From NCBI GenBank assembly GCA_944326565.1, contig CALVEL010000002.1:62001-126000 (forward strand): a stretch of 64,000 nucleotides of DNA. Direction: 5' to 3'. Positions within the stretch are counted from its first letter, which is position 1. The number at the start of each line of letters is the position of its first letter. The notes under the pieces are model-generated. The model did no database searches and had not been told where the DNA came from. It saw nothing but the letters and a program-made list of their open reading frames with translations. This document shows positions 1 to 64,000 of this stretch, in pieces. Origin of the DNA: Candidatus Gastranaerophilales bacterium (lineage in GTDB: Bacteria; Cyanobacteriota; Vampirovibrionia; Gastranaerophilales; Gastranaerophilaceae). The position numbers and the translations under genes are program-made.

Positions 1-443
1 AAGATAAATATCTGACTTCAGGGAATTTGCCTCCGCTTTTAGCTGACTTGGATTTTGCAAAAGTTGGTGTGAGTGTATGTTTTGATATAAAATACCCTAT
101 GTTGTATAAAAATCTTATAAAAATGGGTGCTGAAATTATTGTATCACCAAGTGCTTGGATTAAATTGACCTCACTTACTGAAAAAGAAAAAGAGGATAGG
201 TTAATGTGCTGGCGTAGTTTAAATATTACAAGAGCAGCTGAAAGTCTTGTGTATTTTATTACATCAAATCTTGCAGGAAAACCTTCTAATGCGCTGTATT
301 CACTCGGTAATTCAATGATTACAAATCCTTTTGGCGAAGTGGAATCAATTCAAGGAAACACAGAAGGAGCTGACTATAAAAATATTGATTTAACTCTTGT
401 AAGAGAACTTAAACAATCAGTGCCGGTTGCATTCATTGATTAA
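1..443 (+). CDS. Carbon-nitrogen hydrolase (nitrilase/amidase family), C-terminal part
   Basis: The reading frame is open to the left window edge, so the gene is truncated by the window and the first in-frame TTG (27) is not its start. Seen: a VCFDIKYP segment that matches the nitrilase-superfamily motif around the nucleophilic Cys (codon 78-80). Downstream are a family-typical block with SPSAW and an NPFGEV segment near the C-terminus. Family knowledge: these enzymes use a Glu-Lys-Cys triad to hydrolyse amides or nitriles (omega-amidase, N-carbamoylputrescine amidase and others). Only the Cys part is visible, so the substrate cannot be named. The stop lies directly against the convergent gene that ends at 445. 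Confidence 0.8.
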   Translation, partial: DKYLTSGNLPPLLADLDFAKVGVSVCFDIKYPMLYKNLIKMGAEIIVSPSAWIKLTSLTEKEKEDRLMCWRSLNITRAAESLVYFITSNLAGKPSNALYSLGNSMITNPFGEVESIQGNTEGADYKNIDLTLVRELKQSVPVAFID

Positions 444-444
444 T

Positions 445-1128
445 TTATTGTTTTAAATATTCAGCAATATATGCCTTAGAATTTCCAAGAATAAACTGAA
501 CGTCATCAGGATCTTGAATATATCTGTAAGTTATTTCTTTATCAGAGTTTTCTTTTTCAATAATAAGATGACCGTAATCAGCAAGTCTACCCAAATAACT
601 TCTTCTTAGTCTTACAAGATGTATTTTGTTTAAAGGTACTGTAATTTCTTCGACATCAAAGGCACCTTGTCTTATGTGTAAATTTGATGTAGTAATTACT
701 GCTCTGTCTGAAAAATATCTTAGAATAGGGTATATAATAGGTGTCAGCACTAAAAGTGCGATTATAAATCCCCAGAAAGTTGGAATATTAACATAGAAAA
801 TCCAAAAATATGCGATGAAAACAGGCGAAAAAACTATAGGCCAAAAAAGTGCCATGTAGTGTTTTTTTATTTCGTATACAACAATTTCATTTTCTTCATC
901 AGGACTTTTTTCATCGATTTCTTGAGATTTTTCAACATTCGTTATAATATCACTGTCTTCATATACGGATATTTTGGAAGTTTTATGCTCTTGGATATCC
1001 TCGTTTTTCTCATAAGAAACTTCATTGTTATAACTAAAATTATCTTCTTGCTCTCTTAAATCGTGACCGCAGAATTTACAAAAATTGTCATAATCATTAA
1101 CTTTTTTACCGCAATTTGGACAAAACAT
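445..1128 (-). CDS. Zinc-ribbon and bacterial PH-domain (bPH_2/YdbS-like) membrane protein
   Basis: A 227-residue protein. It opens with a zinc ribbon (Cys3, Cys6, Cys17, Cys20). An acidic low-complexity linker follows (residues about 25-85), then two membrane segments (about 90-135). The C-terminal domain resembles the bPH_2/DUF304 fold (AVITTSNLHIRQG, VPLNKIHLVRLRRS), as in YdbS/YdbT-like membrane proteins. The molecular role is unknown. ATG is preceded by AAGGA. A sigma70-type promoter lies 24 nt upstream. It is divergent from bioB and convergent with the amidase gene. Confidence 0.75.
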   Translation of the reverse strand: MFCPNCGKKVNDYDNFCKFCGHDLREQEDNFSYNNEVSYEKNEDIQEHKTSKISVYEDSDIITNVEKSQEIDEKSPDEENEIVVYEIKKHYMALFWPIVFSPVFIAYFWIFYVNIPTFWGFIIALLVLTPIIYPILRYFSDRAVITTSNLHIRQGAFDVEEITVPLNKIHLVRLRRSYLGRLADYGHLIIEKENSDKEITYRYIQDPDDVQFILGNSKAYIAEYLKQ

Positions 1129-1151
1129 ATTAAAATCCTTTTTTTTAAATT

Positions 1152-1180
1152 ATTTTATCATATAATGTATATGCGGTCAA
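1152..1180 (-). promoter_or_regulatory. Sigma70-type promoter of the bPH membrane protein
   Basis: On the minus strand, TTGACC (1175-1180) and TAAAAT (1152-1157) are separated by exactly 17 nt, upstream of the ATG at 1128. Confidence 0.55.
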
Positions 1181-1208
1181 TTACCACAACGATAAAAAAG
1201 GCGGAAAA

Positions 1209-2135
1209 ATGGAGAGAATTAATCTTACAAAAGAAGAATTGCTGGAATTGTATGATATGGATTTGGATATGCTTTTGGAGCTGTCATCAAAATATCTGAA
1301 AGATGATATAGAATTTTGTTCTTTGGTGAATGCAAGAAACGGCAAATGTTCTCAAAATTGTAAATATTGTGCGCAAAGTTCTCACTATAGAACAGATATA
1401 GAATGCTATCCGCTTGTGGATAAAGAAACCGTAAAAAAAGCTGCATTAGAGGCAAAAGAACATAATGCCTCAAGATTTGCAGTAGTTACTTCAGGCAAAT
1501 CACCTGATGAAAGCGATGTTGATGGGATTATTGACCTTATCAAAGAGATAAATAAAATTGACGGTATAAGAAGCTGCGCATCTATTGGAATTTTAACTGA
1601 AGAACAGGCAAAAAAACTTTCAGAATGCGGGCTAAAACGTTTTCATCATAATATAAATACTTGTAAATCATATTATCCTGAAGTTTGCACAACTCACACA
1701 TGGCAGGACCGTCTGAACACTTGTAAACTAGTTAAAAAATACGGAATGGAACTGTGTTGCGGTGTAATTTTAGGGATGGGTGAGACAGTTGAACAAAGAG
1801 TCGAAATGGCAATGGAATTGGCTGAAATTCAGCCTGATTCGATTCCTATAAATATTTTGATGCCTATACCGCAGACACCTTTTGAAAATTATTTCGACAA
1901 AATTGATGAAGAAAATATCCTCAGAACCCTTGCAATATTCAAAATAGCAAACCCTGATTCTATTTTACGTTTTTGTGGCGGTAGAATGAGATTGAGTGAA
2001 GAAAATCAAATCAGAGCCTTAAAATCCTGTGTGGAAGGTGTTTTGACTGGAAACTACTTGACGACTACAGGCAAGTCTCCTGATGAAGATATAGAACTTG
2101 TTAAAAAATTAAACAAAAAAATTTTGAAAGTATAA
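1209..2135 (+). CDS. bioB: Biotin synthase
   Basis: Radical-SAM enzyme that inserts sulfur into dethiobiotin, the last step of biotin synthesis. Seen: the radical-SAM cluster motif C47-x3-C51-x2-C54, followed by AQSSHY as in BioB. Also seen are the family blocks RFAVVTSGK, YHHNINT-like FHHNINT, CGVILGMGET and LMPIPQTPFE. The length of 308 residues is normal. The ATG follows AAGGCGG. No other bio genes are adjacent, so the precursor must be made elsewhere or taken up. Confidence 0.93.
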   Translation: MERINLTKEELLELYDMDLDMLLELSSKYLKDDIEFCSLVNARNGKCSQNCKYCAQSSHYRTDIECYPLVDKETVKKAALEAKEHNASRFAVVTSGKSPDESDVDGIIDLIKEINKIDGIRSCASIGILTEEQAKKLSECGLKRFHHNINTCKSYYPEVCTTHTWQDRLNTCKLVKKYGMELCCGVILGMGETVEQRVEMAMELAEIQPDSIPINILMPIPQTPFENYFDKIDEENILRTLAIFKIANPDSILRFCGGRMRLSEENQIRALKSCVEGVLTGNYLTTTGKSPDEDIELVKKLNKKILKV

Positions 2136-2239
2136 TTTATTAGTCATTAGACTAGTATCAATTTGATTATATTAAATATATAATTTTTCTGTTTAATTCC
2201 GTATAATATAAGAAAAATTCAAGAGAGCGCAATATTTAA

Positions 2240-2404
2240 ATGAATTTTGACAAAACCAATAATAATTTTAACGATCGAGAAGCGAAAGTATTCGAGCTTT
2301 TGAGAAAAAATTACGAGCTGGATGAAATAGCAAGAATAATGCATATCAGTTTGCATACGGTAAAATCACATATAAATAAAATTAAAAGAATGAATATAAA
2401 CTGA
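2240..2404 (+). CDS. Stand-alone LuxR/GerE-type helix-turn-helix protein (54 aa)
   Basis: A 54-codon frame from ATG 2240 to TGA 2404. The product has a short N-terminus, then FNDREAKVFELL and EIARIMHISLHTVKSHINKI, a complete GerE/LuxR DNA-binding helix-turn-helix with the family's TVKSH recognition helix. There is no receiver or ligand domain and no room for one. The start follows AAGAGAG, and a TATAAT lies about 40 nt upstream. It sits between bioB and ispF, with its stop 37 nt before ispF. The target is unknown. It could be a tiny regulator or a remnant of a larger regulator, but the frame is intact from start to stop. Confidence 0.7.
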   Translation: MNFDKTNNNFNDREAKVFELLRKNYELDEIARIMHISLHTVKSHINKIKRMNIN

Positions 2405-2409
2405 TAATA

Positions 2410-2418
2410 TGCTATAAT
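2410..2418 (+). promoter_or_regulatory. Extended -10 promoter of ispF
   Basis: TGC-TATAAT (extended -10) lies directly after the stop of the small HTH gene and 24 nt before the ispF ATG. Confidence 0.45.
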
Positions 2419-2441
2419 TCATACAAATATGGAGATGAATT

Positions 2442-2924
2442 ATGTATAAAATTGGTTTAGGTTATGATATTCATACACTTTGTGAGGGAAGAGATTTAAT
2501 TATCGGCGGGGTAAAAATAACTCATGAGAAAGGTCTTATGGGACATTCAGATGCGGATGTATTAATCCATGCAATAATTGATGCCATGCTTGGAGCATTG
2601 GCTTTGAGTGATATTGGTACGATTTTTCCTGATACAGATGCAAAGTATAAAAATATAGATAGTACAATTCTTTTAAGACATGTAAATGAAAAAATTATGG
2701 AAAACGGCTATGAAATTGTGAATATTGATAGCAATATAATTGCACAGGAACCTAAAATGATGCCTTATATTCCGAAAATGCGAGAAGCAGTTAATAAAGT
2801 GTTAAAAATCGGATTGCAGAATATTAGTATAAAGGCAAAGACGAACGAAAAAATGGATGCAGTTGGTCAAAAACTTGCAATAGAAGCCCATGCTGTAGTA
2901 TTGTTAAAAAAAAGAGGTGAATGA
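2442..2924 (+). CDS. ispF: 2-C-methyl-D-erythritol 2,4-cyclodiphosphate synthase
   Basis: Cyclises CDP-methylerythritol phosphate in the non-mevalonate isoprenoid pathway. It is a cytosolic, metal-dependent homotrimer. Seen: the N-terminal GYDIHTL metal motif (Asp8, His10), HSDADVLIHAIIDAMLGA with the third metal His, the TIFPDTD segment, and AKTNEKMD near the C-terminus. At 160 residues it has the usual length. The start follows TGGAGATGAATT. Its stop overlaps the start of the next gene (ATGA), so the downstream secreted protein is probably translationally coupled. Confidence 0.95.
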   Translation: MYKIGLGYDIHTLCEGRDLIIGGVKITHEKGLMGHSDADVLIHAIIDAMLGALALSDIGTIFPDTDAKYKNIDSTILLRHVNEKIMENGYEIVNIDSNIIAQEPKMMPYIPKMREAVNKVLKIGLQNISIKAKTNEKMDAVGQKLAIEAHAVVLLKKRGE

Positions 2925-3286
2925 TGAAAAAGATTATAACTTTGTTTATGGCTGTAATCCTTTCAGCGGGTATTGTTTTTGCTGAAAATTATGATACGAA
3001 TTTTAAAAAAGTTTTTTATGATGGTTTTGAAGAGGGAATGTTTTATTCTTTAGAACAAAACCTTTTGATGAGTGGTGTTGCACAGCCCAAAGTCACAAGA
3101 TATATAAAAGCAATGAAAGCAAGAGTTAACAGAGCTGAATTAGAAAATCAAACTTGGGCTTGTGTTTCAAAGTATTCAATGGACCAATTAGCTTTAAATC
3201 AGAAAAAAATAGCTGATGAATGCTTTAGTAAATGGTCAGAAAACTTTTATATTAAAAACCAGGATTTAATAAGACTTTTGAAATAA
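2921..3286 (+). CDS. Small secreted protein of unknown function
   Basis: A 121-residue product with a clear signal peptide (MMKK, then a hydrophobic stretch ending AGIVFA before ENYD), so it is predicted to leave the cytoplasm. The mature part is mostly helical and charged, with two Cys (WACVSKYS and ADECFSKW) that could form a disulfide. I recognise no family. It overlaps ispF by 4 nt and ends 3 nt before the convergent HAD phosphatase gene. Confidence 0.65.
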   Translation: MMKKIITLFMAVILSAGIVFAENYDTNFKKVFYDGFEEGMFYSLEQNLLMSGVAQPKVTRYIKAMKARVNRAELENQTWACVSKYSMDQLALNQKKIADECFSKWSENFYIKNQDLIRLLK

Positions 3287-3288
3287 TA

Positions 3289-4089
3289 TCAGCAATCGAA
3301 GCAGAATTTTTCAACTGCTTTTACCCATCCGTTTTCATCTACAGTATCGGTTATGTAGTCTGCGCAAGCTCTCAAACCTTCTGTAGAGTTGCCCATTGCA
3401 ATTCTTATCCCGCCAGCTTTAAGCAGTTCGATATCATTATCCTGATCGCCTATTGCTAGAATTTCATCTTTTTTTATGTTCCATTTCTTTGCTAAAAATT
3501 CTACAGCATTACCCTTTGTAGCATTTTTGCTTGCTATTTCACAAAAATAAGGTGTTGATTTAATTATATATAAATCTGGATATAATTTACTCAAATCTCT
3601 TACCCAACCTGTTACTCTATCTACGTCATTAAAATCTATTGCAAGAATTTTGTTTACATTTTGAATTTTTAATTTGTCAAATTTACATACATGATAATCA
3701 ATAAATCTTGCATCAGTATACCTTCTGATAGTTTCAGAATCCTCTTCTACATATAAAACATCATCCATATAAAGATTAATATGAACATTATTTCTATGAG
3801 CCCAGTCAATGATTTCTAAAGCTTTTTCAGAATCCATATCACACCGCATTAGGACATCATCACATTTATGAAATTCTTTAATCATACCACCCTGATATGA
3901 AACAATAGGTTCTGTAATTCCGAGTTCTTTAGCAATTCCTAATGCTGCACAATGCATCCTGCCTGTCACAAGGACAACTTTAACCCCTTTTTTCTGGAGC
4001 TTTTTAATGGCATCTTTCACTTCTGGAGTATATTCAAAACTCCATTTTAAAAGAGTACCATCAATATCTGTTGCGACCATTTTAATCAT
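3289..4089 (-). CDS. Cof-type HAD-IIB family phosphatase
   Basis: A 266-residue cytosolic phosphatase, probably acting on sugar phosphates or nucleotides. Seen: HAD motif I with DIDGTLL at the N-terminus, motif II VTGRMH, a C2-type cap in the middle, motif III Lys in KGNAVEFLAKKW, and motif IV GDQDNDIELL. The C-terminal block GGIRIAMGNSTEGLR is the Cof-family signature. The substrate cannot be told from sequence. Its start overlaps the stop of the upstream Nudix gene by one base, so the two form an operon. Confidence 0.88.
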   Translation of the reverse strand: MIKMVATDIDGTLLKWSFEYTPEVKDAIKKLQKKGVKVVLVTGRMHCAALGIAKELGITEPIVSYQGGMIKEFHKCDDVLMRCDMDSEKALEIIDWAHRNNVHINLYMDDVLYVEEDSETIRRYTDARFIDYHVCKFDKLKIQNVNKILAIDFNDVDRVTGWVRDLSKLYPDLYIIKSTPYFCEIASKNATKGNAVEFLAKKWNIKKDEILAIGDQDNDIELLKAGGIRIAMGNSTEGLRACADYITDTVDENGWVKAVEKFCFDC

Positions 4090-4622
4090 TAATTAAGCCC
4101 TTTCATAAAAGCGCAAATTGTTTTGGCATCAGTAATATCACCATTTTGAATCATTTTTTTGATTTCCTCAATAGAAAATTCGTATTCAATGAGGATTTCA
4201 CCTTCATCAGGACAATCTCCTACATATTCAAGATTGGTCGCTTTGTATAGATACAATTTTTCATTGCTGTAGCCCGGAGATGTATAAATATATCCCAAAT
4301 CTTCCCAGTTTTGGGCTATATATCCAGTTTCTTCAGTCAATTCACGTTTAGCAGCTTCAAATGGGTCTTCATTCTTTTCGAGCTTACCTGCCGGAAGCTC
4401 TAATAAAGCCTGTTTTAGCGGATATCTGAACTGTTTTACCATTAAGATTTTTTCGATATTGTCTTTTTTGTGAACAGCTAAAATTACGACTCCGCCTGAA
4501 TGTTCGACAACTTCACGATAAGAAGCTTTTCCTGTTGAAATTTCAACTTTATCATTATAAACAGTTATGATTTTGCCGTCATACACAACATCACTTGTCA
4601 AAGTTTTTTCAATCAAATCCAT
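4089..4622 (-). CDS. Nudix hydrolase, ADP-ribose pyrophosphatase type
   Basis: A 177-residue Nudix protein. The Nudix box is complete (GKLEKNEDPFEAAKRELTEETGY), fitting GX5EX7REUXEEXGU. The flanking VKQFRYPLKQALLELPAG block is typical of ADP-ribose/nucleoside-diphosphate-sugar hydrolases (NudF group). It is predicted to cleave ADP-ribose to AMP and ribose 5-phosphate. The start follows an AGAGGG Shine-Dalgarno. It is first in a two-gene operon with the HAD phosphatase. Confidence 0.85.
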   Translation of the reverse strand: MDLIEKTLTSDVVYDGKIITVYNDKVEISTGKASYREVVEHSGGVVILAVHKKDNIEKILMVKQFRYPLKQALLELPAGKLEKNEDPFEAAKRELTEETGYIAQNWEDLGYIYTSPGYSNEKLYLYKATNLEYVGDCPDEGEILIEYEFSIEEIKKMIQNGDITDAKTICAFMKGLN

Positions 4623-4676
4623 ACTAACCCTCTTTTTTTCATTCTAGCATAAAAAGTTAGAAAGTAGTTTTATAAT

Positions 4677-5849
4677 TTAAAGAGCTCTTATAATTGATTT
4701 GATATTATCATCAGTAATCTTCAAAAGAGCCACCTGACGGGAGGTATCATCAAGCTGGTTGTGAGCTTTTAATACTTCTGCTGTTTTTACAATAATTGTT
4801 TGATTGTTGCATTTTAAAAGCTCTCTTACTGCATACATATCCTGCGCAAAGTCAAGTGCAGTGTATACAAAAGGGCTGTTTTCATTCAGTTCCTGATTGA
4901 CAAAGGATAAAAGCCCTTTTTTGTTAGTATGACTCAACAGTTTTTTTATATCTGCTATTTCTTTTTTTGTTTCTTTATCTTCATCATAGAGATATTCATC
5001 ATTTTCTGTCAAGGTTTCAAATTTTTCTATAGCGTTTAAAAGTACAATTGCCGTTTTGCTGTCATCAGCATTTCTTATTAATCTTTCAAAGAGTTCATAC
5101 AATTCATAATCAAATACTGATGAAAGCGGAATAATTTCACCAAGTCCATTTATTATATTGTTTAATATAAGAAGTCCATTTAACAAGTCATTTTCTAAAA
5201 TAGTAAAAATATCACAGAGATAAGGAATTTCACCTGCAATATTTTCAGACAACGAAGAACTTTTCATTGTTTCAATAATCGGGTACAACGCATCCAAATT
5301 TCCATATGCTGTTAAAAATTTAACAGCTTTCAGCTGTTCAAATTCATCATCTGATTTTAGATTTGAAATAGCGTTTTGATAAGAAGTTTCATCCTTCATA
5401 GCTCCAAGTGCTGCGGCACAATTGGAGTTTAAAAACTCATCTTCGGTTTTTGAATTTTTTCTCAAAAGCTCAAGTGCCAAAGGATCCTGTATGTATGTGA
5501 AAAATTTTGCGCAATATGTTTTTTCATCATTTGTGCCATTCTCAAAAATTTCTAACATCCTATCAGTCAAATCCTCATCAGCATACTTGACTAATGAGGA
5601 AATTATAACATCTTCATAAGAGGGTGAATAATACCTTAAAAAAGAAAGAAGATTTTTATAATTGTTTTCATCAATAGCACTAGCAATTCTTTCAGCGACG
5701 TTTTGTTTTACAAAATCAAACAGGAAATCATCTTTGTCAATCAAAGCCTTAAACATTTCAATATCAGCTGTATTTATAAGATGGCACGCTGCGTTTTCAA
5801 AATCCTGCCTGTTTTTGCCCGTAAGCTGTTTAATTAAATCTTCTGTCAT
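4677..5849 (-). CDS. HEAT-repeat-like protein of unknown function
   Basis: A 390-residue all-helical protein made of degenerate helical pairs resembling HEAT repeats (for example SNCAAALGAMKDETSYQNAISNL and EQLKAVKFLTAYGNLDALYPIIETM). Such proteins usually serve as scaffolds, but no partner is apparent. The frame extends to 6011, but I place the start at the ATG at 5849 (MTEDLIKQL). A TTGATA-17-TATAAT promoter ends 7 nt upstream of it, so the extra upstream codons would lie outside the transcript. No Shine-Dalgarno is present. An ATG at 5858 is the alternative. Confidence 0.65.
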   Translation of the reverse strand: MTEDLIKQLTGKNRQDFENAACHLINTADIEMFKALIDKDDFLFDFVKQNVAERIASAIDENNYKNLLSFLRYYSPSYEDVIISSLVKYADEDLTDRMLEIFENGTNDEKTYCAKFFTYIQDPLALELLRKNSKTEDEFLNSNCAAALGAMKDETSYQNAISNLKSDDEFEQLKAVKFLTAYGNLDALYPIIETMKSSSLSENIAGEIPYLCDIFTILENDLLNGLLILNNIINGLGEIIPLSSVFDYELYELFERLIRNADDSKTAIVLLNAIEKFETLTENDEYLYDEDKETKKEIADIKKLLSHTNKKGLLSFVNQELNENSPFVYTALDFAQDMYAVRELLKCNNQTIIVKTAEVLKAHNQLDDTSRQVALLKITDDNIKSIIRAL

Positions 5850-5856
5850 AGAACTC

Positions 5857-5885
5857 ATTATAGCATAGAAAAAACTATTTATCAA
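5857..5885 (-). promoter_or_regulatory. Promoter placing the HEAT-like gene as leaderless
   Basis: On the minus strand TTGATA (5880-5885), 17-nt spacer, TATAAT (5857-5862). The last base of the -10 box is 7 nt from the ATG at 5849, so the predicted transcription start is at or one base before the A of ATG. Confidence 0.6.
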
Positions 5886-6121
5886 TTTTACAGTTATACA
5901 TAAGGCTTTATCACGCTGTATTTTATGTTTTGTTAAGTAGGGATTATTTATGGCAAAATCGAGGTATTGTGAATTGTTTGACGTCCCGAAAATAAATAAA
6001 TTTTTGTTCATGGTGATTTCTCAATGATTTTAAAATTATTCTGTTGCATAATTGTAAAAATGAACATATTAAGTAACGGGTATATATTTGGTACACCAAA
6101 ATAAGAATAAATGTAGGGAAA

Positions 6122-6459
6122 ATGGAAGAAAACATTACTAAGACAAGTCTCGAAAAATTGAAAAAACAGAATGATTTATTTTTTCAAATTGATTATATAA
6201 AATCAAAAACTTTCAAAGAGTTGATTTATAACATATTCAACTTATTTATTCCGAATTATATCAATTCGATTCTAATGTTTGAGCTGGCTTCTCTCAAGTG
6301 GCTGAAAAAATTCACACCACCCCTGAAATTTATGAGAGTTATTCTAAAATCGACAAAAACGATTTGAAAGTTTTTCAAAAGAGTATAAAACAGATTATTT
6401 ATCATATAAACAAAGCGAATGAAAATATGCTAAAAATTTGCGAACTTATCAGAAAATAA
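6122..6459 (+). pseudogene. Small helical protein interrupted by a frameshift
   Basis: The first part (ATG 6122, MEENITKTSLEKLKKQ...) runs in one frame to a TAA at 6367, but its last 25 or so residues look like noise. In the -1 frame, directly after a TGA at 6280-6282, a protein-like stretch begins with AGFSQVAEKIHTTPEIYESY. It continues through KNDLKVFQKSIKQIIYH to a TAA at 6459. Joined near 6283 the two halves give one charged helical protein of about 110 residues. I recognise no family. This is either a genuine disrupting mutation or a one-base assembly or sequencing error. Confidence 0.55.
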
Positions 6460-6495
6460 AACCGCATAATCTTTTATTTACAAAAATCCAAATAA

Positions 6496-7089
6496 TTAAT
6501 CCAAATAGAAAACGGTAATAACTTTATGTCCTTCTTCAGCGTACTGCACTGCGTTATGGAGAGTTTTACTTGTATGAGAAAGGAAACATATCAACTGATT
6601 GCAGTCATCAATAATTTCTCTGTTGCAAACTCTAGACGCATCAGCTAAAGTCATCATAGCTCTATCAGCGTGTTCGACTATATTAGGTACACCGATTAGC
6701 TGGTCTTGAACGTCACTAGGCTGTTGTCCGATAGTCTGGGGCAAAATAACTTTCAATTTATCAGGATTAGCCTTCATAGCACCTCTGATTGCAGCAGCAT
6801 TAGTCCCTGAAGATCCGCCAGAGGTAATGATAGTATTTCCTTGACGTACAAGAGCTGTCGCAAGAGTCTCAATCATTTGCTGATGAGTAATTGGAAGATT
6901 TCGACTGCCGATAATGGCAATTTTCTTTGCAGATTGTCTAATTGTTGCAAGTTCTTGAGCTAGTTCATCAACCGTATGCGGAGAATCCGCATTTACTGTA
7001 TCCATATCATCAATAGGTACCATAATGGAAGGTTGTTCTTCATTACCGTTATCACCTGCATTCAATAAAATATCTTCAAGATTTGCCAT
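6496..7089 (-). CDS. SLOG/DprA-like Rossmann-fold protein
   Basis: A 197-residue protein. The N-terminus is acidic and low complexity (residues 1-45). Then comes a Rossmann-like SLOG domain: KKIAIIGSRNLP, NTIITSGGSSGTNAAAIRGA (the glycine-rich DprA/LOG-type ligand loop) and KVILPQTIG. Similar short proteins in Cyanobacteria are often labelled DNA recombination-mediator protein A. The domain more generally binds nucleotide-like ligands. There is no DprA C-terminal winged helix, so a role in recombination should not be assumed. Its start follows GTAGGAAAA. It is divergent from pcrA, with about 95 nt between the two starts. Confidence 0.72.
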   Translation of the reverse strand: MANLEDILLNAGDNGNEEQPSIMVPIDDMDTVNADSPHTVDELAQELATIRQSAKKIAIIGSRNLPITHQQMIETLATALVRQGNTIITSGGSSGTNAAAIRGAMKANPDKLKVILPQTIGQQPSDVQDQLIGVPNIVEHADRAMMTLADASRVCNREIIDDCNQLICFLSHTSKTLHNAVQYAEEGHKVITVFYLD

Positions 7090-7183
7090 TTTTCCTACTT
7101 TCTGAGTAAACTACAATTGCAATAAATATTTTTTTCGATTATGCTGATTATAACACAAAAATTTAATTTTGGGAATAGGGAGA

Positions 7184-9736
7184 ATGGAAAATCTATTGGA
7201 AAATCTTAACAAGGAGCAGAAAGAAGCTGTGCAAACAGTCAAAGGTCCGCTTTTAATACTTGCAGGAGCAGGCAGTGGCAAGACAAAAGTTTTGACAACA
7301 AGAATTGCTTATCTTGTAAATAATGGTGCGAGACCAAAAGATATTTTGGCTGTTACATTTACCAACAAAGCCGCAAAGGAAATGAAAGAACGTCTTGGTA
7401 AAATTATCGGTGAAAACACTGTTAAATATATGTGGGTAGGTACGTTCCATGGTATTTGCGGTAGAATTTTGAGAGAAAATATAGACAATTATAATTTCCA
7501 ATCTGGTAAAAAACTTGATAAGAATTTCACGATATATGATGATACAGATTCTAATGCTGTAATCAAACAAGCAGTTAAAAAATTAAATTTAGATGACAAA
7601 ATTTATGCACCAAAGCTTGTAAAAACGATTATTTCAAATGCAAAGAACAAAATGCAGGATGCATATACATTCGCAACTTTTGCTAGAGATTTCAAATCTC
7701 AAAAAATAGCATCAATTTACGAGGAGTATGAAAATACTTTAAATAACAATAATGCAATAGATTTTGATGATATGCTTATGCTTACAGTAAAACTGCTTGA
7801 GCAAAATGCACAGGTGAGGGAGTATTACTATAACAAATTCAAACATATTCTAGTAGATGAATACCAAGATACCAACTTAGCTCAATATCGACTTGTAAAA
7901 ATGCTTTATACGAATAATTTGGAAGAAATTCCCGAAGAACGTTCATTATGTGTAGTCGGAGACGTTGATCAATCAATCTACAGCTGGCGTGGTGCTGATT
8001 ATACGATAATTTTGAATTTTCAAAAGGATTTTAAAAATACCAAATTGATAAAATTGGAACAGAATTACCGCTCAACTGCAAATATTTTGAATGTAGCAAA
8101 TGCAATTATTGAAAATAACACTGAACGTGTGGACAAAGTTTTATATTCAAATAAAGGAGAGGGCGAGAAAATAGATTATTTTGAAGCTCAAGATGAGGCA
8201 GATGAGGCGAACTTTATTGTAAGTCGTATAAAACAAGATTCAGGTGGCGATTACAATCGTTATGCAGTTTTGTACCGGACAAACTCTCAGTCCAGAGCAT
8301 TAGAAGAAGCTTGTATGGCTGCTGCTGTGCCATATAGGATTTACGGCGGATTAAAATTCTATGACAGAAAAGAAATTAAAGATATAATTGCGTATTTAAG
8401 ATTAATCTATAACACTGATGACAGCCAGAGTTTTAGAAGAATAGTAAATGTTCCAAAACGTGCAATAGGTGATACAACAGTTAAAAATCTTCAAGATTAT
8501 GCAGATAAGTTTGATATTTCTCTATTTGATGCTGCACAAAGAATAGATGAGAATGATGATATACCGCAAAGAACCCGTTCTAAGATAAAAGATTTTTCAG
8601 AATTAATTTTAAAATTCAAAGATGCTGTGAAAAGCTATAGCCTCCAGGAGTTTGTGACTTTAGTTATTGAAAAGACAGGTTATCTTGCAGAATTGCAATC
8701 TCAAAATACTCCTGAAAGTGAAGCAGATATAGAAAACTTGCAAGAGCTTGTCAATGTTGCAGGAGAATTTGAGCCAGAAGACAGTGAAAATATTTTAGGT
8801 GAGTTTTTACAACAGGTGGCACTTGTCTCAGATACAGATAATCTTGATAATATAGCAAACAATGTGACATTAATGACTCTTCATGCGGCAAAAGGACTTG
8901 AATTCCCTGTGGTATTTTTAGCAGGCTGTGATGAGGGAGTATTTCCGCATCAAAGAACATTTAATATTCCATCTGAGATGGAAGAAGAAAGACGTCTTAT
9001 GTATGTAGGGGTTACAAGAGCAGAAGAAAAACTCTATCTTACATCAGCCAAACGCCGTCAAATGTGGGGTGAATATAAGTATTATAACCCTTCAAGATTT
9101 ATTGAAGAAATTCCTCGCCAACTGCTTGAAATAACTTCTTTTGAAGGTTCTACAAGCGGATCATCCACATTCCAAAATGCTGTATCACGTGCTAAGACAG
9201 GAAAATCAGATTTTAATTATTCTGCTGCCCAGTCAGACAGCTACGGTTATGTAAAACCCTCAAGCGGTTTTGGAAAAGGCTTTGTAGCCCCGACAAAAGG
9301 GCTTGCATCAGGTGGTAGAAATCATTCTATAGACAATTCATCTGAAAAATCAAAATACTCTTATGGAACTTATTCACAGCCTCAAAGAACTCCATCCCGT
9401 ACAATTTTGGTTAAAAATAAAATCAATAAAGAGCGTGATGAAGAAAAAGTAAAAGAATTTTTCAAAGACAATGCCATAAAAAGAATGCTTGAAGAACGTA
9501 ACAAAAAAGTTGAAGAACAAAAGCAAAAAGAGCAGGAAAAATTAGAAAAAGAACAATCTGCTCCGATTGTAGAATATGTATTCAATGAGGGAGAAAGAGT
9601 TTTTCATGACAAACTCGGCATAGGTCATATCAAAGAAGTAATTCATGTAGGAGATAGCATGATGTACACTATTGATTTTGGCAAACAAGGTGTAAAAGCT
9701 ATGGATGCAGCTTATGCAAAGTTGAAAAAATTCTAA
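7184..9736 (+). CDS. pcrA: ATP-dependent DNA helicase, PcrA/UvrD family
   Basis: An SF1A 3'-5' DNA helicase of 850 residues for repair and removal of recombinase or transcription blocks. Seen in order: AGAGSGKT (Walker A), TFTNKAAKEM (Ia), VDEYQDTN (II, DEXX), GDVDQSIYSWRGA (III), LEQNYRST (IV), MTLHAAKGLEFPVVF (V) and MYVGVTRAEEKLYL (VI). The C-terminus has a low-complexity charged linker, then a small beta domain (HDKLGIGHIKEV) like the PcrA tudor-like domain that contacts RNA polymerase. I chose ATG 7184, after AGGGAG, over the TTG at 7169. Confidence 0.95.
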   Translation: MENLLENLNKEQKEAVQTVKGPLLILAGAGSGKTKVLTTRIAYLVNNGARPKDILAVTFTNKAAKEMKERLGKIIGENTVKYMWVGTFHGICGRILRENIDNYNFQSGKKLDKNFTIYDDTDSNAVIKQAVKKLNLDDKIYAPKLVKTIISNAKNKMQDAYTFATFARDFKSQKIASIYEEYENTLNNNNAIDFDDMLMLTVKLLEQNAQVREYYYNKFKHILVDEYQDTNLAQYRLVKMLYTNNLEEIPEERSLCVVGDVDQSIYSWRGADYTIILNFQKDFKNTKLIKLEQNYRSTANILNVANAIIENNTERVDKVLYSNKGEGEKIDYFEAQDEADEANFIVSRIKQDSGGDYNRYAVLYRTNSQSRALEEACMAAAVPYRIYGGLKFYDRKEIKDIIAYLRLIYNTDDSQSFRRIVNVPKRAIGDTTVKNLQDYADKFDISLFDAAQRIDENDDIPQRTRSKIKDFSELILKFKDAVKSYSLQEFVTLVIEKTGYLAELQSQNTPESEADIENLQELVNVAGEFEPEDSENILGEFLQQVALVSDTDNLDNIANNVTLMTLHAAKGLEFPVVFLAGCDEGVFPHQRTFNIPSEMEEERRLMYVGVTRAEEKLYLTSAKRRQMWGEYKYYNPSRFIEEIPRQLLEITSFEGSTSGSSTFQNAVSRAKTGKSDFNYSAAQSDSYGYVKPSSGFGKGFVAPTKGLASGGRNHSIDNSSEKSKYSYGTYSQPQRTPSRTILVKNKINKERDEEKVKEFFKDNAIKRMLEERNKKVEEQKQKEQEKLEKEQSAPIVEYVFNEGERVFHDKLGIGHIKEVIHVGDSMMYTIDFGKQGVKAMDAAYAKLKKF

Positions 9737-9772
9737 TTTGAATATTTTTATAAATTTGTAACAGAGGTAATT

Positions 9773-10663
9773 ATGCAAAAGATTAAAGTAACAAAAATGC
9801 AGGGCTTAGGAAACGATTTTGTAATTCTTGACTATGCAGAATATGAAAAGACCGGGCTTTCAATGTCTGAATTAGCTTTGAAATTATGCAACAGAAATTT
9901 TGGAATAGGCGCTGATGGGATGATTATTCCGAAAGTTTTATCAGATATATCCGAGTCAAAAATCAAAAATGAACCTTACGAAAAATTATTTGAAAAAGAT
10001 AACGGTGCAGATATCGGCTGGTATTTTTATAATTCTGACGGTTCTACTGCACAGATGTGCGGAAATGGGATGAGATGTTTCGCCAAATATGTCTATGACA
10101 AAAAATTGGTTAGTAAAAAACAATTTTCAGTTCAGACTCTTGCAGGGATTATAAAACCGGAACTGCTGGAAAACGGTCTTGTGAAAGTTGATATGGGCGC
10201 ACCAATTTTAGAGGACAAAAAAATTCCTTTTAAGGGTGATAAAAAATTAAAAGCTCTTGACAAGGAATTTGAAATATTTCCTGTATCTATGGGAAATCCG
10301 CACTGTATAATTTTTACTACAGAAGATCCGCTTGAGTTAGCTCAAACTTACGGGCCATTAATAGAAAAACATGAGTTTTTCCCTGAAAAGACAAATACAG
10401 AATTTGTGAAAATAATTTCAAAATCAGAAGTTGAAATGAGAGTATTCGAGCGCGGATGCGGGATTACACTTGCTTGTGGAACAGGAGCTTGTGCTACTGT
10501 AGTTGCATCTGTTTTAAATAACTTAACAGAACATAAAGTAAAAGTAAATCTTTTAGGAGGCTCTGTAATTATTGAGTGGAGCGGATCATGGCAAAATCTG
10601 TCAGAGCATGTATTCATGACAGGCAGTGCTGATTACAGCTTTTTTGCAGAATACATCTTGTAA
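9773..10663 (+). CDS. dapF: Diaminopimelate epimerase
   Basis: Converts LL- to meso-diaminopimelate for lysine and peptidoglycan synthesis. It is cytosolic and PLP-independent, using two Cys. Seen: KMQGLGNDFV, NFGIGADG, and the first catalytic Cys in QMCGNGMRC. The second is in CGITLACGTGACA. The usual length is about 275 residues; this one has 296, with an extra charged segment near residues 60-78. SD AGAGG precedes the ATG. It follows pcrA by 36 nt and may be co-transcribed with it. Confidence 0.95.
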   Translation: MQKIKVTKMQGLGNDFVILDYAEYEKTGLSMSELALKLCNRNFGIGADGMIIPKVLSDISESKIKNEPYEKLFEKDNGADIGWYFYNSDGSTAQMCGNGMRCFAKYVYDKKLVSKKQFSVQTLAGIIKPELLENGLVKVDMGAPILEDKKIPFKGDKKLKALDKEFEIFPVSMGNPHCIIFTTEDPLELAQTYGPLIEKHEFFPEKTNTEFVKIISKSEVEMRVFERGCGITLACGTGACATVVASVLNNLTEHKVKVNLLGGSVIIEWSGSWQNLSEHVFMTGSADYSFFAEYIL

Positions 10664-10665
10664 AA

Positions 10666-10689
10666 AATAATATTTCCATGATATTATTG
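10666..10689 (+). repeat. 8-bp inverted repeat upstream of rpsF
   Basis: AATAATAT, a 7-nt loop, then ATATTATT lies between dapF and rpsF, just before a TTGATT/TATAAA promoter-like pair. It could be a weak dapF terminator or an operator. It has no G-C stem or T-run, so the role is uncertain. Confidence 0.35.
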
Positions 10690-10727
10690 ATTTACAGCCA
10701 AATATAAATATAAAGGAGAAATGAAAT

Positions 10728-11030
10728 ATGAAAACTTATGAATTATTAGCTGTATTTAAACCAAATTTAGATGCAGAAGAAGTAGATAAACAAATTTCAA
10801 GCTTAAACGATTTGATTTCAGGTTTTGGCGGAAATGTAGAATCTACAGACAAAATGGGTAGAAAAAAACTAGCTTATGATATCCAAAACTTCCGTGATGG
10901 ATTTTTTGTATCAATGAATTTAGCTCTTCCTGCTGACAAAGTTGCAGAATTTAAAAGACAATTAAGATTAAATGATAATCTTTTAAGAACAATGTTTATG
11001 GAAGTTTCTAAAAAACAACTTTGTAAATAG
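10728..11030 (+). CDS. rpsF: 30S ribosomal protein S6
   Basis: Small-subunit protein that pairs with S18 on the platform of the 30S subunit. Seen: MKTYELLAVFKPNLD at the start, GRKKLAYDIQNFRDGFFVSMNL (the conserved S6 core) and RLNDNLLRTMF. Its length of 100 residues is normal. A strong SD, AAAGGAGAAATG, precedes the ATG. First gene of the rpsF-ssb-orf-rpsR cluster, the usual bacterial order apart from the additional small gene. Confidence 0.96.
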   Translation: MKTYELLAVFKPNLDAEEVDKQISSLNDLISGFGGNVESTDKMGRKKLAYDIQNFRDGFFVSMNLALPADKVAEFKRQLRLNDNLLRTMFMEVSKKQLCK

Positions 11031-11076
11031 TAGTTGTAAATTCATATACTTGAAAATTATAAAAAGAGGAAAATAA

Positions 11077-11475
11077 ATGTCTTTAGCAAAATCAGTTGTA
11101 ACAGGAACAGTCTATAGAGCACCGGAAAAACGTTTTACACAAAACAATGTCGGTGTTTCAGCTTTTGTTATGAATATAGGTGATAAGGATGAAATGCTTA
11201 TCAGAATTATTTCAAAACGAAACACTTTAGATGAGCTTGTATCATCATTAAACAAAGGAGATAAGGTTCTTGTAGAAGGCAGACTTCAGACAGCAGCTGT
11301 CAAAATGGATGATGGAACAGAAAAAAGAATTTATGAAATTGATGCCAATACAATCGAAAGATGGGGCGAAATTTCAGCATCTTCCGGCGTTGATTTTGGC
11401 GGAGAAGATATTGTTAAATTTGAATCTGATGATATGTCTAATGAATTGATTAATGAAGATGAAATTCCGTTTTAA
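11077..11475 (+). CDS. ssb: Single-stranded DNA-binding protein
   Basis: OB-fold protein of 132 residues that coats ssDNA in replication and repair. Seen: the N-terminal VVTGTVYRAPEKRFT strand, an internal strand MLIRIIS, and GDKVLVEGRL typical of SSB. The acidic tail ends in EDEIPF, the short C-terminal peptide through which SSB recruits partners. SD AAAGAGG precedes the ATG. It lies between rpsF and rpsR as in many bacteria. The OB core is somewhat shorter and more divergent than E. coli SSB. Confidence 0.9.
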   Translation: MSLAKSVVTGTVYRAPEKRFTQNNVGVSAFVMNIGDKDEMLIRIISKRNTLDELVSSLNKGDKVLVEGRLQTAAVKMDDGTEKRIYEIDANTIERWGEISASSGVDFGGEDIVKFESDDMSNELINEDEIPF

Positions 11476-11493
11476 TATAGAAAGGATTTCATA

Positions 11494-11727
11494 ATGGGTA
11501 AAAACGGAAAATATGCCCTTGCAATAGCTAGTCGAATATCTACACAGACACAAAAAGTTAGGCAAGTACAAAATAAATCAACTTACAAATATTTTCAAAA
11601 TAGTTCTTTAAAAAGCCAAAAACCTGATTTATTTGTAAGCAGTGAAAATTCTTCAGAGAATATTTACGAAAAGTTTAAATTAATGACAAATGGAATATTT
11701 GCAAACTTAAAAAAAGAACAAAAATAA
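11494..11727 (+). CDS. Small basic protein inserted in the rpsF-ssb-rpsR operon
   Basis: A 77-residue basic protein ([28 protein letters not shown]...) with no family I recognise. SD GAAAGGA precedes the ATG. It begins 18 nt after ssb and ends about 44 nt before rpsR, so it is translated within the ribosomal-protein operon. Its charge and position suggest a nucleic-acid or ribosome-related role, but that is only inference from context. Confidence 0.6.
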
Positions 11728-11733
11728 GGTCGA

Positions 11734-11745
11734 GCGCGAAAGCGC
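11734..11745 (+). other. GNRA-capped hairpin before rpsR
   Basis: GCGC-GAAA-GCGC can form a 4-bp stem closed by a GAAA tetraloop in the rpsR 5' region. S6:S18 autoregulation via an mRNA motif is known in other bacteria; this hairpin lacks a clear match to that motif. Confidence 0.35.
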
Positions 11746-11771
11746 AAAATAGAAAGGTAAAAATAGAAACA

Positions 11772-12002
11772 ATGGCAAGACAAGAACAAGATAAGAAAAA
11801 ACGTAAAAACTGCTCACTTTGTGCAGACAAAGTTACTTCTATTGATTACAAAGATGCCGCTAAATTAAAAAGATACTTAACAGAAGCAGGCAAAATTATT
11901 CCTAGAAGAATTACTGGTAACTGTGCAGAGCACCAACGTATGATAGCAAAAGCTATTAAACGTGCACGTGAAGCAGCTATCATAGATTACGTGTTTGATT
12001 AA
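11772..12002 (+). CDS. rpsR: 30S ribosomal protein S18
   Basis: Partner of S6 on the 30S platform. Seen: the S18 core [43 protein letters not shown] and a terminal AIIDYVFD. It has the zinc-binding version of the family: CSLC near residue 14 plus CAEH, giving a CxxC...CxxH set. Many S18 proteins have lost these Cys. A bidirectional terminator follows, so it ends the operon. Confidence 0.95.
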
Positions 12003-12022
12003 TTGCTAAAAGTTGCAAGTAT

Positions 12023-12054
12023 AAAAAAAGACCGGAAAATCCGGTCTTTTTTTT
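12023..12054. terminator. Bidirectional terminator between rpsR and the glyoxalase gene
   Basis: AAAAAGACCGG and CCGGTCTTTTT form a stem around AAAAT, with A- and T-runs on both sides, between convergent genes. Confidence 0.9.
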
Positions 12055-12055
12055 A

Positions 12056-12439
12056 TTACCAAACGACTTTTTCTATTAATTCAATTTCATATCCGTCAGG
12101 ATCTTTGATAAAAGCTATTTTGGTACCTTTGCCGTTCAAATCAAAAGGTTCATAAAGATATTCATAGCCGAGTTTGTGAAGTTTTTCTGTAAACTTATCA
12201 AGTGAATCAACTGAAAAAGCAAAGTGTCCGAAACCATTCCCCAATTGATAGCCGTTTTCAGGAGTTTCATCGTTATATGTAAGCTCGATTTGACAAACTC
12301 CGTCTTCGTCATTTAAAAAATACAATTCGCAATCTTCTAATCGTTTCTTTTTATCAAGTGTCATATTCAAAAGTTCTGTGTAAAATTTAACGGATTTTTC
12401 CGCATCTTTTACCCTAATCATTGTGTGTAAAAATTTCAT
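12056..12439 (-). CDS. gloA: Lactoylglutathione lyase-type (glyoxalase I) VOC protein
   Basis: A 127-residue vicinal-oxygen-chelate protein. Seen: the start MKFLHTMIRVKDAEKSVKFYTELL, the GFGHFAFSVDSLD block with a metal-ligand His, and the final KIAFIKDPDGYEIELIE with a metal-ligand Glu. These fit glyoxalase I, which isomerises the methylglyoxal-thiol adduct. Whether glutathione is the thiol in this organism is unknown. I chose the ATG at 12439 because AAGGAG stands 6 nt before it; upstream codons to 12463 are probably not translated. Confidence 0.82.
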   Translation of the reverse strand: MKFLHTMIRVKDAEKSVKFYTELLNMTLDKKKRLEDCELYFLNDEDGVCQIELTYNDETPENGYQLGNGFGHFAFSVDSLDKFTEKLHKLGYEYLYEPFDLNGKGTKIAFIKDPDGYEIELIEKVVW

Positions 12440-12497
12440 AAAACTCTCCTTATTTTTGCACACTTATTCTATCATAAAAACTCTTAAATTAATTGGA

Positions 12498-12959
12498 TTA
12501 TTTCATATCCTTGGCAATAATATCTGTGATATCTTCTCCGCCGTAAAATACTATATTTTTGGGTAATACGAGATTATAATTAAGACTTTTAGCTTTTTCA
12601 ATAACGGTGGCTCTTATATCAGAATCAATTTTTGTGAGTTTATCATTGTAATCTTGATCAAGAGCAAGTTTTTGTTCATTAATCTGATTTCTGTATTTTT
12701 CTTCTAAAGCTGTAATTTTAGCCGGATCTTTTTCTTTCGAAATTTCAGCTTGGGCAGTTTTTATGGTATTTTGCATTTCAAGAATTTTCTTTTCTTGATC
12801 TGCTTTAAGCTGTTTTACCTGATTGGAATCTGCTACAATTTTTTGTACATCTACTACTGCAATTTTAGGCGGAGTGTCTGAAATTGCAATGTTGTTAATT
12901 GAATACCCAAGAGCAAATGCTGTGAGACAAATAAATAAAAAACTGATTTTTCTTTTCAT
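12498..12959 (-). CDS. OmpH/Skp-like periplasmic chaperone
   Basis: A 153-residue protein with a signal peptide (KRKISFLFICLTAFALGYS). A beta strand IAVVDVQKIV follows, then a long coiled-coil rich in K, E and Q (about residues 45-115), the Skp tentacle layout. The C-terminal strand is NYNLVLPKNIVFYGG with DITDII, as in OmpH. Family knowledge: Skp holds unfolded outer-membrane proteins in the periplasm, which implies an outer membrane here. Start supported by AAAGGA. It is a single gene, divergent from pgk. Confidence 0.82.
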   Translation of the reverse strand: MKRKISFLFICLTAFALGYSINNIAISDTPPKIAVVDVQKIVADSNQVKQLKADQEKKILEMQNTIKTAQAEISKEKDPAKITALEEKYRNQINEQKLALDQDYNDKLTKIDSDIRATVIEKAKSLNYNLVLPKNIVFYGGEDITDIIAKDMK

Positions 12960-13127
12960 TGTAAATCCTTTCTTTTTATGTGCCTATACAATAACGCTCA
13001 ATTAAAAAGATTTGAATAGGTAAGTCAGGCAGTATAAAATATTTTATAGTCAGCTTGATTGAATTATATTTTTGTTTTTCGTAAAATAATTGTGCGAGAT
13101 TTTTTACTTTAAATAAGGAGAAAAAAT

Positions 13128-14330
13128 ATGAAAAAATCTATTCATGATTTAGGAGACATCAAAGGCAAACGTGCATTGATACGTGTTGATATCAACGTTC
13201 CTTTGGATGCTGACAAAAACGTAACTGATGATACAAGAATTCAGGCAATATTGCCAACAGTAAAATTCTTAAAAGATAAAGGTGCAAAAATTATACTTAT
13301 GGCACACTTGGGTCGTCCAAAAGGTGAATGGAACATGGAGTTTTCACTTGAACCTGTAGCAAAATATTTATCAAAAGTATTAGGTGAAGATGTATTATTT
13401 GTTTCATCAAAAGTAGGTGAAGGTGCTGAAAAAGAATTGGAAGCCTTAAAAGACGGACAAGTTGCATTGTTGGAAAACATTCGTTTCTACAAAGCAGAAG
13501 AAGCAAAAGATGATGATATGACATTTGCAGAAGAATTAGCAAAACTTGGTGATTTTTATGTAAACGATGCATTCGGAGCAGCTCACAGAAACCACACCTC
13601 AACAGCAAAACTTGCAAAAGTTTTAAAACCGGCAGTATCAGGTCTTTTGATGGAAAAAGAAATCAGATGCCTATCACAAGCATTGGACAACCCGACTCGT
13701 CCTTTCACAGCAGTAGTAGGCGGGGCAAAAGTTTCATCAAAAATTGGAGTTTTGGAAAACTTGCTTGACAAAGTAGATAACATGATTATTGGCGGCGGTA
13801 TGGCTTATACATTTGTAAAAGCTAACGGTGGCAAAATCGGTAACTCAATTTGCGAAGATGACCAATTGGAAGTAGCAAAAGCTATTGAGAAAAAAGCTGC
13901 TGATAAAGGTGTAAAACTTGTAATGGCAACAGATGTTCTTGTAACAGATGATTTCTCAGGCAATGGTACAAACAAATTTGTAAAAATCAACGAAATTCCT
14001 GACGGATTTGAAGGCGTAGACGCAGGTCCTGAATCAAGAAAAGCATTTGCAGAAGTTTTAAAATCTTCAAAAACAATTTTGATGAACGGTCCTGTAGGAG
14101 CATTTGAAAATCCTAAATTTGCAGAAGGTACAAAAGCTGTATTAGAAGCAATTGTAGAAGCAACTAAAAACGGTGCAGTATCTGTAATCGGCGGTGGAGA
14201 TTCAGTATCAGCAGCTAAAAAATTCTGCAAAGCTGAAGATTTTACTCACGTATCAACAGGTGGTGGAGCTTCTTTGGAATTCATCGAAGGTAAAATCCTT
14301 CCAGGTGTTGCCGCTTTAGATGAAAAATAA
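13128..14330 (+). CDS. pgk: Phosphoglycerate kinase
   Basis: Glycolytic enzyme that transfers phosphate between 1,3-bisphosphoglycerate and ADP. Seen: RVDINVPLD near the N-terminus, [49 protein letters not shown], and the nucleotide-binding [12 protein letters not shown] and [13 protein letters not shown] blocks. Its 400 residues are the usual length. SD AAGGAGA precedes the ATG. The intergenic space to the divergent OmpH gene holds a likely promoter. A strong terminator follows. GAPDH and other glycolytic genes are not adjacent. Confidence 0.97.
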
Positions 14331-14354
14331 ATTAAAGCTTTATAAAATATAAAT

Positions 14355-14386
14355 AAAAAGCCTCTGAATTTTCAGGGGCTTTTTTA
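14355..14386 (+). terminator. Terminator after pgk
   Basis: AAAAAGCCTCTGA / TCAGGGGCTTTTTT hairpin with a T-run directly after pgk. Confidence 0.85.
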
Positions 14387-14484
14387 AAACAGATTTTAGG
14401 AGATATTTTAATGATTTTATATTGCAAAATGTTAAGCTCTGGCATATAATCATGCTGTAAGATTTTAGGAAAGGAGAGTTTAAT

Positions 14485-15693
14485 ATGTTTGAAAAAGATA
14501 TTAACATTAACGATATCAAAGAAATCAGAACTCGTACAACTGTGTATTTTGGAGTTGGTGCGATTAAAAAAATTGATGATATCGCAAAAATTTTAAAAGA
14601 CAAAGGCATAGACAAAGTAATCGTAATGTCAGGCAGAAATGCTTATAAAGCAACAGGAGCTTGGGATTACGTAGAAAAAGCCCTAAAAGATAACGGAATT
14701 GGTTACATAAATTACGATCAGGTAACCCCGAATCCGACAACACACCACGTAAACGATGCTGCAAAAATGGCAAGAGAATTTGGTGCAAAGGCAGTAATAG
14801 CAATCGGTGGCGGATCTCCGACAGATGCAGGTAAATCAGTTGCAATTTTACTTGAATACCCTGACAAAACCGCAAATGATATTTACGAATTTACATTCAC
14901 ACCTGACAAAGCAGCTCCGATAGTATCAATCAACTTAACACATGGCACTGGTACTGAAACCAATAGGTTTGCAGTAGTTACAGTTCCTGAAAAAGACTTT
15001 AAACCGGCAATTGCTTATGATTGCATTTATCCGATGTTTGCAATTGACGATCCTCAATTGATGACAAAATTAAGTCCTAAACAGACAAGATATGTATCAA
15101 TTGATGCTGTAAACCATGTAGTAGAAGCTGCAACTTCAGCTGTAATGTCACCTTATAGCGTAACCCTTGCAAGAGAAGTAATCGCGTTGGTTCACAAATA
15201 TCTTCCAAAAGCAATCGAAAATCCTGAAGATTTGGAAGCAAGATATTACCTGGCTTATGCTGCAATGATGGGCGGTGTATGTTTTGATAACGGGCTTTTA
15301 CATTACACTCACGCACTAGAACACCCGCTCAGTGCTGTAAAACATGAATTGTCACATGGTCTTGGACTTGCAATTTTATTACCTGCCGTAATCAAGACTA
15401 TGTATAAAGACAGAGCTCACGTTTTGGCTGAAATCTTGAAACCTATTAATCCTGATTTGGAAGGAGATCCTGATGAAGCATATCAAGCTGCAAAATCAGT
15501 GCAGGATTGGTTGTTCTCTGTGAATGTAACATCAAAACTTGAAGATGAAGGATTTACAGAAGCGGATGTTGAAAAATTAACAAATCTTGTTTATACAACA
15601 CCGTCCTTGAGCGGTTTACTTGATATCGCACCATCAGGAAATGGTCGTGAGGTTGTTGAAAAAATTTATAGAGAATCTATTAAACCTTTATAA
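14485..15693 (+). CDS. Iron-containing alcohol dehydrogenase
   Basis: A 402-residue group III (Fe-ADH) dehydrogenase, NAD(P)-dependent. Seen: TVYFGVGAI at the N-terminus, IAIGGGSPTDAGKS (nucleotide loop), HGTGTETNRFAVVT, the VNHVVEAATSAV region, and the His-rich metal region HYTHALEHPLSAVKHELSHGLG. It probably reduces aldehydes to alcohols in fermentation; the physiological substrate cannot be read from sequence. SD AAAGGAGAG precedes the ATG. It is monocistronic between two strong terminators, and its codon use looks like that of the highly expressed pgk. Confidence 0.88.
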   Translation: MFEKDININDIKEIRTRTTVYFGVGAIKKIDDIAKILKDKGIDKVIVMSGRNAYKATGAWDYVEKALKDNGIGYINYDQVTPNPTTHHVNDAAKMAREFGAKAVIAIGGGSPTDAGKSVAILLEYPDKTANDIYEFTFTPDKAAPIVSINLTHGTGTETNRFAVVTVPEKDFKPAIAYDCIYPMFAIDDPQLMTKLSPKQTRYVSIDAVNHVVEAATSAVMSPYSVTLAREVIALVHKYLPKAIENPEDLEARYYLAYAAMMGGVCFDNGLLHYTHALEHPLSAVKHELSHGLGLAILLPAVIKTMYKDRAHVLAEILKPINPDLEGDPDEAYQAAKSVQDWLFSVNVTSKLEDEGFTEADVEKLTNLVYTTPSLSGLLDIAPSGNGREVVEKIYRESIKPL

Positions 15694-15717
15694 ATTTAAT
15701 AAACCAAATTATAAATT

Positions 15718-15754
15718 AAGTCGCCGAGGCAATTTGCCTCGGCGACTTTATTCT
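15718..15754 (+). terminator. Terminator after the alcohol dehydrogenase
   Basis: A perfect 13-bp stem (AAGTCGCCGAGGC / GCCTCGGCGACTT) around AATTT, followed by a T-rich tail. Confidence 0.93.
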
Positions 15755-15776
15755 TTTCCTTCTTTAAATAAAAAAT

Positions 15777-16106
15777 TTAACTTTCTTTTCTTGCCCTAAT
15801 ATATGACATAATACCCATTGCAAGACCAAATACTCCGTTCCAAATAAGCGAAGATTTCATGCTTGTTTTAAAGAATTTGAAAGCTGAGCCTAAGAGCCGG
15901 TCAATTCCAAACCCGACACCAAACCACAAAATAGCACTTGTAAGCCCTGTTGCAGCAGGAGGCATGTTTTCAATTTTTTTAAAAAATTCATCTGTTTTTG
16001 GAGAGGTTTTAGATTTTTCCTGCTTTGCATTTTCTGCCTTAAATGTAGGTATACTACAACGTTTGTTTAATGATGTATTATTTATTTCATTAACAGATAT
16101 TCCCAT
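15777..16106 (-). CDS. Small membrane protein of unknown function
   Basis: A 109-residue protein. The N-terminal half is polar and Lys-rich. The second half has two hydrophobic segments (AATGLTSAILWFGVGFGI and SLIWNGVFGLAMGIMSYI). I recognise no family. Start supported by TTTGGAG. It lies alone between the alcohol dehydrogenase terminator and the divergent U32 peptidase gene. Confidence 0.55.
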   Translation of the reverse strand: MGISVNEINNTSLNKRCSIPTFKAENAKQEKSKTSPKTDEFFKKIENMPPAATGLTSAILWFGVGFGIDRLLGSAFKFFKTSMKSSLIWNGVFGLAMGIMSYIRARKES

Positions 16107-16171
16107 TTAGACTCCAAAATTTTGCTTTTGTTAATAATAAATAAAAAATTAAATAAAATTGCTATTTATAT

Positions 16172-16177
16172 TATAAT
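16172..16177 (+). promoter_or_regulatory. -10 box placing the U32 peptidase gene as leaderless
   Basis: TATAAT followed by 6 nt and then the ATG at 16184. No Shine-Dalgarno is present. A weak TTAAAT lies 17 nt further upstream. Confidence 0.55.
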
Positions 16178-16183
16178 TACTTT

Positions 16184-17998
16184 ATGAAACTTAACAAAAA
16201 AGTAGAATTGTTGGCTCCGGCAAAAGATAAACAAACAGCAATAGCAGCGATAGATTGTGGCGCAGACGCGGTTTATATAGGTGCTCCGAAGTTCGGCGCA
16301 AGGCAAAATGCTTCAAATTCATTAGAAGATATAAAAGAAATTGTAGAGTATGCTCATAAGTTTAATGTTCGAGTGCATATAACATTAAATACGATTTTGA
16401 CTGATGAAGAGTTGCAAGAAGCAGAAAAACTGATTAATGAATTATATAAAATTAATGTAGATGCAATAATCGTTCAAGATATGGGGATTTTGGAACTTGC
16501 AATAGAAGGTAAATTACCTCCGATTGAAATTCATGCAAGTACTCAGTGTGATAACAGAACAATTGAAAAAGTTAAATTTTTTCAGAAAATAGGTGTAAAA
16601 CGGGTAATCTTAGCAAGAGAACTGTCAATATGCCAAATAGAAAAAATATGTCAAACCGTTAGAGAATCTGATTTCAATTCTGATATGGAAATAGAAACTT
16701 TTATCCATGGAGCATTGTGCGTATCATACAGTGGGCAATGCTATTTGAGTACTTCAATAGGCGGAAGATCAGCTAACAGAGGAGAATGTGCACAACCTTG
16801 CCGTAAAAAATATACTTTAATTGATGAAGACGGAAAGATATATGCGAAAAATAAGCATTTATTAAGTTTGAAAGATTTTAATGCGTCTACGCATATTCAA
16901 AAATTGATAAATGCTGGTGTAAAATCTTTTAAAATAGAAGGGCGTTTGAAAGATGTAAATTATGTCAAAAATGTAGTTGCATATTACCGTAAAGAAATTG
17001 ATAAATATTCTCAAAAAACTTCTTCAGGTAAAGTTTTTTTGGATTTTGAACCTAATCTGTCTAAGAGTTTTAACAGAGGATTTACTGATTATTTTTTACC
17101 TTGTGTGCTGGGAAATAAAAAAGATAGACCGAAAAATATTTATAACTTGGATACGCCAAAATCTTTAGGAGAAAAAATAGGCAAAGTTGAACAAGTAGGA
17201 AAGGATTTTTTTGTTATAAAAAATATAGAATTAAATTCACAAGATGGTCTTTGCTATTTTGATAAAGGAGAACTTTGCGGGTGTTTGGTAAATAAAATTG
17301 AGAATGCTAGAATTTATCCGAATAATATTGGAAATATTAAACAAGGTACAATAATCTACAGGAATTTCGACAGCAAATTTGAAAAACAGCTTATAAATTC
17401 AAAAACTCAACGTAAGCTTGGTGTAAAATTCAAATATGAAAAAAATATTTTAATTGCAACTGATGAAGATGGTATTTCAGTAGAATTAACATTGTCAAAA
17501 GGTGAAGAACCTAAAAATCCTGAAAAAATGAGAGAAACATTTATAAATCAACTTTCAAAATCAGGTAATAGTGATTTTTACGTAATTAATGTGGAGATTA
17601 TAACGTCACCATCGTTTATGGCTGTTTCATCGATAAATCAAGTAAGACGTGAGATTCTTGCTAAACTTATGCAAAAAAGAATAGAAAATTATGAATTTTC
17701 CATTCAAAATCCTTTGAATTTTTCAGAATTTCCTAATAAATTGTATGATTACCACGCAAATATATTCAATGATAAAGCGAAACTTTTTTATCAAAATTGC
17801 GGTTGCAAAGTATCTGAATATGCACTAGAAAAAACTAATAATTTCAAAAATAAAGAATTAATGCGGACAAAACACTGCCTAAAATCAGTATTTAATATTT
17901 GTGGCAAAAATAAAAAAATGTATCTTGTAGATGAAAAAGGTAAAAAATACAATTTAATCTTTGATTGTAAAAATTGTGAAATGATAATTTTAAATTAA
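16184..17998 (+). CDS. U32 family peptidase-like protein (RlhA/PrtC group)
   Basis: A 604-residue U32-family protein. Seen: the N-terminal VELLAPAKDKQTAIAAIDCGADAVYIG barrel start, NVRVHITLNT, and the Cys-rich signature around residues 180-205 (HGALCVSYSGQCYLS, ANRGECAQPCR). A final Cys occurs in RTKHCLKSVFNIC. These Cys likely bind an iron-sulfur cluster. Members such as RlhA hydroxylate 23S rRNA, and others are called collagenase-like. The length fits the long RlhA-type form with the extra C-terminal domain. Which reaction this copy performs is uncertain. The ATG has no SD but a TATAAT 6 nt upstream. Confidence 0.8.
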   Translation: MKLNKKVELLAPAKDKQTAIAAIDCGADAVYIGAPKFGARQNASNSLEDIKEIVEYAHKFNVRVHITLNTILTDEELQEAEKLINELYKINVDAIIVQDMGILELAIEGKLPPIEIHASTQCDNRTIEKVKFFQKIGVKRVILARELSICQIEKICQTVRESDFNSDMEIETFIHGALCVSYSGQCYLSTSIGGRSANRGECAQPCRKKYTLIDEDGKIYAKNKHLLSLKDFNASTHIQKLINAGVKSFKIEGRLKDVNYVKNVVAYYRKEIDKYSQKTSSGKVFLDFEPNLSKSFNRGFTDYFLPCVLGNKKDRPKNIYNLDTPKSLGEKIGKVEQVGKDFFVIKNIELNSQDGLCYFDKGELCGCLVNKIENARIYPNNIGNIKQGTIIYRNFDSKFEKQLINSKTQRKLGVKFKYEKNILIATDEDGISVELTLSKGEEPKNPEKMRETFINQLSKSGNSDFYVINVEIITSPSFMAVSSINQVRREILAKLMQKRIENYEFSIQNPLNFSEFPNKLYDYHANIFNDKAKLFYQNCGCKVSEYALEKTNNFKNKELMRTKHCLKSVFNICGKNKKMYLVDEKGKKYNLIFDCKNCEMIILN

Positions 17999-18130
17999 TA
18001 TTATAAATATCTTACGGGGTATAAAAAATATATTATCATGAAATAAAATATCTAAGAAAATCAAAAGATTGAAGAGATATAAAACATAGTCGTAGTAATA
18101 TTTCTAGTGAAATTCATTCTCTACTATTTT

Positions 18131-18463
18131 TTATATTTCATTGGACCATTTTTTGGGGTCGAATTTTAAATCAGTTACTTTTATTTTAAGTGAGTCAAGA
18201 TAGGGTTTAAATTTTACTAAAATTTGTGTCTTTTTAAGCATTAGTTCTTGCGCAACGATTCCATTTTCGCAGGCTACAACCATTACTCCGCCTCCGAGCA
18301 TTGAATATGGCCTTGATTTTTGTGCAAATTTTGCTCCTGCGACTTTGCCCCAAAATTTGTATAAATTATTTCTTGTAATTGCTTTTCTGATTTCTTTTTC
18401 TTCAAGCATTTTTTCTATTATGCTGTCTGTTCCTACAAAATCAGTGTAAAGAATTTTTTTCAT
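18131..18463 (-). CDS. dciA: DUF721/DciA-like protein
   Basis: A 110-residue basic protein. The features match the DciA/DUF721 family: YKFWGKVAGAKFAQKSRPYSMLGGGVMVVACENGIVAQEL, then QILVKFKPYLDSLKIKVTDLKF. DciA loads or assists the replicative helicase DnaB in many bacteria that lack DnaC or DnaI. Here that role is inferred from the family only. SD AAAGG precedes the ATG. It is divergent from nrnA, with 48 nt between the starts. Confidence 0.72.
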   Translation of the reverse strand: MKKILYTDFVGTDSIIEKMLEEKEIRKAITRNNLYKFWGKVAGAKFAQKSRPYSMLGGGVMVVACENGIVAQELMLKKTQILVKFKPYLDSLKIKVTDLKFDPKKWSNEI

Positions 18464-18496
18464 TTAATTGACCTTTTTTGTTTCCCCTGTTTTTTA

Positions 18497-18505
18497 TGAT
18501 ATTAT
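18497..18505 (+). promoter_or_regulatory. Extended -10 placing nrnA as leaderless
   Basis: TGA-TATTAT (extended -10) followed by 6 nt and the ATG at 18512. There is no Shine-Dalgarno in the 30 nt upstream of the start. Confidence 0.5.
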
Positions 18506-18511
18506 ATAAAA

Positions 18512-19477
18512 ATGGAATGCATTCAATTAAATGATATCATAAAGTCTTCAAAAAGCATACTAATCATTTCTCATATTAACCCAGATGGGGATACCTTAGG
18601 ATCTATTTGTGCTATGTCTCAGGTAATTCGAGAAAATTTCCATAAAGAAGCAGAATTACTTTGTGTATCTAAAATTCCCAAAACTTATGAGTTTCTTCCT
18701 AATATTTCCAAAATTAGGACTCTTGATGATTTTGATAAATCAAGAGAATTTGATCTTGTAATAAACGTAGATGATGCTTCTATTGACAGAATAGGTGATG
18801 CGAAAATACTTTTTGATAAAGCTAAATTTACAGCTAATCTTGACCATCATAAAACTAACAATGGTTATGCTAATTTAAATATAATTGATTCTAATGCTAG
18901 TTCAACTGGCGAGTTATTGGTTGGTGTTTTTAATAAATTAGGCTGGAAAATATCTGTTGAGACAGCAACTTGTCTGTATACGGCAATTCTTACTGATACA
19001 GGCTCATTCAGATTTGATAATACAACCGATCAAGCATTGAAAGCGGCGTCTGAGATGGTTAAAATCGGGGTTAGACCTGCTGATATTTATAAAAAAGTTT
19101 ATGAATCTTCTTCTAAAAATCATGTTTTATTTCAAGCTTATTGCATTAGTAAAGCTGAATTTTGTGAAGATGATAAAGTTGTCTATACGACAGTCTATAA
19201 AAAAGATATCGAAAAGTTCAATGCACCCGAGGATTGCACAGAGGGTTTAACTGAAAAATTACGTGCAATTGTAACTACAGAAATTGCTTTTGTAGTAAGA
19301 CAAATTAATTCTACTACTAGTAAAGTGTCAATGAGAAGTAAATCTGCTGATGTTGCTGAAATTTGTGCTGTATTTGGTGGTGGAGGACATAAGCTCGCTG
19401 CAGGGTGTATGATTAAGGGATCGGTTGAAGATTCAATCAAAAAAATGCTGGAAGTAATTAGGAAAAGAAAGATTTAG
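18512..19477 (+). CDS. nrnA: DHH-family oligoribonuclease / PAP phosphatase (NrnA-like)
   Basis: A 321-residue DHH/DHHA1 phosphoesterase that degrades short oligonucleotides and pAp. Seen: HINPDGDTLGS (motif I, Asp ligands), NVDDASIDR (motif II), LDHHKTN (the DHH motif), and the C-terminal DHHA1 block with FGGGGHKLAAGC that binds the substrate. Its length is normal. It probably forms an operon with the YihY-like gene 3 nt downstream. Transcription and translation may start together at the ATG. Confidence 0.9.
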   Translation: MECIQLNDIIKSSKSILIISHINPDGDTLGSICAMSQVIRENFHKEAELLCVSKIPKTYEFLPNISKIRTLDDFDKSREFDLVINVDDASIDRIGDAKILFDKAKFTANLDHHKTNNGYANLNIIDSNASSTGELLVGVFNKLGWKISVETATCLYTAILTDTGSFRFDNTTDQALKAASEMVKIGVRPADIYKKVYESSSKNHVLFQAYCISKAEFCEDDKVVYTTVYKKDIEKFNAPEDCTEGLTEKLRAIVTTEIAFVVRQINSTTSKVSMRSKSADVAEICAVFGGGGHKLAAGCMIKGSVEDSIKKMLEVIRKRKI

Positions 19478-19480
19478 AAA

Positions 19481-20377
19481 ATGTCTTTAAAGCCTTTTAT
19501 AAGAGGAGTAAAACGTTTAATAATTTCTGTTATAAAAAATGACTTTTTCGGTATGGCTGCTGAAATGGGATTTATGCTTGTCATTGGGATTTTTCCTTTT
19601 ATGCTTTTTTTAATGGCTGTATTTGGCTGGATGGGTAATAAATCTTACATGGATCCTATATTGATTTTCTTATCAACTATTATGCCTGAGCAATCTATGG
19701 ATTTGATAATTACTGTATTGTCTGAGGTCATGATTTTTTCTCAAGGTAAGCTTATGGCGGCGATTGGTATTATTGTTACTCTTTTCCTTTCTACCAATGC
19801 TGTTGCGGTTGTATTAAAGGGATTAAATCGCGCATATAAAGTTGAAGAGACAAGAAACTTCTTTTATACGAGATTATTGTCACTAATTATGGTATTTGTG
19901 AATACTATGATTATGTTTTTGACGATAAACATGATTATTTTTGGTAAAGTTATTATAAATTATCTTGTAAATCATTTGCATATAACTAACGGTATTGGAA
20001 TAATGCTTTTGACTGTCCGTTGGCCGATTGCATTTTTAGCATTGTATGTGATGGCATTTTTAATTTATTATATTCTGCCTGATTTGAGGGGTAATGAAAA
20101 ATTCAAAAGAGCAAGTGCATTACCAGGGACTTTCTTTTTCTGTTCTTTTTGGTTGTTAGGCTCTTGGGGATTTTCTATTTATGTTAATAATTTACGTACT
20201 TATAATATGGTATACGGTACAATTGGTGCATTTGCAGTATTGATGGTTTGGCTTTATTACACATCAATTTTGATACTCATTGGCGGAGAAATTAATTCTC
20301 AGGTATATAACAAGCTTTCTGCAAAGGCTGATGAAATTAAAGCAGATTTTGCTAAGCTCAAAAAACCCGGTACTTAG
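19481..20377 (+). CDS. YihY/BrkB family membrane protein
   Basis: A 298-residue integral membrane protein with about six hydrophobic segments. The family motifs are GMAAEMGFMLVIGIFPFMLF at the N-terminus and, near the C-terminus, GTIGAFAVLMVWLYYTSILILIGGEIN. The family was once called ribonuclease BN in error, and its function is unsettled. It starts 3 nt after the nrnA stop, so it is co-transcribed. A bidirectional terminator follows. Confidence 0.85.
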   Translation: MSLKPFIRGVKRLIISVIKNDFFGMAAEMGFMLVIGIFPFMLFLMAVFGWMGNKSYMDPILIFLSTIMPEQSMDLIITVLSEVMIFSQGKLMAAIGIIVTLFLSTNAVAVVLKGLNRAYKVEETRNFFYTRLLSLIMVFVNTMIMFLTINMIIFGKVIINYLVNHLHITNGIGIMLLTVRWPIAFLALYVMAFLIYYILPDLRGNEKFKRASALPGTFFFCSFWLLGSWGFSIYVNNLRTYNMVYGTIGAFAVLMVWLYYTSILILIGGEINSQVYNKLSAKADEIKADFAKLKKPGT

Positions 20378-20385
20378 TTTGATAT

Positions 20386-20427
20386 AAAAAATAACCTTTG
20401 GAGAATTTTTTACCAAAGGTTATTTTC
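20386..20427. terminator. Bidirectional terminator between the YihY-like gene and rseP
   Basis: ATAACCTTTG and CAAAGGTTAT form a 10-bp stem, with A-run and T-run flanks, between convergent genes. Confidence 0.85.
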
Positions 20428-20443
20428 ATATTTTATTTCGACC

Positions 20444-21811
20444 TTAGAACTTATTTGTAATCAGTGCATAGATATCATTGAAAATTACGAATACCATAAG
20501 CAAGATTAAAAACATAAATCCTGCTGTACCTACTTTTTCAATGATTTCTTCTTCAAGCGGTCTGCCTCTTAATTTTTCTATTAATAAGAACAATACATGT
20601 CCGCCATCAAGTGCGGGTATAGGCAAGAAGTTTACTATTGCTAAATCAAGTGAAATAAGCGCTGTCAATAGTAATCCAGGGAATATCCCCTCATTTTGAA
20701 TAGTATCTCCGCCTAACTTTGTAATCAAAATTACACCATGCAAATCATTTAGCGGAACTTTGCCTGTGAATATCTGTTTCAGTCCGTATAAAAGTAAATA
20801 AGTATTGTCATACAAATACTTTCCACTGCCTTTTATAATAGATTTAAGGTCTTTTGTTTGTATCATTATTTCTTGAGGGTTATATTCAATACCCATAAGT
20901 CCGTCATTATTTGAGTATATCGGGCTTAATTTTACGATTTTTCCATCTCTTTCAACGGTTATGTTTATAGGATGTACGTTATCTGAAATGGCGTAGGCAA
21001 TGTCATTTAAAGTTATTTTTCCATCTGATAGAAAATCTTTCTTATCTTCGATTTTATTTCTCAATTGCTTTTGAGTATCGTTTAATTCAATTTGATCATC
21101 TTTTATTTTTTCAATTCCCATAAGTTGGTCTTTGTTTAAAATTACTTCACTTTCAGTTCCAACTTCTGGCAATTTTATTATTGTATCTTCAGGTATAACT
21201 TCATTCGGTTTGAGTGCAGGGTTTATTTTTGATAGTTTTTCCAAGTTTTCTTTTATATAATTTTCATCAGCTTTACCGTCAAATTTTTTACTTATCTGCG
21301 CAAAAGCTATAAGTCCATATGGAGAGTTAATTTCTGAGCCGTTAATTTCAAGGATTTTATCACCTGCTTGTAGTCCTGACTGCCAAATAGAAGCTGTCTT
21401 TTCTGCTGCAATTTTTTTAACAATTACATTATATTTTCCGCTTGGTAGTTGCCCCCACAAGGCTGCTGTTAAAAATACAAGTACAAATGCACAGATAATA
21501 TTTGCAAAAACACCTGCTGATACAACTATTAATCGTTGATATATAGGTCTGTTCATAAATCTGTCAGGGGAATCCGCAGGAAGTGTCTCATTTTTCTCAT
21601 CATCAGGAAATGCTACATAACCGCCTAAAAGAAATGCGTGTACTAATACTTGAACATCTCCGACTTTTCCTTCCCAAAGTGTAGGTCCGATTGGTAATCC
21701 AAAACCAAATTTTGCTACTTTCATTTTAAACATTTTTGCAGCAAGAAAATGACCTGCCTCGTGAACTAAAATCAGTACACTCAAAAGAAGTATCATTATT
21801 ATTATTGACAT
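20444..21811 (-). CDS. rseP: Site-2 zinc metalloprotease (RseP/M50 family)
   Basis: Intramembrane protease of 455 residues. Seen: the zinc motif HEAGH at residues 17-21 in the first membrane segment, and a second membrane segment near 105-125. A PDZ domain follows (LQAGDKILEINGSEI). The C-terminal PALDGGHVLF supplies the third zinc ligand Asp, then comes a last membrane segment. The family cleaves anti-sigma factors or signal-peptide remnants. Odd: the PDZ region holds an extra charged insertion of about 100 residues (roughly 180-285) that is not normal for RseP. SD AAAGGGGAA precedes the ATG. Confidence 0.9.
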   Translation of the reverse strand: MSIIIMILLLSVLILVHEAGHFLAAKMFKMKVAKFGFGLPIGPTLWEGKVGDVQVLVHAFLLGGYVAFPDDEKNETLPADSPDRFMNRPIYQRLIVVSAGVFANIICAFVLVFLTAALWGQLPSGKYNVIVKKIAAEKTASIWQSGLQAGDKILEINGSEINSPYGLIAFAQISKKFDGKADENYIKENLEKLSKINPALKPNEVIPEDTIIKLPEVGTESEVILNKDQLMGIEKIKDDQIELNDTQKQLRNKIEDKKDFLSDGKITLNDIAYAISDNVHPINITVERDGKIVKLSPIYSNNDGLMGIEYNPQEIMIQTKDLKSIIKGSGKYLYDNTYLLLYGLKQIFTGKVPLNDLHGVILITKLGGDTIQNEGIFPGLLLTALISLDLAIVNFLPIPALDGGHVLFLLIEKLRGRPLEEEIIEKVGTAGFMFLILLMVFVIFNDIYALITNKF

Positions 21812-21934
21812 ATTTCCCCTTTACAAATTTAAAAAATCTCTCTAATCAGTAAGATAATTTTATCATAAAAATAATTATATTGTCTTATTGGCGGAATAAA
21901 AAAGTGCTGTATCAACTCTTTTTATAAAATTTTA

Positions 21935-21963
21935 TTGCCAAGATAAACAAGAATTGATATAAT
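21935..21963 (+). promoter_or_regulatory. Promoter of pseudopilin copy 1
   Basis: TTGCCA (21935-21940), 17-nt spacer, TATAAT (21958-21963). The arrangement matches the promoters of copies 2 and 4. Confidence 0.8.
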
Positions 21964-21984
21964 AGAAAAGTAACAGAAAATAGA

Positions 21985-22049
21985 AGGAGCTGAAAATGCA
22001 GACTATGATTGAAATTATGGGGGGGGGGGGCACCCGAAAATAAGCTCCT
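21985..22049 (+). promoter_or_regulatory. Poly-G leader of pseudopilin copy 1
   Basis: The Shine-Dalgarno AGGAGCT (21985-21991) is exactly complementary to AGCTCCT (22043-22049). Between them lie ATG 21996, TTG 22009 and a run of 12 G (22019-22030). With 12 G the ATG frame ends at a TAA soon after the tract, and the pilin frame opens only from the weak TTG. Loss of one G would put the ATG in frame. Confidence 0.75.
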
Positions 22050-22785
22050 AGCAGGTAGAAAAATAGGGTTTACATTAGCAGAAGTTCTGATAACAATCGG
22101 AATAATCGGAATAGTCGCATCAATGACTATACCAATGCTGATTTCAGGATATAAAAAGAGTGTAGTAGTAAGCAGTTTGCAGAAGAATTTGTCACTTTTT
22201 TCACAAGCGGTACAACTTGCAGAGGCAAAACATGGATTTACTGATGAATGGCCTTATTGTAATGAGGATAGTTCAATAGAATGTACAGAGGATTTTTTTA
22301 ATAATTATCTGTTACCTGAATTAAAAGTTATAAAAGTATGTACCCCCGAGGAATCAGAAATATGTTGGACCAGCCCTAAAGGTTTGTCTGGACAATCCGG
22401 TTATTTAACTGGCAAAGAGTCTAAACATGTCAGAGCCTTATTAAGTAATGGCTCATCAATTATAATGTGGCCCGGCGTAGAAAGCGAAAGGAAACACTGG
22501 CAGATATGGATAGATATAGACGGACCTATGAAAGGACCTGCATTAATAGGCGGGGATGTTTTTGGATTTAGGTTAAATTATAAAACTTCTATAGACGATG
22601 GTATTTTATACCGAAAGGGTGTTGGTTTAGTAGGGGCTGATTTTTCGGATGAAGATGTATTAAGGAATGATTCTCTGTATGGATGCAGTAAAACTGTGAA
22701 TACTGTCTATGCTGGTCGATATTGCGGGGCATTAATTCAACATTCGGGCTGGAAAGTTCCAAAAGATTATCCTGTGAAGTTTTAA
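22009..22785 (+). CDS. Prepilin-type pseudopilin, copy 1
   Basis: A 258-residue secreted pilin-like protein. After the conserved GGGAPENKLLAGRK leader comes a class III signal sequence G|FTLAEVLITIGIIGIVASM, with prepilin peptidase cleavage expected after Gly20. A C-terminal globular domain follows with several Cys pairs (EICWT, YGCSK, RYCGAL). Likely part of a type II secretion or type IV pilus-like machine. In this assembly the pilin frame can start only at TTG 22009. The ATG with the good SD (21996) is one base out of frame because of the G tract. It has its own promoter and terminator. Confidence 0.75.
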   Translation: MKLWGGGAPENKLLAGRKIGFTLAEVLITIGIIGIVASMTIPMLISGYKKSVVVSSLQKNLSLFSQAVQLAEAKHGFTDEWPYCNEDSSIECTEDFFNNYLLPELKVIKVCTPEESEICWTSPKGLSGQSGYLTGKESKHVRALLSNGSSIIMWPGVESERKHWQIWIDIDGPMKGPALIGGDVFGFRLNYKTSIDDGILYRKGVGLVGADFSDEDVLRNDSLYGCSKTVNTVYAGRYCGALIQHSGWKVPKDYPVKF

Positions 22786-22799
22786 AAAATGTTAAAAAC

Positions 22800-22838
22800 A
22801 GAAATAGGGAATATCATTATGATATTCCCTATTTCTTT
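22800..22838. terminator. Strong bidirectional terminator after pseudopilin copy 1
   Basis: A perfect 17-bp stem (22800-22816 with 22820-22836) with a 3-nt loop, between convergent pilin and speE genes. Confidence 0.92.
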
Positions 22839-22863
22839 ATAAAATAATTGCGGTTAAATAAAT

Positions 22864-23715
22864 TTACAACAGCTCTTTCAAGTAATTTGGAAGAGCAAAT
22901 CTTGCGTTGTGATAATCTTTATTATAGATTTTACAGGTTTTTAAGATATCTTGGTATCTGTCTTGTGCAAAATATGATAAAGGTTCTACACTGCTGGAGC
23001 AAAATGCCCAAGCCCAATATCCGCCGGGATATGTTGGAATATTTGATGTGTAAGTTGAGCAAATCGGAAATACCTTTTTCAAAAGATTATACATTTTTTT
23101 GATTTCTTCTTTGTTTACAAAAGGACTCTCTGATTGAGCGGCGATTATACCGCCTTCTTTTAGTGAATTTTTTACATTTGTGTAAAATTCTTCTGTGAAT
23201 AAACCTTCTCCAGGTCCCATTGGATCTGTTGAATCAATCAGGACAATATCATATTGATTTTTCTTATCTTTTATGAACTCTATTGCATCTTCTACTTTGA
23301 TTTCTACTCTTGGATCTGATAGCCCGCAAGAAATGGTTGGTAAAAATTCTTTGCAAGCATCAATAACTAACCCGTCAATTTCACATAATACAACTTTTTT
23401 GACTGACTTATGCTTCAAGACTTCTCTTACTGTTCCGCCGTCTCCACCACCTATTACGAGAACTGATTCCGGGTTTTTGTGGTGCATCATCGGAATATGA
23501 GCAATCATTTCATGGTAATGGTATTCATCACCTTCTGTTGTCATCATCAAATCATCAAGAGTTAATACTCTGCCTAGTGCGCTTTCAGTCTCAAAAACTT
23601 CAACTTTTTGAAATTCTGACTGTTTTGAATATAGGACTTTGCCTGCTTTGATTGCGATTCCAAAACCTGAAGGTGTTATCTCATGATAATATCCGTTTTC
23701 AATTCCGTTTTTCAT
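22864..23715 (-). CDS. speE: Spermidine synthase
   Basis: Aminopropyltransferase that makes spermidine from putrescine and decarboxylated SAM; cytosolic, 283 residues. Seen: the N-terminal beta domain (YYHEITPSGFGIAIKAGKVLYSKQSEFQ is family-like), VIGGGDGGTVREVLKH (nucleotide loop), DDLMMTTEGDEYHYHEM, and the catalytic region LIDSTDPMGPGEGLFTEEFY. SD GGAGACA precedes the ATG. The downstream HIT gene lies upstream on the same strand (ending at 23736), so the pair may be co-transcribed. Confidence 0.93.
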   Translation of the reverse strand: MKNGIENGYYHEITPSGFGIAIKAGKVLYSKQSEFQKVEVFETESALGRVLTLDDLMMTTEGDEYHYHEMIAHIPMMHHKNPESVLVIGGGDGGTVREVLKHKSVKKVVLCEIDGLVIDACKEFLPTISCGLSDPRVEIKVEDAIEFIKDKKNQYDIVLIDSTDPMGPGEGLFTEEFYTNVKNSLKEGGIIAAQSESPFVNKEEIKKMYNLLKKVFPICSTYTSNIPTYPGGYWAWAFCSSSVEPLSYFAQDRYQDILKTCKIYNKDYHNARFALPNYLKELL

Positions 23716-23735
23716 TTATGTCTCCTTATTTATAA

Positions 23736-24053
23736 CTATTTAATTCCGCCTAAAATATGTATGTGCAGGTGAAACACTTCTTGACCTGCTTCTTTACCTG
23801 TGTTGATAAGAGTTTTATATGATTTTAGCCCTATTTTTTTTGTAGTTTCTTTGACTGCCATTAAAAGTTCAGCCATTAAGTTTTTATCTTCAAGCTCATT
23901 CAAAGATTCTATATGTATTCTCGGTACCACCAAAAGATGTATCGGAGCTTTCGGATTTATGTCTTTGAATACGACTACATGCTCGTTTTCATATACAAAT
24001 TCTGTATTAAAATCACCGTTTACAATTTTACAAAAAATACAATTATTATCCAT
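23736..24053 (-). CDS. HIT (histidine triad) family nucleotide hydrolase
   Basis: A 105-residue HINT-like protein that hydrolyses purine nucleotide phosphoramidates. Seen: CIFCKIVNGD near the N-terminus (zinc-type CxxC), HVVVFKDINPKAPIHLLVVPR, and the triad motif HLHIHILGG. I chose ATG 24053 because GAGGTG lies 5 nt before it. A GTG at 24065 is the alternative and would overlap that SD. It sits 20 nt before speE on the same strand. Confidence 0.9.
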   Translation of the reverse strand: MDNNCIFCKIVNGDFNTEFVYENEHVVVFKDINPKAPIHLLVVPRIHIESLNELEDKNLMAELLMAVKETTKKIGLKSYKTLINTGKEAGQEVFHLHIHILGGIK

Positions 24054-24192
24054 ATCACACCTCACATATCAGTTAAGTTTACAATGGTAATTTGAAAAAA
24101 TCAATGTTATTAAATTTATGTAATCAACAATTGTAACTAATTTGCCAAGTCCAAATTAAAAATGTAAAATAGTTACTATAGTGGGAGGGAAA

Positions 24193-25389
24193 ATGCCGAA
24201 GTTAGCTCAGGATAACAATTATAGAAGTTATTATCAAAGATATAGTTCAAATATACAAGAGTTACCCCATAGAAATTATGTGAATAATCAAGGGTACAGG
24301 ACAGTAGCAAAACCTGCTGAGCCAAGGTATATTAAAGGTAAAAGTAAAAAAGTTCAAAGAAATAATTTTACTCATACAATTGTATCTGTATTATTTTTAT
24401 CAATATTGGCGTTGTTTATTTTTCCTACCACATATAACAGAGTTATAAAATCATTTTTTTATAAATCACCCTATCCTAATATAAAAGCTGATTATCAAAA
24501 GATTTTAAATCCGACTGTAAATTATCTTCATAATGACTACTTTTTGGATACTTATTTTTTGAAGGGTGCTGAAAAGAAAAAGCCTCAAATGCTTTCGCTC
24601 AATCAAAATGAAAGACTTACAGGGCTGGAAAATTCTTTGAAAAATCTTGCAGCTCAATACCCGTCAGTGGAGCCTTCAATTTATGTATGGGACTATGATA
24701 CTGAAAATTATGCAGGAATTAATTCAGATAAACTGTATTCAGCAGCAAGTATTATAAAAATTCCTGTGCTTATACAACTTTTCAGATCAATAGAGATGGG
24801 ACAGCTGACAATTTACGATACAATGAAGTTAACTAACTATTATCGTGCAGAAGGATCAGGGAGTCTTCAGTTTAAAGCTGAAAATTCAGTATGGACAATG
24901 GATGATCTTGCTCGTTTAATGATTACCGAATCAGATAATTCTGCAACTAACATGATTATGTCAAAACTGGGTTCTATGTATGATGTGAATTCAAGTATAA
25001 GGCAGTGGGGATTGAGTCATACAAGAGTGAATACATGGCTTCCGGATATGGGCGGAACCAACTTTACAACAGCTGAAGATCTTGCAAGAATGCTCTATAA
25101 CCTTGATAATCCTAACTTCTTATCAGTAAGCTCACGTGAAAAAATTTTTGATTATATGGGGCATGTTCATAATGACAGATTGATTCCTGCTGGGCTTGGA
25201 GCTGGAGCTGTATTTATCCACAAAACAGGTGATATTGGTAAAATGCTCGGTGATGCAGGTATTGTCTATGCTCCGAATGGCAAAAAATATATTGTAGCAA
25301 TTTTAGTAAATCGTCCATATAATTCACCGCTTGGAAAAGATTTTATTGTCAAAGCTTCTGAAATTATATACAATACAATGGTAAAATAA
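24193..25389 (+). CDS. Membrane-anchored serine beta-lactamase/D,D-peptidase-fold protein
   Basis: A 398-residue protein. A basic cytoplasmic N-terminus and one membrane segment (FTHTIVSVLFLSILALFIF) come first. The C-terminal domain resembles class A beta-lactamases: SAASIIK (SxxK nucleophile), ITESDNSATN (SDN motif), and IHKTGDIG (KTG motif). The long linker to the catalytic domain and the general divergence leave open whether it hydrolyses beta-lactams or acts on peptidoglycan. ATG 24193 is preceded by GGGAGGGA. A terminator follows at 25415. Confidence 0.8.
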   Translation: MPKLAQDNNYRSYYQRYSSNIQELPHRNYVNNQGYRTVAKPAEPRYIKGKSKKVQRNNFTHTIVSVLFLSILALFIFPTTYNRVIKSFFYKSPYPNIKADYQKILNPTVNYLHNDYFLDTYFLKGAEKKKPQMLSLNQNERLTGLENSLKNLAAQYPSVEPSIYVWDYDTENYAGINSDKLYSAASIIKIPVLIQLFRSIEMGQLTIYDTMKLTNYYRAEGSGSLQFKAENSVWTMDDLARLMITESDNSATNMIMSKLGSMYDVNSSIRQWGLSHTRVNTWLPDMGGTNFTTAEDLARMLYNLDNPNFLSVSSREKIFDYMGHVHNDRLIPAGLGAGAVFIHKTGDIGKMLGDAGIVYAPNGKKYIVAILVNRPYNSPLGKDFIVKASEIIYNTMVK

Positions 25390-25414
25390 ATATAGTTTGT
25401 ATTTCATAAATATA

Positions 25415-25443
25415 GAAAAAAGAGCGGAAAATCTCCGCTCTTT
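25415..25443 (+). terminator. Terminator after the beta-lactamase-fold gene
   Basis: AGAGCGGA / TCCGCTCT stem with preceding A-run and following TTT. Confidence 0.8.
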
Positions 25444-25485
25444 ACATTTGTGCATAGTTGCACTTCACACAATCCTTTTCAACAG

Positions 25486-25620
25486 CTATTCTTCTATAGC
25501 TTCTTCTGTCTTTTTAATCTTTTTCATCAACTCTTCGAATTGCTCTTTGATATATAAAATAAACAAAGAACATTCTTCTTTAAAACTGTAAGTTCCTGGC
25601 CATACTGTGTATCTGTACAT
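25486..25620 (-). CDS. Short charged protein (44 aa)
   Basis: A 44-codon frame in an otherwise gene-free stretch of about 480 nt. ATG 25620 stands 8 nt after a perfect AAGGAG Shine-Dalgarno. The product starts MYRYTVWPGTYSFKEECSLF and ends in a strongly charged helix (KEQFEELMKKIKKTEEAIEE). No family is recognised. The clean SD and the amphipathic, coding-like composition argue for a real small protein. It is oriented toward the terminator at 25415-25443, which could serve it too. Confidence 0.6.
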   Translation of the reverse strand: MYRYTVWPGTYSFKEECSLFILYIKEQFEELMKKIKKTEEAIEE

Positions 25621-25811
25621 AAAGTCTACTCCTTTATCTAACCTTCGAACAAAAGTCTTATCGGTTCTATCAACTAAAAACTTTAAATGAATTGGTGTTT
25701 TGTTAAAGAAAATTTACATTTGAAAATTATGAAATATTTTTTAATTTTATAGCTGAATATAGAAATAATTATTTGCCTTATTTAATTTTTTTCAGTTTTT
25801 GTTTACATACT
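25621..25811. other. Intergenic spacer with no gene seen
   Basis: About 190 nt of AT-rich sequence upstream of the 44-aa gene and before the metG terminator. It contains GGTTCTATCAACTAAAAAC and similar unstructured sequence. I see no frame, RNA fold or repeat. Confidence 0.5.
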
Positions 25812-25846
25812 AAAAACTTCCATAATTTTTAGTTATGGAAGTTTTT
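25812..25846 (-). terminator. Terminator of metG
   Basis: A perfect 14-bp stem (AAAAACTTCCATAA / TTATGGAAGTTTTT) with a 7-nt loop, directly downstream of metG on the minus strand. Confidence 0.88.
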
Positions 25847-25871
25847 AATAAAAATATTTTTAATTAATTAA

Positions 25872-27455
25872 TTATTTTTTACTTTTATCGGCTAATTCGC
25901 TGTCCATTCTTAAAAATACCGGCTTGATATCTTCTTTTGAGATTAATTTACCGTTTTTTAAATTTTTAGTTCCCAACTTATCAAGATTAGCTGATTTCAA
26001 ATCAAATGACAATTGAGAAGCCATTCTTTGGGCGATATTCGGACAATACGGATAAATAAGTGCTGAGACGATGCACATAATTTCTAAAACAGTTGTCAAA
26101 ACTTGCCCGCATTCAGTCATTTTTTCTTCTTTAGCTAAAGTCCAAGGCGCGTTGTCAGTGACATATTTGTTTGTCATATCGACAAGTTGAATAATTTCAT
26201 TTCCTGCTTCTGCAATTTCAAAGTTGTCGAAATGACTTTTGACAAGGTCAATTTTATTTTTTGCAACTTGTAAAAGACTTTTAGAACCTGCTACAAGTTC
26301 GTTTTCATTTACATCAAATTCAGCTTTGATTTCTCCGTCAAAGTATTTAACAAGCATTGAAAGGGTTCTGTTCAAAAGGTTGCCCATTGAATTTGCAAGA
26401 TGAGCATTTACTTTTTCTTTAAAATCATCATCTGAATAATTACCGTCTTTTCCGCAAGGTGCTGAAACTGCCATATAATAGCGGAATGGATCAGGAATAT
26501 CCAATTCAAAGTTTTCAAGTACAGATGTTGGCGAAATAACATTTCCTAATGATTTTGACATTTTGCTTTCATCAATTGTAATCCAGCCATGTGCAAAAAT
26601 ATGTTTTGGCAATGGTAAATCAAGTGCTAATAAGAATGCTGGCCAGTAAATGCTGTGAAATTTTAAAATATCTTTTCCGATTACTTGTACATCAGCAGGC
26701 CAGTATTTTTTAAATTTTTCAGAAGGGTTTTCAGTATCATACCCGAGAGCTGTGATGTAATTTGAAAGAGCATCAATCCATACATAAATTGTCTGCTCTG
26801 GATCATCAAGAACATTAATTGCCCACTGAACATTGTCTTTAGAACGTGATACAGAAATGTCTTGAATATCTTCCAACTGATTTAAAACCTCATTAGCTCT
26901 GAATTGTGGGATTATAAAATCAGGATGCTCTTTTATATGTTTAATTATTGCATCTTTATATTTTGTAAGTTTAAAAAAGTAATTTTCCTCACTTACTATT
27001 TCTGGTTTTTTCAAATGATCAGGGCAAAGTCCGTCTTCGGTCAAATCTTTTTCATTTAAAAAGCTTTCACATCCTGTGCAATAAAGTCCTTCGTATTTGT
27101 GTTTATATATATCACCTTGAGCTACAAGCTTTTTAAATATTTTTTGTACAATAGCCTCATGATCTGTATCGGTAGTTCTTATAAATCTTGTATAATCAAT
27201 TCCTAAAGCTTTCCAAGCATCTTTGAATGATTGTGCGTTTCTATCACAAAGCTCTTTTGGCGTAATACCTTTATCAGCAGCTGTTTTTTGAATTTTAATC
27301 CCGTGTTCATCCGTTCCAGTTAAGAAAAAAACATCATCACAGCGTTGTGAATAATGTCTTGCAATTATATCGGTTAAAATTTTCTCGTAAGCATGCCCGA
27401 TATGCGGAGCTCCGTTTACATAATCTATTGCTGTAGTTAAATAAAATTTTTCCAT
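25872..27455 (-). CDS. metG: Methionyl-tRNA synthetase
   Basis: Class I aminoacyl-tRNA synthetase of 527 residues. Seen: YVNGAPHIGHAYE (HIGH motif), the zinc-knuckle insertion CTGCESFL with GLCPDHLKKP, and WITIDESKMSKSLGN (KMSKS loop). An anticodon-binding helical domain follows. There is no C-terminal EMAP/tRNA-binding extension, so this is the shorter form. SD AGAGGAAA precedes the ATG. It is alone between its terminator and the promoter region of pseudopilin copy 2. Confidence 0.96.
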   Translation of the reverse strand: MEKFYLTTAIDYVNGAPHIGHAYEKILTDIIARHYSQRCDDVFFLTGTDEHGIKIQKTAADKGITPKELCDRNAQSFKDAWKALGIDYTRFIRTTDTDHEAIVQKIFKKLVAQGDIYKHKYEGLYCTGCESFLNEKDLTEDGLCPDHLKKPEIVSEENYFFKLTKYKDAIIKHIKEHPDFIIPQFRANEVLNQLEDIQDISVSRSKDNVQWAINVLDDPEQTIYVWIDALSNYITALGYDTENPSEKFKKYWPADVQVIGKDILKFHSIYWPAFLLALDLPLPKHIFAHGWITIDESKMSKSLGNVISPTSVLENFELDIPDPFRYYMAVSAPCGKDGNYSDDDFKEKVNAHLANSMGNLLNRTLSMLVKYFDGEIKAEFDVNENELVAGSKSLLQVAKNKIDLVKSHFDNFEIAEAGNEIIQLVDMTNKYVTDNAPWTLAKEEKMTECGQVLTTVLEIMCIVSALIYPYCPNIAQRMASQLSFDLKSANLDKLGTKNLKNGKLISKEDIKPVFLRMDSELADKSKK

Positions 27456-27556
27456 TATTATAATTTCCTCTTTATTTTCTTTAGAAAAATTGTAACATAA
27501 AATAAAAATTCATTCATTTTATCTGGTGTTGATTAATAATGATAAATAAAATTTTA

Positions 27557-27585
27557 TTGCCAAGTGAAATAAAAGTTGATATAAT
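27557..27585 (+). promoter_or_regulatory. Promoter of pseudopilin copy 2
   Basis: TTGCCA (27557-27562), 17-nt spacer, TATAAT (27580-27585). Nearly the same as in copy 1. Confidence 0.8.
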
Positions 27586-27606
27586 AAAAGAGTAACAGAA
27601 AACAGA

Positions 27607-27671
27607 AGGAGCTGGAAATGCAGACTATGATTGAAATATGGGGGGGGGGGGGCACCCGAAAATAAGCTCCT
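27607..27671 (+). promoter_or_regulatory. Poly-G leader of pseudopilin copy 2
   Basis: AGGAGCT (27607-27613) pairs with AGCTCCT (27665-27671). ATG 27618, TTG 27631 and 13 G (27640-27652) lie between. As in copy 1, the ATG frame runs into a TAA just past the tract, and only the TTG is in the pilin frame. Confidence 0.75.
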
Positions 27672-28365
27672 GGTTGGTAAAAAAATAGGATTTACAATGG
27701 CGGAAGTTCTGATAACCTTGGGGATAATCGGAATAGTTGCAGCGATGACCCTGCCGTCATTAATCAATAACAAGAAAAATAAAGAGCTAGAGACAGCGTT
27801 TAAGAAGAATTATTCAGTGATAAGTCAGGCACTGAATATGTATTATGCGCAGAATGGTGAAAGACTCACCCCTGAAAATGTTAAAAATATAAGATTAAAA
27901 ACAATATTAATGGATTATATGAAAGTTCTTCATGATTGTGGAATGGGATCTTATGATTCAGAAGCTTGTATTCCTAATTACGGTGAAAATCATGAAGATA
28001 ATCCCAAAATTTATAAGACTTTTAACGGTAAGACCGAAATGAATTTAGGAATGTTTGATGATGGTCAATTTGTATTAAATGATGGAAGCCTTATTTTGAT
28101 TGAAAATGCTTTTTCAAACCCCGGAACGGTATATATTTCAGTAGATGTAAACGGACATCTAAAAAATCCGAACCGATTAGGACATGATCTTTTTATGTTC
28201 CAGCTTGACAGTAAAGGAAATTTAATTCCAATGGGGGCTAAGGGAACTGATTATTATGATGAAAATGATGCATACTGCTCTTCTATGTCAACAAATAATA
28301 TGAATGGAGCAGCTTGTACAATAAAAGCAATTAATGAAAAAGATTACTTTACAAAATTACACTGA
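27631..28365 (+). CDS. Prepilin-type pseudopilin, copy 2
   Basis: A 244-residue pilin-like protein. The leader GGGAPENKLLVGKK is followed by G|FTMAEVLITLGIIGIVAAMTLPSLI. The C-terminal domain is different from copies 3 and 4 but keeps acidic surface loops and the pattern of paired Cys (HDCGMG, AYCSSM). The in-frame start is TTG 27631. The SD-proximal ATG at 27618 is out of frame by one base. Own promoter (27557) and terminator (28378). Confidence 0.75.
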   Translation: MKYGGGGAPENKLLVGKKIGFTMAEVLITLGIIGIVAAMTLPSLINNKKNKELETAFKKNYSVISQALNMYYAQNGERLTPENVKNIRLKTILMDYMKVLHDCGMGSYDSEACIPNYGENHEDNPKIYKTFNGKTEMNLGMFDDGQFVLNDGSLILIENAFSNPGTVYISVDVNGHLKNPNRLGHDLFMFQLDSKGNLIPMGAKGTDYYDENDAYCSSMSTNNMNGAACTIKAINEKDYFTKLH

Positions 28366-28377
28366 TGTTGATAAATG

Positions 28378-28415
28378 AGACTCTCCATTATTTCAAAAAA
28401 TGGAGAGTCTTTTTA
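28378..28415. terminator. Terminator after pseudopilin copy 2
   Basis: AGACTCTCCAT / ATGGAGAGTCT stem plus TTTTTA, between the convergent pilin and recombinase genes. Confidence 0.9.
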
Positions 28416-28423
28416 TATTAAAT

Positions 28424-29341
28424 TTAAGCTCTTGGATGAGCCTCATTATATACTTCTTTCAAATGCTGAGTTGATACGTGAGTATAAATCTGAGTATTTG
28501 AAATACTTGCATGTCCCAAAAGTTCTTGTACAACTCTTAAATCTGCACCGTTTTCTATCAAGTGTGTTGCAAAGCTGTGACGAAATACGTGCGGGGTAAC
28601 TTTTTTGGGTAGTGCAATTTTTTCTACAATATCATTTATTACATTTCTGATAGTTTTTGTCTGGAGACGATAGCCTGTATTATTTATGAATACAGGGGAG
28701 CTTTCTGTAGCTTCTTCTAGTGGAAAGCCTTTTGGAATTAAAGGTCTTGCTGTTTCAATATATCTTTCCAAATAAGATTTAGCTCTGTCTGTCACAAGAA
28801 TAATCCGTTCTTTTGCTCCTTTTCCAAATACTCTTATTTCATTGTTTTCTAAATTCAAATCACCAAAATTTAATCCGCTTAATTCCGATACACGCATTCC
28901 AGTTGCCCATAAAAGTTCCAAAATCGCGCGATTTCTATAACCTGACGGTGTATCAATTTTTACATTGTTTAAAATACTTTCTACCTCATCAGGTGTTAAA
29001 AATTTTGGAAGTGATTTTGGACGTTTCGGTGCTGTCAAATTTATCGCAGGGTTCGAGTCAACTTTCCTTTCTCTGTATAAATATTTATAAAAAGTTCTTA
29101 TAGATGCTATTTTTCTTGCAATGGTATTTTTTTTGTAATTGAATCTTTGAATAAAATGTAGATATTCTCTTACTTTAGAAAAATTCACATCTTCACAAGA
29201 CTGTTCTCCCATCCATATCAAAAAACCTAAAACGTCTGAACAGTAAGCTTTTGCAGTATGTTCAGAAAAGTTTTTTTCAACTATTATATAAGATTTGAAA
29301 TCTTCTAAATCCTGTTTTGAAATTGAATTTAAACCCATCAT
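28424..29341 (-). CDS. Tyrosine recombinase, XerC/XerD type
   Basis: A 305-residue chromosomal-type recombinase that resolves replicated chromosome dimers at dif. Seen: the N-terminal SAM-like domain (SEHTAKAYCSDVLGFL), then catalytic Arg in ATGMRVSELSGL, HVFRHSFATHL (HxxR), LLGHASISNTQIYTHV (His/Trp position and Tyr nucleophile). Length and motifs fit XerC/D and not the integrase of the island. Start supported by AAGGTAA. It is probably the single Xer recombinase or one of a pair. Confidence 0.9.
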   Translation of the reverse strand: MMGLNSISKQDLEDFKSYIIVEKNFSEHTAKAYCSDVLGFLIWMGEQSCEDVNFSKVREYLHFIQRFNYKKNTIARKIASIRTFYKYLYRERKVDSNPAINLTAPKRPKSLPKFLTPDEVESILNNVKIDTPSGYRNRAILELLWATGMRVSELSGLNFGDLNLENNEIRVFGKGAKERIILVTDRAKSYLERYIETARPLIPKGFPLEEATESSPVFINNTGYRLQTKTIRNVINDIVEKIALPKKVTPHVFRHSFATHLIENGADLRVVQELLGHASISNTQIYTHVSTQHLKEVYNEAHPRA

Positions 29342-29448
29342 TTACCTTATTGCTTTTTTCTAAAAGATATTATACAATAAGATTAAAAGTTTTAGAATAA
29401 TTAAAGTTAGGATGAAATCAAAAAATTAAACGTAAAGCAGGAGAAAAG

Positions 29449-31257
29449 ATGAATTGTAAAAAAGTATTAATTGCTTCAATGATTTTTGCGAATATTCTGT
29501 GTGCATCCAATGCTTACGCTGCTCAGGAATTACAAGCACAAGTAGCAAAAGCTCAAAAGAATTATACAAGTATTGAAAAATTGATTGAATACAACCATTA
29601 TGAAGAAGCTGATGAAAAAATCAGAGAAATGTTGAACAAAAAGCCCGATGATATAGAATTATTGGCTTTAAGATGTATTTCACGTGCAAAGCAACATAAG
29701 CTGGCACCTGCTCAGGAAGAGCTAGACAGACTGCTTGCTAAGTATCCTAAAAATGCTCAATTACATTATGCTCAAGGTATAGTTTACTTGATGAGAACAA
29801 CCTCATCAGATGTAACCTATATAAGAGATACAAGAAATTTGATTGAAAATGCTATCAAAGAATTTGTAGCTGCAGTAAATGCGGATAGCAATTACTATCA
29901 GGCATATAACGCTATGGGTGTCGCAACTTTGAGACTCGGTAACAGAAATGATGCAAGAGAATTATTTAAAGTTGCATTACAGATAAACCCCCAATATGCA
30001 ACTGCATACGATAATATGGGAAATTTAGAATTAATAGAAGGCAATCTTGCAGAAGCAGAGCAATACTTTAATAAATCTCTAAAACTTAACTCACATAACC
30101 CCACAACAATGTATCATTTAGGTCAAGTTGCAGTTCGTCAACGTGATTTTAATAAGGCACTTACTTGGTTAAACCATTCTATTCACATGCACCCTATGTC
30201 ATCTCCTGCTTTGACATTGCAAGGTGAATGTTATTTAATTCAAGGCAACCAGGCAGCTGCTATTAATTCATTCAAAAAGGCGATAACTGTGAAACCTGAA
30301 AATTCACGTCCTTATGTAAATCTTGCAAATATTTATGAAAGACGTGCTGATGAAGAGTTTGCAATGGAACAGTTGAAGACTGTATTGACAATTAACCCAA
30401 ATTATACTGACGGTATTATGAGGGTTGCTGATATGTCATTGCATACAAGAAAGTATGAGCAGGCTCTTGATTATTACACAAGACTTTTAGATGACAACAA
30501 GTATGGTGATCGTGCAATTATCGGACTTGCTAATACGTATTATGAAATGTCAAAAGATCGTGCAGATAGTGACAGTATGACTACTAACAAAGAAGTATAT
30601 CTTGCATATGACTATATAAATAAAGCAATTGAAAGAACTCCTGATGATTTGGAATTGCATTTAGCTAAAATTAAACTTGCTAAATTAACTCATCAGCTTC
30701 CGATGTCAAAAGAAAGTTTAAACTATATCGTACAAGCAGCTTCAAATAGTTTGATGGATAGTGTAATCAAAGGTGAAGCATATTTGGCGCTTGGCCGTGA
30801 AAAAGATGCAGTGTATACTTTTGAAAATGCAGTAAACTTTGCTGATAATGTGGATGACCAATTGTATCTTGCAGAAATTTTGGTGCATAACAAACAATTC
30901 AGAACAGCTCGTTTGGCTTTAAAAAAAGCACTTATGCAGGATCCTGATAATGTAATTGCTAAAAATGGAATTGCTTATATTGATCTTTGTGAAACTAAAT
31001 CAAATGAGTTCTTAGATGTAGCTCAAAGACAATATGCAGAAAAGAATTACGCATCTGCAATAGAATATTGTAACAGAGCAATCGATTTCTATCATAACAG
31101 TGCACCTATTGCAAAACTTAAAGCAATGTCTTATGAAGCAGAAGGTAACTACCAAGGGGCTGTAAAATATTATAATCAATATTTAGCTTATAATCCGAAT
31201 GCTTCAGATAGAGAGACTATTTTGAAAAAGATAAGTAAATATCAAACAAAAATGTAA
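29449..31257 (+). CDS. Secreted or periplasmic TPR-repeat protein
   Basis: A 602-residue protein. A signal peptide (KKVLIASMIFANILCASNAYA) precedes many tetratricopeptide repeats, which fill most of the sequence, for example AYNAMGVATLRLGNRNDARELFKVALQINPQ and AYDNMGNLELIEGNLAEAEQYFNKSLKL. TPRs form scaffolds for protein contacts; the partner is unknown. SD GCAGGAGAA precedes the ATG. A terminator follows. Confidence 0.85.
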   Translation: MNCKKVLIASMIFANILCASNAYAAQELQAQVAKAQKNYTSIEKLIEYNHYEEADEKIREMLNKKPDDIELLALRCISRAKQHKLAPAQEELDRLLAKYPKNAQLHYAQGIVYLMRTTSSDVTYIRDTRNLIENAIKEFVAAVNADSNYYQAYNAMGVATLRLGNRNDARELFKVALQINPQYATAYDNMGNLELIEGNLAEAEQYFNKSLKLNSHNPTTMYHLGQVAVRQRDFNKALTWLNHSIHMHPMSSPALTLQGECYLIQGNQAAAINSFKKAITVKPENSRPYVNLANIYERRADEEFAMEQLKTVLTINPNYTDGIMRVADMSLHTRKYEQALDYYTRLLDDNKYGDRAIIGLANTYYEMSKDRADSDSMTTNKEVYLAYDYINKAIERTPDDLELHLAKIKLAKLTHQLPMSKESLNYIVQAASNSLMDSVIKGEAYLALGREKDAVYTFENAVNFADNVDDQLYLAEILVHNKQFRTARLALKKALMQDPDNVIAKNGIAYIDLCETKSNEFLDVAQRQYAEKNYASAIEYCNRAIDFYHNSAPIAKLKAMSYEAEGNYQGAVKYYNQYLAYNPNASDRETILKKISKYQTKM

Positions 31258-31265
31258 TAAAATTT

Positions 31266-31301
31266 AAAACGAGTTTCGTAAATGGTTGCGAAACTCGTTT
31301 T
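31266..31301 (+). terminator. Terminator after the TPR gene
   Basis: AAAACGAGTTTCG / CGAAACTCGTTTT stem (13 bp). Confidence 0.9.
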
Positions 31302-31366
31302 ATTATTATATATTTGTGATTAATCAAGGGATGTGTTAGGTATTTACCCTTTGACTTGGAAGTATT

Positions 31367-31624
31367 ATGGCTCAAAAATTTGACATAAGAAAAACATTTG
31401 AAATATTTTTACGTGAACCTCTTAGTATATTAAAAGTAGGTCTGTTTCAGATTGTGCATTTGGAGTCTAATATTTTCAATCAAAAATCAATAAATGTTGA
31501 CTTTTTGGATGATAAAACTCAAATTACTGTAGTAAATAATGAGCGTATGTATAATTTATTTCAAACGGTATTATTTAAAAGACGTTTGAAAGAGCAACAG
31601 GAAAAAGCTTTGTCTACAAAGTAG
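31367..31624 (+). CDS. Small protein of unknown function upstream of engB
   Basis: An 85-residue protein (MAQKFDIRKTFEIFLREPLS...) of mixed helix and strand character with a charged Lys/Gln-rich tail. No family is recognised. It starts after TTGGAAG and ends 32 nt before engB, so the two are probably in one operon with pseudopilin copy 3 behind. Confidence 0.55.
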   Translation: MAQKFDIRKTFEIFLREPLSILKVGLFQIVHLESNIFNQKSINVDFLDDKTQITVVNNERMYNLFQTVLFKRRLKEQQEKALSTK

Positions 31625-31656
31625 GATTTTATTTCAAAATTTATTGAAAGGGAAAA

Positions 31657-32223
31657 ATGAAATTTTTACAGGCTAAATTTATAAAAAGTGCAGAAATGCT
31701 AAGTCAATGTCCAGATACAGATTTAGCTGAATATCCGCTTTTGGGCCGTTCAAATGTTGGCAAAAGCTCTTTTATAAACGGACTTGCAAACCATAAAAAA
31801 CTTGCAAAAACCTCAAATACACCTGGAAAAACAAGATTGATAAATTTTTTTGATTTCTCAAATAATTTCATGATAGCTGATTTGCCTGGATACGGTTATG
31901 CAAAGGTATCAAAAGAAGCGCAAAATCGCTGGCAGAAGTATTTGGAAGAATATCTTTTAAATCGTAGACAGATAAAGTCTTTAATTCAACTTATAGATGC
32001 ACGTCATGATGTCCAGAAAAATGATTTGCAAATGCGAGAATGGGTAAAAGTTTACAATTTGCCTATAATTACAATTTTAACTAAAATGGATTATATACCG
32101 AAGTCAAAAACATTGAATTTGGTAAAAAAAGTTGAAAAAGAACTAGGCGGGCTTGTAATGCCATTTAGTGCAATTGACAACAGATATAACGAAGAAATTT
32201 TAAATTTTTTGATTAATAATTAG
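31657..32223 (+). CDS. engB: Ribosome biogenesis GTP-binding protein EngB/YsxC
   Basis: A 188-residue P-loop GTPase for 50S assembly. Seen: GRSNVGKSSFING (G1), TSNTPGKTRLINFF (G2 region), DLPGYGYA (G3), TKMDYIPK (G4), and FSAIDNRY (G5-like). SD GAAAGGGAA precedes the ATG. Its stop is 4 nt before the start of the pseudopilin leader cassette of copy 3, which here has no promoter of its own. Confidence 0.94.
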   Translation: MKFLQAKFIKSAEMLSQCPDTDLAEYPLLGRSNVGKSSFINGLANHKKLAKTSNTPGKTRLINFFDFSNNFMIADLPGYGYAKVSKEAQNRWQKYLEEYLLNRRQIKSLIQLIDARHDVQKNDLQMREWVKVYNLPIITILTKMDYIPKSKTLNLVKKVEKELGGLVMPFSAIDNRYNEEILNFLINN

Positions 32224-32226
32224 AGA

Positions 32227-32291
32227 AGGAGCTGGAAATGCAGACTATGATTGAAAATATGGGGGGGGGGGGCACCCGAAAATAAGCTCCT
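32227..32291 (+). promoter_or_regulatory. Poly-G leader of pseudopilin copy 3 (promoterless)
   Basis: AGGAGCT (32227-32233) pairs with AGCTCCT (32285-32291). ATG 32238, TTG 32251 and 12 G (32261-32272) lie between. The leader begins within 10 nt of the engB stop, so the usual TTGCCA/TATAAT upstream part is missing. Confidence 0.75.
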
Positions 32292-33039
32292 GGTTGGTAA
32301 AAAAATAGGATTTACACAAAAGCCAACAGATTTAAAAAAAGAGAAAGTATCAATTTACCCAAAGGCTTTATCAAAAGTCTTTTCTAAAAGTGCCTTTACA
32401 ATGGCAGAAGTTTTGATAACTTTAGGCATAATCGGGATAGTAGCCGCAATGACTATACCCGGTCTAATCAAGAATTATCAGGAAAGACAGTTCAAAACAG
32501 CATATAAAAAAGTATATTCAGAAATATCCCAAGCGTTTCAAGAAGCATTGCTGAATCAGGAGTTTGCACGTGCGCAAAAGAGGGATATACCTGCTACAGA
32601 AGAAGAATTTAATATATTAAAATCTAAATTCAAGGTAATGCTTGATTGTGGAAATCAACAGATAGATCGTTGCTGGAAAAAAGGTGATACATTATGTGGA
32701 GGTTCATGTTCATCAGGCAATTCCGCGGATGGTATTGATATGGATGACGGTGCACCTAGAGAAAATGATTCGTTATGTTTTATAGATGGTGGCGGTCAAA
32801 GTTGGTGTACATATACTGCTAGAGAAAACATATTTTTAGTAGACACAAATGGACGAGCAAATCCGAACAGATTTGGTCGTGACAGATGGATGTTTACATT
32901 TGCTGATATAAATAATAATAGAACGAATAGTTTTGTTAGTTATAAAAAAGTTATTCCTTATATAAATGAAGATGTACTAACCCAGGAATGGTACTGCAAA
33001 CGTCCGCCTTGTTATTATCAATCCTGGCTTTTGAAGTAA
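32251..33039 (+). CDS. Prepilin-type pseudopilin, copy 3, with insertion in the leader
   Basis: A 262-residue pilin-like protein. An extra 28-residue segment (32317-32400) lies between the leader GGGAPENKLLVGKKIGFT and MAEVLITLGIIGIVAAM. As a result the residue before FTMAEVL is Ala instead of Gly (KSA|FTMAEVL), while an unused G|FT stands upstream. The mature domain has paired Cys (LDCGN, DRCWKKGDTLCGGSCSSG, CKRPPCYYQSW) and closely matches copy 4. The start in the pilin frame is TTG 32251. It is probably read from the engB transcript. Confidence 0.75.
   Translation: MKIWGGGAPENKLLVGKKIGFTQKPTDLKKEKVSIYPKALSKVFSKSAFTMAEVLITLGIIGIVAAMTIPGLIKNYQERQFKTAYKKVYSEISQAFQEALLNQEFARAQKRDIPATEEEFNILKSKFKVMLDCGNQQIDRCWKKGDTLCGGSCSSGNSADGIDMDDGAPRENDSLCFIDGGGQSWCTYTARENIFLVDTNGRANPNRFGRDRWMFTFADINNNRTNSFVSYKKVIPYINEDVLTQEWYCKRPPCYYQSWLLK
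32317..32400 (+). repeat. 84-bp palindrome-containing insertion in pseudopilin copy 3
   Basis: Compared with copies 1 and 2, 84 nt are inserted in frame, flanked by TTTACA at both ends (32311-32316 and 32395-32400). Inside is a hairpin: AAAGGCTTT, loop ATCA, AAAGTCTTT (one G-T wobble). A sister insertion occurs in copy 4. Confidence 0.65.
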
Positions 33040-33124
33040 GTTTTATATTGGATTATGAGTGAATAAATAGTCAAGATTGGGTATGTTGAATAAAAATACA
33101 AGTTATGTAAAATTTTAAAAATAT

Positions 33125-33160
33125 AATATAGATGGATAGATTTTATCCATCTATATTTAG
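33125..33160. terminator. Terminator after pseudopilin copy 3
   Basis: AATATAGATGGATA / TATCCATCTATATT, 14-bp stem followed by TAG and a T-rich stretch; between convergent genes. Confidence 0.75.
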
Positions 33161-33179
33161 TTTTAATCAATTTAGATAA

Positions 33180-33521
33180 TTAATCTTTTATATCAATACT
33201 GTTTAATCCGATACTTAAAATTGAGAGTAAAAGTGCTCCTAAAAATGCACTCCAAAAACTATCCACCTCAAACCCGGGTGCAACAAATCCTGCAAACATA
33301 AATAAAAGTGCGTTAATAATCAGAGTAAAAAGTCCTAAAGTTAAAATATTTATCGGTAAAGTTATAAGTAAAAGTACAGGTTTAATAAAAACATTGATAA
33401 GTGCAATTACAAAAGCAGCAATCATAGCAGTTAAAAAATTTGCAACAGAAATTCCTGGAACTACCCAAGCTATAAACATTATTACAAAAGCAAAACCGAC
33501 CCATCTCAAAAATAAATACAT
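33180..33521 (-). CDS. Phage-holin-superfamily-IV-like membrane protein
   Basis: A 113-residue protein with three to four hydrophobic segments (FVIMFIAWVVPGISV, LLITLPINILTLGLFTLIINALLF, SAFLGALLLSILSIGL). The NPLI/NVFIKPVLLLITLPINILTLGLF block is typical of the 4-TMS holin family (YvlD-like). Such proteins are chromosomal in many bacteria, and their role is unknown. SD AAGGAGATATAAT precedes the ATG. No phage genes are adjacent. Confidence 0.75.
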   Translation of the reverse strand: MYLFLRWVGFAFVIMFIAWVVPGISVANFLTAMIAAFVIALINVFIKPVLLLITLPINILTLGLFTLIINALLFMFAGFVAPGFEVDSFWSAFLGALLLSILSIGLNSIDIKD

Positions 33522-33609
33522 ATTATATCTCCTTAGTTTTTATTTATATTATGTATTTGAATTAATGATTTTTCATCAGAAAAAAGTATAAGGTAGTCTT
33601 TATCAGATA

Positions 33610-35034
33610 TTATTTAAATCTACGCATCATTTTAAGAGCTTTATTCATGGCATGTTTACCCATTTTGGGATTTAATCCCGGCATGTTGGGCATTCCTGAT
33701 TGATTAGGCATTCCTGAACTCATTTTACTGAACATGTTTTTCATATCATACATGCCTTTCATCATCATTCGCATCTGCTCAAATTGTTTAATATATGTAT
33801 TGACTTCAGCTAAATCCATTCCGGCACCTTTTGCAATACGTTTTTTTCTGCTCGTATCTATCAATTCAGGCTTATTACGTTCTGCTGGTGTCATGCTCTG
33901 GATAAATACTTCCATCCTTTTAAATTGCTTTTCCCCTTCATGAGAAATTTTATCCCGGTCATCTTTACCTATTTTAAGTCCTGGAATCATACCTAAAACA
34001 TTTCCCATTGAGCCAAACATTTTCATCTGTTTTTGCAATTTTAAAAAGTCGTTATATGAAAATTCAGACTTTGCCATTTTTGCTTCAAGTTCTTGAGCTT
34101 GTTTTTCATCAAAAACTTCTTGAGCACGTTCGACAAGTGATACGATATCGCCCATTCCTAAAATTCTTGTAGCCATACGCTCTGGATAAAAATCTTCCAG
34201 AGCATGTAATTTTTCACCTGTACCTGTGAGTTTAATAGGTTTTCCTGTGCAATAGGAAACACTTAAAGCAGAACCACCTCGACTGTCACCGTCAAGTTTT
34301 GTAAGCACAAGTCCTGTAAGTCCAAGTTGTGCATCAAAGTTTTCTGCAACATTCACAGCTTCTTGACCTGTCATTGCATCTATTACAAGTAATTTTTCAT
34401 CAGGATGGAAGATTCTATCAATTAATAACAATTCCGCCATCATATCAGTGTCAATTTGCAATCTTCCTGCTGTGTCCAAAATAAGTACATTAAATTCATT
34501 GGATTTGGCATACTCAATCGCTTTTTCTACGATATTTTGGACATCTTTTGAGTCGGGTAATGTAAATACTTCTATTTCAATTTCTTTTCCTAAAGTCTGT
34601 AATTGAGAAATTGCTGCAGGACGATAGATATCACAGGCAACTAAAAGAGGTTTTTTGCCTTCTTTTTTTAATTTAACAGCTAATTTGGCACTGGAGGTTG
34701 TTTTTCCTGATCCTTGCAGACCAAGCATCATAATTAAAGCAGGCGAATTCTTTAATTCAAGTGGTTTTTGCTCTTTTCCTAAAAGTTCAATTAATTCGTC
34801 ATGGACTATTTTTACTAATTGTTGAGATGCGTCAACGCCTTCGGTTATGTTTTCACCTTCTGCTTTATCTTTAATTTTTGAGATAAAAGCTTTTACAACA
34901 CGCAAATTTACATCCGCTTCCAATAGCGCTCTTCTAATTTCGCGCAAAGCCTCATGCATATTTTCTTGCGTTAATTCTTTATCTTTTGTTTTGCTTATGA
35001 TGCTCTGTAATTTATCACTTAGACTGTCAAACAT
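33610..35034 (-). CDS. ffh: Signal recognition particle protein
   Basis: A 474-residue SRP GTPase that targets membrane proteins co-translationally. Seen: helical N domain, then GLQGSGKTTSSAKLA (G1), ACDIYRPAAISQL, LDTAGRLQID (G3) and TKLDGDSRGGSAL (G4). The Met-rich M domain carries GMGDIVSLVERAQE and many MM/KMM pairs near the end for 4.5S RNA and signal-peptide binding. Long Met/Gly/Pro tail. SD GGGATA precedes the ATG. I saw no 4.5S RNA gene nearby. Confidence 0.96.
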   Translation of the reverse strand: MFDSLSDKLQSIISKTKDKELTQENMHEALREIRRALLEADVNLRVVKAFISKIKDKAEGENITEGVDASQQLVKIVHDELIELLGKEQKPLELKNSPALIMMLGLQGSGKTTSSAKLAVKLKKEGKKPLLVACDIYRPAAISQLQTLGKEIEIEVFTLPDSKDVQNIVEKAIEYAKSNEFNVLILDTAGRLQIDTDMMAELLLIDRIFHPDEKLLVIDAMTGQEAVNVAENFDAQLGLTGLVLTKLDGDSRGGSALSVSYCTGKPIKLTGTGEKLHALEDFYPERMATRILGMGDIVSLVERAQEVFDEKQAQELEAKMAKSEFSYNDFLKLQKQMKMFGSMGNVLGMIPGLKIGKDDRDKISHEGEKQFKRMEVFIQSMTPAERNKPELIDTSRKKRIAKGAGMDLAEVNTYIKQFEQMRMMMKGMYDMKNMFSKMSSGMPNQSGMPNMPGLNPKMGKHAMNKALKMMRRFK

Positions 35035-35109
35035 TTTATATCCCTTTTGTAATTAGTTTTATAAATAGAATTATAGCATAAAAGAATACAGCTAAGTATA
35101 ATTCATAAA

Positions 35110-35541
35110 TTATTCAATATCATCCAAAGGCTCATAAGGTTCTTCTGGAGGCTTTTTTAACAACTCTTTCGGAGGCCATTCACCGAAAGCTTCATCGGGC
35201 AGACCACATAAATTTTCCTCTTCGTCCATTGGCTCTACATCTTCATAGAAAGCTTTTTGGTATTTTTCTATTTCTTCTTTTGTAAAAAGTGGTTTTGGCG
35301 GTTTCGGGTAAATACCATGAACATATTTATATTGGTCAATAGTCATCATTTTAATACCTTTTGCAATATTTTTCCATCTTTCAGCATTGGTATTAATCGG
35401 AAGATTAGGGTTGTCAACAGGATCCCAATCTTCAGCGCCATAACCTGATGTGAATTGAATATTTTTATTCTGCTTTTGATTATTATTGTTGTATTTAGAA
35501 ATCTGTGTATAGGGTCTATATATATTAAAATAAACTTGCAT
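35110..35541 (-). CDS. Hypothetical acidic, proline-rich protein
   Basis: A 143-residue protein from ATG 35541, chosen because GAGGT lies 5 nt before it. The N-terminus is Tyr/Asn/Gln-rich (FNIYRPYTQISKYNNNNQKQ); the C-terminal part is rich in Pro and Glu (PKPPKPLFTKEEIEKY, KKPPEEPYEPLDDIE). No membrane segment and no known family. It lies alone between ffh and the sRNA-like region. The frame extends to 35565, but those codons precede the SD. Confidence 0.55.
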   Translation of the reverse strand: MQVYFNIYRPYTQISKYNNNNQKQNKNIQFTSGYGAEDWDPVDNPNLPINTNAERWKNIAKGIKMMTIDQYKYVHGIYPKPPKPLFTKEEIEKYQKAFYEDVEPMDEEENLCGLPDEAFGEWPPKELLKKPPEEPYEPLDDIE

Positions 35542-35700
35542 AGCATACCTCATCTGCATTTTCATGTCATTTAAACATAAAGAAAAAATATTTATGCTAC
35601 CTTTATAGTAAAAAATTTACATTATTTTACATAGTTTGTCAACCAAACATCATAAAAATGTATGATTTAATTTAAGCAGTCGTTTGCTATATTAAAACCA

Positions 35701-35772
35701 TACTCCTTAGAGACTAAGATACACATATCCCTAATCAACAGCTATGCACCTCAAGTACATAGCTTTTTTTTA
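35701..35772 (+). ncRNA. Candidate small RNA with terminator upstream of tRNA-Ser
   Basis: An extended -10 (TGC-TATATT, 35687-35694) precedes a short region with a hairpin CTTAG-AGA-CTAAG (35707-35719). A second hairpin follows, AGCTATG / CATAGCT, with eight T (35741-35772), an intrinsic terminator shape. No frame of useful size lies between. I recognise no RNA family. Confidence 0.35.
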
Positions 35773-35867
35773 TTTATATTAAAAGATAAAGTGGCAGAAT
35801 ATGAAATTTTATTATTGACAAAAGATTTTGACCGAATAAAATGAAAATATATCTGATAAATACTTTT

Positions 35868-35958
35868 GGAGGAGTGCCAGAGCGGTTTATCGGAGCGGTC
35901 TTGAAAACCGTCGTACGTGACGAGCGTACCGTGGGTTCGAATCCCACCTCCTCCTCCA
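35868..35958 (+). tRNA. tRNA-Ser (anticodon TGA)
   Basis: Acceptor GGAGGAG (35868-35874) pairs with CTCCTCC (35948-35954), and CCA is encoded. The anticodon loop CTTGAAA gives anticodon TGA. A long variable arm (GTACG / CGTAC) marks a class II tRNA. T-arm GTGGG-TTCGAAT-CCCAC. Its 3' end is the attachment site of the island that follows. Confidence 0.95.
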
Positions 35959-35961
35959 TTT
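35935..35961 (+). repeat. attL-type 27-bp direct repeat at the tRNA-Ser 3' end
   Basis: The 27 bp starting GTTCGAATCCCACC and ending CTCCATTT are repeated exactly at 50618-50644. This copy forms the 3' end of the intact tRNA. Confidence 0.93.
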
Positions 35962-35964
35962 TGA

Positions 35965-35988
35965 AAGAGCCTGAAAAGGCTCTTTTTT
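35965..35988 (+). terminator. Terminator supplied by the island after tRNA-Ser
   Basis: AAAGAGCC-TGAAAA-GGCTCTTTTTT just inside the left att. A different hairpin lies outside the right att (50645). Confidence 0.85.
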
Positions 35989-36282
35989 AGTACGTTTCTG
36001 ACATGTTATTGAGTAATGAAAATTGCTTAATTTTGCCATTTAGGGGGCTGTTTGGGGGCTGCAAAAGAAAAATGTTAATTTTACTGGATTTTAGAAAATC
36101 CTGCTTTTTGTCATGTGTATAAATATTTTTGTATGAAATTTTAATAAATATGCGTTATTATTAATAATTTTTTAAAATCGACAGGTTTAAAACCCTCTCA
36201 TACCAACCGAAGTCAAGAATTTGGGAGCGTGTTTTTTGAAAAAGATTTATTATCTCTTTTATGAAGTAAAAAGGAGATAAAA
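35989..36282. other. Left-end spacer of the island
   Basis: About 290 nt without a convincing gene. It contains two GGGGGCT repeats (in TTTAGGGGGCTGTTTGGGG) and AT-rich sequence, and ends with the AAAAAGGAG SD of the first island gene. No promoter with good -35/-10 spacing stood out. Confidence 0.5.
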
Positions 36283-37068
36283 ATGAAAGAACAAGAAAAT
36301 TTGAAAGAAGGTAGATTAATAACCCTAAAAAGCAGAAAATCAATGCTTGATTTACTCTATCAGTCCTGTATAAATGGTTTAAACTGTCTGTGTCTTTTGG
36401 ACTTATCAACAAGAGAATATTTAGTACAAAAACTGTTATTAAAACATGCAGGTGTGAATCTTGATGAAAACCTTACTTTAGAAGATTACAAATACCTTGT
36501 AAGGGCAATGCATGATATGTGTAGATGGGGATTATATATAGATAAGTTTCAAACAATAGCAAAAACAAATAATAAAATAAAAAAACTAAAACCAGATTAT
36601 GTATTTATTGAATCAGAGCAAGATATTCTTTCAGCTAGGCATTGGAAAACTATGGCTGAAAAACGACAGGTTATTATTGTACTGACATCTTATAATGATG
36701 AAATTTTTAATGAAGATGGCAAACATAAGCTAGAGAAACCGTCTAAGAAACCTGAAGCCAAAATAATAATTGATTTTATTGACAGGAATGTAAAAATTGA
36801 CATTATTTTGCCCAAAAATAAAATTTTACAAGAAGATAGTAATGCTGAAATACAAGGAATAAAAAAGGCAAAAAATTATCGGATTTTAAACAAGAATTTT
36901 AAGATAACAAGTGACTTCAAATCTGTAATTATTGATAACCAAAACTATAATATTCCTGATTATTTTAATGTTGATATGGTTAAAAACGAGGATGAAAAAA
37001 CATGGCAAATGATATTTTATCAAATATTTGCAGATGATATAAATGCGGAATTGAGCAAGAAAGGTTAA
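36283..37068 (+). CDS. Island protein of unknown function (261 aa)
   Basis: A strong SD (AAGGAGATAAAA) precedes the ATG. The first 100 residues are helical and Leu/Cys-rich (SRKSMLDLLYQSCINGLNCL). The rest is basic and mixed. I recognise no domain. Its stop is 2 nt before the next gene, so both are in one transcript at the left end of the island. Confidence 0.6.
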   Translation: MKEQENLKEGRLITLKSRKSMLDLLYQSCINGLNCLCLLDLSTREYLVQKLLLKHAGVNLDENLTLEDYKYLVRAMHDMCRWGLYIDKFQTIAKTNNKIKKLKPDYVFIESEQDILSARHWKTMAEKRQVIIVLTSYNDEIFNEDGKHKLEKPSKKPEAKIIIDFIDRNVKIDIILPKNKILQEDSNAEIQGIKKAKNYRILNKNFKITSDFKSVIIDNQNYNIPDYFNVDMVKNEDEKTWQMIFYQIFADDINAELSKKG

Positions 37069-37070
37069 GA

Positions 37071-37514
37071 ATGTATTTAACAGAAGAAGAATTTAAAATA
37101 TTACAAGGTTTGAAATTTGGGCTTAGTTTTACTGAAATAAGCAAGGAATTAAATAAATCATTAAGAACATGTGACCCGAGAATTGACTCACTTTATCAAA
37201 AGTACGGAGTCATTGATAGGCTAGAATTAAGTAAAAAAGCTGACCTGAAAAAAGTTACAGTAGCAAATATAGAAGAAATTCCTTATTGGGAATATGAAGG
37301 AACACAGCTTGTACAAAGTATTCCAATCTGTAAAAAAGCAGTAGAAAATATTATAAGTTTACTTTTGCAGGTTGAAGATGATAAAAAGGAATTTAAAATT
37401 ATTTATTCTGCTAATAAGCTGAATAAATTTTGGCTTTTTGACAATGGAGTTGAAAAGATTTATTTGTACAGGCAAAAGCCTATTCTAGTCAAAAAGTATT
37501 TTTTAGTTCAATAA
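37071..37514 (+). CDS. LuxR-like HTH protein of the island
   Basis: A 147-residue protein. The N-terminus reads LTEEEFKILQGLKFGLSFTEISKELNKSLRTCDPRIDSLYQKYGV, which resembles a GerE-type helix-turn-helix, with a divergent recognition helix. The C-terminal 85 residues match nothing I know. It is 2 nt after the 261-aa gene, so a regulator or DNA-binding partner of that protein is plausible. Confidence 0.55.
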   Translation: MYLTEEEFKILQGLKFGLSFTEISKELNKSLRTCDPRIDSLYQKYGVIDRLELSKKADLKKVTVANIEEIPYWEYEGTQLVQSIPICKKAVENIISLLLQVEDDKKEFKIIYSANKLNKFWLFDNGVEKIYLYRQKPILVKKYFLVQ

Positions 37515-37532
37515 TTTATCTATATTTATCTT

Positions 37533-38381
37533 CTAAATTTTGGGGAAAGTAACATTTTTAAGTTTCTCCGAAGTACTTTCACGATTTTTTTGAAATTTAA
37601 TAGCCTGCTTTTCGCTCGGTAACAATAAATCACTCGGTTTGTAATGCCTGTTATCTATCCCGAAAGTCATTAACTTTTGTGCATCTTCATAGCTTACACC
37701 ATATTCAACTCTCAATTTATAAACAACTTTGAATAAATCGCAAAGGTCAGTAGAGGAATAGATAATTTCTTCATAACTCCTTTTCTTCATTTTATAAGTA
37801 TCTTCTCTTTGAGCTGTTGCGATTATGTTTTCAAGTTGGGAATTTTCGGGATAAGGGTCATAAACAACATCTTTATATGTCGCAATCCCCCGACCAATAG
37901 TTGCAACTTTTTTGCCATTTATAACTAAATAATCATCGCCGTTTTTATCTTCTTGTAATGATATATTTTCACCTTTAGAGGTTGTTACCGTAACCTGTTT
38001 TACAATGATTGATTTGTTCGCTTGTATAATTCTTTTCCGTTCTTGCTCTTGTTTCTTTTGTTTTTCGAAAGACTGTCCAAAAGCACAAATAACTTCTAAT
38101 TGATTTTTTATAGTATAAATATAATTTTTTGCCATCATAGATGTCATAACTTCATAATGACATAAATCACCGTAACAAGTTTCTGTTTCAACAAAACCGT
38201 TTGGCATACTTTTTGTTCTATATGTGCTAACTACCTTTCCGCCGGAATAAAAAGTAGTCGTATTGCCTACTGTTTTATATGTAACATTTCCACTTGCAAA
38301 TGTTATACCTTGCATAAATAAAATTATTAGTGTTGTTGAAAAAAATATTTTTAAGGATTTAATAATAGACCTCCTGCACAT
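37533..38381 (-). CDS. Secreted protein of unknown function (282 aa)
   Basis: Signal peptide (KSLKIFFSTTLIILFMQGITFASG), then a domain with a Cys pair (TETCYGDLCHYE) and a long charged helical C-terminus. No family is recognised. It overlaps the preceding gene by 31 nt. The start is uncertain: an ATG at 38381 has no SD in front of it, while a perfect AGGAGG (38370-38375) lies downstream of that ATG and would serve an ATT at 38363. Located in the island as the second gene of a secreted pair. Confidence 0.6.
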   Translation of the reverse strand: MCRRSIIKSLKIFFSTTLIILFMQGITFASGNVTYKTVGNTTTFYSGGKVVSTYRTKSMPNGFVETETCYGDLCHYEVMTSMMAKNYIYTIKNQLEVICAFGQSFEKQKKQEQERKRIIQANKSIIVKQVTVTTSKGENISLQEDKNGDDYLVINGKKVATIGRGIATYKDVVYDPYPENSQLENIIATAQREDTYKMKKRSYEEIIYSSTDLCDLFKVVYKLRVEYGVSYEDAQKLMTFGIDNRHYKPSDLLLPSEKQAIKFQKNRESTSEKLKNVTFPKI

Positions 38382-39085
38382 TCAAGTATATCAATCAGAC
38401 CTTTTTGCATAGTTTGAGAAAATTGAGACGGAACTTTATCTATGGAAACACCTAATTCCTCTGCTCTTAGAAATTTTTTATATAACTTCATTGTTTCTCT
38501 AACATATTTTTTAATTTTCTTTTCATCCTGAACATTACTTGGAATTAATGCAATTTCTCTTAACTTAATACTGCCATGTGGAATATCAGGGAAATATCCG
38601 GATATACTTACAATATTTTGCATTTCTCTTGGTTCTTCAAAGTAAGGGATATCCGTATTGGAATAATCTCTAACAGCAACAGCTGCAACACAAATATTAT
38701 GTTCAGAATCATATAATAAAGGACTTTTTAACTTTTTATATGCACTAGCGTTTAATACACCGCTATAAATATTGCAGGCAATAAAATTCTTATCTGCTGT
38801 TTTTGGAATAATCGCTTTAGGAAAGACATCGTTTGTTATGTCTTCCTTATAACCTATGCCTGTAAATTCAGCATCAAAAGTTTTAATTTGAACATCTTTT
38901 CCTATACTTTCAGCCCAACGGTCATAAAAAGCCTGAATTGTAGCACGTGACGAATATCGTTTTGGTGTTGATTTTTCTTTTGGGAAATATGCAGGAGCCG
39001 GAGCTGTCCAATCAATCGCAAAGCATAAAGGAGCAGACAAAACTAAACACATCATGACAAAAATATTAAATATTAGCTTCTTCAT
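38351..39085 (-). CDS. Secreted protein of unknown function (244 aa)
   Basis: Signal peptide (KKLIFNIFVMMCLVLSAPLCFA) followed by a globular region with Cys (FIACNIYSG, HNICVAAVAV, ILECAGG). No recognised family. Same strand as the uracil-DNA glycosylase and 2 nt downstream of it, and its end overlaps the next secreted protein. The three genes form one operon that runs leftwards in the island. Role unknown; cell-surface or periplasmic function is inferred from the signal peptide only. Confidence 0.6.
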   Translation of the reverse strand: MKKLIFNIFVMMCLVLSAPLCFAIDWTAPAPAYFPKEKSTPKRYSSRATIQAFYDRWAESIGKDVQIKTFDAEFTGIGYKEDITNDVFPKAIIPKTADKNFIACNIYSGVLNASAYKKLKSPLLYDSEHNICVAAVAVRDYSNTDIPYFEEPREMQNIVSISGYFPDIPHGSIKLREIALIPSNVQDEKKIKKYVRETMKLYKKFLRAEELGVSIDKVPSQFSQTMQKGLIDILECAGGLLLNP

Positions 39086-39087
39086 AA

Positions 39088-39645
39088 TTAACCTCTCAAC
39101 TTTTTTACTTTTTTTAAATCATTGAATTTAACCTCATCAATAATACTGGCTCTAGGGTGATACACAGGAATGAGTTTTATTCCCTTATAGTCAATGCAAC
39201 TGCCATGAACCATTTTCAGAGGTTTATTAATTTTAAAAATCTTTTTTGCTGTATTTCCGCAAAGTATAATTATCTCAGGCTTAACAATTTCTATCTGTGC
39301 GTTAAGATATTTTACGCAAGCTTCTATTTCTTGTTTATTAGGCTTTCTGTCTTTATTGTTTCTCACAGGTCTGCACTTTACAACATTACAAAAATAAATA
39401 TCTTGCTCTGGATTGAAACCAACTTTAGAAAGTAAGTCATTTAATTGCTGTCCGGACTTCCCAACGAAAGGTTTCCCGATTTCATTTTCTAATTTACCGG
39501 GAGCCTCACCGATTAGTATAATTTTTGCGTTTTCATTACCTCTTGAAACTACTGATTTTATCCTATTTTTACATAAATTACAGGCTTGGCACGTCTCTAT
39601 CTCTTTAACAATTTTGTTAAGTTTATTCTTTTTACTTACTTCCAT
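39088..39645 (-). CDS. Uracil-DNA glycosylase, family 4 (iron-sulfur type)
   Basis: A 185-residue glycosylase that removes uracil from DNA. Seen: CQACNLCKNR (iron-sulfur Cys), LIGEAPGKLENE (motif 1), GKPFVGKSGQQLNDLL, NVVKCRPVRNNKDRKP, and VYHPRASI (motif 2). Family-4 enzymes bind a 4Fe-4S cluster through four Cys. SD absent from the immediate start region, but the frame is intact. Its place in a mobile island is unusual; other phages and islands carry UDGs or their inhibitors in relation to base-modified DNA. Confidence 0.85.
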   Translation of the reverse strand: MEVSKKNKLNKIVKEIETCQACNLCKNRIKSVVSRGNENAKIILIGEAPGKLENEIGKPFVGKSGQQLNDLLSKVGFNPEQDIYFCNVVKCRPVRNNKDRKPNKQEIEACVKYLNAQIEIVKPEIIILCGNTAKKIFKINKPLKMVHGSCIDYKGIKLIPVYHPRASIIDEVKFNDLKKVKKLRG

Positions 39646-39734
39646 TTGTTAATCCTTGTACATTACACGCCATAAAAAGCAAATTTTTCCAATTTAACAG
39701 AACTAATACACTCTATTATCAGAAATTAAAAACT

Positions 39735-39772
39735 CTTTGTCAAGACATAGAGAGTTTTTTGTTTCGTTATTT
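39735..39772. terminator. Terminator-like hairpin upstream of the XRE gene
   Basis: AACTCT and AGAGTT form a 6-bp stem around a 14-nt loop, followed by TTTTTTG, between divergent genes. Confidence 0.4.
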
Positions 39773-39813
39773 TAACAGTGCGAATAGATTATTATAAGAG
39801 CAAAGAGGGCAAA

Positions 39814-40137
39814 ATGGAAAATAACGTAGATATTAAAAAACTTTTAGGCAAACGTATCAAAGAACTCCGTCAGCGAAAAAATTTAACACAGGAACAACTT
39901 GCAGAGATGATTGATGTAGGCGAACGAAACCTGAGTAAGATTGAATGCGGAAATAACTTTGTTACAGCCGAAACGCTTTCAAAAATTATAACTGCCCTTG
40001 AAGTCGAGCCAACAGAACTTTTTAACTTCAAACATCTTGATGAAAAAGAGGAGCTAAAAAAAGAATTAATGGAAGCCATCAGAACTGAAAAAGTTGATAT
40101 TAAGCTGATGTATCAGTTTTATAAAAGTATAAGATAG
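39814..40137 (+). CDS. XRE-family transcriptional regulator of the island
   Basis: A 107-residue Cro/CI-type protein. The HTH is LGKRIKELRQRKNLTQEQLAEMIDVGERNLSKIECG and the tail is short and charged. Likely represses or activates island genes; targets unknown. I chose ATG 39814, preceded by GAGGGC, over the GTG at 39778. It stands between the leftward UDG operon and the rightward replication operon, the usual place for such a control gene. Confidence 0.85.
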   Translation: MENNVDIKKLLGKRIKELRQRKNLTQEQLAEMIDVGERNLSKIECGNNFVTAETLSKIITALEVEPTELFNFKHLDEKEELKKELMEAIRTEKVDIKLMYQFYKSIR

Positions 40138-40308
40138 CTTTGTGAATTTTTAATTTCAGTTTTTTGTATTTTTTGTATCAATCTTAATTAACTAAGCAAA
40201 ATATTTAATATTATTTCCATTAAAATGAATTTATTAAGAAATATTAACCTTCGGGCAGGCAATAGTTTCCTTCCCGAAAGATTTAGGAAAATTGAGGTTT
40301 TGAGCATA
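40138..40308. other. Control region before the replication genes
   Basis: Gene-free stretch with an imperfect inverted repeat TTCGGG (40253-) / CCCGAA. AT-rich otherwise. Probably holds operator sites for the XRE protein. A promoter follows at 40309. Confidence 0.4.
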
Positions 40309-40338
40309 TTGACTTGCTTAAAATGCTTGCTGTATCAT
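40309..40338 (+). promoter_or_regulatory. Promoter of the island replication operon
   Basis: TTGACT (40309-40314), 18-nt spacer, TATCAT (40333-40338). A TGTATACA palindrome lies just downstream (40339-). Confidence 0.45.
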
Positions 40339-40415
40339 TGTATACATAAAATATTATAACTTAAACGCTTGTTTATAGAGCGTTTTGCAAAAAAATGAGA
40401 AAAGGAGAACAGCCC

Positions 40416-40658
40416 ATGACAGGGAATTTTGAGCTGCCAAAAATGGCAACAATTAACGAATGTGCAAAAATCGTCAAACTTGCAAAATACCATATTCGTC
40501 AACTAGTCCTGCAAGGTAAGGTTAAGTACGTCAAAGCCGGTAAAAAGTATTTGATTAATTTGAATAGCCTGATTGAGTATCTTAACAACGGCGAAACAGA
40601 AGCCAAAACAGAAGAACAAGATAACAATACAAATAAAATCAGAAAGGTAGGGATTTAA
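40416..40658 (+). CDS. Excisionase/AlpA-like helix-turn-helix protein
   Basis: An 80-residue protein of the excisionase/HTH_17 type: MATINECAKIVKLAKYHIRQLVLQGKVKYVKAGKKYLINLNSLIEYLN. Such small winged-helix proteins direct excision or transcription in integrative elements. I chose ATG 40416 because AAGGAG lies 9 nt before it; an ATG at 40395 would start before the SD. It begins the replication operon and ends 1 nt before the helicase-like gene. Confidence 0.75.
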   Translation: MTGNFELPKMATINECAKIVKLAKYHIRQLVLQGKVKYVKAGKKYLINLNSLIEYLNNGETEAKTEEQDNNTNKIRKVGI

Positions 40659-40659
40659 T

Positions 40660-42138
40660 ATGGAAAAAGTAGCCATTAAAGCATCGTTTCAAGCAATATC
40701 TAAACTGAATTGTGCTGCTTATCTCTCACAATATAGTGACGTAACAGTTAAACTTCCTGATTGTCCTGAACTTATTCAATGCTTAGCAATAACAATAAAA
40801 GCTCGTTATCCTTGGGTTTCAACCACCATAATTTTACTCTTTGTAATTGTGAAGGTTGCTCAAGCAGTAACAGCAAAACGGATAAGATATAAAGAATTTG
40901 AAAATGTGAAATTCCCGAATATTTTTGTTACCGTTCTAATGGGTTCAGGTTTTGGTAAAGATAAAATAATTAACGATTTAGACACCTTAGTTTTTACAGA
41001 GTTTCGTAACTGGTGTTATAAAGAATTTAAAAAATTCAAAAATAGAAAAGCCAACGAAACTAACCAAGAAACAAAATCAAGTGAACAACAAGAACTCCGA
41101 GAAATGGTACTTGAAATAACTGATGGAACAAAAGAAGGACTTACTAGTGATGCAGAACTGTTTTCTCAGATAGGAATAGGCTCTTTATTTATTGAACACT
41201 CCGAATTTTGGAACTTTCTTGCTAATTCAACACTAGACCAAAAGCAATTATATTACCAATTCTACCATGCTTACGATAGCAAGATTATTTCAAAGTGTAC
41301 GCAGGGAAAACCACGAAAAAGAAATATTGAAGATGTTCCTGTCAATTTACTTTTGTCCTCTGACCCATCACTATTTGAGTGTAATTTGAAAGAAGCTTTT
41401 AATACAGATTTGAAAACAGGGTTTATAAGACGCCTGTTATTAGGTTATCAGGCAGTTAAAGAGCCCTACGCAATAGAAACTGATGCAAAAAAATCTCGCT
41501 TGGCTAAAGATAAATACGGTGTTAATTTAAAAATATTAGGAGAACATTTTTTTGAAATATTTAAAAAAATTGAACTAAATGCAATATATACATTGACAGA
41601 TGAAGCATACGATGAAGTTCTTTATCCATACATAATAAGCTTGCAAAAGCTTGAAAGCGAGGAAGAAAATCCTTTGCTTGCTATTGAAATACCATCAAGG
41701 GAATTAAAAGTCATAAGGCTTTCAGCTATCTATGCCTGCATTAACCATCCTTGCGAGTTTGTTATTTTGCCAAAAGATGTAAAGCAGGCAATCGATACCG
41801 TCGAGATGATAAGCATTGACTTATGCAAATTTTTAAAGATAGAGCAAAATCTTGAATCTAACTGTGAAAGTCTGCTTGAGTTTTTTATAGCACATCAGGG
41901 CAAAGAATTTACAACAACAGACTTGAAACAGAATTATTTCAGTACTTCAGGCTTATCAAAAAGGGAATTCAATAAGAGTTTTAAAGCTCTTATTGAATCA
42001 ATCAGCCTGATAGCAACTTCAAGAGGGTATATCCTAAATGAAACTCCCGCAGGTAATTCAGGTGCTAAATACGCTCTAATCCCAATAAAATCAGAGGCTT
42101 TGAGCGACGGCATTCAAGAACTTGAGGATTTAATCTAA
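40660..42138 (+). CDS. Helicase-like island replication protein (DUF3987-like)
   Basis: A 492-residue protein. A loop GSGFGKD at residues 95-101 resembles a Walker A motif with the final Ser/Thr replaced by Asp. The central region (SIGPLFIEHSEFWNFLANST-like, then FIRRLLLGYQ) and the C-terminal winged-helix-like part fit the DUF3987/primase-helicase group of plasmid and satellite proteins. Assignment is moderate. It is followed by iteron-like repeats and the primase gene, which supports a replication role. Confidence 0.6.
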   Translation: MEKVAIKASFQAISKLNCAAYLSQYSDVTVKLPDCPELIQCLAITIKARYPWVSTTIILLFVIVKVAQAVTAKRIRYKEFENVKFPNIFVTVLMGSGFGKDKIINDLDTLVFTEFRNWCYKEFKKFKNRKANETNQETKSSEQQELREMVLEITDGTKEGLTSDAELFSQIGIGSLFIEHSEFWNFLANSTLDQKQLYYQFYHAYDSKIISKCTQGKPRKRNIEDVPVNLLLSSDPSLFECNLKEAFNTDLKTGFIRRLLLGYQAVKEPYAIETDAKKSRLAKDKYGVNLKILGEHFFEIFKKIELNAIYTLTDEAYDEVLYPYIISLQKLESEEENPLLAIEIPSRELKVIRLSAIYACINHPCEFVILPKDVKQAIDTVEMISIDLCKFLKIEQNLESNCESLLEFFIAHQGKEFTTTDLKQNYFSTSGLSKREFNKSFKALIESISLIATSRGYILNETPAGNSGAKYALIPIKSEALSDGIQELEDLI

Positions 42139-42182
42139 ATCAAGGTATAACGGCTATCCCTGTAATACTTGTGTTTAAAGAC

Positions 42183-42252
42183 AATTACCGCAATTACCGC
42201 CTTAACATTTGTCAAAATGCAAATTAATACTGGGATTGACCGCAATTACCGC
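42183..42252. repeat. Iteron-like repeats, candidate island origin
   Basis: AATTACCGC occurs twice in tandem at 42183-42200. ACCGCAATTACCGC occurs at 42187-42200 and again exactly at 42239-42252. The spacing is 52 nt. They lie in the gap between the helicase-like and primase genes, the natural place for a plasmid- or satellite-type origin. Confidence 0.55.
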
Positions 42253-42273
42253 AAAAATCATGAGGAATAAAAA

Positions 42274-43179
42274 ATGGCACAAATCAATAAACTAACATTA
42301 GCATTATTAACCGCTGTATTAGGCAAACCTGAAAAACAATCAGGTGACGAATATCTGTGGCAGTGCCCCCTCTGCAAGGATACAGGTAGAGATAACTTAA
42401 AATTCAATGCCGAAAAAGGTGTGTTATGGTGCTTTGCTGATGAGAGCCATGCACCACAAATACTTAAAGAAATACTAAAAAAGGGAAAATTAAATCTTAA
42501 ACCGGTTAATGCGAATTATAACAAAGATGACAGATACAAGCATATCTTCTCAATACAAAAACAGATTGAATTTAAGATATATATGCAAGAGTGCAACGAA
42601 AAGCTCTTAACAATAGATATTCTACCTTTTATCCTGCTCAAAAAAAGAGGATTAAACTTATCAACCGCTAAAGATGTAAAACTTGGAGTTGATATGAATA
42701 AGAAAAGGTGGGTTATACCTACATTTCAGTATTCAACGGAAAGGGCAAATACTATTTTGGGCTTTGAATACCGACCGTTTAATTTCAGTAAAGAGGGCTT
42801 AACTCGTGAAAAAGGAACTCCGACGGGGTTAGCTATGATTAACTCGTACAAACCAGCGATGGAAATATTAGCTGTTGTAGAGGGGTATTTCGATGGTTAC
42901 GCACTCTATCAGCATCTTAAAGAACAAAAACAAATTAAATACTATCACATTGTTACACCGTCAAATGGTATTCAATCCCTGTTAAAACACGTTTCACAGG
43001 TCGATTTTTCAAAGTATAAAAAGTTTTGCCTGTATGTCGATAATGATGAGGAAGGTAACAAAGTTGCTGAGAAAATCATCGCTAAATATCCGATATTTGA
43101 GCGTGTTACCACAGAATGTGGATGTAAGGATTTTAACGAACATTATTTGAAATGTATAAAAAATAGTTTAACAAATTAA
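42274..43179 (+). CDS. Zinc-finger/Toprim primase-like protein
   Basis: A 301-residue protein. Zinc-finger ligands are Cys31, Cys34, Cys53 and His59. A linker follows, then LAMINSYKPAMEILAVVEGYFDGYALY, with the Toprim Glu, and KFCLYVDNDEEGNKVAEKI, with the Toprim Asp-x-Asp. This is the core of a DnaG/gp4-type primase, without the DnaB-binding domain. SD GAGGAA precedes the ATG. It should prime island replication together with the helicase-like protein. Confidence 0.78.
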   Translation: MAQINKLTLALLTAVLGKPEKQSGDEYLWQCPLCKDTGRDNLKFNAEKGVLWCFADESHAPQILKEILKKGKLNLKPVNANYNKDDRYKHIFSIQKQIEFKIYMQECNEKLLTIDILPFILLKKRGLNLSTAKDVKLGVDMNKKRWVIPTFQYSTERANTILGFEYRPFNFSKEGLTREKGTPTGLAMINSYKPAMEILAVVEGYFDGYALYQHLKEQKQIKYYHIVTPSNGIQSLLKHVSQVDFSKYKKFCLYVDNDEEGNKVAEKIIAKYPIFERVTTECGCKDFNEHYLKCIKNSLTN

Positions 43180-43199
43180 AAAAAGAAAGGAAACAAAAA

Positions 43200-44102
43200 A
43201 TGACAAAACTAAAAATGCAAAACAGACAAACATTTGAAGATTATCTTTTGGAAAACTTTAACCGAAATGAAGGTAAATACTTTACCAAAGAAGAATTGAT
43301 TAACTCTTACAAGGAGCAAACAGAGGGGCAAGAGTTTATGTATGATTCTTTTGAAAAATCAATCATCTGGGTAAATAATGTTTTAGGCGGTAGAGCTTAT
43401 TACATAAATGAAAAACAGGCAAAAGACACCGAAGAAATCTTATACGCAAATATGCCGATTGATAACCCTATATCAAAAAGCATTATTCCTGTTGACATCC
43501 TTTCACGAGGTTATCAGGAGGTATCTGACCCGCCAAAGCAACATGAACTATATCTAGCTTATAGTCCGCTGAATGAGCAACTTATGAAATCAAATGTACA
43601 GTTAAAATTTCTAAACGAAAAATACGGAATTAAAAAGCAAACCGTCATGAAAATGGAGTTAGGACTGAATGAAGAAATTTTGAGCATTCCAGTATTTAAC
43701 TACTCTACTACTCAATATCCAGTCTATGAAGCTCCAGAGGTAATGAACATCAAATATATCAATTTAGACGATAACAGCTCTAAATATTATGAGTCCCAAA
43801 CAACTTCAAAGCTTGCGATGATTAACTCATATTCATTGCTTACATCAATAATAGTAGTTGTGAGAGATTATTTTCAGGGCTTTCAATTATGGCAATTTCT
43901 CAATAGAGAGGGACTTGGTGCATTTTATCACATAGTCTTATCGCCTGACGGTTTAGACTCACTAGCAGAAGTGATGTCAGATATTGAACTAAGCAAATAC
44001 AAAACTTTTTATTTGAATATAGGTAGTAGCAACAAGGCTGACGAAGTATCCGATGAGATACTGTCAAAATATCCAATGTTTAAGAGGATAATACGCGAAT
44101 AA
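43200..44102 (+). CDS. Toprim-like paralogue with lost acidic residues
   Basis: A 300-residue protein that starts 20 nt after the primase. Its C-terminal half is clearly homologous to the primase: SKLAMINSYSLLTSIIVVV, FYHIVLSPDGLDSLAEVM, SKYKTFYLNIGSSNKADEV. At the Toprim positions the Glu of VVEGYFDG is Arg (VVRDYFQG), and the Asp-Asn-Asp is Ile-Gly-Ser. The N-terminal zinc finger is replaced by an unrelated domain. It is therefore expected to be catalytically inactive, perhaps a partner of the primase. Confidence 0.7.
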   Translation: MTKLKMQNRQTFEDYLLENFNRNEGKYFTKEELINSYKEQTEGQEFMYDSFEKSIIWVNNVLGGRAYYINEKQAKDTEEILYANMPIDNPISKSIIPVDILSRGYQEVSDPPKQHELYLAYSPLNEQLMKSNVQLKFLNEKYGIKKQTVMKMELGLNEEILSIPVFNYSTTQYPVYEAPEVMNIKYINLDDNSSKYYESQTTSKLAMINSYSLLTSIIVVVRDYFQGFQLWQFLNREGLGAFYHIVLSPDGLDSLAEVMSDIELSKYKTFYLNIGSSNKADEVSDEILSKYPMFKRIIRE

Positions 44103-44216
44103 CATTACGAGGCAGGGTAATACCTGAAATCTATTGCCCTGCATTCTTTTTTAAGAAAATGAAGCTGGAAGTTATGGAAAAGGGAGATAATAAAAAATGA
44201 TAAGAAGGAAAATAAA

Positions 44217-45596
44217 ATGGCATTTTATGAACAAATCAGTAAATTTACTTATAGATTAACCGTTTGTCAGGGGTATGATTCCAAAGGCAAAAAACTTCGC
44301 AAAAGAAAAACAATTAAACTGGATGAAACATTAACCGCTAAGCAGGCTGAAAAAGAGCTTAACCGTCAAATGGTGATGTTTGAAAACGAAGTCTTGAACG
44401 GAGTTTACTTAGACGGCGAAAAAATCACATTTGAAGCCTTTACGCAAAGGTGGTTAGCAGATTACGCAGAAAAACATCTTACACTTACAACATTACAATC
44501 ATATAAAATCATGCTTAAACGGATTTTGCCTGCTATCGGACATATTAAACTCGGTAAATTACAGCCTCATCACTTGATACAGTTTTACAACAATCTTGAT
44601 GAAGCAGGAGTAAGACTTGACGGCAGATTTACTCCTACCAAAGCTCTAATAAAATATCTTGAACCTTTGACACTTTCTCATATAATCAAAACTACAGGTA
44701 TATCGTCTAAAACTTGCAGAAGGTTAAAGACAGGCATGGCAACAAATTACAGTACCGCTCAAAAGCTCTGTAATTGCTATAAATTAGATTTCAACAGAAT
44801 GTTCAAGTGTAATTCAGAAAAGAAACTGAATCGAAAAACAATCAAAAATCATCATATTGTAATTCATTCAATACTTTCAACCGCTGTTGATTGGAATATC
44901 CTAATGAATAATCCTGCTGAAAGAGCAAAACCGCAAAAAGTAACAAAGTCACAAGCAAAGTATTACAATGATGAACAAGTGGCAGATATGCTCAACTGCT
45001 TGAAAAGTGAACCATTAATGTATATGACAATGATTTATCTTGCTATAGATATTGGGTTACGTGAGGGTGAACTTACAGGGTTGAAGTGGGAAGATATAAA
45101 CTTTGACACCTGCGAAGTGAATATTAACAAACAACGGCATTATATTACAGGCTACGGTAATATTGAGGGAAGACCTAAAACAGATGCAGGTATCAGAACC
45201 GTTACAGCCTCAAAAACAGTAATATCTCTGTTGAAGGAATACAAAAAACAACAGAATGAAAACAGGTTAAAATTTGGTACAGCTTGGCAAAATGGTAAAT
45301 ATGTATTCTTGCACGAAGACGGTAGCCCTATAAGCACACAGTTGCCGTATAAATGGTTTACAAAATTCTTAAACCGTCATAACTTACCCAAAATAACATT
45401 TCACCAACTCCGCCATACTAACGCAAGCCTGCTGATTTCATCGGGTGAAGATATTGTAACCGTAAGCGGAAGATTAGGACACGCAGATAAAAATGTAACC
45501 CTGAATACTTACTCACATATAATTAAATCCAAAGAAGCACAGGTCGCAAATAAAATGGATGAGTTTTATGCAGGGTTAAAAGGCAGGAACTATTAG
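44217..45596 (+). CDS. Tyrosine integrase of the island, with an HTH inserted
   Basis: A 459-residue integrase that acts on the tRNA-Ser att sites. Seen: an arm-binding-type N-terminus, the core-binding domain, then the catalytic residues GLREGELTGLKW (Arg), HQLRHTNASLL (HxxR), and RLGHADKNVTLNTYSHI (His and Tyr). Odd: residues about 131-200 hold an insertion that looks like an XRE-type HTH (TLSHIIKTTGISSKTCRRLKTG) within the core-binding domain. It lies near the right end, as expected for an island integrase. Confidence 0.9.
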   Translation: MAFYEQISKFTYRLTVCQGYDSKGKKLRKRKTIKLDETLTAKQAEKELNRQMVMFENEVLNGVYLDGEKITFEAFTQRWLADYAEKHLTLTTLQSYKIMLKRILPAIGHIKLGKLQPHHLIQFYNNLDEAGVRLDGRFTPTKALIKYLEPLTLSHIIKTTGISSKTCRRLKTGMATNYSTAQKLCNCYKLDFNRMFKCNSEKKLNRKTIKNHHIVIHSILSTAVDWNILMNNPAERAKPQKVTKSQAKYYNDEQVADMLNCLKSEPLMYMTMIYLAIDIGLREGELTGLKWEDINFDTCEVNINKQRHYITGYGNIEGRPKTDAGIRTVTASKTVISLLKEYKKQQNENRLKFGTAWQNGKYVFLHEDGSPISTQLPYKWFTKFLNRHNLPKITFHQLRHTNASLLISSGEDIVTVSGRLGHADKNVTLNTYSHIIKSKEAQVANKMDEFYAGLKGRNY

Positions 45597-45651
45597 AAAA
45601 AATACAAAAATAAAATTTTGTCAAGTTCTTATATAAATTTTTTACTTTTTA

Positions 45652-45677
45652 TGTTATATTAGTTCTGTACAGAACTA
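45652..45677 (+). promoter_or_regulatory. Extended -10 box and palindromic operator before the methyltransferase
   Basis: TGT-TATATT (45652-45660) overlaps the left end of an exact 18-bp palindrome (45660-45677), TAGTTCTG / CAGAACTA with a TA centre. The methyltransferase ATG is 33 nt downstream. The half-site ACAGAACTA recurs near the XRE gene at 39697-39705. Confidence 0.55.
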
Positions 45678-45709
45678 TCTTAATGATGGTCAAAATTAAT
45701 TAGGAAGAT

Positions 45710-48661
45710 ATGACAAGTAATTTAGAAAAGTTATATAACGATTTAAACCTTGTTGGTAAGAAAGAGTTTATTCGATTAGATAAAATAGAACAATATCCTC
45801 TTAACAATATTTCTTTGCGTTATAAAAATGCTATTGATGAAATGAAACCTGAATCCATTTTTTGTATGGAAAATGAACCTTTGATCTTATTTTTCAATTT
45901 AGAAAATGAACATAATAGTCAAGATAAAATAAAAAATATTCAAAAACAAACTTGGAATTTCGATAAAGCACCCATTATTGTTGTATCAACGGCAAATGAA
46001 ATTGTTTTTTACAATGCTTTTGATTTTGATACTAACAATCATAAGTTATCTATTTTAACAAAATCAGTAAAAGATTTTCAAAATTTTTCATATGAAAATC
46101 TTTATACGGGCAAAATTTTTTCTAAATATAGAAATAAGTTTACAGATAAAAATAGAGTTAACACTTTATTATTTCAACACATAATTAGTTATAGACAAGC
46201 CTTAATAAAAAAAGGAATGCATCCATCTTTTGCTACAAAATTGCTATCCAGAATTATTTTCCTTAAATATTTAAAAGATAGAAAGATATCTGTAAATAAG
46301 GATAATTCTAATATGATAGAGAATTCTTTTGAAAATAAAGATTCATTATATGAATTATTTCGTTACTTAAAAAAAGAGTTTAATGGTGATTTATTTGATA
46401 TAGAAAAAAATGAAAACACTTTATTATCAGATGAATATATGGATATTATTAAAGGTTTCTTTTATGATAGCGATATTAATGGACAATTAAGATTATTTAT
46501 TCCATTTGATTTTTCTATAATTCCAATAGAACTGGTAAGTAGTATTTATGAGAATTTTTTGAATTATAAACAATATGAGAATAAAGCATATTATACACCG
46601 ACATTTTTGGTTGATTATATAATTAATACAACAGTATCTCCTTTTTTAAATGATAAAAATAAAAATAACAGTAACTGTAAAATTTTGGACCCTGCTTGTG
46701 GTTCAGGGATATTCCTAATTGAATCTTTAAGAAAAATTATCTATAAAGAAGAAAATATAACTCAAAATAAGATTAGTCCTGAAAGGTTAAAAGAGTTAGT
46801 TGAAAACAATATTTTTGGAATAGACAAAGATGAAGATGCAATAAATATAGCAATATTTTCTTTATACATAACTTTATTAGATTACCAAGATCCACGCAGT
46901 ATTTTAAATTTTAAGTTTCCGCATTTAAAAGATAATAATTTTTTTGTAAATGATTTTTTTGATGAATCAAATTGTTTTAATAATAAAATAAAGAATCTTG
47001 ATTTCATTTTATCAAATCCGCCTTATGGTGATATAAAAGAAGGCTTACATAACAACTGGTACAAAAAAAATAATATTCCAGTAAATGATAACCAAATTGC
47101 AGAAAGTTTTATGGCAAGGGTAAAAGATTTTTGTAATAAACAAACAGTTGTTTCAATGGTTATTACTAGTAAAATTTTTTATAATATGAAGGCTTGTAAT
47201 TATAGAAAATATTTTTTAAGTAATTTTACAATAAAACAAATACTTGAGTTATCTCCTGTAAGAAAGCAAATATTTAATGCAGCTATTCCTCCAGTATCTA
47301 TTCTTACATATTCGTATTGTCCAGGGAATAAGAAAACAGATAATAATATTATATATACAAGTATAAAGCCTAATTTATACTTTAAATATTTTAAAATTTT
47401 ATTAATTGAAAAAAATGATATTAAGTATATTCGACAAAGTTTATTTTGTAAATATGATTGGCTTTGGAAAGTAATTTTGTATGGGAGCATTTTAGACTTT
47501 TATTTTATAAAAAGACTTATTGAAGAGTATGAGTTTTTAAATAAACAAAAAAATCAGCTTATTTGTGGTGAAGGAATTCAATTAAGTGGCAGTAGTAAAA
47601 TGTCTGCTGAATTATTAAATGGGAAGCTTTATTTAGATACAAAGAAGAAACAATTAAAACCATTTTGTATTGAGTATAATGAATTAAAACCTTTCAATGC
47701 TGATAATTTGCATAGAAATAAAGCAAATAAAATGGAATTATTTAAGGCTCCTATGGTTTTGATAAAAAAAGGAAACTCTCCTGACTTATCTTGTGTTTCT
47801 GCTGTTGCAATTAAAGATATGGTTTATACAGATTCGGTATCTTCTATTAAATTCAAGGATTATGATGAAGATAAGGTATTTAATTTATGTGGTTTGTTTA
47901 ATTCTTCGTTTTTTACCTATTATATTATGAATACTTCATCATCAGTAGCAGTAGAAAGAAACCAAATTCATATTTCTGAGTATTTAAAAGTTCCTTATCA
48001 ATTTGATAAAGAATTGGCTAATTATGTAAAAGAAATGCATGAATTATGTTCCTCTTGTAGAGCAAATACTATTTTTGATAGTTTAGAAGATAATCAAAAT
48101 AAGAAATTATTAAAAGAAAGTTTGATGGTAGCTATAAATCATCAAATAAAAAAGATATATAATATTTCAAAAACAGAAGAGGATTTAATAGATTATGCTA
48201 TAAATATTTCAATTCCTATTTGGCGATTTGGGGATAGTACTTCTCAAATTCAAGAACCAATACCTTTTAAAAGGGTCTCAAAAAAACAATTAAAAGAATA
48301 TGCAAATATATTTATTGAAGAATTTGCAGAGCAATATGAAAATTTTAGTGTTGATATATATCCTTTCCAATACTGTACCTTAATCAATTTTAAAGCTAGA
48401 GCAGAACAAATGGAAAAACCGCCAATAACATTTTATGAAAATAAAGAAATTGAAAATATTATAAAAATTGTTTCAGATGTTTCAATAAATGATATTACAA
48501 ACGAAATTTATATAAAGAAAGAAATAAAAGGTTTTAATGAAAATTCATTTTTTGTTATAAAAACAAATGAATATAAGAATTGGCATAAAGCCATTGCCAG
48601 ATTAGATGTTAACGAATTTTCAAATGCTATATGGGAGGCTGAACTTGAACTCCCTGAATAA
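45710..48661 (+). CDS. N6-adenine DNA methyltransferase of restriction-modification type
   Basis: A 983-residue protein. Seen: SAM motif I LDPACGSGIF (about residue 326) and the catalytic NPPY (about residue 436, DFILSNPPYGD), in the gamma order used by type I and IIG adenine methylases. The C-terminal half contains the specificity-type region (GEGIQLSGSSKMSAE, IHISEYLKVPYQ). The N-terminal 200 residues could be nuclease-like or a recognition domain. A second, downstream nuclease-like gene overlaps its end. Likely methylates island and host DNA. Confidence 0.85.
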   Translation: MTSNLEKLYNDLNLVGKKEFIRLDKIEQYPLNNISLRYKNAIDEMKPESIFCMENEPLILFFNLENEHNSQDKIKNIQKQTWNFDKAPIIVVSTANEIVFYNAFDFDTNNHKLSILTKSVKDFQNFSYENLYTGKIFSKYRNKFTDKNRVNTLLFQHIISYRQALIKKGMHPSFATKLLSRIIFLKYLKDRKISVNKDNSNMIENSFENKDSLYELFRYLKKEFNGDLFDIEKNENTLLSDEYMDIIKGFFYDSDINGQLRLFIPFDFSIIPIELVSSIYENFLNYKQYENKAYYTPTFLVDYIINTTVSPFLNDKNKNNSNCKILDPACGSGIFLIESLRKIIYKEENITQNKISPERLKELVENNIFGIDKDEDAINIAIFSLYITLLDYQDPRSILNFKFPHLKDNNFFVNDFFDESNCFNNKIKNLDFILSNPPYGDIKEGLHNNWYKKNNIPVNDNQIAESFMARVKDFCNKQTVVSMVITSKIFYNMKACNYRKYFLSNFTIKQILELSPVRKQIFNAAIPPVSILTYSYCPGNKKTDNNIIYTSIKPNLYFKYFKILLIEKNDIKYIRQSLFCKYDWLWKVILYGSILDFYFIKRLIEEYEFLNKQKNQLICGEGIQLSGSSKMSAELLNGKLYLDTKKKQLKPFCIEYNELKPFNADNLHRNKANKMELFKAPMVLIKKGNSPDLSCVSAVAIKDMVYTDSVSSIKFKDYDEDKVFNLCGLFNSSFFTYYIMNTSSSVAVERNQIHISEYLKVPYQFDKELANYVKEMHELCSSCRANTIFDSLEDNQNKKLLKESLMVAINHQIKKIYNISKTEEDLIDYAINISIPIWRFGDSTSQIQEPIPFKRVSKKQLKEYANIFIEEFAEQYENFSVDIYPFQYCTLINFKARAEQMEKPPITFYENKEIENIIKIVSDVSINDITNEIYIKKEIKGFNENSFFVIKTNEYKNWHKAIARLDVNEFSNAIWEAELELPE

Positions 48662-49325
48662 GTTGTCTGCTAAAAAGTTTGTAAGGAATAAAACTTATAA
48701 ACTTCAATTTAATAAAATACTCACCGCTTGTGTAAAAGCTCATTTTAAATTGGTTGAAAGTGAAAAAAATTTAGAAGGATTAGAGGAAGAAATATTAAGA
48801 AACAAATTACTTAAATACATAAAAAATAATCAAGGTACTTATGGAATTGCAAAATATGTTTTTGATGCAGAATCTGCAGAAATTGATGAAACTACAGATA
48901 AAACGGTTGGTTATTGTGATATAAAAATCACAATACCTTGTTCTTCAAATTTTTCTACAAAAGAACAAAACAAATTCATTATTGAATGTAAAAGATTAGA
49001 TGGTTTTGCAACAAAAAACAAAGCATATATAGAAAATGGGATGAATCGTTTTATATCTGAAAAATATGTATGTAGGTTGGATGTTTGTGGGATGATTGGT
49101 TTTATAGAAAAATCGAACAAAGTTTATAAAACTGACAAAATAGCTGAAATTGTAAATGATATTAATGATAAACTTATTAATGTATATAAAAAGAATGAAA
49201 CAGAAAAATTACAAACGAGTACAAATATAGACGAATATAATAATAGCTATACTTCCACACATATTAGAGAGAAGTGTCAATTACCATTGCATATTTCACA
49301 TTTATTTTTAGATATGAATACTTAA
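48645..49325 (+). CDS. PD-(D/E)XK nuclease-like protein overlapping the methyltransferase
   Basis: A 226-residue protein. The region VGYCDIKITIPC followed by KFIIECKRLDG has the order Asp...Glu-x-Lys expected of a PD-(D/E)XK endonuclease core. The start is most likely TTG 48645, 6 nt after GGGAGG, overlapping the methyltransferase stop by 17 nt; an ATG at 48606 is the alternative. The overlap suggests translational coupling with the methylase. Probable restriction partner, assigned from motif and context. Confidence 0.65.
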   Translation: MNSLNKLSAKKFVRNKTYKLQFNKILTACVKAHFKLVESEKNLEGLEEEILRNKLLKYIKNNQGTYGIAKYVFDAESAEIDETTDKTVGYCDIKITIPCSSNFSTKEQNKFIIECKRLDGFATKNKAYIENGMNRFISEKYVCRLDVCGMIGFIEKSNKVYKTDKIAEIVNDINDKLINVYKKNETEKLQTSTNIDEYNNSYTSTHIREKCQLPLHISHLFLDMNT

Positions 49326-49348
49326 TTAAATAATGGGATATATTATAG

Positions 49349-50443
49349 TTATTCATCTTCATAGTTATTATGCCAACCAGCATGTCCTTCACAAAATTCA
49401 CACCCTGCTTCAAAACTATATTCTAAATCTCCTCCAAGCTGACCTTCACTACACCATTCACAATATTCAATATTATCGTCATATTCTAAACAATTAAGAC
49501 ATATATACTTATCATTATGTTCAACTACGCTATGATAGCCACCACAATAACTACAATTTATTGGGAATTTTTCAAAATAATTATCTTTTGTTGGTGGATT
49601 AGAATCCATTATATTTAACAAATCATCTTTTGTTAAAATATGTTTGCAATTTTCACAAAGTATTGAATCTTGTTCAATATTATTTTCATTAACTATTATT
49701 TCATTATCACATTCAGGACAATTTATTTTTAATAATGTCATTTTTTTATCACAAACCCAACAATGTCCTTTATATATATTTTCTGATACATTTTCTTCGA
49801 GCATTGATAAGTATGAACAGGTTGGACAATTTATAAATATACTGCCTTCTTTTTGCTTTCTATTTATTTCATCTTTTAATTTCTCAAATTTTGCTTGTAA
49901 ATATTTTTGACGATTTGCTTTTTGCATTTCTTTATCTAAATTGTCAATTTTATTTGCATACTTAGAAAAAATAAAATTCCAAGTTGCAAAAAGCTGTTTT
50001 AAATGTATCCACACTCTGCATTGTTCAATTACAATCTTTTCAATATCATCTGTGGTAGAGTCCGAGTTAGTAATAGCATGATAAAAATGAACCATTTTAT
50101 TCCTGTGTGTTGCTAAATTTGCAAAACATTTTTGTGCATCTGGATGGATATTTTCATTTGTAATATTTTTTATTGCAGGAATTAAGTCTACAAAATTTAT
50201 GGATTTAAAATCCCCTTTAAGAAATTCATCCATTTTAGGATTTTTAGCTACAACTAAAGCCCAATGCTCTTTTAATAGCCTTGCTTTTAAAAATAGTTCA
50301 ACGGCGGAACAAAAATTTATCACAGAGTATTTGGGCTCATGTTCAAATTGTTCTATCCCTCGTTCAAGAAAATCAAAGGCATTTTCAAGTAAACATTGTA
50401 AAACAATCTCATTGTTTATAGTTTTTTGTTTTGTTTCAACCAT
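49349..50443 (-). CDS. HEPN-domain protein with many zinc ribbons
   Basis: A 364-residue protein. The N-terminal part is helical (FLERGIEQFEHEPKYSVINF, FCSAVELFLKARLLKEHW) and contains R114-N-K-M-V-H119, the R-x4-H motif of HEPN ribonucleases. The C-terminal 150 residues carry eight CxxC pairs (CPTC, CWVC, CPEC, CENC, CSYC, CLNC, CEWC, CEFC), so about four zinc ribbons. It is convergent with the methyltransferase/nuclease operon. HEPN proteins beside restriction genes often act in antiviral defence or toxin-antitoxin pairs; no antitoxin is adjacent. Confidence 0.7.
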   Translation of the reverse strand: MVETKQKTINNEIVLQCLLENAFDFLERGIEQFEHEPKYSVINFCSAVELFLKARLLKEHWALVVAKNPKMDEFLKGDFKSINFVDLIPAIKNITNENIHPDAQKCFANLATHRNKMVHFYHAITNSDSTTDDIEKIVIEQCRVWIHLKQLFATWNFIFSKYANKIDNLDKEMQKANRQKYLQAKFEKLKDEINRKQKEGSIFINCPTCSYLSMLEENVSENIYKGHCWVCDKKMTLLKINCPECDNEIIVNENNIEQDSILCENCKHILTKDDLLNIMDSNPPTKDNYFEKFPINCSYCGGYHSVVEHNDKYICLNCLEYDDNIEYCEWCSEGQLGGDLEYSFEAGCEFCEGHAGWHNNYEDE

Positions 50444-50617
50444 TTTAAATATCCCTATTTATTTAATACTAACATAAAAATAGGGGACTAAAAAGGGACT
50501 AATTTTACAAATAGTCCCTAAAAATTATTAAAAACTGCCAAAAGTAAGAACTTTCAAGATTAAACAATACTGGAGATTACGGGATAAAATTTTAAACTAC
50601 AAAAAGCAGAAATATTT
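50444..50617. other. Right-end spacer of the island
   Basis: About 170 nt with no gene. It contains a near-palindrome GGGGACTAAAAAGGGAC / TAGTCCC around 50483-50517 that could be integrase or excisionase binding sequence. attR follows directly. Confidence 0.4.
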
Positions 50618-50644
50618 GTTCGAATCCCACCTCCTCCTCCATTT
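50618..50644 (+). repeat. attR-type copy of the 27-bp tRNA-Ser repeat
   Basis: Exact copy of 35935-35961, preceded by unrelated sequence (so no second tRNA), followed by a terminator hairpin of the original tRNA locus. Confidence 0.93.
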
Positions 50645-50672
50645 AAGCCACCTGTTAAAGGTGGCTTTTTTA
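50645..50672 (+). terminator. Terminator right of the island (original tRNA-Ser terminator)
   Basis: AAGCCACC / GGTGGCTT hairpin with a T-run. Before integration it would have followed tRNA-Ser directly. Confidence 0.85.
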
Positions 50673-50842
50673 GTGCGTTTTAGACATATAAATTGTAATT
50701 GTAATTTTAAGTATCTAATAGTTGTCTATTGTAGATTTTTATTGTTAATATTTGATTAAAAAATATTTACCATTTTTCAATTTAAATAATTTTTTTTAAT
50801 ACAAAATTCTATAATTGGATTTTTAAAATCCAAAATAAAAAA

Positions 50843-51193
50843 CTATTTATGGTCAGTTACTTTAATCAAATGCCAGCCAAACGGCGAAAATACAGGATCA
50901 GAAACAACACCTACAGGAAGAGAAAAAGCTTTTTTCTCAAATTCAGGTACCATTTGTCCGTGTCCGAAATATCCTAAATCACCACCATTTTGACCAGATG
51001 GACAGATTGAATAAAGTCTTGCATAATATTCAAAGTCTCCGCCATTGTCGATTTGTTTTTTAATTTCCATAGCTTCATTGGCGGTTTTCACAAGGATATG
51101 ACTTGCACGTACTTGTGTAAAATCCTCACTTGCTAGAACTGAGGATGTCAAAAGCACTATCATTAAAAATATTTTTGAAATTGTTTTAATCAT
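50843..51193 (-). CDS. Secreted PpiC/parvulin-type peptidyl-prolyl isomerase
   Basis: A 116-residue protein. Signal peptide (IKTISKIFLMIVLLTSSVLAS), then a single parvulin domain: VRASHILVKTANEA, GGDFEYYARLYSICPSGQNGGDLGYFGHGQMVPEFEKKAF, and FGWHLIKVTD. It assists folding of exported proteins by proline isomerisation, here in the periplasm or on the surface. Without an N-terminal chaperone domain it is a minimal PpiC. The ATG has no SD; a TAAAAT stands exactly 6 nt upstream. Confidence 0.87.
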   Translation of the reverse strand: MIKTISKIFLMIVLLTSSVLASEDFTQVRASHILVKTANEAMEIKKQIDNGGDFEYYARLYSICPSGQNGGDLGYFGHGQMVPEFEKKAFSLPVGVVSDPVFSPFGWHLIKVTDHK

Positions 51194-51199
51194 AAAATA

Positions 51200-51205
51200 A
51201 TTTTA
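51200..51205 (-). promoter_or_regulatory. -10 box placing the PpiC gene as leaderless
   Basis: TAAAAT on the minus strand, 6 nt before the ATG at 51193. A TTGTGA lies 16 nt further upstream. Confidence 0.45.
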
Positions 51206-51249
51206 CAACAAATAATCTAAATCACAATTGTCAAGTTGAACAGATAAAA

Positions 51250-51277
51250 AAAGACCTTTTGATTTCAAAAGGTCTTA
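51250..51277 (-). terminator. Terminator of the ferritin gene
   Basis: AAGACCTTTTGA-TT-TCAAAAGGTCTT 12-bp stem followed by a T-run on the minus strand. Confidence 0.88.
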
Positions 51278-51296
51278 TTCTTCGTATTAAAAAATC

Positions 51297-51806
51297 TTAG
51301 CCAATAACGGGAGCTACAAAAGTTCTTGCAGCCAAATCTTTATCAAGCATTAACAAAGCTTTTGCATCATCTTTGATAAGTTTTAATGTTGCTAATACTC
51401 CGCCTACATTTGATTCTTCTTCTACTTGTTCTTTTAGGTACCAGTCTAAGAATGATAGAGCAGCTCTGTCTTTAACTTCTTCTGCAACATCCATTAATGC
51501 ATTAATTCTTGAAGTCACATATTCTTCATGTTTTAGAACTTCTTCGAATACATGTAAAGGTGATGACCAATCTACTTGCGGTTTATCAATAGCTTCGAGC
51601 TCTACTCTGCCTCCGCGTTCTTGTAAATAGTTAAACATACCCATAGCATGTGCATGTTCTTCTTGTACTTGTACTGACATCCAATTTACAAACCCTTTTA
51701 AGTTAAGTCTTTCGAAATATGCTTGCATTGAAAGATAAAGATATTCTGAATATAGTTCCTTGTTAATTTGGTCGTTAAATGCTTTTTCTAATTTTTCTGA
51801 AATCAT
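51297..51806 (-). CDS. ftnA: Ferritin
   Basis: A 169-residue iron-storage protein that forms 24-mer cages and oxidises Fe(II). Seen: the four-helix bundle with ferroxidase residues in LYSEYLYLSMQAYFE and VQEEHAHAMGMFNYL (Glu/His ligands). SFLDWYLKEQVEEESNV carries the later Glu ligand. This is the non-heme FtnA type, not bacterioferritin. SD AAGGAGAAA precedes the ATG. It is monocistronic with its own terminator. Confidence 0.95.
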   Translation of the reverse strand: MISEKLEKAFNDQINKELYSEYLYLSMQAYFERLNLKGFVNWMSVQVQEEHAHAMGMFNYLQERGGRVELEAIDKPQVDWSSPLHVFEEVLKHEEYVTSRINALMDVAEEVKDRAALSFLDWYLKEQVEEESNVGGVLATLKLIKDDAKALLMLDKDLAARTFVAPVIG

Positions 51807-51977
51807 AATTTTTCTCCTTTTTCTTACTAACTAAATTCTACCACTTAAATCGATAAAAAATATTAATTTTTAATTAAATTATCGTAACCGTATAAGTGAA
51901 TGAAAGATTTATAAAAATTGTTTATAAGAAAGTAACTGTATAAAATTATTGGTTAAAAATTATTTAAAGGAGATTTT

Positions 51978-52250
51978 ATGGACAAGAGTATCAAATTTAT
52001 TGGCGGAGTTTTCTTTATAGGGTTGGCTGCTGCTGTAGTTACAGCTATCGTTATGGGAAAAAACGGGAAGTTTGATGAAATTATTCAGAAAATAAAAAAT
52101 AAAAAAGATTCTTGTGAATTGGATAAAAATGGTATTTTTGAAAGTGGCTTTTGTATGATTTCTAAAAATTCTAATGATTATGAAAAAAATGAATTTAACG
52201 ATTCATATGGCGAAGAGAATTTAAAAACTTCCCCAAACGGATGCCATTAA
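51978..52250 (+). CDS. Small single-pass membrane protein
   Basis: A 90-residue protein with one membrane segment (FIGGVFFIGLAAAVVTAIVMG) after a short N-terminus, followed by a charged Lys/Asn-rich tail with two Cys. No family is recognised. SD AAAGGAGA precedes the ATG. It is alone between the ferritin gene (divergent) and carbonic anhydrase gene (convergent). Confidence 0.55.
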   Translation: MDKSIKFIGGVFFIGLAAAVVTAIVMGKNGKFDEIIQKIKNKKDSCELDKNGIFESGFCMISKNSNDYEKNEFNDSYGEENLKTSPNGCH

Positions 52251-52292
52251 AAAAAATTATTAAAATACACTTATTTATAAGGGTATTTTTTA

Positions 52293-52898
52293 TTAAATTA
52301 GGTTAACTGAACCTGTAGAATGGTCAAAGTGACAATTTGCTATATATAATTTGTTGTTCTTTACTGCTTCACTGACTATTACTGAATGTTTCATTAAGTA
52401 ATCATTTACCCATATTGTATGCTGTTGCGCAAAATAATTATGACAGCTTATATCTTCTTTTTTATCTAATACGGGATATACGCATTTTAATATTGATGAA
52501 AATTCTCTTACCGGTTCAGGATAATGTTCTTTTGCATATTTCATAACTCCGCAGTCATCATGACCTAAAAGTATCAAAAGAGGAACATTAAGCTTTTTTA
52601 TTGCATATTCAACACTTTCAATAACATTAGGTCCTGTAGTCATCCCTGCGACTCTAATTACAAATATTTCACCAATTCCGCAGTCAAATATAATTTCGGG
52701 GGCTACTCTTGAATCTGAACAGGTGAGTACACATGCGTAAGGCTCTTGATGAAATGCATATTTTTTTAAGGTCTCAAGTGACATGTTTTTTAATGTCGGT
52801 GTACCATTTACAAAATTTCTGTTCCCGATTAAAAGCTTTTCTAATTCTACTTTTGCTTCAGGGAATATGTTCTCAGGTAAATTAAAATTGTTCTTCAT
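52293..52898 (-). CDS. Beta-class carbonic anhydrase
   Basis: A 201-residue zinc enzyme for CO2/bicarbonate interconversion. Seen: LTCSDSRVAPE (first zinc Cys and the Asp/Arg pair), LLILLGHDDCGVMKYA (His and second Cys). The length fits the beta class. The ATG has no SD; TTTACT-17-TAAAAT stands upstream with the -10 exactly 6 nt from the ATG, so translation is probably leaderless. Neighbours do not indicate a carboxylation pathway. Confidence 0.92.
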   Translation of the reverse strand: MKNNFNLPENIFPEAKVELEKLLIGNRNFVNGTPTLKNMSLETLKKYAFHQEPYACVLTCSDSRVAPEIIFDCGIGEIFVIRVAGMTTGPNVIESVEYAIKKLNVPLLILLGHDDCGVMKYAKEHYPEPVREFSSILKCVYPVLDKKEDISCHNYFAQQHTIWVNDYLMKHSVIVSEAVKNNKLYIANCHFDHSTGSVNLI

Positions 52899-52904
52899 AG
52901 CTTA

Positions 52905-52933
52905 ATTTTATCGAAAAATATTACTAAAGTAAA
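52905..52933 (-). promoter_or_regulatory. Promoter placing the carbonic anhydrase gene as leaderless
   Basis: On the minus strand TTTACT, 17-nt spacer, TAAAAT (52905-52910), then 6 nt and the ATG at 52898. Confidence 0.55.
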
Positions 52934-52943
52934 TTTGTTAAGT

Positions 52944-53345
52944 TTATTTTTTATCTTTATCTAAATAATCTTTAAATGTTTTGATTTTCACATTGTACCC
53001 GCAGCCTTCATGAAGTTTTCCGGGGAAATATAATTTTTTTGCAGGATAATTTTTACACATTTGCGGTCTATTCTCATAATCAGAGCATAGTCCTTCAGGG
53101 GTGACAAGTTTACAGGCAAAAATTAAATTCCCGTTTTCATCCTTACCTTTTATATAAAATCTTCGGTATTTAGGAAATAAAAACTGCATTATTTTAAATT
53201 CTTTTTCGGTATAAGTATCGACACTGTACATGTAGTTACAACATTTTCCGCATTTTTTACATTCACCTGTTACTTCATAGATTATTTTTTCAGGTACAAA
53301 ATATGAACGAAATTCATTTATTATCGATAGAATAAAATCAAACAT
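52944..53345 (-). CDS. YkgJ-family cysteine-cluster protein
   Basis: A 133-residue protein with the CxxCgxCC cluster typical of the YkgJ family (CKKCGKCCNYMYSVD). A second set follows in LIFACKLVTPEGLCSDYENRPQMCKNYP. These likely bind zinc or an iron-sulfur cluster, and the family's function is unknown. The start is placed at ATG 53345 (MFDFILS), because TATAAT ends exactly 6 nt upstream and no SD exists; the frame continues to 53363 but would begin upstream of that start site. Confidence 0.8.
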   Translation of the reverse strand: MFDFILSIINEFRSYFVPEKIIYEVTGECKKCGKCCNYMYSVDTYTEKEFKIMQFLFPKYRRFYIKGKDENGNLIFACKLVTPEGLCSDYENRPQMCKNYPAKKLYFPGKLHEGCGYNVKIKTFKDYLDKDKK

Positions 53346-53351
53346 AAAAAT

Positions 53352-53357
53352 ATTATA
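53352..53357 (-). promoter_or_regulatory. -10 box placing the YkgJ gene as leaderless
   Basis: TATAAT on the minus strand followed by 6 nt and the ATG at 53345. The -35 is not clear. Confidence 0.5.
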
Positions 53358-53437
53358 TACCAAATTGTTATTAACTTGCCTATGACTAAAGTTTATACTA
53401 AAATTATGTAAGTAATGAAAAGGAATAATAAATTAAA

Positions 53438-55576
53438 ATGTTAAGGATAAAAAGGTCAAATTCTGATAAAGATTCAGCGTTAAGGTGTGTAGTGAGAAAA
53501 GAAAATAAATTTTTAAAAACAGTAAAAATAACATTTATTTTAAGTGTAGCGTTTATATTAGCTGCGGGTGTATCGTTCAATTTATATTTATCGTCTTTAC
53601 CGCCGATAAATAATCTTGATGGATTTAAGCCTAATATTGTCACAAAATTTTATTCACATGATGGTGAAATAATAAAAACTTTTACGGCATATACTTATTC
53701 AAAAGTGGAAATAAAAAATGTTCCTCAAGACTTTATAAACGCACTTATAGCAACAGAAGACAAAAACTTTTATCATCACAACGGATATGATATATACGGA
53801 CTTGCAAGATCTACTGTACAAAACCTTTTGGCTAGAAAACTTGTGCAGGGTGCTAGCACTATTACGCAACAACTTGCAAGAATATTATTCCTTTCTAATG
53901 AAAAAACTTTTGATAGAAAATTAAAAGAACTAGTAATTGCAGCACGAATTGAAAAAACGATATCAAAAGAACAGATACTTGAGATGTATATGAATAATGT
54001 ATATCTAGGCTCAGGTGCTTATGGTGTTGAAGGAGCTGCTGAAATTTATTTTAATAAAAAGTTAAAAGACTTAACCCTGCCGGAGCTTGCTTTAATTGCA
54101 GGACTTCCGCAGGCGCCATCTGTATATTCGCCTTATAACAATCTTGATTTAGCAATAAAACGCAGAAATCAGGTTCTTTTAAGAATGTATAAAATGAAAT
54201 ATATTACAAAAGAACAGTATGAAAAAGCTATAGATGCGAAAGTTAAACTAAGTTCAATGCCTAGGTTCTATACTACAAATAAAGCTCCGTATTTTTGTGA
54301 TTTAGTAATGGCAGAGCTTGAAAAACTAGGATTTGACGATACTGATATTTCTCAAGGTGGATATAAAATTGTGACTACCTTGGATGCTAAAACTCAAAAA
54401 GCTGCCAATGAAGCTATTATAAAAAATATGAATGCTTATGGATTAAGAGGCAAAAACCAACAGGCGGCTGTATTTTCATTCAGCCCTATAGATGGCAGAA
54501 TTTTGGCATATGCTGGGGGAAAAGATTATACTCAAAGTCAATTTGATAGAGTGCAAGCTATCCGCCCGATTGGATCAGCATTTAAACCTTTTGTATATGC
54601 TGCTGCGATTGAAAAAGGAATAAGTCCGAATGATTTAATAGATGATTCTCCGATAACTCTTGGAGGTTGGTCGCCTCACAATTACGGAAATAAATACCGA
54701 GGCAAAATCCCTGTACATAAAGCTTTGATGTATTCATCAAATGTATGCGCTGCAAGAATGATTAAAGAAGTAGGAATTCGTTCAGTAATTCAATTAGCAA
54801 GAGTTTTAGGCATAACAACACCTTTGGAATATGATTATACGATAGCTCTTGGCTCAAACGGAACAAAGTTATATGAAATTACACGTGCATATGGAGCATT
54901 TGCAAATGGTGGATATGTTGTTGAACCTTATGCAATAGAAAGTGTTGAAACTTCACGAGGAAAAGTTGTCTATCGTGCACCAGGTGTAAAAGCTTCGCAT
55001 CAGTTAAGTTACAATACAGCTGCTGTAATGACAGCAATGCTTAAAAATGTAATAAAAGGTGGTACTGGTGCTGCTGCAAATATAGGCAAGCCTGCAGCAG
55101 GTAAAACAGGTACAACAGATGATTACAAAGATGCTAGCTTTATAGGCTATACTCCAAATATAGTTACAGGAGTTTGGGTTGGTAATGATGACAATACAAC
55201 CAATTCAAAAGCTATTCAAGGTGGGACTGTACCGGCTTTAATATGGCGTGATATTATGAAAGTAGCAACAATTCCTTATAAAAATATGGAATTTGATTAT
55301 CCAGCAGTTGAGCTTATTAATACAAAAGCTCCGGCAGAAAATCAGCCAAAAGAAGAGGAAGTCTCTGATGAAAAAACTGAGACTCACTCAGAAGGAGTAA
55401 ATTCAGAAGCAACACTCCCTCAGTCAACTCCAAAACCAGCTACGACACCTGCAGATGTTGTAAAAAATTTCAAACAGAATCAAGCTGAAAAAGAAAATAA
55501 AACACAGTCTCAGACTAATACAACGCCGCAAGCACCGGTTCCGGTTCCAATGGCTATTCCGGAGAGCTTAAATTAA
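53438..55576 (+). CDS. Class A penicillin-binding protein, PBP1A type
   Basis: A 712-residue bifunctional peptidoglycan synthase. Cytoplasmic N-terminus and one membrane segment (FILSVAFILAAGVSFNLYL). GT51 glycosyltransferase motifs: EDKNFYHHNGYD, GASTITQQLARILFLSNE, RKLKELVIAARIEKTISKEQILEMYMN. Transpeptidase motifs: PIGSAFK (SxxK), SSNV (SxN), AGKTGTT (KTG). The tail (residues about 630-712) is rich in Pro, Glu, Thr and Gln. SD AAAAGGAA precedes the ATG. Its stop overlaps the next gene's ATG by one base. Confidence 0.94.
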   Translation: MLRIKRSNSDKDSALRCVVRKENKFLKTVKITFILSVAFILAAGVSFNLYLSSLPPINNLDGFKPNIVTKFYSHDGEIIKTFTAYTYSKVEIKNVPQDFINALIATEDKNFYHHNGYDIYGLARSTVQNLLARKLVQGASTITQQLARILFLSNEKTFDRKLKELVIAARIEKTISKEQILEMYMNNVYLGSGAYGVEGAAEIYFNKKLKDLTLPELALIAGLPQAPSVYSPYNNLDLAIKRRNQVLLRMYKMKYITKEQYEKAIDAKVKLSSMPRFYTTNKAPYFCDLVMAELEKLGFDDTDISQGGYKIVTTLDAKTQKAANEAIIKNMNAYGLRGKNQQAAVFSFSPIDGRILAYAGGKDYTQSQFDRVQAIRPIGSAFKPFVYAAAIEKGISPNDLIDDSPITLGGWSPHNYGNKYRGKIPVHKALMYSSNVCAARMIKEVGIRSVIQLARVLGITTPLEYDYTIALGSNGTKLYEITRAYGAFANGGYVVEPYAIESVETSRGKVVYRAPGVKASHQLSYNTAAVMTAMLKNVIKGGTGAAANIGKPAAGKTGTTDDYKDASFIGYTPNIVTGVWVGNDDNTTNSKAIQGGTVPALIWRDIMKVATIPYKNMEFDYPAVELINTKAPAENQPKEEEVSDEKTETHSEGVNSEATLPQSTPKPATTPADVVKNFKQNQAEKENKTQSQTNTTPQAPVPVPMAIPESLN

Positions 55577-56214
55577 TGGCAGAAAATATATTCATACCTC
55601 ATATTGGAGTTGACGAATCAGGCAAAGGCGATTTTTTTGGACCTTTATGTGTTGCAGGTGTCCTAGTTGATAAAAAAAATGCGGAATACTTTCAATCTCT
55701 TGGTATAAAAGATAGTAAAAAAATTACAGATAAGAAAATTTTGAATCTCGAAAACGAAATTAAAACAAATGCTCCATATACGGTAATTGTCATTTCGAAT
55801 AAAAGATACAATGAATTGTATAGTAATATAAAAAATTTAAATAAACTTCTTGCTTGGGGACATGCAAGAGCCATTGAAAATATTTTAGAAAAAGAAAATT
55901 GTGAATATGCACTTTCAGACCAATTTGGGGATGAAAATTTGATAAAATCGGCTTTGATGAAAAAAGGTCAAACAATAAAACTCGAACAAATGGTTAGAGC
56001 AGAAAGCGATGTAGCTGTAGCTGCCGCATCAGTGCTTGCTCGTGCAGCTTTTGTACATAAAATTTCTGCTATGGAAAGTGAGTTTGGAATTAAGTTCCCT
56101 AAAGGCTGCGCAGCACAAGTAAAAGATGCAGCAAGAGATTTTATTGAGAAATACGGAAGACAAAGACTTGATGAAGTTTGTAAGATGCATTTTAAAACCT
56201 ATAAAGAGATATAA
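55576..56214 (+). CDS. Ribonuclease HIII-like protein (no N-terminal domain)
   Basis: A 212-residue RNase H class II enzyme that removes RNA from RNA/DNA hybrids. Seen: GVDESGKGDFFGPL (first catalytic Asp-Glu, the ESGKGDFFGPL form is typical of HIII), KDSKKITD, and the late catalytic region QMVRAESDVAVAAASVLARA. The usual HIII carries an N-terminal substrate-binding domain of about 80 residues; this one begins almost directly with the catalytic core and is so more compact. Overlaps the PBP1A gene by one base. Confidence 0.88.
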   Translation: MAENIFIPHIGVDESGKGDFFGPLCVAGVLVDKKNAEYFQSLGIKDSKKITDKKILNLENEIKTNAPYTVIVISNKRYNELYSNIKNLNKLLAWGHARAIENILEKENCEYALSDQFGDENLIKSALMKKGQTIKLEQMVRAESDVAVAAASVLARAAFVHKISAMESEFGIKFPKGCAAQVKDAARDFIEKYGRQRLDEVCKMHFKTYKEI

Positions 56215-56217
56215 AAT

Positions 56218-56253
56218 AAAAGCTCTGAAATTTGTTTTTCAGAGCTTTTTTAA
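56218..56253 (+). terminator. Terminator after the RNase HIII-like gene
   Basis: AAAGCTCTGAAA / TTTCAGAGCTTT stem and T-run. Confidence 0.88.
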
Positions 56254-56281
56254 TATTTTGTTTTTATCAGAAAATTAACAA

Positions 56282-56647
56282 TTATTCTTCAATTGCTTCT
56301 TCTTTTTCTTCTTCAATAACAGCATCTGTTCTGATAGAAGATTTGTCGAAACCTGATGTTTTTTCCTTTTGTTTTTTGATTTGTCTTGCAAGTTTGTCTG
56401 CGAGTAAATCAATACTTGCATACATTGATTCAGCAGCCTCTTCTACTCTAATTGTACCACTGTTTGTTTTGCACAAAACTTCTGCTACATGACTATCTGA
56501 TGCTGCAGGGTTTTTAATAACCGATAATACTACTTCAATTCCTTGAATTTGGTCGTAGTGGTTTGCAACTTTGCCTATTTTTTCTTTTACATAAGCTTTG
56601 ATTGCATCAGTAATCTCAATGTTTCTTCCATTAACGTGTATGTGCAT
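56282..56647 (-). CDS. hpf: Ribosome hibernation promoting factor, short HPF/RaiA type
   Basis: A 121-residue protein that binds the 30S decoding region in stationary phase. Seen: MHIHVNGRNIEITDAIKAYVKEKIGKVANHYD, AEVLCKTNSGTIRVEEAAESMYASIDLLADKLARQIKKQKEK, the full RaiA/YfiA fold. It lacks the long C-terminal dimerisation domain, so it is the short form. A strong SD TAGGAGGTCTAG precedes the ATG. It lies 104 nt downstream of the 73-aa Cys-motif gene on the same strand. Confidence 0.92.
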   Translation of the reverse strand: MHIHVNGRNIEITDAIKAYVKEKIGKVANHYDQIQGIEVVLSVIKNPAASDSHVAEVLCKTNSGTIRVEEAAESMYASIDLLADKLARQIKKQKEKTSGFDKSSIRTDAVIEEEKEEAIEE

Positions 56648-56750
56648 CTAGACCTCCTATATATACTGCTTATACAGTATAACATATTTATGTTTTTTTT
56701 TAAAGGGTAATATTGCTTTTGGTAATGTATATTTAACAAATTTATTTTAA

Positions 56751-56972
56751 TTAATCTTCTAAAATAAATTGTTGCAATTCAACATTAGGAGTTCCAATTA
56801 CACGAACTAACTCAAGAACGGATGCTTTCATTTGACATTTTTGAGATGACCCGCTAAAAAAATCTTTGTAAAAACAGCCTTCGCAGTTGCATCCCCTTTT
56901 ATAACATTCCAATGCCGTAGGTGTCCACCTTCTGACGGCAACGGCTCTACCCATATCTCTACTTCTAAACAA
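56751..56972 (-). CDS. Small cysteine-motif protein (73 aa)
   Basis: A 73-residue protein: RRWTPTALECYKRGCNCEGCFYKDFF, then KCQMKASVLELVRVIG, with four Cys in a short span. I believe similar small proteins occur in gut anaerobes, but I cannot name the family. A TTG start at 56972 lies 10 nt after GGAG; an ATG at 56954 is the alternative. A structured leader with three hairpins precedes it, so it may be regulated at the RNA level. Confidence 0.6.
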   Translation of the reverse strand: MFRSRDMGRAVAVRRWTPTALECYKRGCNCEGCFYKDFFSGSSQKCQMKASVLELVRVIGTPNVELQQFILED

Positions 56973-56982
56973 TTTTAATTAT

Positions 56983-57071
56983 CTCCAAACTTTAAGCTAC
57001 AACAATAGTAAAGTTTCCAGCCGTATGATAGGCTGTTTTCTCCACCCCTTGCGGTCTTTTGACCACCTCTT
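56983..57071 (-). promoter_or_regulatory. Structured 5' leader of the small Cys-motif gene
   Basis: Transcription is expected near 57071. Three hairpins follow on the minus strand: GTGGTC-AAAA-GACCGC, CAGCC/GGCTG (57018-57035), and AAACTTTA/TAAAGTTT (56987-57016). The SD GGAG follows at 56983-56986. No known riboswitch class is recognised. Confidence 0.5.
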
Positions 57072-57077
57072 AATTAC

Positions 57078-57105
57078 ATTATAGAAAATCAGGAGATTTT
57101 TTCAA
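57078..57105 (-). promoter_or_regulatory. Promoter of the structured leader
   Basis: On the minus strand TTGAAA (57100-57105), 16-nt spacer, TATAAT (57078-57083). Confidence 0.6.
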
Positions 57106-57321
57106 GGGCACAACATGTGATTATGAACATTTGTAACAAAAGTCTTAAATTAAGCATTTGAGTGCATTTTGAGCGGTCAACATCCTCGAAAAGGAAACTA
57201 CTACATGGTCTTAGTTATTTAATTCATGAAATCATGCATGGGGCATGGGTTTCCATGATTTTGTAAATTATTAAGTTTTGTAAAAGATTATGATTATAAG
57301 CTTATTTCGGGCATGCTTTTT
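57106..57321. other. Intergenic stretch with an inverted repeat
   Basis: No gene is seen. AAATCATG (57229-57236) and CATGATTT (57254-57261) form an inverted repeat around GCATGGGGCATGGG, which repeats GCATGGG. This could be a weak mntP terminator or a regulatory hairpin. Confidence 0.4.
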
Positions 57322-57864
57322 TTAAAATAAAGCTTTTATAGCCAGTGCAATAAGTATAATTCCTCCTGATATTTCCAAAATTTTTGAAGGAAATTTTCTA
57401 AACGTATTCCCAAACCAAAATCCGAATAATGACATGTAAAAAGATATAATTCCGATAATAATTGCGGGTATAAAGATTTTGGTTCCTGCAAAATTTAAGC
57501 TGGCGCCAGCTGCAAGTGCATCAATACTTGTGGCTATTCCCATTGATATAAGACATGTAAAGCCTATACAGCATATTTTTTCTTCTTTTTTTTCTTGAAA
57601 AGTTTCAAAGATAAATTTTATTCCCAAAATCAGAAATATTGCAAAAACCAAAATGTGAGCAAAATTTTCTACATATTTACTTATCAAATTTGCGAAAAAA
57701 TAGCCGACAACAGGCATTAAGCCTTGAAATGTTCCCATTGTGAGAGCGAGTAGAAACGAGTTTTTTCTTCTGTTTGATGTGAAAATCAGACCTTGAGAGA
57801 ATGATACAACACAACAATCAATTCCAAGAGCTATTGCAAGTAAAATTATTTCAAATATATTCAA
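57322..57864 (-). CDS. mntP: Manganese efflux pump MntP-like membrane protein
   Basis: A 180-residue protein with about six hydrophobic segments. Family motifs: LAIALGIDCCVVSFSQGL (the GxD motif with Asp in the first segment) and a repeat, MGIATSIDALAAGASLNFAG, in the second half. It exports Mn(II) in other bacteria. Start placed at TTG 57864 after AGGTGG; a TTG at 57876 is also possible. It overlaps the upstream DUF4127-like gene by 14 nt, so the two are co-transcribed. Confidence 0.8.
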   Translation of the reverse strand: MNIFEIILLAIALGIDCCVVSFSQGLIFTSNRRKNSFLLALTMGTFQGLMPVVGYFFANLISKYVENFAHILVFAIFLILGIKFIFETFQEKKEEKICCIGFTCLISMGIATSIDALAAGASLNFAGTKIFIPAIIIGIISFYMSLFGFWFGNTFRKFPSKILEISGGIILIALAIKALF

Positions 57865-59191
57865 TTTCCACCTCAAAAAGTCTATTCCATGGGTATTTGT
57901 ATTCTATATCAAAGTTTCTGCACAAGAATTTTTCTATTTTTGATTTGTAAGGTGTCATAAGTTTTTTTAGCTCTTCAGTATCAGGTGTTGTCTGTAATTG
58001 GCGGCAATTTGCCTGATAAGCCCAGTCATCCAAGAATCTTGTCATCTGAAGTTTTAAAAATGCATTTTCGTCAAAATTTTGTGCTTTAAATTTAGTTTTT
58101 GCTGCGCAAATAAGGCTTCCTAGACTATTTGCGCTGGTGTTCCATGCAGAATAGCCGTAAAAATTTTCATCAATAGGATTTTTGAAAATTTCTTTTACAA
58201 AATTATTATCAGCTCCATTTGCAAATCTTACATCAGCAATCATATAAGGTTTTTGAGGAATTTGCCAAATTTTATCATAAGGTTCTGTACCTATTTTCAT
58301 AACAATTTCGCCTTGATGATCCTTGAAATTATTAATAAAAAGCAGAAGATCAGCTTCTTCTGTATTTGTGATTTTACATCCTGCAAGTTCCAGTTGTCCT
58401 TTTACTGAGGTTTCAATAGATACATCCTCATAATTTGAAATAAGGTTTTTTGTCTCTGGTTCAATAAATATTGGTGCTACTTTTAAATTTTTATTAATAG
58501 CCCTTGCAAGTAGTGTAAGAGGGATTTCGTCCGCACCTGTTTTGGTAAATCCTCCCAGCTGTTCAAGAATTTTAGCTTCTTGCACATTGAATCCATATTC
58601 AGCACAGTCATCTTTTGAAAAAATAAGAGTGTCGAAAAATCCTTCTTTTTGCCATTCAAGATAGATTTTATTTATTTCAAAATTTCTTTTTCGCGTGTTC
58701 AAGTAATCATCGAGAATTTCAGTAGGAATGATATTCGTAATACAGCTTTCGCATCCGAGTCTGTGTGTATGGTATGAATAATCAAAAATCTTTTTACCCC
58801 ATTTGGACCAATATTCTTTTTCCTCTTCATTGATATTGTTGTTTGAAATTCTCATAATGCTTGAGAATGCGTAAATTTTAGCCTTTTTTTTAGAAAGAAT
58901 TTCCTTAAATTTTAAAATTCTTGACTTTATATCTTCAAAAGAATCAGGGCATCTTCTTGACGGTATGAGTCCGCCGTAGGCAATTGTATCAAGTGAAATT
59001 ATAAAAGCATCCAATTCAGGCAGTGTTCTAATCCAATCAAAGATTTCTTCTGTATTTGCATACTTTTTTAAATCTCCTAAAAGTTCTCTAGGCGGGATGA
59101 ATAATTTTAATGATTTGTCGATAGCCGTAATGTCTTTAGCGAGTGTATAGCATACGGGACGATTGTCTATTGGAATAAATCCTATGTTCAT
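57851..59191 (-). CDS. DUF4127-like protein
   Basis: A 446-residue cytosolic protein. Features: MNIGFIPIDNRPVCYTLAKDI at the start, LDAFIISLDTIAYGGLIPSRR, ADEIPLTLLARAINK, and NTSANSLGSLICAAKTKF. These match what I recall of DUF4127, for which no function is established. The start is at ATG 59191 because a TTGCAA-16-TATAAT promoter ends exactly 6 nt upstream; the frame runs on to 59284 but that part overlaps the divergent ubiE gene. Confidence 0.72.
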   Translation of the reverse strand: MNIGFIPIDNRPVCYTLAKDITAIDKSLKLFIPPRELLGDLKKYANTEEIFDWIRTLPELDAFIISLDTIAYGGLIPSRRCPDSFEDIKSRILKFKEILSKKKAKIYAFSSIMRISNNNINEEEKEYWSKWGKKIFDYSYHTHRLGCESCITNIIPTEILDDYLNTRKRNFEINKIYLEWQKEGFFDTLIFSKDDCAEYGFNVQEAKILEQLGGFTKTGADEIPLTLLARAINKNLKVAPIFIEPETKNLISNYEDVSIETSVKGQLELAGCKITNTEEADLLLFINNFKDHQGEIVMKIGTEPYDKIWQIPQKPYMIADVRFANGADNNFVKEIFKNPIDENFYGYSAWNTSANSLGSLICAAKTKFKAQNFDENAFLKLQMTRFLDDWAYQANCRQLQTTPDTEELKKLMTPYKSKIEKFLCRNFDIEYKYPWNRLFEVEIEYI

Positions 59192-59197
59192 AAAATT

Positions 59198-59225
59198 ATT
59201 ATATGTTAATATCAATATATTGCAA
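59198..59225 (-). promoter_or_regulatory. Promoter placing the DUF4127-like gene as leaderless
   Basis: On the minus strand TTGCAA (59220-59225), 16-nt spacer, TATAAT (59198-59203), 6 nt, then ATG 59191. Confidence 0.6.
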
Positions 59226-59240
59226 AATAGGTAACATTTT

Positions 59241-59909
59241 ATGACATTATCAAAAACGCCTGAAAATATCCGTTTAATGTTCAATACAATAGCAGAAAAA
59301 TATGATTTTATGAACGGATTGATTTCTTTCGGATTTCATAAGAAAGTTAAAAAAAAATCATTAAAAATGCTTGATATTCGACCTCATTCAAAAATTCTTG
59401 ATGCTTGTTGCGGAACTGGTGATTTGAGTTTTTTAATAAAAAAAGAGCAGTCGTTAGCAGATGTTACAGGTGTTGATTTTTCTGAAAAAATGTTAAAAAT
59501 AGCTCAAAGCAGGCTGGATAATGTAAAATTTATTAAAAGTGATATTACAGAATTGGATTTTTCAGATAATAGTTTTGATTTTGTTGTAATGGGATTCGGT
59601 CTGAGAAACATTGCAAATCCTGAAAAGGCATTGTATGAAGTATACAGAATACTAAAACCAGGAGGAGAGTTTTTACATTTAGATTTCGGAAATAAAAATT
59701 TTTTCAGCAATATTTTTGATTTATCAGTTTTAATATTTGCAAAGATTTTTCAAGGAAATATTACAGCCTATGATTATCTTGTAAAATCCAAAAAAAGTTT
59801 TCCATCTCCTGATGAATTAGTAAAAGATTTTGAAAAGTGCGGTTTTAAATTTAAAGCTAAAAAAGATTTTGTATTTGGCGTAATTTCTGCTCAAGTTATG
59901 AAAAAATAA
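59241..59909 (+). CDS. ubiE: Demethylmenaquinone/ubiquinone methyltransferase family (UbiE/MenG)
   Basis: A 222-residue SAM-dependent C-methyltransferase of quinone synthesis. Seen: IAEKYDFMNGLISFGFHKKVKKKSL, LDACCGTGDLSF (motif I), VTGVDFSEKMLKIAQSR, VMGFGLRNIANPEKALYEVYRILKPGG (family signature). AYDYLVKSKKSFPSPDEL is also typical. Likely acts on demethylmenaquinone in an anaerobe; ubiquinone use is less likely. A weak AGGT SD precedes the ATG. Divergent from the DUF4127-like gene. Confidence 0.9.
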   Translation: MTLSKTPENIRLMFNTIAEKYDFMNGLISFGFHKKVKKKSLKMLDIRPHSKILDACCGTGDLSFLIKKEQSLADVTGVDFSEKMLKIAQSRLDNVKFIKSDITELDFSDNSFDFVVMGFGLRNIANPEKALYEVYRILKPGGEFLHLDFGNKNFFSNIFDLSVLIFAKIFQGNITAYDYLVKSKKSFPSPDELVKDFEKCGFKFKAKKDFVFGVISAQVMKK

Positions 59910-59911
59910 TT

Positions 59912-60916
59912 TTACATAATTCCATAAATATTTCCGCCCTGAATATTTTCTCGAATTTGGTTTATTGTGTACTCAAGGATATAATGAAGTGCTTCTTTTG
60001 TATTATATGCAAGGTGCGGTGTAATAATTACATTGTCCATATTCTTTAATAAATTTAAGTATTTTTCTTCTTCATTACAAATTTCTGTGACTGATTTGTG
60101 AAGGTTGCACATTTCATTTTTATATTGGCATTTTATTGTATCAATTGCCGCACCTTTAAGTTTTTCGTTTTTTAATGCATTATAAAGGCTTTCTATATTT
60201 ACTAATTTTAAAGGAGAAGTGTTTATAAAGTAAGAATTTTCTTTCATAAGATTAAATTCTCGGTCTGAAAACATTTGAAAATTGTCACAAGTATATGGAA
60301 TATATACGGTTACAATATCTGACTTTTTAAGTAATTCTTCAAAAGTGAGATATTCAATACCATATTTATCAATTAATTCCTGCTTAATTCTCAAATCATA
60401 TCCGTAAATTTTCATATTGAAAAAATCGGCAATTTTACACACAGCTCCGCCTATAGCACCTGTGCCTATAATCCCGATTGACATTTTGGAAATATCCCGC
60501 CCTATAGTATCTTCATTTTTGAAATGATTTTTCTCAGCCGGTAATAAATTTCTTATCAGTGCAAAAATTAAACAAAATGTAAATTGAGCAACTGATTTTT
60601 CTCCATAATTTGGAACATTAAGAACAGCGATATTTCTTTCGCAGGCAGCTTTTTTATTTATATGGTCATAGGCAGTAGAACGTGTCGAAATTATTCTTAA
60701 ATTTTTAAATTCTTTTATAACATCTTCTGTTACTGAAGAATCTGTAAAAACACTTATTGCTCTTGTCTTATCTTTAATTTCTTGCGGTAATGTCTTTACA
60801 AATTCAGAATTAAGACTCTCTTTATAAAAAGTAAAGTTAAAGAATTGAAGATTGTTTTTTTCAAAAAACTCTCTTTCATCATCTCTAAGGTCAAAAATCA
60901 CTACATCAATGGCCAT
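59912..60916 (-). CDS. D-2-hydroxyacid dehydrogenase (D-LDH-like), catalytic residues altered
   Basis: A 334-residue D-lactate dehydrogenase relative. Seen: GIIGTGAIGGAVCKIADFF (NAD loop), ISTRSTAYDHIN, VPNYGEKSVAQFTFCLI, and TPHLAYNT with the catalytic His. But the usual NFARG catalytic Arg segment reads NTSPLK here, and DTYEYE (catalytic Glu) reads DTIKCQ. Key residues for D-LDH are so missing, and it may have another substrate or be a pseudoenzyme. SD AAAAGGAGAA precedes the ATG. Confidence 0.8.
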   Translation of the reverse strand: MAIDVVIFDLRDDEREFFEKNNLQFFNFTFYKESLNSEFVKTLPQEIKDKTRAISVFTDSSVTEDVIKEFKNLRIISTRSTAYDHINKKAACERNIAVLNVPNYGEKSVAQFTFCLIFALIRNLLPAEKNHFKNEDTIGRDISKMSIGIIGTGAIGGAVCKIADFFNMKIYGYDLRIKQELIDKYGIEYLTFEELLKKSDIVTVYIPYTCDNFQMFSDREFNLMKENSYFINTSPLKLVNIESLYNALKNEKLKGAAIDTIKCQYKNEMCNLHKSVTEICNEEEKYLNLLKNMDNVIITPHLAYNTKEALHYILEYTINQIRENIQGGNIYGIM

Positions 60917-61063
60917 AAATTCTCCTTTTTAGTTAATTATTTCAGTTAAATTGATTAATTCTATTAAACAAATGATTAAATTTAAATATTTTACAATTTA
61001 GTCTGTTGGTGTAATGAAACTATCCGAGAAAAAGTTTACTCTGATGATGTGAAAGGAGTTCAT

Positions 61064-61600
61064 ATGAAATACGATTTAATGATAAGGGAACCGGAATTGT
61101 ATTTTGATAGTATCCATCAGGAGTTAAATAACTTTCTGCGTGATACATTTATGACAAATGCATTTGCAAATCCTCTTAATATAAAAAAAGTAACGACCTG
61201 GCGTCCAGCTGTAGAAGTTAAGCAATGTGACAAGAATTATAAAGTAAAAGTTCAGCTCCCGGGTGTTAAGAAAGATGATATTGAAGTCGAATTGGATAAT
61301 GATTTTATGACAATAACTGCTGAAATTAGGGAAGAAAAAGAAGAAAAAGCAGAAGAAGCTAAAAACGCAAGATATCACACTAGTGAATTTCGCTATGGCA
61401 AATATAGACGTACAATTTCTTTTGATTCTCCTATAAAACCTGATGAAAGTGTTGCCGAATACAAAGACGGACTTTTAACAATAACTATTCCAAAACAAAA
61501 TATGGAACAGAAAAAACCAAAAAAATTGGAGATAAAATCTAATGCCGAAATAGAAGATAAAACTTCTAAAAAAGATGAACATTCCGATAAAAAGGAGTGA
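61064..61600 (+). CDS. Hsp20/alpha-crystallin small heat-shock protein
   Basis: A 178-residue chaperone. Alpha-crystallin domain: WRPAVEVKQCDKNYKVKVQLPGVKKDDIEVELDND, then YGKYRRTISFDSPIKPDESVAEYKDGLLTITIPK, including the GLLTITIPK signature. The tail is Lys/Glu-rich (EIEDKTSKKDEHSDKKE). Holds unfolded proteins during stress. ATG 61064 is chosen because AAAGGAG lies 5 nt before it; the frame starts upstream at a GTG (61049). A structured non-coding region follows. Confidence 0.93.
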   Translation: MKYDLMIREPELYFDSIHQELNNFLRDTFMTNAFANPLNIKKVTTWRPAVEVKQCDKNYKVKVQLPGVKKDDIEVELDNDFMTITAEIREEKEEKAEEAKNARYHTSEFRYGKYRRTISFDSPIKPDESVAEYKDGLLTITIPKQNMEQKKPKKLEIKSNAEIEDKTSKKDEHSDKKE

Positions 61601-61611
61601 TATCATAAAAT

Positions 61612-61820
61612 CTTCTTACCCTAAAGCCGAGTCCTCCTGCGATTATGCGGGCGTGGTGCATAGCTTACAGGAGTGGAAAGCTAGATATTCCACTTTTGCA
61701 AATATGCTAAATTAGCGGCGGGGTATGGAGAAAAACGGTTGCTGACAGACCGCCACGAATCTGTCTTAATTTGCAGCCGACTGAAAAGGTGTAACGGGTA
61801 ATACTGTTGCACCTTTAATT
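61612..61820 (+). ncRNA. Candidate structured non-coding RNA downstream of hsp20
   Basis: No frame, but several nested stems: CTCCTG (61633-)/CAGGAG (61669-), AGTGGAA/TTCCACT, GGTTGC enclosing GACAGA/TCTGTC and closing with GCAGCC. It ends with AAGGTGTAAC/GTTGCACCTT (61786-61815), a terminator-like hairpin followed by TTAATTTT. The composition is more GC-rich than its surroundings. I recognise no family; it could be a stand-alone RNA or the 3' UTR of hsp20. Confidence 0.5.
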
Positions 61821-61853
61821 TTGAAATGTTTTATGGGTTTAAATTACATCAAC

Positions 61854-61882
61854 TTGTCAAAAGTAATAAAAATTGATATAAT
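61854..61882 (+). promoter_or_regulatory. Promoter of pseudopilin copy 4
   Basis: TTGTCA (61854-61859), 17-nt spacer, TATAAT (61877-61882), the same arrangement as in copies 1 and 2. Confidence 0.8.
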
Positions 61883-61905
61883 GATAAAGTAATAGCAAAC
61901 AGAGA

Positions 61906-61969
61906 AGGAGCTGGAAATGCAGACTATGATTGAAATTAGGGGGGGGGGGGCACCCGAAAATAAGCTCCT
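61906..61969 (+). promoter_or_regulatory. Poly-G leader of pseudopilin copy 4 (ATG in frame)
   Basis: AGGAGCT (61906-61912) pairs with AGCTCCT (61963-61969). ATG 61917 and 12 G (61939-61950) lie between. One base before the tract differs from the other copies (ATTA in place of ATTAT), so here 12 G put the ATG in the pilin frame. Confidence 0.75.
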
Positions 61970-62717
61970 AGTTGGTAAAAAAACAGGATTTACACAAAAG
62001 CCAACAGATTTTAAAAGAGGTATTATATCAATTTACCCAAAGGCTTTATCAAAAGCCTTTTACAAAAGTGCCTTTACAATGGCAGAAGTATTAATAACAA
62101 TAGGGATAATCGGGATAGTAGCCGCAATGACTATACCCGGTCTAATCAAGAATTATCAGGAAAGACAATTTAAGACAGCATATAAAAAAGTATATTCAGA
62201 AATATCCCAAGCGTTTCAAGAAGCATTACTAAATCAAGAGTTTACAAGAACAACACAATTTTCTGCTACAGCTACAACAGAGGAATTTAATATATTAAAA
62301 TCCAAATTCAAAGTAATGCTTGATTGTGGCTCTGAGGATATAGACCGCTGCTGGAAAAAAGGCGATACCTTGTGTGGTGGTTCATGTCAATCAGGCAATT
62401 CCGCAGATGGTATTGATATGGAAAATGGTGCTCCTATGCAAGGTGAAGCTTCGTGTTTTATAGATGGTGGTGGACAAAACTGGTGTATATATGGTGCTAG
62501 AGAAAACATATTTTTAGTAGATACAAATGGTTTTTCAAATCCGAATCAATTTGGTAGAGATAGGTGGATATTTACATTTGCTGATATAAATAATGAACGG
62601 ACAGTTTATTCTGCTAAGTATAAAAAAGTTATTCCTTACATAAATGAAGATATATTGACACAAACTTCTTTTTGCAAACATCCGCCTTGTTATTATGAAT
62701 CCTGGCTTTTGAAGTAA
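61917..62717 (+). CDS. Prepilin-type pseudopilin, copy 4, ATG in frame
   Basis: A 266-residue pilin-like protein, close paralogue of copy 3. Order: MQTMIEIRGGGAPENKLLVGKK, the 84-bp insertion segment with a perfect hairpin, then FTMAEVLITIGIIGIVAAM with Ala before Phe, and a mature domain with the same Cys pattern (LDCGSED, DRCWKKGDTLCGGSCQSG, CKHPPCYYESW). This is the only copy in which the SD-proximal ATG is in frame with the pilin, so it should be expressed best. Confidence 0.8.
   Translation: MQTMIEIRGGGAPENKLLVGKKTGFTQKPTDFKRGIISIYPKALSKAFYKSAFTMAEVLITIGIIGIVAAMTIPGLIKNYQERQFKTAYKKVYSEISQAFQEALLNQEFTRTTQFSATATTEEFNILKSKFKVMLDCGSEDIDRCWKKGDTLCGGSCQSGNSADGIDMENGAPMQGEASCFIDGGGQNWCIYGARENIFLVDTNGFSNPNQFGRDRWIFTFADINNERTVYSAKYKKVIPYINEDILTQTSFCKHPPCYYESWLLK
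61995..62078 (+). repeat. 84-bp palindrome-containing insertion in pseudopilin copy 4
   Basis: In-frame 84 nt between TTTACA (61989-61994) and TTTACA (62073-62078). Contains a perfect 9-bp hairpin AAAGGCTTT-ATCA-AAAGCCTTT (62039-62060). Confidence 0.7.
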
Positions 62718-62729
62718 GTTTGTACTATT

Positions 62730-63116
62730 TTAAAAAACATTTTCGAAAAGTTTTTTATAATTTTCTTTTAACTGACACATGGGTTTTGGCAAGTATTCGA
62801 CATCATATTTTTCTGCTATCACCTTAATATTTGGTGCTGCAGAAATTATAACTATTCTGGTATTTTGGTATTCTTTGTATGTGTTGATTTGTTTTATAAA
62901 CCACTCGCCGGCATACATAGGTAAAAAATCACTTTCCATCTGCATATCAGTAAATATTACATCATAAGGGGTATCAATATTAAGAATTATTTTATCAAGC
63001 CCTTCTTTTGCGGATTTGGCAATATCAAATAATGTATTTTCAGGCAGAGCTTGCTTTAAATTATTCAAATGATATTCAATCCAGCCTATAGAATCATCAG
63101 TTATAAGTATTTTCAT
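62730..63116 (-). CDS. Receiver-only response regulator
   Basis: A 128-residue single receiver domain, without an output domain. Seen: ILITDDSIGWIEYH (acidic pair), VIFTDMQME (phospho-acceptor Asp), VIISAAP (Thr/Ser switch position), and YLPKP (conserved Lys). Like CheY-type regulators it probably passes the signal by binding a partner protein. The usual conserved Thr is replaced by Ser. The ATG has no SD; a TGT-TAGAAT extended -10 stands 7 nt upstream. Confidence 0.83.
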   Translation of the reverse strand: MKILITDDSIGWIEYHLNNLKQALPENTLFDIAKSAKEGLDKIILNIDTPYDVIFTDMQMESDFLPMYAGEWFIKQINTYKEYQNTRIVIISAAPNIKVIAEKYDVEYLPKPMCQLKENYKKLFENVF

Positions 63117-63123
63117 AGACTTA

Positions 63124-63132
63124 ATTCTAACA
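63124..63132 (-). promoter_or_regulatory. Extended -10 placing the receiver gene as leaderless
   Basis: TGT-TAGAAT on the minus strand, then 7 nt and the ATG at 63116. Confidence 0.45.
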
Positions 63133-63166
63133 TAAAAATACCGGACATTTCGTCCGGTATTTTTTT
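63133..63166 (-). terminator. Terminator of the membrane Hsp20-like gene
   Basis: ATACCGGAC / GTCCGGTAT stem with a run of T and A on both sides. Confidence 0.88.
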
Positions 63167-63712
63167 TTAATCTTCTATTGGTACAACTATTATATACTTA
63201 TCGCCGTCTTTAAATTTGCTCATTTCTGATAATTTAGCTTCTTCTGGGAAAATAAAACTTTGGGTAAAGCGGATTATAGCATTTTTATTTCTTTTTTTAG
63301 TTTCCCCTGCGGCATTTACAGTTAGTTTGTTGCCTTCGGTTGTAACTTCTACATTTTTTTCATCATTGTCAAACGGTCTTAAATTAATAATAATTTTAAA
63401 TGCGTCATCAGTTTTTTCTATATGAACAATTTCCCCTGCTTTATGTTCAAGCCATTCACCTTTTAGTATATCTTTGTGTGCAATTCTTTCTGCCTGACGT
63501 GCTTCTTTCATCATCATTCTGTCCATTTTTCTCATTTGGACTATCGGATCAAGCATTTGTTTGTAGTGCCAATCTGTAACTACATAAAATGCAGCAAATG
63601 CTCCTAAAAATGTTAATATTGCAATAAAAACATGTTTCATAACAGGATGATTGCATAAAAAACAGTTTTCATGTTTATGCTCATTTCTGTTCTCATAGTT
63701 GTTTTCGTCCAT
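63167..63712 (-). CDS. Membrane-anchored Hsp20-like protein
   Basis: A 181-residue protein. The N-terminus is polar, with a Cys/His pair (HENCFLCNH). One membrane segment follows (HVFIAILTFLGAFAAFYVV), then a Met/Arg-rich linker. The C-terminal domain (AFKIIINLRPFDNDEKNVEVTTEGNKLTVNAAGE... and KYIIVVPIED) resembles an alpha-crystallin beta-sandwich. Probably a periplasmic-facing or surface-facing chaperone-like protein; assignment of the fold is by pattern. SD GAAAGGAGTA precedes the ATG. Confidence 0.65.
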   Translation of the reverse strand: MDENNYENRNEHKHENCFLCNHPVMKHVFIAILTFLGAFAAFYVVTDWHYKQMLDPIVQMRKMDRMMMKEARQAERIAHKDILKGEWLEHKAGEIVHIEKTDDAFKIIINLRPFDNDEKNVEVTTEGNKLTVNAAGETKKRNKNAIIRFTQSFIFPEEAKLSEMSKFKDGDKYIIVVPIED

Positions 63713-63857
63713 AAAAAATACTCCTTTCTTCTATTACAAAGTAATAATATTTCAAATCATTTTCATATGTCCATAGCGCAGTTGGGTTAATCCTTGTTAC
63801 AAGCTTGTCAAAAAGATAAATATATGTTACAATCATAGCATGGAGGGTTAATGTAAA

Positions 63858-64000
63858 ATGGCAAAAATTTTAGTAACTATGCCAGATGAATTTTTAAGTC
63901 GTGTAGATGGTCTTGCAAGCAATGAACAACGCACTAGAAGTGAGTTAATTCGTGAAGCTTTAAGAACTTATATGCGTCGTACAACCGCTCAGCAGATCCA
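63858..64000 (+). CDS. CopG-like ribbon-helix-helix protein, cut by the window end
   Basis: The frame from ATG 63858 is open to the right edge. It reads AKILVTMPDEFLSRVDGLASNEQRTRSELIREALRTYMRR, a ribbon-helix-helix DNA-binding domain of the CopG/ParD type. GGAGG lies 10-11 nt before the ATG. In this family such proteins are often antitoxins or regulators; a toxin gene might follow outside the window. Confidence 0.75.
   Translation, partial: MAKILVTMPDEFLSRVDGLASNEQRTRSELIREALRTYMRRTTAQQI

Follow-up and report, generated by a model that had tools for sequence, protein, structure and literature searches.

The window, the whole 64,000-nt stretch of DNA analysed here, comes from the genome of an uncultured gut bacterium of the Candidatus Gastranaerophilales, which are non-photosynthetic relatives of Cyanobacteria, and has a GC content of 31.6% (about 32% for the genome, whose assembly comprises 1.87 Mb in 14 contigs). 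It contains eight genes with a TATAAT-like box just upstream of the start codon (Table 1). Genes are named here, as in the original prediction, by the position of the A of their ATG, and k is the spacing in nt between the end of the box and the ATG. All eight ATGs are present, 16184 and 18512 on the forward strand and the other six on the reverse strand. The original prediction had placed a TATAAT-like box 6 or 7 nt before each of them, without a Shine–Dalgarno (SD) sequence. This is borne out for all eight: a TANNNT box is found at k = 6 in six genes and at k = 7 in two (5849 and 63116), and no SD is visible upstream of any of them. The products of the eight genes are unrelated to one another. 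Relatives of the U32 peptidase (16184) in named records come mostly from Candidatus Gastranaerophilales metagenome-assembled genomes, the closest being 70–76% identical, and on this ground the window is assigned to the order.

Table 1. Upstream boxes and the genes that they precede in the window
Feature	Coordinates	Strand	Remarks
-10 box TATAAT	5857..5862	-	k = 7 to ATG 5849; TTGATA-17-TATAAT, TG precedes box
Leaderless-type gene, 390 aa	4677..5849	-	Weak HEAT_2 match below Pfam cut-off; start reassigned from 6011 to 5849
-10 box TATAAT	16172..16177	+	k = 6 to ATG 16184
Peptidase U32 family protein, 604 aa	16184..17998	+	
-10 box TATTAT	18500..18505	+	k = 6 to ATG 18512
DHH/DHHA1 phosphoesterase family protein, 321 aa	18512..19477	+	
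-10 box TAAAAT	51200..51205	-	k = 6 to ATG 51193
PpiC-type peptidyl-prolyl isomerase, 116 aa	50843..51193	-	
-10 box TAAAAT	52905..52910	-	k = 6 to ATG 52898
Beta-carbonic anhydrase family protein, 201 aa	52293..52898	-	
-10 box TATAAT	53352..53357	-	k = 6 to ATG 53345
CxxCxxCC (putative zinc/iron-chelating) protein, 133 aa	52944..53345	-	
-10 box TATAAT	59198..59203	-	k = 6 to ATG 59191
DUF4127 protein, 446 aa	57851..59191	-	
-10 box TAGAAT	63124..63129	-	k = 7 to ATG 63116
128-aa protein	62730..63116	-	Response-regulator receiver match below Pfam cut-off

Several other features of the window were recorded. Three genes (22009–22785, 32251–33039, and 61917–62717) share a near-identical beginning (AAGGAGCTG, with ATGCAG soon after). 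Two of them have a weak match to an N-terminal methylation (pilin-like) motif and the third has none. For 22009 and 32251, the true start probably lies at the ATG within ATGCAG and not at the called TTG. An Eco57I/MmeI-like restriction-modification methylase of 983 aa is encoded at 45710–48661, and the 492-aa open reading frame upstream of it (40660–42138) has no Pfam match. The 3′ end of the 16S rRNA was sought for its anti-SD sequence, and no match to small-subunit rRNA was found in the assembly, which is rated 99.92% complete; the missing rRNA is probably an assembly gap.

To count the boxes beyond the window, genes were called in 864 kb of the genome (the window and 800 kb more) with hexamer coding potential and the start codon as the sole criteria, leaving out ribosome-binding-site (RBS) and promoter information. 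This yielded 826 genes, 758 of which start with ATG; a loose SD definition divides the latter into 502 with an SD and 256 without. At these starts, taken from our own gene caller, a strict box (TA.[AG]AT) precedes 59 of the 256 SD-less genes, 46 at k = 6 and 13 at k = 7. The mean over k = 10–39 is 3.2 per spacing, with a maximum of 12 (k = 11), and the binomial p for the count at k = 6 is about 3e-38. The view that so precise a spacing is unlikely by chance thus holds in the 758-gene count. Only 3 of the 502 SD genes carry the strict box at k = 6 or 7 (Fisher p 1.6e-26 against the SD-less genes), and no peak is seen at internal in-frame ATGs, where it occurs at k = 6 in 21 of 5381. SD-less genes with other start codons yielded no strict box either (0/9 GTG and 0/25 TTG), while the looser TANNNT precedes 2 of the 25 TTG starts.

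The strict class amounts to about 7% of the ATG genes (59/758, with about 6 expected by chance), or roughly one gene in fourteen. It captures six of the eight window genes; 18512, with its TATTAT box, does not fit the strict pattern, and 5849 was missed since the caller took the upstream ATG at 6011. Among genes whose called start has neither signal, 12 have an alternative start with a box at a spacing of 6 or 7. Four decoy spacings gave 2, 3, 7, and 7 such genes, and a search for alternative starts therefore adds few. The count at k = 11 (12/256 SD-less genes), five bases off the main peak, exceeds the background as a minor excess of its own and recurs with TANNNT in the orthologues (66); it perhaps reflects overlapping AT-rich words.

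The sequence around the boxes has further promoter-like features. Hexamers that match TTGACA at 5 or more of the 6 positions lie 16–18 nt above the box in 12 of the 59 strict-class genes, whereas five shifted placements gave 0, 1, 1, 1, and 2. With the threshold lowered to 4 or more matches, the count is 25 of 59 versus 8–13. This -35 enrichment holds for the class, most single sites having no clear -35. T and G are also raised at the TG positions of the extended -10 in the 59 genes. The boxed genes differ from the SD genes in their context as well: the upstream neighbour is divergent for 34 of 59, compared with 166 of 502 SD genes, and a gene on the same strand lies within 30 nt of only 4 of 59, compared with 150 of 502. 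As a class, the boxed genes usually head transcription units, whereas SD genes often lie close behind another gene. Where SD genes do head units, boxes are scattered from about 12 nt upward and the peak at 6–7 nt is absent. Both patterns are as expected if one class had its +1 on the A of the ATG and the other had it further upstream.

The original prediction also held that the box corrects several start sites, which proved true for one of the three genes in question. For 5849, the coding-only caller had placed the start at 6011. That start needs a protein of 444 aa, and the longest open frame among 57 other matches is at most 439 aa. Since the caller chose 6011 and none of the 57 matches is long enough for it, 5849 is a real correction, and a strong one. 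For 53345 and 59191, only a mechanical longest-ORF list, which gave TTG starts, was corrected; the coding-potential caller was already at the ATG.

Orthologues were compared for seven of the eight genes, 63116 being left out. The loci are the best-scoring ones listed, and most come from the same family. The window's own copy is part of six of the seven sets; the counts are therefore not independent and are biased to near relatives. One of 80 loci (16184 set) and 2 of 30 (53345 set) were dropped for want of a usable ATG. Among the best-scoring loci of all seven sets, a box at k = 6 or 7 is present at 190 of 257 starts. Sorted by signal, 183 have the box without a strong SD, 18 an SD only, 7 both, and 49 neither.

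The sets vary considerably. With the own copy included, the box is found at 6 nt (6–7 nt class) in 30 of 30 best-scoring orthologues of 18512 (as TANNNT) and at 6–7 nt in 30 of 30 of 59191, but in only 7 of 30 of 5849. The best-scoring orthologues of 16184 have TANNNT at 6–7 nt in 63 of 79, and those of 53345 at 6 nt (6–7 nt class) in 20 of 28, four of this set counting as both box and SD under a looser SD definition. For 51193, 22 of 30 best-scoring orthologues have the box, 15 with the box only and 7 with an SD-like word too (e.g. TAGGAT). The 30 best-scoring orthologues of 52898 comprise 18 with a box at 6–7 nt and no SD, 8 that are SD-led, and 4 with neither; the SD-led ones have a clear SD, as in L269 and L270, with TATAAT further upstream. 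Upstream signals make this beta-carbonic anhydrase gene leaderless-type in one part of the relatives and SD-led in another. A set of genes held leaderless family-wide (18512 and 59191) while others switch (52898) could conceivably form a translational regulon, although we consider this unlikely. Speculatively, and with similarly low odds, its genes would be favoured jointly when ribosomes prefer 5′-AUG messages, for example under stress or with antibiotics that block leadered initiation.

Signal, spacing, context, and conservation across relatives make the boxes look like sigma-70 promoters with +1 on the A of the ATG. The usual +1 is the seventh base after a -10 box. We propose, with a probability of about 0.9, that the boxed genes are leaderless "TA-led" genes with a sigma-70-type promoter placed such that +1 would be the A of the ATG. 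In the predicted promoter, the -10 box (TATAAT/TANNNT) ends at k = 6 or, in fewer cases, at k = 7. An extended TG often accompanies it, and a -35-like hexamer is sometimes present 16–18 nt further up. The mRNA would begin with 5′-AUG, which would leave no room for an SD, and ribosomes would bind the 5′ AUG directly for translation. Position, sequence, near-exclusion with SD, unit-first context, and conservation all fit transcription from the A of the ATG, and this start appears supported. It is from the DNA that we infer both the 5′ end of the transcript at the ATG and leaderless translation.

Other readings of the boxes were weighed against this one. In a genome of 32% GC with short intergenic gaps, ordinary promoters might lie near an ATG by chance, with most transcripts starting elsewhere. 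The AT-richness speaks for this, as does the moderate enrichment of the bare pattern, for which a genome-wide count had been proposed with the original prediction. TATAAT-N6-ATG, counted irrespective of genes, occurs 52 times in the 864-kb sample, 1.6 times the 32.3 (sd 6.7) expected from 20 Markov-1 simulations (k = 9 control, 32 vs 33.6), a positive but weak outcome. A strong signal emerges at gene starts alone, and the bare pattern by itself is weak evidence. However, the peak appears only at 6 and 7 nt and not at other spacings, at internal ATGs, or in SD genes, and the box is retained in orthologues with diverged flanks, leaving this reading very improbable. Chance in an AT-rich genome is rejected on the spacing, internal-ATG, and SD-gene controls.

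The AT-rich element could instead be a translation signal, such as a non-SD ribosome or S1 site, within a leadered mRNA and without a promoter. AT-rich or S1-type non-SD initiation is known from Bacteroidetes and Cyanobacteria (PMC5397173, PMC9581028), and PMC5397173 is cautious as to whether an AT-rich bias near -10 to -20 represents leaderless mRNAs or S1 sites. Here, however, the element has sigma-70 grammar (TANAAT, TG extension, and -35 at 16–18 nt), a same-strand gene is seldom found close upstream of it, and an S1 site would presumably not need an exact 6-nt spacing. A translation signal in place of a promoter is rejected on this promoter grammar and gene context, and we give it only a minimal chance. 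Leaders of 1–5 nt, which would make the genes leaderless only in a loose sense, are somewhat less improbable but still quite unlikely. Both 6 and 7 nt occur, and for 5849 and 63116 a +1 one nt before the A is possible; yet 6 nt outnumbers 7 nt by 46 to 13, and therefore the usual +1 should fall on the A of the ATG. Leaders of 1–3 nt and no leader look alike in sequence and cannot be separated by it.

Counts of TATAAT 6 nt versus 9 nt before ATG in sampled genomes are 4689/2095 in the window's family (f1), with 6 nt higher in 38 of 38 genomes. Families f6 (225/121; 4/4 genomes higher at 6 nt) and f7 (178/103; 3/3) also have an excess, and f3 is intermediate (609/462; 8/10). A clear 6-nt excess is absent from f2 (168/155; two genomes), f4 (152/149; two), and f5 (61/57; one). 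Going by these counts, the close-box trait is strong in the family of the window, and two or three further families of the order share it. Gene-level profiles at SD-less starts gave 13 at 6 nt and 4 at 7 nt of 75 (mean 0.77) in an f1 genome (G018, 200 kb) and 7 and 6 of 130 (mean 1.5) in an f7 genome (G013, 400 kb). In two f6 genomes, the counts are 3 and 1 of 36 (mean 0.43; G006) and 2 and 0 of 10 (mean 0.10; G012).

Outside the order but in the same class, f8 has counts of 162/121, with 6 nt higher in 3 of 3 genomes. The 64 phylum genomes outside both the order and f8 have 1739/1552, a ratio of 1.12, with 35 of 64 higher at 6 nt; the 36 of these lumped as "other" have no excess (452/455). 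Two genomes from another class of the phylum (G093 and G128; 200 kb each) have the box at 6 nt in 1 of 109 and 1 of 105 SD-less starts, with no peak and few SD. The trait does not extend to the phylum at large, most of its other sampled genomes being without the excess. Among the 64, an excess was noted in f11 (168/78; four genomes), f15 (24/6; one), and f19 (36/10; two). These three families were singled out post hoc from the counts, and they may likewise have leaderless genes.

Most of what is known about Gastranaerophilales, which live in the gut, comes from assembled genomes. A leaderless share would correct start sites and predict promoters from sequence alone, and it would bear on the response to antibiotics acting on leadered initiation. 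Sets of orthologues in which species differ, some with a leaderless-type start and some with an SD, provide a natural series for studying how genes switch initiation mode. The mechanism is already known; in the open-licence literature, we found no report of leaderless genes in Gastranaerophilales or Melainabacteria, and as far as that literature goes the proposed class appears new for this lineage.

Zheng et al. 2011 described such genes as TA-led and leaderless (PMC3160421). Like those of the window, they have a TA-like signal about 10 bp before the start and no SD, and low-GC genomes in that study have a TAtAAT + TG peak, as in this genome. The highest leaderless shares given there are about 20% (Actinobacteria) and 40% (Deinococcus–Thermus), against about 7% here, and its group list for leaderless genes omits Cyanobacteria and their non-photosynthetic relatives. 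GeneMarkS-2 modelling, as cited in PMC9581028, predicted leaderless transcription in 21.6% of bacterial species. Genomes in its leaderless group contain SD genes beside leaderless ones, as this one appears to do; Cyanobacteria are named there to exemplify weak, unknown signals rather than leaderless transcription. In the photosynthetic sister group, Synechococcus elongatus UTEX 2973 has leaderless mRNAs, although only 19 gTSSs were classed as leaderless (PMC6091082). Our observations have a further parallel in Deinococcus–Thermus (Zhong et al. 2025; PMC12340547), where a -10 motif lies about 6–7 bp before the ORF, RBS genes form a separate class, and the motif was used to correct starts, as here. 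In D. radiodurans, TANNNT is found in nearly a third of genes, with expression tests (PMC12340547). The class described here, known from sequence alone, differs in its fuller TATAAT, its class-enriched -35, and its share of about 7% of genes.

Follow-up and report, generated by a model that had tools for sequence, protein, structure and literature searches.

Poly-G tracts at the starts of four pilin genes

The DNA analyzed here, referred to as the window, is a stretch of 64,000 nt from a genome of Candidatus Gastranaerophilales (1.87 Mb in 14 contigs). Four poly-G tracts of 12 or 13 G were found in the window, and these are the only runs of at least 8 G on its + strand (Table 1). Each of them lies at the start of a pilin ORF, and their number is far above chance, with 3e-5 runs of at least 12 G expected on both strands of a window of the same composition. 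The prepilin N-terminal motif FT[LM]AEVLIT[LI]G is present in all four ORFs and nowhere else in the window, and the ORFs show the G/A^F-T-x-A-E signature, with a hydrophobic helix after it, that defines membership in the prepilins. An earlier note, made from the sequence of this DNA, had described the tracts and placed them ahead of pilin genes, and we found them so at all four positions.

Matches of the pilins to Pfam and NCBIfam families were confined to the prepilin N-terminus. Copy 1 scored above the cut-off of PF07963 (N_methyl; 21.6 vs 21.2 bits) and copies 2 and 4 scored slightly below it (20.9 and 19.7 bits), whereas TIGR02532 was matched above its cut-off by copies 3 and 4. No sortase or LPXTG family was found among the pilins and the neighbours scanned, and the genes were thus not assigned to the bifidobacterial type of sortase pilus. 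The pilin genes are solitary and flanked by ordinary genes, for example those of an M50 protease, spermidine synthase and methionyl-tRNA synthetase. A tyrosine recombinase of the Phage_integrase family is encoded directly 3' of pilin copy 2 (28424-29341, - strand). A class A beta-lactamase-like protein, well under the NCBIfam cut-offs, is encoded at 24181-25389 (+ strand).

Table 1. Coordinates of the poly-G leaders and pilin ORFs in the window (SD, Shine-Dalgarno sequence; anti-SD, complement of the SD)
Feature	Position	Strand	Details
Copy 1, extended -10 promoter-like TGATATAAT	21955..21963	+	from sequence; 41 nt 5' of ATG
Copy 1, SD AAGGAGCT	21984..21991	+	
Copy 1, short ATG-frame ORF MQTMIEIMGGGGTRK	21996..22043	+	stop TAA 22041-22043
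Copy 1, G12 tract	22019..22030	+	pilin frame +1 vs ATG
Copy 1, AGCTCCT, perfect complement of SD	22043..22049	+	
Copy 1, pilin-frame ORF from in-frame TTG	22009..22785	+	prepilin motif at 22069
Copy 2, switch	27606..27671	+	SD 27606, ATG 27618, G13 27640-27652, ATG-frame TAA 27663-27665, anti-SD 27665-27671
Copy 2, pilin-frame ORF	27631..28365	+	motif at 27691
Copy 3, switch	32226..32291	+	SD 32226, ATG 32238, G12 32261-32272, ATG-frame TAA 32283-32285, anti-SD 32285-32291
Copy 3, pilin-frame ORF	32251..33039	+	motif at 32395; extra QKPTDLKKEK...KSA between leader and motif
Copy 4, switch, in frame (predicted ON)	61905..61969	+	SD 61905, ATG 61917, G12 61939-61950, anti-SD 61963-61969
Copy 4, pilin ORF	61917..62717	+	266 aa from ATG; motif at 62073

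The distance from the A of the SD-proximal ATG to the last G is 35 nt in copies 1 to 3 and 34 nt in copy 4, whose ATG shares the pilin frame. In copies 1 to 3, a TAA 10 nt past the tract closes the ATG frame, and the pilin frame contains a TTG located 13 nt past the ATG. One more G would give 36 nt, and the TGA of ATTGA would then shut the pilin frame upstream. These frame relations agree with the earlier note, which had read them as a strong start, a weak start and an off state. The interval from 21985 to 22049, in addition, is bounded exactly by the SD (AGGAGCT) and, at its other end, by a perfect inverted repeat of it (AGCTCCT), a feature missed in that note, and this SD-to-inverted-repeat module recurs across the genome.

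Reading frame of the pilin genes in the genus

For each locus, the best SD-supported start was chosen by a fixed rule, which is a heuristic, and tract lengths were those of the assembly consensus. Relative to this sole well-placed start (SD plus ATG), the pilin frame was +1 at 106 of 139 loci of the genus, in frame at 18 and +2 at 15, an excess of +1 with a binomial p of 8e-25. The loci are not independent, because near-identical leaders within one genome may have spread together; with such leaders collapsed, the pilin frame was +1 in 55 of 80 (p 1e-10). A 140-locus set, which adds one locus from another genus (L081), contained 107 +1 loci, compared with 63 ± 4.8 when tract lengths were shuffled among the loci, and none of 20,000 shuffles reached the observed number. 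The frame of the product relative to its start is set by tract length.

The tract length compensated for the length of the stretch before it: where 13, 12 or 11 G were predicted to give +1, the tracts mostly had 13, 12 or 11 G, respectively. A purely mutational preference for G12 was ruled out by this dependence on pre-tract length modulo 3 (chi-square p 1e-19; 1e-8 in the non-redundant set). Departures from +1 were observed at 12 of the 85 loci where +1 corresponds to G12, as opposed to 21 of 54 elsewhere (p 0.001; 0.09 in the strictest non-redundant set). Tract length responds to frame and to absolute length alike.

At all 107 +1 loci, the ATG frame was open up to the tract, and at 99 of them it met a stop within 11 nt past the tract. 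No ATG, GTG or TTG was present in the pilin frame 5' of the tract at 38 of the 107, and 24 lacked even a CTG there. The +1 arrangement is therefore independent of the TTG seen in the window, and TTG as a general second start was ruled out. Given this layout of starts and stops, the pilin would be reachable only via a frame change at the tract, or from rarer starts. We read the +1 phase as a default OFF state, or one dependent on slippage, rather than one with a weak start. Ribosomes might also re-initiate past the ATG-frame stop, at the CTG of KLL, but inspection ruled this out, the codon being CTC, CTA or CTT in many copies.

Tracts in the source genome and its relatives

The source genome contains 33 runs of at least 9 G and 77 matches to the prepilin motif, and our own scan found 31 poly-G tracts that precede pilin-like ORFs. 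The sequence G9-CACCCGAAAATAAG is present in 19 exact copies. GTDB lists its relatives as Candidatus Gastranaerophilales MAGs. With up to 3 mismatches allowed, 10 of the 14 genomes of the genus contained the module, and outside the genus it gave a single weak match among 288 family genomes; the exact module is essentially confined to the source genus. The exact cassette pattern had no match in viral contigs and GTDB contigs, a set from which near-identical records were possibly omitted. Runs of at least 9 G were present in 83 of 97 sampled family genomes (37 of 41 genera), and some relatives had more than 100. Sites composed of SD, ATG, leader and G9 were numerous in several family genera, with raw counts inflated by overlapping G runs. 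At L345, L346, L347, L374, L405, L419 and L471, all in other genera of the family, a run of at least 9 G is followed by a long ORF without the pilin motif. No paper in the literature searched links Gastranaerophilales with phase variation.

In other genera, 39 pilin loci were distributed as 15 in +1, 15 in +2 and 9 in frame, which rules out the +1 preference of the genus as a family-wide rule. A fixed frame relation, the hallmark sought for programmed frameshifting, was thus seen in the genus but not in the other genera of the family. The +2 loci of the other genera were mostly of G10 or shorter (11 of 15) and the +1 loci mostly of at least G11 (12 of 15; p 0.009), a pattern in line with the insertion/deletion bias of Campylobacter jejuni poly-G tracts (PMC8224891).

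Tract length also differed between otherwise near-identical loci, in a few pairs only. Near-identical leaders one G and one frame apart were found in other genera for L398 (G11) and L413 (G10), and for L441 (G10) and L446 (G9). L030 and L091, from two species of the genus, encode pilins that are 99.8% identical and differ in tract and phase; small indels adjoining the tract distinguish them as well, and these could be assembly errors.

An SD-complementary element and a putative promoter

The complement of the SD, CTCCT, was found within 40 nt past the tract at 42 of 72 non-redundant loci, compared with 1.3% of background windows. It occupied the three codon positions of the pilin frame 17, 15 and 10 times, and its retention in all three frames suggests that the nucleic acid, and not the peptide, is under selection. 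The longest pairing between the SD and the downstream region averaged 5.7 bp, as opposed to 4.3 bp with the downstream region shuffled. Pairing of the SD with the downstream region of another locus gave 5.4 bp, which is nearly the same and therefore indicates a shared motif rather than proven co-variation. In folding predictions for 40 loci, the SD core paired with CUCCU with a mean probability of 0.58, and changing CUCCU lowered the predicted total pairing of the SD from 0.73 to 0.37. Furthermore, an extended -10-like site, TGnTAnnAT, was located 15 to 75 nt (about 44 nt) upstream of the start at 53 of the 139 genus loci, compared with 2.4% in the background, which suggests that many of the genes are transcribed from a promoter of their own.

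Leader and pilin-body modules

Among 23 copies in the source genome, the block from about 15 nt 5' of the ATG to about 40 nt past the tract was 69 to 98% identical, with 77 to 98% around the SD, ATG and tract, and the pilin bodies past residue 30 had a median identity of 34%. L012 and L016, about 87 kb apart on the same contig of this genome, share one pilin body (651 bp, 99.7%) but have different leaders and flanks; the match starts 9 nt before the prepilin motif and ends at the base before the stop codon. Three further pairs (94 to 96%) have a similar 5' breakpoint: L119/L127, L053/L122 and L006 (window copy 2)/L120. These shared bodies behind different leaders, few as the examples are, suggest recombination between leader and body. 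It is possible, although doubtful, that pilin variation is combinatorial, such that the poly-G leaders would act as switchable cassettes and the mature bodies would move between them by recombination at the prepilin cleavage region. A cell would then vary the set of sites that are ON as well as the pilin found at each.

Several leaders contain additional stretches. A shared insert lies between the poly-G leader and the pilin in L001, L002, L016, L018, L019 and L144, and all of these except L001 have an ordinary SD and ATG just 5' of the prepilin motif, so that the tract may not govern the sole start in those five copies of the source genome. Inserts resembling dispersed palindromic-repeat peptides (CHPE..RRIS..ILRFAQND) were observed in L022, L024, L031, L036, L039, L183, L191 and L211, and the pilin frame remains open through them for up to about 140 codons. 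In L144 and L043, a different frame (HPRISS...) is used just past the tract before the usual leader or insert resumes, which amounts to a compensated frame change.

Proposed switch and alternative explanations

The architecture, the frame bias, the multiplicity of the loci and the tract-length differences between paralogues are directly visible in the assemblies. We propose, with a probability of about 0.65, that these loci undergo slipped-strand phase variation, with one extra G turning the gene OFF and the SD sequestered by the anti-SD element. The loci would be scattered ON/OFF switches acting on translation, with replication slippage in the poly-G tract within the population as the driving process. 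At loci in phase 0, translation from the SD-supported ATG would cross the tract and continue into the prepilin leader and the pilin (ON). In the usual state of the genus, the tract would have one G in excess, translation from the ATG would end just past it and before GCUCCU, and no pilin would be made (OFF); loss of one G would turn the gene ON. GCUCCU probably folds back on the SD, and translation in the ON state would keep this hairpin open, whereas termination in the OFF state would let it close and make the OFF state tighter. The OFF state would be poised to switch because deletion is the commonest change at 10 or more G in other poly-G systems. Likewise, the +1 default at G11 to G13 would lie one common step from ON, since -1 changes predominate in Bifidobacterium breve and, at 10 or more G, in C. 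jejuni. Simple phase variation predicts two equally frequent OFF phases, yet +1 outnumbers +2 by 7:1 in the genus. Slippage bias accounts for the direction of this preference but not for its strength; one possible reason is the tighter OFF state obtained when translation terminates before the SD-complementary element.

The main rival, which we consider unlikely, is programmed slippage during expression: RNA polymerase would drop a G or the ribosome would shift by +1, so that +1 would be the working state with a low, steady supply of pilin, and the tract in the DNA need not vary. This mechanism would directly explain the preference for +1 over +2. The compensation between pre-tract length and tract length is consistent with it, and so is the frameshift-window layout of most +1 loci, in which the ATG-frame stop lies just past the tract and the pilin frame is often closed just before it. 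However, the other genera show no +1 preference, the one-G difference within paralogue pairs is present in the DNA itself, and the bacterial study of transcriptional slippage (PMC6260861) concerns A/T runs.

Phase variation with three states, as envisaged in the earlier note, is less probable still. In that scheme, the pilin of the 35-nt copies would start at the TTG and be expressed at a level between ON and OFF. The TTG is indeed in frame in window copies 1 to 3, and some ATG, GTG or TTG precedes the tract in the pilin frame at 69 of the 107 +1 loci, but the remaining 38 have no such start. Moreover, about 19 nt separate the SD from the TTG, which follows the stronger ATG, and because the TTG arises from ATTGAA codons that the leaders have in common, its recurrence largely reflects shared descent. 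Of the interpretation in that note, we retain the setting of the pilin frame by the G tract, which is supported by the paralogue pairs that differ in tract length and frame, and drop the middle state. Finally, the pilin frame is open from the tract to the pilin even through the longest inserts, and the same frame relation is found with unrelated leaders and in several species. These observations make it very improbable that the leader cassette and its tract length merely spread by duplication or gene conversion, with real starts elsewhere and no regulatory role for the tract, although the leader cores are far more alike than the pilin bodies and some copies retain an ordinary SD and ATG downstream.

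Comparison with known systems

Phase variation by poly-G tracts is a known kind of switch, and the loci described here would be a variant of it on an unusual scale. The closest known system is that of the pilus G-tracts of B. breve (PMC9187656). In strain UCC2003, bbr_0113 and bbr_1889 consist of a short ORF with an SD, a G10 or G11 tract, a stop and a pilin ORF without its own SD; the pilus genes are OFF by default, and the productive change is -1 (PMC9187656). Length mixtures were detected at the DNA level, with 6.5% of -1 and about 0.1% of additions at the G10 locus (PMC9187656). The loci described here resemble it in layout, in the proposed OFF state with -1 as the productive change, and in belonging to a gut bacterium; slippage was measured in B. 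breve, whereas here the architecture is read from sequence. In contrast to the LPXTG sortase pilins at two loci of B. breve, type IV-like pilins (N_methyl motif) are encoded here at about 30 loci in one genome, and an SD-complementary element follows the tract.

In C. jejuni, tracts of 7 to 13 G set the reading frame of phase-variable poly-G/poly-C genes at many loci per genome (PMC4965091, PMC8224891), and tracts of at least 10 G mostly lose a G while those of 9 or fewer mostly gain one (PMC8224891). These are mostly surface-modification and other genes, as opposed to one pilin family. We know of no shared leader cassette in C. jejuni. In Neisseria, a G-tract near the start of pilC gives phase variation of the pilus. 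Pilin segments recombine between pilE and pilS (PMC3960869). Neisseria has a single expressed pilE and either one or two pilC genes, compared with dozens of separate pilin genes here. Genes with programmed frameshifting or transcriptional realignment are similar in that an upstream ORF stops just past a slippery run and the downstream ORF lies in a fixed other frame, but the run here is poly-G and the frame relation varies across the family.

If the proposed switch is true, uncultured gut relatives of cyanobacteria hold one of the larger poly-G switch repertoires, with 33 runs of at least 9 G in this genome compared with the 29 tracts of 7 or more G given for C. jejuni NCTC11168 (PMC4965091). 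Each pilin gene would vary independently, and surface diversity would be readable from tract lengths in metagenomes. The default of one G too many, common to these loci and the Bifidobacterium pili, suggests default-OFF switches poised along the slippage bias, which is a testable idea.
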